A stretch of 14,786 bases of DNA from NCBI GenBank assembly GCA_013152945.1, contig JAADFL010000003.1, positions 1-14,786 of the forward strand, written 5' to 3'. Position 1 is the first letter of the stretch. Every line of letters starts with the position of its first letter. Both the position numbers and the translations under genes were made by a program. The notes beneath the pieces were generated by a model. That model was not told the DNA's origin, did no database searches, and saw only the letters and a program-made list of their open reading frames with translations. This document shows positions 1 through 14,786 of the stretch, in pieces. This DNA comes from Deltaproteobacteria bacterium. Its GTDB lineage: Bacteria > Myxococcota_A > JAADFL01.

Positions 1-87
1 TCCCTTGGGCGTCGCATGCCACCCGGCCCGCATGATTCCCCTTGTAATCACAAATGTTTCCAAACCTCCCCCTCCACAACCTGGGTC

Positions 88-118
88 GGGAGAAAAAGAA
101 AAAGAAAAAGAAGAGGGG
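88..118. repeat. Homopurine tract with GAAAAA hexamer repeat
   Basis: A 31-base run of purines only contains three exact tandem copies of GAAAAA (92-109), flanked on the left by a pyrimidine-rich stretch (about 64-78). It lies in the leader region ahead of the HEAT-repeat gene. The open frame through it encodes an improbable Arg/Lys-rich low-complexity peptide, so I do not call a gene here. Such tracts can vary in length by slippage. No function is claimed. Confidence 0.6.
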
Positions 119-156
119 TCGGGGGAGGATCAGGGGAAAATAAAGGGCTATCTAAT

Positions 157-186
157 TTGACTAATCAACGCCTAATTATGTATTCA
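157..186 (+). promoter_or_regulatory. Possible weak sigma70-type promoter
   Basis: TTGACT (157-162) is a good -35 match. It is followed after 18 bases by TATTCA (181-186), a poor -10 match. It sits about 30 bases ahead of the likely start of the HEAT-repeat gene, in a locally AT-rich stretch, which is where a promoter would be expected. The -10 is weak, so this is only a candidate. Confidence 0.25.
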
Positions 187-217
187 TCTTTTTGTATAGA
201 ACTCTTTGGAGAGATTG

Positions 218-2176
218 GTGGGAGAGCAAGAAAAGGGTGGGCCAGATGTAAATGGTCCCCAACAAGCAGGGCCCGGGAAAAACGGGATTGACCCAAATCA
301 GGCTTCACATGACAGTCCCTCGGCACTTCCTCCTCCTCCTCTGAAACCGCCTATTGAAAAGCCACATACTTTTAAGCAAGCAAATTCGACCAATCGATCT
401 GCCGTGTTTGTGAAGCCAGGTACAAGGAATGATAGAAAGAATAACGCTGGAGAGGTCAAAGAAGTTTCGGATCTTTTTAGTCTGATGAGAAAAACCCTCA
501 AGACATTTTCTCTTTATGGCAGCTCAAGTTCTGCTGCTCAAGATTTTCAGTCCAGGTTGTACAAGGTCTTTACACAAACGCTTGAACGACTTGGCCCGAT
601 TTCCCTGCGAATAGATTCTTCGTCACTTATTTATCATGGTGAAACTGTGCTATCAGAAGATTCGTCAGTGGAATCCTATTTATATCGCCTCTACAGCACC
701 GGCATAAGGTATTTGACTTTCAGGCCCGGCCTTAACATAGAAGAGCTGTCCGAGTTCCTTCACATACTTTCCCTGGACCCGAATACCAGGGAACTCCAGG
801 ACGATGACCTGGTAACACTATTTTGGAAAAGTGATTTTAATAATATCCACTATATTGTAGTCGAAGGATTCACAGAGGCAGGGAACAAACAAGAAGACCA
901 GGAAAATGTCGACTTCGAAGCCGCACTTTCCAGTATTCTCGACGCAGTCGAAAACGAGTTGCCCCCTGAACAAATAGTTCACTCTGTACGGATATCAGAA
1001 GAAGACATAAACTCCTCTCCTCCAGCTATACAATTGGAGCAATTCGGGCCTTCCAAGGACAAGGATTCAAATGCAAAGGTATTCTTGCTCACCGACCAGG
1101 AGATGCTGGAAATTCAGACTCGGATATTGTCCAAGCCACCGGAATACGACTTGGCAAAAGTCACCGACATGCTGATCGAACTCATGGCATGGGAAAGCGA
1201 TTCAACGGAAGTACAAAATATCTTGGACTCATTGCTCCTGATTCTTGATTATGCCTTGAGTCGCGACATGTTCGAAATCGCGTCCAGGGTTGTGGGCGGT
1301 ATCAAATGGATAACAATTCCCAGAAAAGATGGCCATACTTATTCTGAAGCCGCAATTCAGGCTGCTCACTCCGGGTTACTGGAAGCATCACTACCCGAAA
1401 GAATCAAACCCTTGTTGTCCGCCCTCTCGGATGAGAAGAATCATTCGAGAATAACAGCCCACTTGAGGGCACTACCGCAGCAGGCGGCCGAAGTACTGTC
1501 TGACCTGTTGGTGGAGGTGCCGGAACGGGTACACAGAGATATAATCTCATCCGTTATTGTTCGATTGGGACGAAATAATCCACAAATCTTCGTCTCTAGA
1601 CTGGAACATTCAAAATGGTTCGTTGTCCAGGCTATGGTGAATATTCTCGGCCAAATCGGACAACACGAACACCTCCCGGCCATATTGAAGGTATACGAAC
1701 ATGAAAACCCGGAAGTCCGTGCCGAAGTAGTCGATGCAACGGCCAAGTTCACTTTGGAAGAAGTCAAATATTTCTTGTCCAAAGCTCTTTTCGACGAGGA
1801 CAAGAGAGTCAGGATAAAAGCCATAACTCAAATGTCCAGATTCAAAGGATCGGACACAGCCAAGTACCTGCTCGGCCAAGTCAAGGACACATCTTTCCTC
1901 GACAAGAACCGGCAGGAACAAAGAGCATGGTTCAAGACAATATCCGAGGTAGGAGATGAAAGCATCATACCTGAACTCGAAGAGTTGGTAACAGCGAGAA
2001 AGTTCAGGAAAAGGAGCCAATACGAACACATCAGAGCCGGCTCCCTTTATGCGATCTCCAGAATAGGCGGTCCTGCTGCTGCAAAGGCCCTTGAAAAACT
2101 GTCAAAGGCGAGGTTAAGCGGCCTGATACGAGCGGCTCACAGCAGGGCACTGGAAGAGTTAAAGAAAAAAAAATAG
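218..2176 (+). CDS. HEAT-repeat protein with N-terminal module shared with the downstream HD-GYP protein
   Basis: No catalytic family is recognised. From GTG 218 the product is 652 residues and has no signal peptide or membrane segment, so it is probably cytoplasmic. Residues 1-80 are low-complexity, rich in Pro, Gly and Asn, and likely disordered. Residues about 86-186 form a module ending in an LTF motif plus an EEL..FL helix, and the next gene has a similar module. After an acidic linker, residues about 400-650 are tandem alpha-helical pairs of HEAT type with the usual Pro/Asp-x-VR turn signatures (for example NPEVRAEVVDA and DKRVRIKAI near 1711-1830). HEAT arrays serve as protein-binding scaffolds, so a partner-binding role is inferred. 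Start choice: GGAG at 208-211 is 6 bases before GTG 218. An in-frame TTG at 206 lacks a good ribosome site, and the first in-frame ATG is not until 485. The next gene follows after 54 bases, probably in the same operon. Confidence 0.85.
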   Translation: MGEQEKGGPDVNGPQQAGPGKNGIDPNQASHDSPSALPPPPLKPPIEKPHTFKQANSTNRSAVFVKPGTRNDRKNNAGEVKEVSDLFSLMRKTLKTFSLYGSSSSAAQDFQSRLYKVFTQTLERLGPISLRIDSSSLIYHGETVLSEDSSVESYLYRLYSTGIRYLTFRPGLNIEELSEFLHILSLDPNTRELQDDDLVTLFWKSDFNNIHYIVVEGFTEAGNKQEDQENVDFEAALSSILDAVENELPPEQIVHSVRISEEDINSSPPAIQLEQFGPSKDKDSNAKVFLLTDQEMLEIQTRILSKPPEYDLAKVTDMLIELMAWESDSTEVQNILDSLLLILDYALSRDMFEIASRVVGGIKWITIPRKDGHTYSEAAIQAAHSGLLEASLPERIKPLLSALSDEKNHSRITAHLRALPQQAAEVLSDLLVEVPERVHRDIISSVIVRLGRNNPQIFVSRLEHSKWFVVQAMVNILGQIGQHEHLPAILKVYEHENPEVRAEVVDATAKFTLEEVKYFLSKALFDEDKRVRIKAITQMSRFKGSDTAKYLLGQVKDTSFLDKNRQEQRAWFKTISEVGDESIIPELEELVTARKFRKRSQYEHIRAGSLYAISRIGGPAAAKALEKLSKARLSGLIRAAHSRALEELKKKK

Positions 2177-2230
2177 ACACGATGGCTGATTTCATACTGG
2201 ATTAACGGATCTGAAATTTGCTCGGAGCTT

Positions 2231-3652
2231 TTGTTGGAAGATCAGGAAAAAAAGATCAAGGAAAAGTTGAATCGCCTGGGCGAAAGTTTGATTAACCAGC
2301 TTTTCATGCTTATCCGAACACTCAAGATACACCAAATCGACAACGAGGCATTTTCAAGGCCCTTGGAATCATTACGGGACACCATAAACAGGATAATAGA
2401 CATTTCTGGAGATGCACGCATCATCGGCGTGGGTAAGGATGTATACTTGAACGGTCTACGCATCAGGGTCAAGTACAGGAATATTGATTGCGCATCTTTC
2501 CTCGTGGAACAATTGGCCGGCAAGGACATTGGAGACCTGACCTTCACAAAGCATATCGAAGTCCCCCAGCTCAAGCAATTCCTGGTCATGTTTTCGAGGC
2601 AAGCCAAAGATGACACGACGGCCAAACAAACATCCAAGCTACCCGGGATCTCAATCGGGACTTATAGGAAACTGGTAGACGACCTTGGAGGCGGACAGCA
2701 TCTGCTTGACAAGAAAAAATATGCTCTTCGTGTGTACACAAGAGCCATAATAACATTAAAGGCTCACGTGGAGGCGTTAAAAAGGGGAGAAAACGGTCTG
2801 CCCGGAAGAAAGCTCCAGAGAGTAATACAGGAGATCTGCGACATCGCATCAGGGGAAACCAATCTATTAATAGGATTGGCATCTATCACGCCACCCCTGG
2901 AAGAAGACCAACTCTACTATCATTCCGTCAACGTGGTATTACTATCCGCCGGGCTGGCACAAAGATTGGATCTACCCAGGCAGGAGGTGGCGGAAATTGC
3001 GCTTGCAGCTTACCTGCATGACACCGGCATGGCCTACATACCCAGGGAGGCTATCAACAAATCAGGAGAACTCACACCGGAAGAAAGGGTAAAGGTATCC
3101 AGGCACGTTCTTCAGTCTCTGAGAAATCTGATTAAAAGCGGCATGCTTGAAAATCTTAGAATAATGCCGCTAATAGTCGCATATGAACATCACCTGCGGT
3201 ACGACGGTAAGGACAGGCCTCCCGGTGCGACCCCGGTGAACTCGGTGTCGCAGATAGTATCTCTGGCAGATTCATACTGCGCATTAACGTCCGACAAGTC
3301 ATGGAGAAAAGCCTATCGACCCGACGAGGCCTTGAGAATCATGCTTTCCGAAGCAGGTAAAAAATTCGATCCCTTGTTGCTCAAGGCCTTCATAAACCTG
3401 GTCGGCATCTATCCCATCGGGACTGTTGTCACATTGGATACAGGGGAAATAGCCATGATCTTCATGAACACGGACCAACCTGACAGGCCGGTGGTAAAGC
3501 TGCTCTTGACATCGGACTGGAAAAAACCGGGTCCTTTGAGACATTACGACCTCTCCGAGATCGATGAAACAGGAGAATATGTCAGAAGTATTGTGGGAGC
3601 AATCAGCGCAGAAGAGTTCGGCATCAACGTAGCCAAGGCCCTCCTGGATTAA
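2231..3652 (+). CDS. HD-GYP-type phosphohydrolase (putative cyclic-di-GMP phosphodiesterase)
   Basis: A 473-residue soluble protein. Residues about 24-123 resemble the N-terminal module of the preceding HEAT protein. Residues about 225-400 are an HD-GYP domain, a family that hydrolyses cyclic-di-GMP or related cyclic dinucleotides at a metal centre. The expected metal-site residues are visible: H231, H263-D264 (HDTG), H292, H320-H321 and D347. The GYP signature after the paired histidines is degenerate: the family pattern HHERxDGxGYPxG reads HHLRYDGKDRPPG here (320-332), so Gly-Tyr are replaced by Asp-Arg. The protein could be an active phosphodiesterase with changed specificity or an effector. 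A short C-terminal segment (about 390-473) resembles the beta-rich tail often attached to HD-GYP proteins. The start is TTG 2231 or TTG 2234; GGAG at 2224-2227 favours 2234 (6-base spacing). It probably shares a transcript with the HEAT gene 54 bases upstream. Confidence 0.88.
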   Translation: MLEDQEKKIKEKLNRLGESLINQLFMLIRTLKIHQIDNEAFSRPLESLRDTINRIIDISGDARIIGVGKDVYLNGLRIRVKYRNIDCASFLVEQLAGKDIGDLTFTKHIEVPQLKQFLVMFSRQAKDDTTAKQTSKLPGISIGTYRKLVDDLGGGQHLLDKKKYALRVYTRAIITLKAHVEALKRGENGLPGRKLQRVIQEICDIASGETNLLIGLASITPPLEEDQLYYHSVNVVLLSAGLAQRLDLPRQEVAEIALAAYLHDTGMAYIPREAINKSGELTPEERVKVSRHVLQSLRNLIKSGMLENLRIMPLIVAYEHHLRYDGKDRPPGATPVNSVSQIVSLADSYCALTSDKSWRKAYRPDEALRIMLSEAGKKFDPLLLKAFINLVGIYPIGTVVTLDTGEIAMIFMNTDQPDRPVVKLLLTSDWKKPGPLRHYDLSEIDETGEYVRSIVGAISAEEFGINVAKALLD

Positions 3653-3759
3653 TTTAGTAAAAAGTAATAAGTAAGATTCCTTGTAACCCGCGGCCCCGGC
3701 CCTCCCCACCCAGGTTGATTTTCAAGGTGCCTGAAATATGCTGTTATTTCATGAAGTAG

Positions 3760-3779
3760 GGGTGGTTCGCGAACCGCCC
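3760..3779. repeat. REP-like palindrome 1
   Basis: GGGTGGTTCGCGAACCGCCC is a 20-base, fully self-complementary inverted repeat (one G-T pair) centred on TTCGCGAA. It lies in the gene-free region after the HD-GYP gene. Similar GGTTCGCGAACC-centred palindromes are, from memory, frequent dispersed intergenic repeats in several bacterial phyla. Copy number in this genome cannot be seen from one window. Confidence 0.6.
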
Positions 3780-3856
3780 ATGCGAGATCCAATCCAAACG
3801 ATTTGCTTTTTTATCTCCTGGACCAGGCCGGCTTTCCACCGCCCTCACCCCCTTTT

Positions 3857-3889
3857 GTCCCCCTCTCCCGCAGAGCGGGCGAGGGGGAT
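3857..3889. repeat. REP-like palindrome 2 (CCCTCTCCCGC / GCGGGcGAGGG)
   Basis: A hairpin of about 14 base pairs with a single T/C mismatch and a three-base AGA loop (arms 3858-3871 and 3875-3888). It sits in a C-rich context (CCCTCACCCCC just upstream). The CCCTCTCCCGC...GCGGG.GAGGG form matches a palindromic intergenic repeat that I recall as common in proteobacterial genomes. The structure is seen directly; membership of a repeat family is inference. Confidence 0.65.
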
Positions 3890-3907
3890 TGTTTGGTACC
3901 AATGATT

Positions 3908-3926
3908 CCTGGGGCGTTGCCCCAGG
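3908..3926. repeat. REP-like palindrome 3 (CCTGGGGC-GTT-GCCCCAGG)
   Basis: A perfect 8-base-pair stem with a GTT loop, followed by the T-rich CTATTTTATTT and then by a smaller CCCC-TTT-GGGG hairpin (about 3939-3952) and TTTT. The block looks like one compound repeat unit. It might also act as a bidirectional transcription end between the HD-GYP gene and panB. Confidence 0.6.
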
Positions 3927-4000
3927 CTATTTTATTTCGCCCCTTTGGGGGCTTTTGGGGAATTGGTTTTATTTGATTTAATGGGACGAATCCCCTTCCT

Positions 4001-4056
4001 ACTGACATATTCATATTCATTCGGCAGTACCACTGACATTTTAATTCGGCTACCAC
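4001..4056. repeat. Imperfect direct repeat upstream of panB
   Basis: Two head-to-tail copies share three blocks in the same order: ACTGACAT, ATTCGGC and TACCAC. Copy A spans 4001-4033 and copy B 4032-4056. The gaps between blocks differ (10 and 2 bases versus 4 and 0). It ends 111 bases before the panB ATG. It could be a protein-binding site or a decayed duplication; nothing in the sequence decides between these. Confidence 0.4.
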
Positions 4057-4152
4057 ACCTGCGGTTACAATCCTGGACAAAGGCATTTGGTTGAAGTAAA
4101 AGGTTTGGTGTTCGTTTTCGAAAGTAGGGAACGATTAGCTTGCTGGTTGATT

Positions 4153-4158
4153 GGAGGG
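4153..4158 (+). promoter_or_regulatory. Ribosome binding site that fixes the panB start
   Basis: GGAGGG lies 9 bases before ATG 4168. It supports this ATG over the in-frame TTG at 4087, which has no ribosome site and would add 27 residues not expected in this family. Confidence 0.7.
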
Positions 4159-4167
4159 CTTAAAGAA

Positions 4168-5034
4168 ATGTCTGATAAGAAAAAACTGATGATTCAAGAC
4201 CTTAAGAAAAAGAAAACCAAGGGAGAAAAAGTTGCGTGGATAACAGCCTATGACTATCCCACAGCTCAATTCGCCGAGGCTGCCGGGATGGACATGCTTC
4301 TGGTAGGCGACTCCCTTGGAATGTGCGTTTACGGCTACGAAAGCACGGTTCCTGTTACAATGGACCAATGTATCTATCATTCTGAAGCAGTACGCAGGGC
4401 TGCACCCAATACCTTCGTGGTAGGCGACATGCCTTTCATGAGCTACCAATCCGCTTTATTCAAGGCAGTGGAAAATGCAGGCAGATTCATTAAGGAAGCA
4501 GGATGCGATGCTATCAAGCTCGAGGGCGGCAAGCGAATAATTCCACAAATAAAGGCCATACTGGATGCAGGCATTGTCGTATGCGGACATATCGGATTGA
4601 CCCCACAAAGTTCAGGTCAATTGGGCGGTCACAAGGCACAAGGCAGGACTGCGGATTCCGCGAAATTACTCATCGAAGACGCGTTCGCCATACAGGAAGC
4701 CGGCGCCCAATTGCTTCTCCTGGAGGCCGTGCCCCCGGAACTGGGCAAGTATATCACGGAAAACCTTGACATCCCGGTTTACGGAATCGGCGCAGGAATG
4801 TATACAAATGGACAACTATTGATAGTCTCGGACATAATAGGACAATTTCAGGCCTTCACTCCTAAATTCGTAAAAAAGTACTGCAATGTAGCCGAGGTCG
4901 TGACAAACGCTCTCAAGCAATACGCAGACGAAGTCCGGGAAGGCGCATTCCCCAAAGAAGAGCATTGTTACAAAATGCTCAAGGGCGAGTTCGACAAGTT
5001 CAAGGCAATGTTGGATGAAGGCGGCAAGGAATAA
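4168..5034 (+). CDS. panB: 3-methyl-2-oxobutanoate hydroxymethyltransferase (ketopantoate hydroxymethyltransferase)
   Basis: Transfers a one-carbon unit from 5,10-methylene-tetrahydrofolate to 2-oxoisovalerate to give ketopantoate, the first committed step to pantothenate and coenzyme A, in the cytoplasm. The 288-residue product is close to the usual 260-290. Family signatures run through the whole protein: TAYDYPTA (26-33), the metal-binding Asp of VGDS (D48) and of GDMPF (D87), IKLEGG (K117, E119), HIGLTPQS (141-148), the GGHKAQGR loop (153-160) and the catalytic Glu of LLEAVP (E186). The later GAG...DGQ signature reads GAGMYTNGQ, with Asn214 where Asp is usual, a mild deviation. panC and panD are not adjacent, so this is an isolated pan gene. 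The next gene begins 164 bases downstream, with a stem-loop and a possible promoter between them, so co-transcription is uncertain. The link to a CoA-ester protein next door is suggestive only. Confidence 0.95.
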   Translation: MSDKKKLMIQDLKKKKTKGEKVAWITAYDYPTAQFAEAAGMDMLLVGDSLGMCVYGYESTVPVTMDQCIYHSEAVRRAAPNTFVVGDMPFMSYQSALFKAVENAGRFIKEAGCDAIKLEGGKRIIPQIKAILDAGIVVCGHIGLTPQSSGQLGGHKAQGRTADSAKLLIEDAFAIQEAGAQLLLLEAVPPELGKYITENLDIPVYGIGAGMYTNGQLLIVSDIIGQFQAFTPKFVKKYCNVAEVVTNALKQYADEVREGAFPKEEHCYKMLKGEFDKFKAMLDEGGKE

Positions 5035-5068
5035 GCTGAATCCTAACTTGTCTCTCGAACCAATCATT

Positions 5069-5096
5069 CGACGAAACGGTTGTTTCCCGTTTGTCG
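5069..5096. other. Stem-loop between panB and the fusion gene
   Basis: The arms CGAC-g-AAACGG and CCGTTTGTCG pair over 10 bases with one bulged G and enclose a TTGTTTC loop. No T-run follows, so this is not a standard intrinsic terminator. It could attenuate read-through or stabilise the panB message. The loop TTGTTT also forms the -35-like element of the candidate promoter described at 5080-5107. Confidence 0.4.
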
Positions 5097-5107
5097 CAGC
5101 TTATAAA
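5080..5107 (+). promoter_or_regulatory. Candidate promoter for the acetylation fusion gene
   Basis: TTGTTT (5080-5085), 16 bases, then TATAAA (5102-5107), in an AT-rich patch about 90 bases ahead of ATG 5199. The -10 is good and the -35 moderate (TTG only). The -35 lies in the loop of the stem-loop at 5069-5096. It would allow separate expression of the fusion gene from panB. Confidence 0.35.
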
Positions 5108-5198
5108 ATATATTACAAAGCTCCGGAAAGCATCGGTAACTAAAGAAAGGTGACCAAGGGAAGACGATTGGAGGAAGACGTTCCAAGAAGGGCGTTCA

Positions 5199-8100
5199 AT
5201 GGCTGATTGGCAGGAAAAATTTTCTCACAAGATGACGACCGCAGATATCGCCATATCCAAACTACGTAACGGTCAATGCATATTCATAGGCTCTGCTTGC
5301 AGCGAACCTCAAAAACTGACATCTTCTCTTGCAACCTTGGGCAACCGGTTCGTAGATGTCGAAGTAATTCACCTCATGAGTCGCAGCCGAATCTGCCTGA
5401 CCTCTCCGCAACTTGCCGGTCACTTCAGGTACAACACCTTCTACGTCGGAAAAGCGGTCAGCGATGCAATAACCGGGGGCGATGCGGATTTCACGCCTGT
5501 TTCCCTTCACGAGCTTCCCGGAATGATAGCCAGCGGCAGAATCTTGATCGATGTGGCGTTGATACAGGTCAGCCCGCCTGATGATTTGGGTTTCTGCAGC
5601 CTCGGAATATCAGTGGATGCAGTCCGGGCCGCCGCCGAAAACGCCGGACTCGTGATAGCCCAGGTCAACCCGAGGATGCCGAGGGTGTTGGGTAACTCCT
5701 TTATCCGGGTCGAAGACATAGATTTCCTTGTAGAGGGTGATGAGCCCTTGATAACGGTCGAATCGCCGGTACTCGATGCGATATCCCTCACTATCGGAAA
5801 ATTCGTTGCCGATCTCATCGAGGACGGATCGTGCCTCCACCTGGGAAGCGGGGCCATTCCTTGCGCAGTTACGAGACACCTGGAAATGAAGCATGACCTG
5901 GGAATACATACAATGGTCATTACAGACGATATTCTTCGCCTGATATATTCCGGGGCTGTCAGCAACATGAAAAAAAACACGGATAGGGGAAAGAGCGTCG
6001 GAGCCATGGCAGTGGGTTCTGAAAAACTGTACGATGCTCTCAACGTCACTCCTCACATCGAGCTTCATCCATTGAATCATGTCAGTGATCCCGCCATAAT
6101 ATCGAAAAACGATAACTTCGTCTCGGTCAATTCAGTCCTGGAGATCGATCTTTCCGGGCTCGGGCTTGGAGATGCCCTGTTGGTGGGGCAGGACGACTCT
6201 GGCATAGGAAGTAACCTGGACTTCGTGTATGGCGCCCATGAATCACAGGGAGGCAAAGCCATACTGGCCTTGCCGTCTACATCCTCCGATGGTTCAAGGT
6301 CCAGGATAGTGCCCAAGATAACGGAAAGCTCCGGGCTCCACATCGACCGCGCTGCAGTCGATTTTGTAGTCACCGAGTACGGTTCGGTCCAGTTGACCGG
6401 ATTATCGTTGAGGGAAAGGGCCATCGCACTGATAAGCATAGCCCATCCCAGGTTCAGGCAAACGTTGTTGGAAGCCGCAAAGAAATTGAGGTATGTTCCG
6501 TCCGATCAGAGAATAAACCCCGAAGGAGGTGAAGTATATCCTACGGAATACGAGGTCCAATACACCTGCAAAGACGGTTTGAAGGTTAAATTCAGGCCGA
6601 TAAAACCGTTCGATGAACGCAGACTGAAAAGGATGTTCTATTCCCAGTCACCCGAAACCTTGTACGCGAGATTTCATACCACGGTAAAGGCCATTCCGGA
6701 AGGGACCATTCAAAATCTTGTCAATATCGATTACAGCAAGGACGTTTGCATTCTGGGCCTGGTCGGCCCTGAAGAAAATCCCAGGATCGTAGGCATGGCC
6801 TCGTATATGTATCACCCGCCTAGTAACATGGGTGAATTCGACATGGTTGTTGCGGAAGACTTCAGGGGCCGGGGAATAGGCTCGTTTCTATCCCACTACA
6901 TTACCGAGATTGCCAGGAGCCGGGGACTCTCCGGAATGTGGGCCGATGTCCTCGTTTCCAACGAAGCCGCCAAGACACTGTTCGAACGCATGTGGCCCAG
7001 GGCAGCAAGGAAAAGAGAAGGCGGCGTGGAAACTTTCACCTACCGTTTCGAAGATGATGATAAGCCCTTGCACCCCCTCAAAAGCGCCTTTGTCTATTCA
7101 GAAAGGTTTTCAGACTTCGAATACAGTCCCGATCATCCTTTTAAGCCCTCCAGGGCAAAAGATTCGTACAGGCTCTGCCTGCGGCAGGGCTTTCTGAAAG
7201 AGCCATGGATGAGGGTGGTAGAGCCAAAGCCCATGGCGGAAGAAAGACTGGTCGAATCCCATGACCCGGGATACCTCGATGCCTTGAAGAAGGCCGGCCA
7301 GGGAAAATTCGACGAAAGTTTTCTCGGTTACGGGCTGGGAACCGATGATTGTCCGATATTCAAGGGCCTCTGGGATTACATACTCTTGTACTGCTCATCC
7401 ACCCTGGCCGCCGTCGATCTCCTGCTGGAGAACCGGTACGAACTCGTCTTTTGTCCATTGGGCGGATTTCACCACTCGGGCCGCGAACATGCCGAAGGTT
7501 TTTGTTACGTCAATGACGTTATCGTGGCAATAGACTACCTGTTGGCTCACGGACTGCGGGTAGCCTTCGTGGACATAGATGCTCACCATTGCAACGGCGT
7601 ACAAGATGCCTACTATGAAGACGACCGGGTCCTTGTAATATCCCTTCATGAAAGTGGAAAAACTCTTTATCCATGGTCGGGTTTCGAGACCGAAATTGGA
7701 AAAGACAAGGGTAAAGGATACAACATGAACATTCCCTTGCCGCGGGAAACGGACGATGAATGTTACCTCAAAGCATTTACCGCCCTTGTGCCCCCGGCGT
7801 TGAGCGCTTTTGCCCCGGATGTATTGATAGGAGAAATAGGCGCGGATACACATCGCAATGACCCATTGACGAATCTAAAGCTGACGAATAACGGTTATGC
7901 GGGATGCATCGAAATTCTCCGGGATATCTCACCGCGAATCCTCTTGCTTGGCGGCGGCGGGTACGATCCGGACACCACCGCAAGGTCCTGGGCAAGGGCC
8001 TGGGCAATGGCGAATAATATCGAGCAAACCCCTGGTTACATGGCAAACCTCGGTGGGACTTTCCTGGGTTCCCTCGAACTCGATGACGGTTCATTGGAAG

Positions 8101-8216
8101 ATATGAGATATTACACGACGGGAAAAATAAAAGAGGATATAATCTTGGAGATAGACAGGATAATCCAATTCCATAAGGAAAATATACTCAAGCTGCTGAT
8201 GCCCGCCAGCCGTTGA
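5199..8216 (+). CDS. Three-domain fusion: CoA-transferase-like, GNAT acetyltransferase and HDAC-like deacetylase
   Basis: A soluble 1005-residue protein. Residues about 1-435 match the acetyl-CoA hydrolase/transferase family (for example SPPDDLGFCSLG, GSGAIPCAV, and the EYGSVQLTGLSLRERA tail). The catalytic Glu of the HTEM motif is replaced: the sequence reads LGIHTMVITD, with Met239, so transferase chemistry is doubtful. Residues about 450-620 are a GNAT domain with the acetyl-CoA pyrophosphate loop RGRGIG (556-561). Residues about 628-1005 are an arginase-fold histone-deacetylase-like domain with the key residues visible: H758-H759, zinc ligands D794 and H796 (DIDAHH), D883 (GADTH) and Y922 (GGGGYD). 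CoA-transferase/GNAT fusions are known as an annotated bacterial architecture; the added deacetylase is unusual. Inferred role: acetylation and deacetylation of protein lysines, perhaps acetyl-CoA synthetase, with the first domain sensing CoA esters. A polyamine or small-molecule deacetylase role is the alternative. The ATG start has AAGAAGGG about 7 bases upstream. Confidence 0.93.
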   Translation: MADWQEKFSHKMTTADIAISKLRNGQCIFIGSACSEPQKLTSSLATLGNRFVDVEVIHLMSRSRICLTSPQLAGHFRYNTFYVGKAVSDAITGGDADFTPVSLHELPGMIASGRILIDVALIQVSPPDDLGFCSLGISVDAVRAAAENAGLVIAQVNPRMPRVLGNSFIRVEDIDFLVEGDEPLITVESPVLDAISLTIGKFVADLIEDGSCLHLGSGAIPCAVTRHLEMKHDLGIHTMVITDDILRLIYSGAVSNMKKNTDRGKSVGAMAVGSEKLYDALNVTPHIELHPLNHVSDPAIISKNDNFVSVNSVLEIDLSGLGLGDALLVGQDDSGIGSNLDFVYGAHESQGGKAILALPSTSSDGSRSRIVPKITESSGLHIDRAAVDFVVTEYGSVQLTGLSLRERAIALISIAHPRFRQTLLEAAKKLRYVPSDQRINPEGGEVYPTEYEVQYTCKDGLKVKFRPIKPFDERRLKRMFYSQSPETLYARFHTTVKAIPEGTIQNLVNIDYSKDVCILGLVGPEENPRIVGMASYMYHPPSNMGEFDMVVAEDFRGRGIGSFLSHYITEIARSRGLSGMWADVLVSNEAAKTLFERMWPRAARKREGGVETFTYRFEDDDKPLHPLKSAFVYSERFSDFEYSPDHPFKPSRAKDSYRLCLRQGFLKEPWMRVVEPKPMAEERLVESHDPGYLDALKKAGQGKFDESFLGYGLGTDDCPIFKGLWDYILLYCSSTLAAVDLLLENRYELVFCPLGGFHHSGREHAEGFCYVNDVIVAIDYLLAHGLRVAFVDIDAHHCNGVQDAYYEDDRVLVISLHESGKTLYPWSGFETEIGKDKGKGYNMNIPLPRETDDECYLKAFTALVPPALSAFAPDVLIGEIGADTHRNDPLTNLKLTNNGYAGCIEILRDISPRILLLGGGGYDPDTTARSWARAWAMANNIEQTPGYMANLGGTFLGSLELDDGSLEDMRYYTTGKIKEDIILEIDRIIQFHKENILKLLMPASR

Positions 8217-8305
8217 TATGCGAATCCGGAGCCGTTGCCGATAGTCGTTTCCGCATTCCCTTATAAAAAGAAACACCCTTTGCAGTAATGTTTCGCAACA
8301 AAATG

Positions 8306-8333
8306 TTGACCATTGCGGACTCTGTGGTATTTT
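8306..8333 (+). promoter_or_regulatory. Sigma70-type promoter for the cysteine-rich lipoprotein
   Basis: TTGACC (8306-8311), 16 bases, TATTTT (8328-8333). The -35 matches consensus at five of six positions and the -10 at four. It implies a leader of roughly 50 bases before ATG 8394 and independent expression from the fusion gene, which ends 90 bases earlier. Confidence 0.45.
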
Positions 8334-8393
8334 CTAAGGTTGATGGAAGTCTTCGGCGATGTTCGAGTTACTCCTCTCAAGGAGGGAACCCTG

Positions 8394-10286
8394 ATGAATA
8401 GAAAAGAACAAACAGAACTGAAAATTTTCTTTTCCTTGCTTACATTGTATTTATTGCTGGCCCTATCCGGTTGTCCCGGCGGTTCCGGCAACAATAACAA
8501 CAACAATGAAGGTTGCCTCAACGATATCGAATGCGGCCAGGGCAAACTGTGTGACTTGAAAACCGGCAAATGCTTCGACGGCGAATGCAGGTCCAGCAAG
8601 GATTGCAGCCAGGGAGAAACATGTAAAAACTATTATTGCAAGTCTGCTTGTGAAAGTGACGATGATTGCGAGGGAGATGGAGCCAGGTGCTACCTGCCCA
8701 CCAAGTCCTGCTTTGGTGGAGAAGCCTGCGAGAAGACGTCCGACTGCAGCCAACCCGTACAAGGTCAGACATGGGTGACATGTAGTGAACTGGGGGCAAA
8801 GTGTACCCCGGATTTTCCAACTTGTACAAGGGACACGCTGGACACCGATTGTCCTGCCGGATTCGTATGCAAGTCCGGTTATTGTGCAGAAAAGCCCCCG
8901 CTATGCGGGAGTGATGAAGATTGCCCGGCCGGGTTTGTATGTAACCTGAACAATGCCCAGTGTGAACGCAGCACCAATTGTCCTGATGGTTACTGCCCGG
9001 ATCCGGTGGACGGGGTATGCCGCCGATGCCCTTGTGACGACTCGAAACAGTGCGGGGTCGAAGAATGGTGTGATGCTTTCAATTACCAGCAATGCAGAAA
9101 GAAATGCCAGGGAGACAATGATTGTTTGAAGGCAAACGGAGAGGAATGCCAGGATGACGGCACATGTAGAGCGTCCAAACTTTGCGATGTAGGCGAAGAT
9201 TGCTCTTCCTGTGCATGCAAGGAAGGGCTGGTATGTGCCACTGACCACAGGGATTCCGATAAACCCAAGAAATGCGCCACGGCATGTGACATCTACACCA
9301 ATGATTGTGATTCGGGTATGCTTTGTGAACCTGTAATGAATGGCGGAGTCTTTCCTGTAAAAGGCGGTGGATGCGTACTGCCCAACGGCGGCAAGGCTGC
9401 AGGCAATCCGTGCGACCAGGCTAATTATTGTGAAGCCAATCTCCTTTGCCAAAGCGGCACCTGCCGTACAATCTGCAACCCGGACGGCCAACCGGGTTGT
9501 GACACAAATGTCGACTGTACTGCATACATGGGCATTGGAGTTTGTGGTGACGTTGTCGGCTGCATAACCGACTCTGAATGTGGAGCTCCGGACATGATAT
9601 GCTGGGAGGAAAAATGCCAGCCGGGTTGTCACAAGTCTGATTCACCGGTGAAGTGCGTGGATTCCCAGCCGTGCGATCCGAGTACGGGCAGGTGCAAAGG
9701 TTCGGGCCGATGCAGCTCCGACTCCGAATGCAGTCCACCCGATACGATTTGCGACCTCGACAGGCAACCACCTGACTGTGTTCCAAGCTGTCTGACCGTA
9801 GGTTGCCCCGGGGGCAAGGCATGCGATCCCACGACCGGAAGGTGTAAAGACAAGTGTGCCGGTGATGAAAGTTGCAACCCTCCAAAGACCATCTGCGAAC
9901 ATGATGTTTGCATTCTCGGATGCAATGAGCCCGGCGGCCTGGATTGCGGTGACCAGGAATGCATCAAGGCTACAGGAAGGTGTGGGCAGGCAAACTACTG
10001 CGAAAAGGATTCGGACTGCAACCCGCCCATGACGAAATGCGATGAAGACTGGAAAAACTGCGTAGACGGATGCGGGACAAAAGGATGCGATGCAGGATAT
10101 GAATGCGATAATGAATCCGGTGACTGCGTTTACAACCCCTGTACACACATTGGATGTCCGTGTACAGGCTTTGCCGATTGCGATCCCGGCCTTTTTTGTG
10201 GAACATTCACTAAAACATGCACCAAGACTTGTGGTGGCGACCAGGACTGTGCTCCTTACTACTGCACGAATGGCTTTTGCCAATAG
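8394..10286 (+). CDS. Cysteine-rich surface lipoprotein with tandem eight-cysteine repeats
   Basis: A 630-residue exported lipoprotein of unknown function. The start is ATG 8394 with AAGGAGGG 8 bases upstream. An in-frame earlier start would put charged sequence ahead of the signal peptide. A hydrophobic stretch (about 11-24) leads to the lipobox LSGC with lipidated Cys27. The +2 residue is Pro, not Asp, which by the usual rule favours the outer membrane. A Gly/Asn linker including six Asn follows. The rest holds about 96 cysteines in C-x5-C-x6-C style clusters with many Asp/Glu, resembling the disulfide-rich modules common in myxobacterial-type surface proteins. The last part (residues about 390-585) has four tandem repeats of 48-50 residues with exactly eight cysteines each. 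There are no catalytic motifs. A disulfide-bonded, possibly calcium-binding stalk or adhesin is plausible but unproven. Confidence 0.9.
   Translation: MNRKEQTELKIFFSLLTLYLLLALSGCPGGSGNNNNNNEGCLNDIECGQGKLCDLKTGKCFDGECRSSKDCSQGETCKNYYCKSACESDDDCEGDGARCYLPTKSCFGGEACEKTSDCSQPVQGQTWVTCSELGAKCTPDFPTCTRDTLDTDCPAGFVCKSGYCAEKPPLCGSDEDCPAGFVCNLNNAQCERSTNCPDGYCPDPVDGVCRRCPCDDSKQCGVEEWCDAFNYQQCRKKCQGDNDCLKANGEECQDDGTCRASKLCDVGEDCSSCACKEGLVCATDHRDSDKPKKCATACDIYTNDCDSGMLCEPVMNGGVFPVKGGGCVLPNGGKAAGNPCDQANYCEANLLCQSGTCRTICNPDGQPGCDTNVDCTAYMGIGVCGDVVGCITDSECGAPDMICWEEKCQPGCHKSDSPVKCVDSQPCDPSTGRCKGSGRCSSDSECSPPDTICDLDRQPPDCVPSCLTVGCPGGKACDPTTGRCKDKCAGDESCNPPKTICEHDVCILGCNEPGGLDCGDQECIKATGRCGQANYCEKDSDCNPPMTKCDEDWKNCVDGCGTKGCDAGYECDNESGDCVYNPCTHIGCPCTGFADCDPGLFCGTFTKTCTKTCGGDQDCAPYYCTNGFCQ
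9561..10145 (+). repeat. Four tandem eight-cysteine protein repeats
   Basis: The first cysteines of the repeats are at residues 390, 440, 488 and 536 of the lipoprotein. Every repeat has eight cysteines in the pattern C-x5-C-x6-C-x(4-8)-C-x3-C-x(4-8)-C-x(4-5)-C-x6-C. Shared motifs include DSEC.PP.T.C near the start and CDP.TGRC at the end. The DNA of the copies has diverged, so this is an old protein-level duplication and not a recent tandem DNA repeat. Confidence 0.8.
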
Positions 10287-10385
10287 CGTCTGCAGTCTTT
10301 ACCGGCGATAGAGTTCTCTTGGAAGGTATTTAATTTTCCCGGGTTGCCGGGCAATCCAAACTTCTCTTGCTGAATTGCAGAATGT

Positions 10386-10946
10386 TCAGCGTTTCGCCGC
10401 ACCATGCCAGTTCGTTCCGGGAAACACAATATCCTTCAACATTTTCAACGCCCATTTTCCGAGTTCCGGGTTGGAAGCGATCACGGCTTTTTCAGGCACT
10501 TCAACGGCAAAGCCCAACATCGCGGCCTCGGCTGCGGAATAATGAACAGTTCCCTCGGTGCATAGGCCCACGATTATCAAATGATTGACCCGCTCTTCTT
10601 TAAGTATATTCTCTATGCTGGTTCCCTTGAAAATACTGATCCTCTTAAAATCGAGGATATAGTCGCCGGGCTCGGGATCCAGGTCTTCCACAACTTCGGC
10701 TCCAATGGTTTCCTTCAAAGCGTACTCGTGGCCGTTCTTGAATACGGAATCGCCCTTTTCATGAACTTCCCTCATGTATATTACCATGCCGTTTTCTTTC
10801 CTGACCCGCTTGGCTAGCTTCGCAATAGGATCAATGATGTCCACCGCTCCTTTAACAGGATTGGAGCCTCCATCGAACACAAAATCATTTTGCATCTTTA
10901 TTATCAGGAGCGCTGTCCTGTCTTTTTCCGGTTCCGTGCTGCTCAT
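10386..10946 (-). CDS. Isochorismatase-fold protein, probably catalytically inactive
   Basis: A 186-residue cytoplasmic protein of the isochorismatase-like hydrolase superfamily, which includes nicotinamidases and isochorismatases and normally uses an Asp-Lys-Cys triad. The fold is recognisable: LLIIKMQNDF (13-22), SIFKGTSIENIL (104-115) and IIVGLCTEGTV (124-134). All three triad positions differ: Lys17 replaces Asp in the xDMQNDF motif, Phe100 sits where Lys of KxRYSxF is expected (with Lys101 next to it), and Thr133 replaces the nucleophilic Cys of GxxTDxCV. A nearby Cys129 is not at the usual position. It may be a pseudoenzyme or have different chemistry. The start is ATG 10946: GGAG lies 6 bases upstream, and the in-frame TTG at 10958 overlaps that ribosome site. 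It is last in a minus-strand series, 127 bases after the PKD lipoprotein, and converges on the cysteine-rich gene. Confidence 0.85.
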   Translation of the reverse strand: MSSTEPEKDRTALLIIKMQNDFVFDGGSNPVKGAVDIIDPIAKLAKRVRKENGMVIYMREVHEKGDSVFKNGHEYALKETIGAEVVEDLDPEPGDYILDFKRISIFKGTSIENILKEERVNHLIIVGLCTEGTVHYSAAEAAMLGFAVEVPEKAVIASNPELGKWALKMLKDIVFPGTNWHGAAKR

Positions 10947-11073
10947 GTGGTACTCCAAGCCGGCAATTCAGTCATTTTCCACCTTCCCCCCTTTTTCTTG
11001 CTGCGATTCAAGAGGCAAAACCTATCGTGTACGCATTATGTCCGTTGCAGTCATTCTCCAAAAGCACTCCATT

Positions 11074-12420
11074 TCATTTCCGAATGGAAGCGGAGCCTCC
11101 CCTGTATATAGTGGAAGTAGCCATGAAATAACCCTCTTCACCGCTGTACAACCTTTGATGCTCACCCCTTGTAAGCATGATACTCAAACTTTGCGATCCA
11201 TCCGGAATCAAACCTGTTGCTTCCCCGGATACCTTGAAGGAACCTGTATCCATGGGTGTACAAATACAATCGTAACTAACGCCGGTCTCTTCGTTTGCTG
11301 TTGTGATGACAATGGTCATTCTTTCCACCTGATCGTCGATGGCGCCGCTCCAGCGTATTGCCACGGCATCACCAGGGGTAAAATACAAGTCCCGGTCGGT
11401 CAGGTCAGGCTCGGTTATCTGGAAATCCGCAGGTGTGGTCAGTATTCCTGACATGGGCGGAACCGTTTCATCCTTGTTTCCTTCAATTTCTATTGTAAGC
11501 ATCGACGAGTAGTCGAATATCCTTTGCGCATCCTTTGCAATATTCGACTTGTAACTTATCCCGCCGTTATCACCCTCTTGAGGCGCCAGGACTATCGGAT
11601 CAATGATTCCCCCGGAAATGGTAATAAGGCCTCCGGACAATGTTTCCGAAGGCAAGCAATCCTTGCCCGGATCATCGGGCCTGGCTATCGTCACCCTGCA
11701 ATCTCCAATATCAGTTACCTGGTGTTGATATCCGCAATCCTGGACCTTCGGCCTGCTGAATCCGGCAAACGCGGACACACTCGTTCTCGTTTCTCCCTTG
11801 AACTCCACGAGCGCCACGTACCCACTGAACTTGGTCTTTTCTTGTTGTTCCTGCTCTTCTTGTTCGGATTTTTCTTCTTGTGCGTCCTGTTCGTTTGAAA
11901 CATCACTTGGGACATCGTTTTCATCGACAAAAAGGTCGAGAGAGGCGTCTTCCTCATCGCCCGTCTCCCCTGCATCAGGTTCAAAAGGCTCATCAAGTCG
12001 TTCCAACTCGTTCCCGGCCCGGTCGATTTCCATGCCGTATTCTTCAGGCCGTTTTTTTACCTCTACAGGTTTCGCAGCCTGCGATATGCCTCCATTGTTA
12101 TCCCGTATTTCGAGCTTGACCCAATAAATGCCTTGCTTTGAAAAGATGTGCTCCATTTTCGGTCCGGATGTCTTGTACCAACGTGCCGGAGATGAATCCC
12201 CAAAATCAAAAGCATATTCAACAATGGCTCCATCCCTGTCAATCGAAGCGGAAGCATCGAAAAAAACTTTTTCTCCAGGTTCGGGTTCAGCCGGACTGTA
12301 GACAAAGTCCGCCGTCGGAAGCTTGTTACTCCCATTACTACAGGCGAATAATGGTATTGCAAATAATACCGAAGAGGCCCGAACAAGGAATGCCAATCTT
12401 GAGTCACTGCCGTGTTTCAT
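11074..12420 (-). CDS. PKD-domain lipoprotein with acidic linker
   Basis: A 448-residue exported lipoprotein. From ATG 12420 a signal peptide leads to the lipobox LFAC with Cys27 as the lipid site. Residues about 35-120 form a PKD-type immunoglobulin-like beta domain with its typical signatures (DASASIDRDG, YAFDFGD, HIFSKQGIYWVKLEIRD). Residues about 125-195 are a highly acidic, low-complexity linker ending in a Glu/Gln-rich run. Residues about 195-448 form a mainly beta C-terminal region with a few cysteines (CGYQHQ, GDCRV, KDCLP, DCIC) that I do not recognise; similar regions occur in other deltaproteobacterial-type lipoproteins. Role: surface or periplasmic binding, inferred. TTG 12450 is an alternative in-frame start but would add residues before the signal peptide. 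A promoter is visible at 12506-12535. Confidence 0.88.
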   Translation of the reverse strand: MKHGSDSRLAFLVRASSVLFAIPLFACSNGSNKLPTADFVYSPAEPEPGEKVFFDASASIDRDGAIVEYAFDFGDSSPARWYKTSGPKMEHIFSKQGIYWVKLEIRDNNGGISQAAKPVEVKKRPEEYGMEIDRAGNELERLDEPFEPDAGETGDEEDASLDLFVDENDVPSDVSNEQDAQEEKSEQEEQEQQEKTKFSGYVALVEFKGETRTSVSAFAGFSRPKVQDCGYQHQVTDIGDCRVTIARPDDPGKDCLPSETLSGGLITISGGIIDPIVLAPQEGDNGGISYKSNIAKDAQRIFDYSSMLTIEIEGNKDETVPPMSGILTTPADFQITEPDLTDRDLYFTPGDAVAIRWSGAIDDQVERMTIVITTANEETGVSYDCICTPMDTGSFKVSGEATGLIPDGSQSLSIMLTRGEHQRLYSGEEGYFMATSTIYRGGSASIRK

Positions 12421-12505
12421 AATAAATGCATTGCCTCCCGAACCCTCCAAAGCCGCTCACAGCCCAACCAAACAAACTCAATGCAGCCGGGCTCCATTAA
12501 AAATA

Positions 12506-12535
12506 ATGATAAGTAACAAATACGCCTGCGGTCAA
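12506..12535 (-). promoter_or_regulatory. Promoter for the PKD lipoprotein
   Basis: On the minus strand, TTGACC (12535-12530), 18 bases, TATCAT (12511-12506). Both boxes match the sigma70 consensus at five of six positions. It implies a leader of about 80 bases and separate control from the two membrane-protein genes upstream, whose last stop codon is at 12558-12560. Confidence 0.5.
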
Positions 12536-12557
12536 CCTTGCTGTTGCTTCGAGTAAT

Positions 12558-13040
12558 TCAATTATCATCTTGCAGGACCTTTTTCCTGGCTGTTCGGGAC
12601 ATTTCACGAATCTGTTGCACCAATTTTTTATGTTTAACCAGAAAAGGGGTGAAAGAAAAATATCCTTTCAGCGTAATTACCTGGTACTCTGTGAGCATCC
12701 ATGAGTACACAGCCCCTTCGTATACGTAAATTCGCAGCACATCCGACCAATCCGCGTTCACTCTTTTTAACGGCCCCTTGTATCGCAGACCTTCTTTGCA
12801 GACCCTGATCTCCGTCAACCAGTAAATCGAACCGAAAAACATGAAAAAAATTACAAAAAATCCGGCCCCTATGTACATTGTTAATCTTTGCTCATCCGAC
12901 ATTATCAAAATTGTCAATATCGCTCCCCAAAAAGATGCTGCAATCAAAACAGGCACCTTGATGAGCAATGAATATCTGTAGATTACCTCATTGAAGCCGG
13001 TGTTTTGTGCATCGGTATTTTTTCCCTGTGACTTTTTCAC
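12558..13040 (-). CDS. Two-helix membrane protein with bacterial PH-like domain
   Basis: A 160-residue protein of unknown function. Two hydrophobic segments (residues about 25-47 and 54-75) form a membrane hairpin. The C-terminal part (about 77-150) resembles the small beta-barrel PH-like domains that follow such hairpins in bacteria. Characteristic features are EIRVCKEGLRYKGP followed by a conserved-type Trp-Ser-Asp (ADWSDVLRIYV) and a basic C-terminal helix. The start is GTG 13040 with AGGAG only 3 bases away, an unusually short gap. No other in-frame start precedes the first helix convincingly. It follows the neighbouring membrane-protein gene by 44 bases and is probably co-transcribed with it. 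Confidence 0.72.
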   Translation of the reverse strand: MKKSQGKNTDAQNTGFNEVIYRYSLLIKVPVLIAASFWGAILTILIMSDEQRLTMYIGAGFFVIFFMFFGSIYWLTEIRVCKEGLRYKGPLKRVNADWSDVLRIYVYEGAVYSWMLTEYQVITLKGYFSFTPFLVKHKKLVQQIREMSRTARKKVLQDDN

Positions 13041-13084
13041 AAGCTCCTGTCCAGGTCGACGGTTTCATGGGATTTTCAATGCGA

Positions 13085-13429
13085 TCATCCTTTACCCGTG
13101 GTTTCATCCTCTTTTTCCGTTTGTTCCAGGTCCTCCACCATTTCGGTCACGGATCTATGCCTGAGCACCATCAACATTGCCAATCCGCCCATAAAGGCCA
13201 GGAAGAATCCCACGTATATTGCTGCTTGATCCCGATCCCTTCTGACCGATGCTTCAACAGTCTCCTTACTCCATCCCTGATTACCGTTCTCTTTGTCCTT
13301 GAGCAACGAGTCCTCATATCTTCTCTGCGAGGCATCCTGTGTAAGATACGCAGTGATGCCGACAAGTAATCCGGAAACGATGAGCACCACCGAGAAGAAC
13401 AAACCGCCTCTTTGTAAAAAACCTTTCAT
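13085..13429 (-). CDS. Small two-helix membrane protein, unknown function
   Basis: A 114-residue protein with two predicted transmembrane helices (about 9-29 and 69-89), a charged extracytoplasmic loop of about 39 residues between them, and a charged, acidic C-terminal tail (about 90-114) on the cytoplasmic side. I do not recognise a family. The start is ATG 13429 with GGAGG 9 bases upstream. It is the first gene of the minus-strand series, followed after 44 bases by the PH-like membrane protein, so the two may act together. An extended -10 promoter lies just upstream (13482-13490). Confidence 0.7.
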   Translation of the reverse strand: MKGFLQRGGLFFSVVLIVSGLLVGITAYLTQDASQRRYEDSLLKDKENGNQGWSKETVEASVRRDRDQAAIYVGFFLAFMGGLAMLMVLRHRSVTEMVEDLEQTEKEDETTGKG

Positions 13430-13481
13430 TGTAACCGGCCTCCAACACCCTCTATCAGGTCATCAAGCACAATTCAAATTT

Positions 13482-13490
13482 ATCATACCA
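13482..13490 (-). promoter_or_regulatory. Extended -10 promoter for the minus-strand membrane-protein genes
   Basis: On the minus strand, TGGTATGAT is an extended -10 element (TG, one base, then TATGAT at five of six matches). The -35 region (TTCAGG) is weak, as is common for extended -10 promoters. It lies about 50 bases ahead of ATG 13429. Confidence 0.4.
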
Positions 13491-13533
13491 TTACCAGGTA
13501 ATCCACCTGAACTATCGCCCAATTCTACCGGGT

Positions 13534-13562
13534 TTGAAAACATTTAAAAAAGGTTGTACCAT
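13534..13562 (+). promoter_or_regulatory. Promoter for the secreted TPR protein
   Basis: TTGAAA (13534-13539), exactly 17 bases, TACCAT (13557-13562): five of six and four of six consensus matches, with ideal spacing. The leader to ATG 13630 is about 60 bases. It diverges from the minus-strand promoter about 45 bases away, so the two could share a regulator. Confidence 0.45.
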
Positions 13563-13629
13563 ACTTGGCGATTATGGTTGATCAGATGCTCGTAAACATG
13601 ATGCCTATGATAAAGCATGGAGGTCTCCA

Positions 13630-14682
13630 ATGCGTTTGGATTCATTAATTTCCATTACAATCCTATTCGCCGTGATTTATGGTCCCATTGGAAAGGCACA
13701 GGAACAGCAGAGAAAAATACCGGTCAGCCAAAACCCTGAAATAAAAAAAATAGAAACAAAAGAATCAGACTTCGAGAAATTGATTGAAGAAGCAAACACC
13801 TCATTCAGATTCCTGGATTTCGAAGGGGCCTTGCAAAAGCTGGAGCAGGCCAGGGTATTGCCCGGAATAACCCGGATAGACCTTGAAAGAATACTTGCCT
13901 TGAAAGGCATGTGCCTGGCTCCGCTGGGAAGAGATAAAGAAGCGGAATATGCATTCAAGGCCCTATTGTCATTGGACCCGGCGTATCGACTGGATCCGGA
14001 CTTGTCGCCAAGGTACAGGACCCCGTTCAACAGGGTTCTTGAACAAGGCATACCCAGGCTGGTTGTTGAAATTCATGCTCCAAAATTCGTCACCACTGGG
14101 AAAAACCTCGTATTCTCTATAGACAAGGTAAGCGATCCCGCGAAGCTGGCAGACCATGCTCTGATACATTACAAGAATACGGGACAAGGAGGTTACACCT
14201 CCCAGGTTATCGATCTTCCCGAGCCGCCGGGTTCAACAGAACTGAATTTGAAACCTGCCGAATGGCAACAAGATGATAAAGGACCAATCGAGTGGTACGG
14301 AGAGATTTTCGACCGGCATGGAATCTTACTTATGACAAAGGCGGATCCGCAGTATCCCTTGTCAATTGAAGTCAGAAAGAACAAACCGAAACCCAAGAAG
14401 GCTGTTGCACTCACAGAGCCGGCAAGGCCAACCGACAACAATTCACCTGAAGTGCTGACCGCGAACCTGGAAGGCAATATGAAACACAAGCTTGAGATGC
14501 CGAATCCACCAAGTCCGGGTGCTGAAAACAACAAGGTCCGGGAAAGCTCCTGGTACAAGAAATGGTGGGTATGGTCTTTGATCGGAGGAAGCGCCGTTGC
14601 GGTTGCAGCAACTGCGGCGATACTGGCAACAGCTCTGAAACCCACCAACGGCTCACGGGACCTAACCTTGGTTTTTCACTAA
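13630..14682 (+). CDS. Secreted TPR-containing protein with C-terminal membrane helix
   Basis: A 350-residue exported protein with no known enzyme domain. The start is ATG 13630 with GGAGGT 5 bases upstream. A signal peptide (about 1-23, likely cleaved after GKA) is followed by charged sequence and a tetratricopeptide-like helical region (about 50-125) with the typical LDFEGALQKLEQAR and LGRDKEAEYAFKALLSLDP helices. A beta-rich middle part (about 140-255) resembles the C-terminal domain often linked to these TPRs in myxobacterial-type proteins. A Pro/Asn-rich low-complexity linker (about 258-305) precedes one transmembrane helix (about 312-335) and a short tail. This layout suggests a periplasmic protein-interaction module held in the inner membrane. 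It is separated by a divergent promoter region from the minus-strand membrane-protein genes. Confidence 0.85.
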   Translation: MRLDSLISITILFAVIYGPIGKAQEQQRKIPVSQNPEIKKIETKESDFEKLIEEANTSFRFLDFEGALQKLEQARVLPGITRIDLERILALKGMCLAPLGRDKEAEYAFKALLSLDPAYRLDPDLSPRYRTPFNRVLEQGIPRLVVEIHAPKFVTTGKNLVFSIDKVSDPAKLADHALIHYKNTGQGGYTSQVIDLPEPPGSTELNLKPAEWQQDDKGPIEWYGEIFDRHGILLMTKADPQYPLSIEVRKNKPKPKKAVALTEPARPTDNNSPEVLTANLEGNMKHKLEMPNPPSPGAENNKVRESSWYKKWWVWSLIGGSAVAVAATAAILATALKPTNGSRDLTLVFH

Positions 14683-14752
14683 CCGGGACCTTCATATTTG
14701 CTCCGAAGTCTGATTTGTCATAGTCTATTAATCAATTTAGTCAACGGTGTAC

Positions 14753-14758
14753 GGAGGT
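14753..14758 (+). promoter_or_regulatory. Ribosome binding site of the edge gene
   Basis: GGAGGT, a near-perfect Shine-Dalgarno sequence, 5 bases before ATG 14764. It is the main evidence that the last bases of the window begin a gene. Confidence 0.6.
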
Positions 14759-14763
14759 GCACA

Positions 14764-14786
14764 ATGTACCTATCATGGCCTTCACT
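14764..14786 (+). CDS. Start of a gene cut by the window edge
   Basis: ATG 14764 begins an open frame reading MYLSWPS before the sequence ends. The strong GGAGGT site and the 81-base gap from the TPR gene suggest a second gene in the same operon. The visible residues are too few to assign a function. Confidence 0.5.

Follow-up and report, generated by a model that had tools for sequence, protein, structure and literature searches.

The window (the whole stretch of DNA analyzed, 14,786 nucleotides) carries at positions 5199–8216 of the forward strand a gene whose 1005-residue product joins, in one chain, a CoA-transferase domain that lacks its family's catalytic glutamate, a Pat-type GNAT acetyltransferase domain and a class I-like HDAC domain, as seen from its frame, Pfam matches, alignment and an AlphaFold2 model. 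The explanation that we favor, and hold to be moderately likely, is that this protein works as a one-chain switch for the reversible acetylation of protein lysines, with a CoA-ester-sensing pseudoenzyme domain, acting on an enzyme that makes or consumes acetyl-CoA. In such a switch the N-terminal pseudo-CoA-transferase would sense a CoA ester or scaffold an oligomer, in the manner of the inactive acyl-CoA synthetase domain of Pat/PatZ; the GNAT domain would acetylate a lysine on a metabolic enzyme, with acetyl-CoA as donor, and the class I/AcuC-like HDAC domain would remove it. Tethering at a fixed 1:1 stoichiometry might let the sensor domain set the balance between acetylation and deacetylation, and acetyl-CoA might determine the direction, as originally proposed. 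The most likely targets would be the AMP-forming Acs and, where its genes lie next to the fused gene in other lineages, the ATP-citrate lyase/isocitrate dehydrogenase branch. We infer that the substrate is a protein, that writer and eraser share it, that a CoA ester is sensed, and which enzyme is the target.

Distribution and genomic setting of the fused gene

As originally predicted, the frame is single and uninterrupted: it opens with ATG and runs for 1005 codons without an internal stop, and direct reading of the sequence finds AGAAGG, which resembles a ribosome-binding site, 7 bases 5' of the ATG (5186–5191, forward strand). Scans for promoters and terminators gave counts close to the shuffled expectation. 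Pfam matches to the protein, every one above the curated cut-off, are PF02550 (AcetylCoA_hydro) at residues 22–187 (8.9e-23), PF13336 (AcetylCoA_hyd_C) at 273–427 (5.5e-48), PF00583 (GNAT) at 524–598 as the best stretch (2.6e-12) and PF00850 (Hist_deacetyl) at 646–936 (7.9e-81); the three domains and their borders agree with those proposed from the sequence at the outset. The AlphaFold2 model of the full chain, made from an alignment of 21 relatives, has a mean pLDDT of 82.8, and its outer domains fold like solved CoA-transferases and HDACs (DALI-scale Z about 47–48).

The same domain order is present in at least seven further genomes of the phylum. We searched a set of 377 genomes from across the phylum, and in addition the classes of three matching genomes, and found the three-domain chain in the window's own genome, which is the only one of its class in the set compared, and in G364, G429 and G243 (one genus), G414, G402, G197 and G228; some of these copies end at contig ends, that of G402 within the HDAC domain. 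Since the order recurs uninterrupted in other genomes at 49–51% identity, an assembly chimera or read-through is ruled out. The fused proteins form one clade in the tree (support 100/100), and their identity to the window's protein is 47–53% in the CoA-transferase part, 40–48% in the GNAT and 53–55% in the HDAC. Between near relatives dN/dS is 0.10–0.17, 0.04–0.12 and 0.10–0.16 for the same three parts, and with values near 0.1 throughout, no domain is therefore decaying. A contig search with a single fused protein gave nothing beyond a match to the HDAC in one Aquificaceae record, and plasmid records held no place covering 80% of the fused-protein query. Our literature search, which was incomplete and reached few subscription papers, found no paper on a CoA-transferase/GNAT protein or on a three-part protein, in line with the original statement that no characterized three-part form was known. 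The three-part architecture thus appears to be new; the kind of regulation is already known.

Two-domain CoA-transferase/GNAT proteins are common in the phylum. They share the first two domains with the fused proteins at about 40% identity; unlike them, they keep an intact transferase site and have either no HDAC or an HDAC encoded by the next gene. Directly beside many of their genes, in loci read in part, lies a gene for an ADP-forming acyl-CoA synthetase (ACD). In G398 and G389 these genes form an operon in which ACD is followed by CoA-transferase/GNAT with a 4-base ATGA overlap and then, about 12–25 bases on, by the HDAC; G419 has the same set, with the HDAC and ACD genes adjoining that for CoA-transferase/GNAT. 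This operon is an unfused version of the fused team, and with its additional ACD member it supports a shared pathway for writer and eraser. Outside the phylum, acuC overlaps a GNAT/acetate-CoA ligase gene on a Tsukamurella plasmid.

AMP-forming Acs is present in all fused genomes; in the window's own genome and in G364 it retains PKTRSGKI, which matches the conserved motif acetylated in AcsA (RSGK; PMC11532494). Within the stretches read, no acs gene adjoins the fused gene, which weighs against the switch reading. A SIR2 deacetylase is encoded in all eight fused genomes, so deacetylation of Acs need not fall to the fused HDAC; none was detected in the three operon genomes. SIR2 could also be the counterpart of the GNAT if writer and eraser serve separate substrates or pathways and fusion gives them only co-expression or a shared localization, an arrangement that we regard as rather unlikely. 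The unfused operons are compatible with it, co-expression alone being a sufficient selective reason for linkage. It sits poorly, however, with a fusion that one clade has retained across a wide span, every domain under constraint, and with the independent occurrence of the same pairing in Tsukamurella and in B. subtilis acuA/acuC, whose products both act on AcsA (PMC13039410).

Gene neighborhoods were read over part of each contig, and within these stretches the neighbors of the fused gene vary by lineage, an observation that counts against the switch reading. In the window, panB (ketopantoate hydroxymethyltransferase; 4087–5034, forward strand; PF02548 1.2e-107, TIGR00222 over its cut-off) ends 164 bases upstream of the fused gene. 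Its product catalyzes the first step towards pantothenate and CoA, but the stretches read at the other fused loci hold no panB, which rules it out as a conserved partner. The neighbors in G197, G402 and G414 are unrelated genes. The fused gene of G243 and G364 adjoins genes for both ATP-citrate lyase subunits and for a monomeric NADP-isocitrate dehydrogenase, in a cluster that also contains aconitase, and that of G228, from another class, adjoins genes for an ATP-citrate lyase subunit and a eukaryote-type NADP-isocitrate dehydrogenase that is unrelated to the monomeric one.

Such neighbors raise the idea that the fused protein controls the isocitrate dehydrogenase (IDH)/ATP-citrate lyase branch by reversible acetylation, as an acetylation counterpart of AceK. 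It draws some weight from the rarity of true ATP-citrate lyase (E below 1e-80), which only 6 of the 377 phylum genomes have, three of these six also carrying the fusion. We nevertheless consider it distinctly unlikely. G243 and G364 belong to one genus, leaving two independent cases at most; a helicase gene intervenes in G364 and a gap of 0.86 kb in G228; and genome searches find no ATP-citrate lyase in four carriers of the fusion (the window's own genome, G197, G402 and G414), so that it is ruled out as a general partner.

A CoA-transferase domain without its catalytic glutamate

Residues 1–432 (5199–6494, forward strand) make up a domain of the 4-hydroxybutyrate/butyryl CoA-transferase family that we predict to be inactive as a transferase. 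Besides PF02550 and PF13336 it matches 9vag (E 3.9e-106) and 3gk7 in the PDB, and its model superimposes on the 4-hydroxybutyrate CoA-transferase 2oas with a Z of 48.5 (2.4 Å over 423 residues), so that both the fold and the profile are those of Family I (Cat1). Identity to the 4-hydroxybutyrate and butyryl-CoA:acetate CoA-transferases (3GK7, 2OAS, RipA) is 34–41% over residues 1–440. Unlike these enzymes, the fused protein has neither the catalytic glutamate nor the CoA-contacting loop residues. The glutamate, E238 of 3GK7, is the active-site residue according to PMC11659651 (citing Macieira 2012), and in the alignment to 3gk7 its place is taken by M239 (5913–5915). The eight fused proteins have M (window), D, D, D, G, A, D and D there; glutamate is thus lost in 8/8, as against 42/43 unfused relatives that keep it and one that has Q. 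These losses are not eight independent events, because the fused proteins form one clade. The original prediction had overlooked the loss.

Both CoA-contacting loops are altered as well. PMC11659651 (again citing Macieira 2012) describes loop G215–I219 and Gln337 of 3GK7 as contacting CoA and opening and closing the active site. The first loop corresponds to G216–I220 of the window's protein (GSGAI, 5844–5858), with serine for Ile216 of 3GK7, and is changed more strongly in most other fused proteins (mostly DRGPI, also TPGPI). Of the SGxGGQ loop, which contains Gln337, the window keeps a modified form at residues 334–339 (SGIGSN, 6198–6215), N339 aligning with the glutamine; the other seven fused proteins have lost SGIGGQ, and CoA-contacting loops are changed in all eight.

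In a related family I enzyme, replacement of the glutamate by alanine or serine is fatal to activity, replacement by aspartate abolishes transfer and leaves partial acyl-CoA hydrolysis, and the enzyme binds the phospho-ADP of CoA at a site far away from this residue (PMC12400318). On these grounds transferase activity of the fused N-terminal domain is very unlikely, only the Asp forms might still hydrolyze, and CoA may still be bound; we discarded an active CoA-transferase on the loss of the glutamate. As judged from its residues, the domain is a pseudoenzyme, whose residue loss took place under maintained purifying selection. Fold and selection are kept but the chemistry is lost, which suggests sensing or scaffolding as in Pat/PatZ, and by that analogy the domain is probably a ligand sensor or oligomerization scaffold for a CoA ester. 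The proposal that a CoA-ester enzyme domain serves as the sensor is strengthened by the lost glutamate and the altered loops, and the sensing stays putative.

Aspartate at the glutamate position in 5/8 fused proteins, with the residual hydrolase activity of the related Asp mutant (PMC12400318), counts against the pseudoenzyme part of this account. It could mean that the N-terminal domain still works as a CoA-ester enzyme, transferase or hydrolase, and couples local acetyl-CoA turnover to acetylation; the wholly kept fold and the parts of both loops retained in the window (GSGAI, SGIGS) point the same way. We find this highly doubtful, given that the Ala and Ser mutants are dead and the Asp mutant cannot transfer, that the window has Met and others Gly or Ala, and that the CoA loops are changed in every fused protein.

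The GNAT and HDAC domains

Writer and eraser both look live, as far as residues can tell. The GNAT domain (residues 454–615; 6558–7043, forward strand) is of Pat type: in addition to PF00583, it matches the NCBIfam model of mycobacterial Pat over 454–613 (9.9e-17), its best PDB match is 9it0, an 886-residue Pat-type protein acetyltransferase, and 4orf, a mycobacterial-type Pat, is matched as well. E546 (6834–6836) aligns with the glutamate of the 'AEF' strand in the 886-residue structure and is Glu in 8/8 fused proteins; in Pat this residue is the general base. The acetyl-CoA pyrophosphate loop is RGRGIG at residues 556–561 (6864–6881). A Pat-type GNAT with its catalytic glutamate, C-terminal to another domain, is a trait that the fused protein shares with the Type I KATs (Pat/PatZ, class I-alpha), in which a CoA-ester enzyme domain is joined to the GNAT (PMC6456759). 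Pfam finds none of the acyl-CoA synthetase domain that belongs to the definition of Pat in the fused chain, which has the CoA-transferase domain instead. In class I-beta (Type III KAT) a regulatory domain precedes the GNAT, the kinds listed being ACT, cAMP and NADP+ domains (PMC6456759), and the pseudo-CoA-transferase sits where that N-terminal effector-binding domain would stand and may bind a ligand.

The HDAC domain (residues 629–1000; 7083–8198, forward strand) has the arginase/deacetylase fold and, with PF00850, PDB matches and fold in agreement, is class I/HDLP-like. Its closest PDB matches are HDAC2/HDAC1 and HDLP (8.7e-57 for HDAC2, 5.5e-55 for HDLP), which places it in class I by closest match, and the model gives a Z of 46.7 to HDAC2 (2.4 Å over 354 residues). 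Alignment identifies the traits of a classical Zn-dependent deacylase of the class I/AcuC-like kind, namely the catalytic histidine pair H758–H759 (7470–7475), the zinc ligands D794 and H796 (7578–7586) and D883 (7845–7847), and the catalytic tyrosine Y922 (7962–7964). These active-site residues are kept in 7/7 of the fused proteins that reach the region; like RGRGIG they lie exactly where they had been predicted and are conserved. Polyamine deacetylases carry a PEG or PIS gatekeeper motif (PMC11532494). Just after D883 the window has DPLT, with Leu at the gatekeeper position (alignment; PMC11532494), and the fused proteins have DPLT, DPLS, DPLA or DPGS, so a polyamine deacetylase does not fit by this motif and is improbable.

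GNAT and HDAC folds also serve small molecules, which counts against the switch reading. It is most improbable, however, that the two domains act on amines (for example polyamines) or an acetylated metabolite rather than on proteins: although both folds include small-molecule enzymes and acetylpolyamine amidohydrolases belong to the HDAC superfamily (PMC11532494), this HDAC is nearest class I and HDLP and has DPLT for PEG/PIS, the GNAT is nearest the Pat/PatZ lysine acetyltransferases, and the operon partner is an ADP-forming acyl-CoA synthetase.

Relation to known acetylation systems

The switch reading brings the fused protein close to several known systems. In Pat/PatZ/YfiQ, type I KATs of class I-alpha, a GNAT of Pat type likewise follows a dead CoA-ester-enzyme domain; theirs is an NDP-forming acyl-CoA synthetase, whereas here the putative sensor is a CoA-transferase and a deacetylase is on the chain. 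Bacillus AcuA and AcuC similarly oppose a GNAT writer to a class I-like HDAC eraser, and they act on acetyl-CoA synthesis. With AcuB, a separate adenine-nucleotide sensor that inhibits AcuC (PMC13121692), they are three proteins, in contrast to the one chain with a pseudo-CoA-transferase found here.

AceK, the IDH kinase/phosphatase, carries opposing modification activities on one chain and is tied to central carbon metabolism, as the fused protein would be; AceK phosphorylates and uses one shared active site, whereas here acetylation is predicted, with two separate domains. That one polypeptide both adds and removes lysine acetylation on a common target, governed by a CoA-ester-sensing pseudo-CoA-transferase, as AceK's acetylation counterpart and in some lineages on the IDH/ATP-citrate lyase branch, strikes us as rather improbable.

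To our knowledge, little is understood of what decides the direction of protein acetylation in bacteria, because the writer and the eraser are as a rule distinct proteins, each under its own control. With the fused form, direction becomes testable on a single purified protein by point mutation of each domain. The fused form would also show cleanly how an enzyme turns into a pseudoenzyme sensor, with intact two-domain paralogues in the same genomes for comparison and the unfused operon form as a further comparison.

SIR2 matches in genomes with fused and unfused sets

A SIR2 match is present in all eight genomes that carry the fused three-domain protein, whereas SIR2 gave no match in any of the three with the unfused synthetase, CoA-transferase/GNAT and HDAC genes (G398, G389 and G419).

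Neighboring genes and a second locus

Within the window, a HEAT-repeat protein (206-2176) is followed by an HD-GYP-like (HD_5) protein (2231-3652), and the two are probably a signalling pair. A putative lipoprotein of 657 amino acids (8313-10286) is very rich in cysteine, with repeated Cys motifs, and had no match in Pfam. At L079:3581-7436 (contig C1) of the same genome, a further two-domain CoA-transferase/GNAT gene adjoins one that encodes a fatty acid kinase-like fusion (DAK2/FakA-like/DegV); genes for both the A and B subunits of topoisomerase VI, which are less common among bacteria, lie at L079:9763-12498.

Related pairs and fusions

On Tsukamurella tyrosinosolvens plasmid NZ_LR134470.1 (L100:2983-6916), acuC and the gene for a type II Pat, a GNAT/acetate-CoA ligase, overlap by 8 bases; this is an independent, Actinomycetota case of a writer/eraser gene pair. 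In genome G007 (contig C29, L043:6641-9841), a single frame encodes three fused domains: an Fe-S dicluster domain some 430 residues long, a CoA-transferase in which Gln replaces the catalytic Glu, and a GNAT. It is a second, distinct regulatory fusion involving the CoA-transferase/GNAT pair, and is perhaps redox-sensing.
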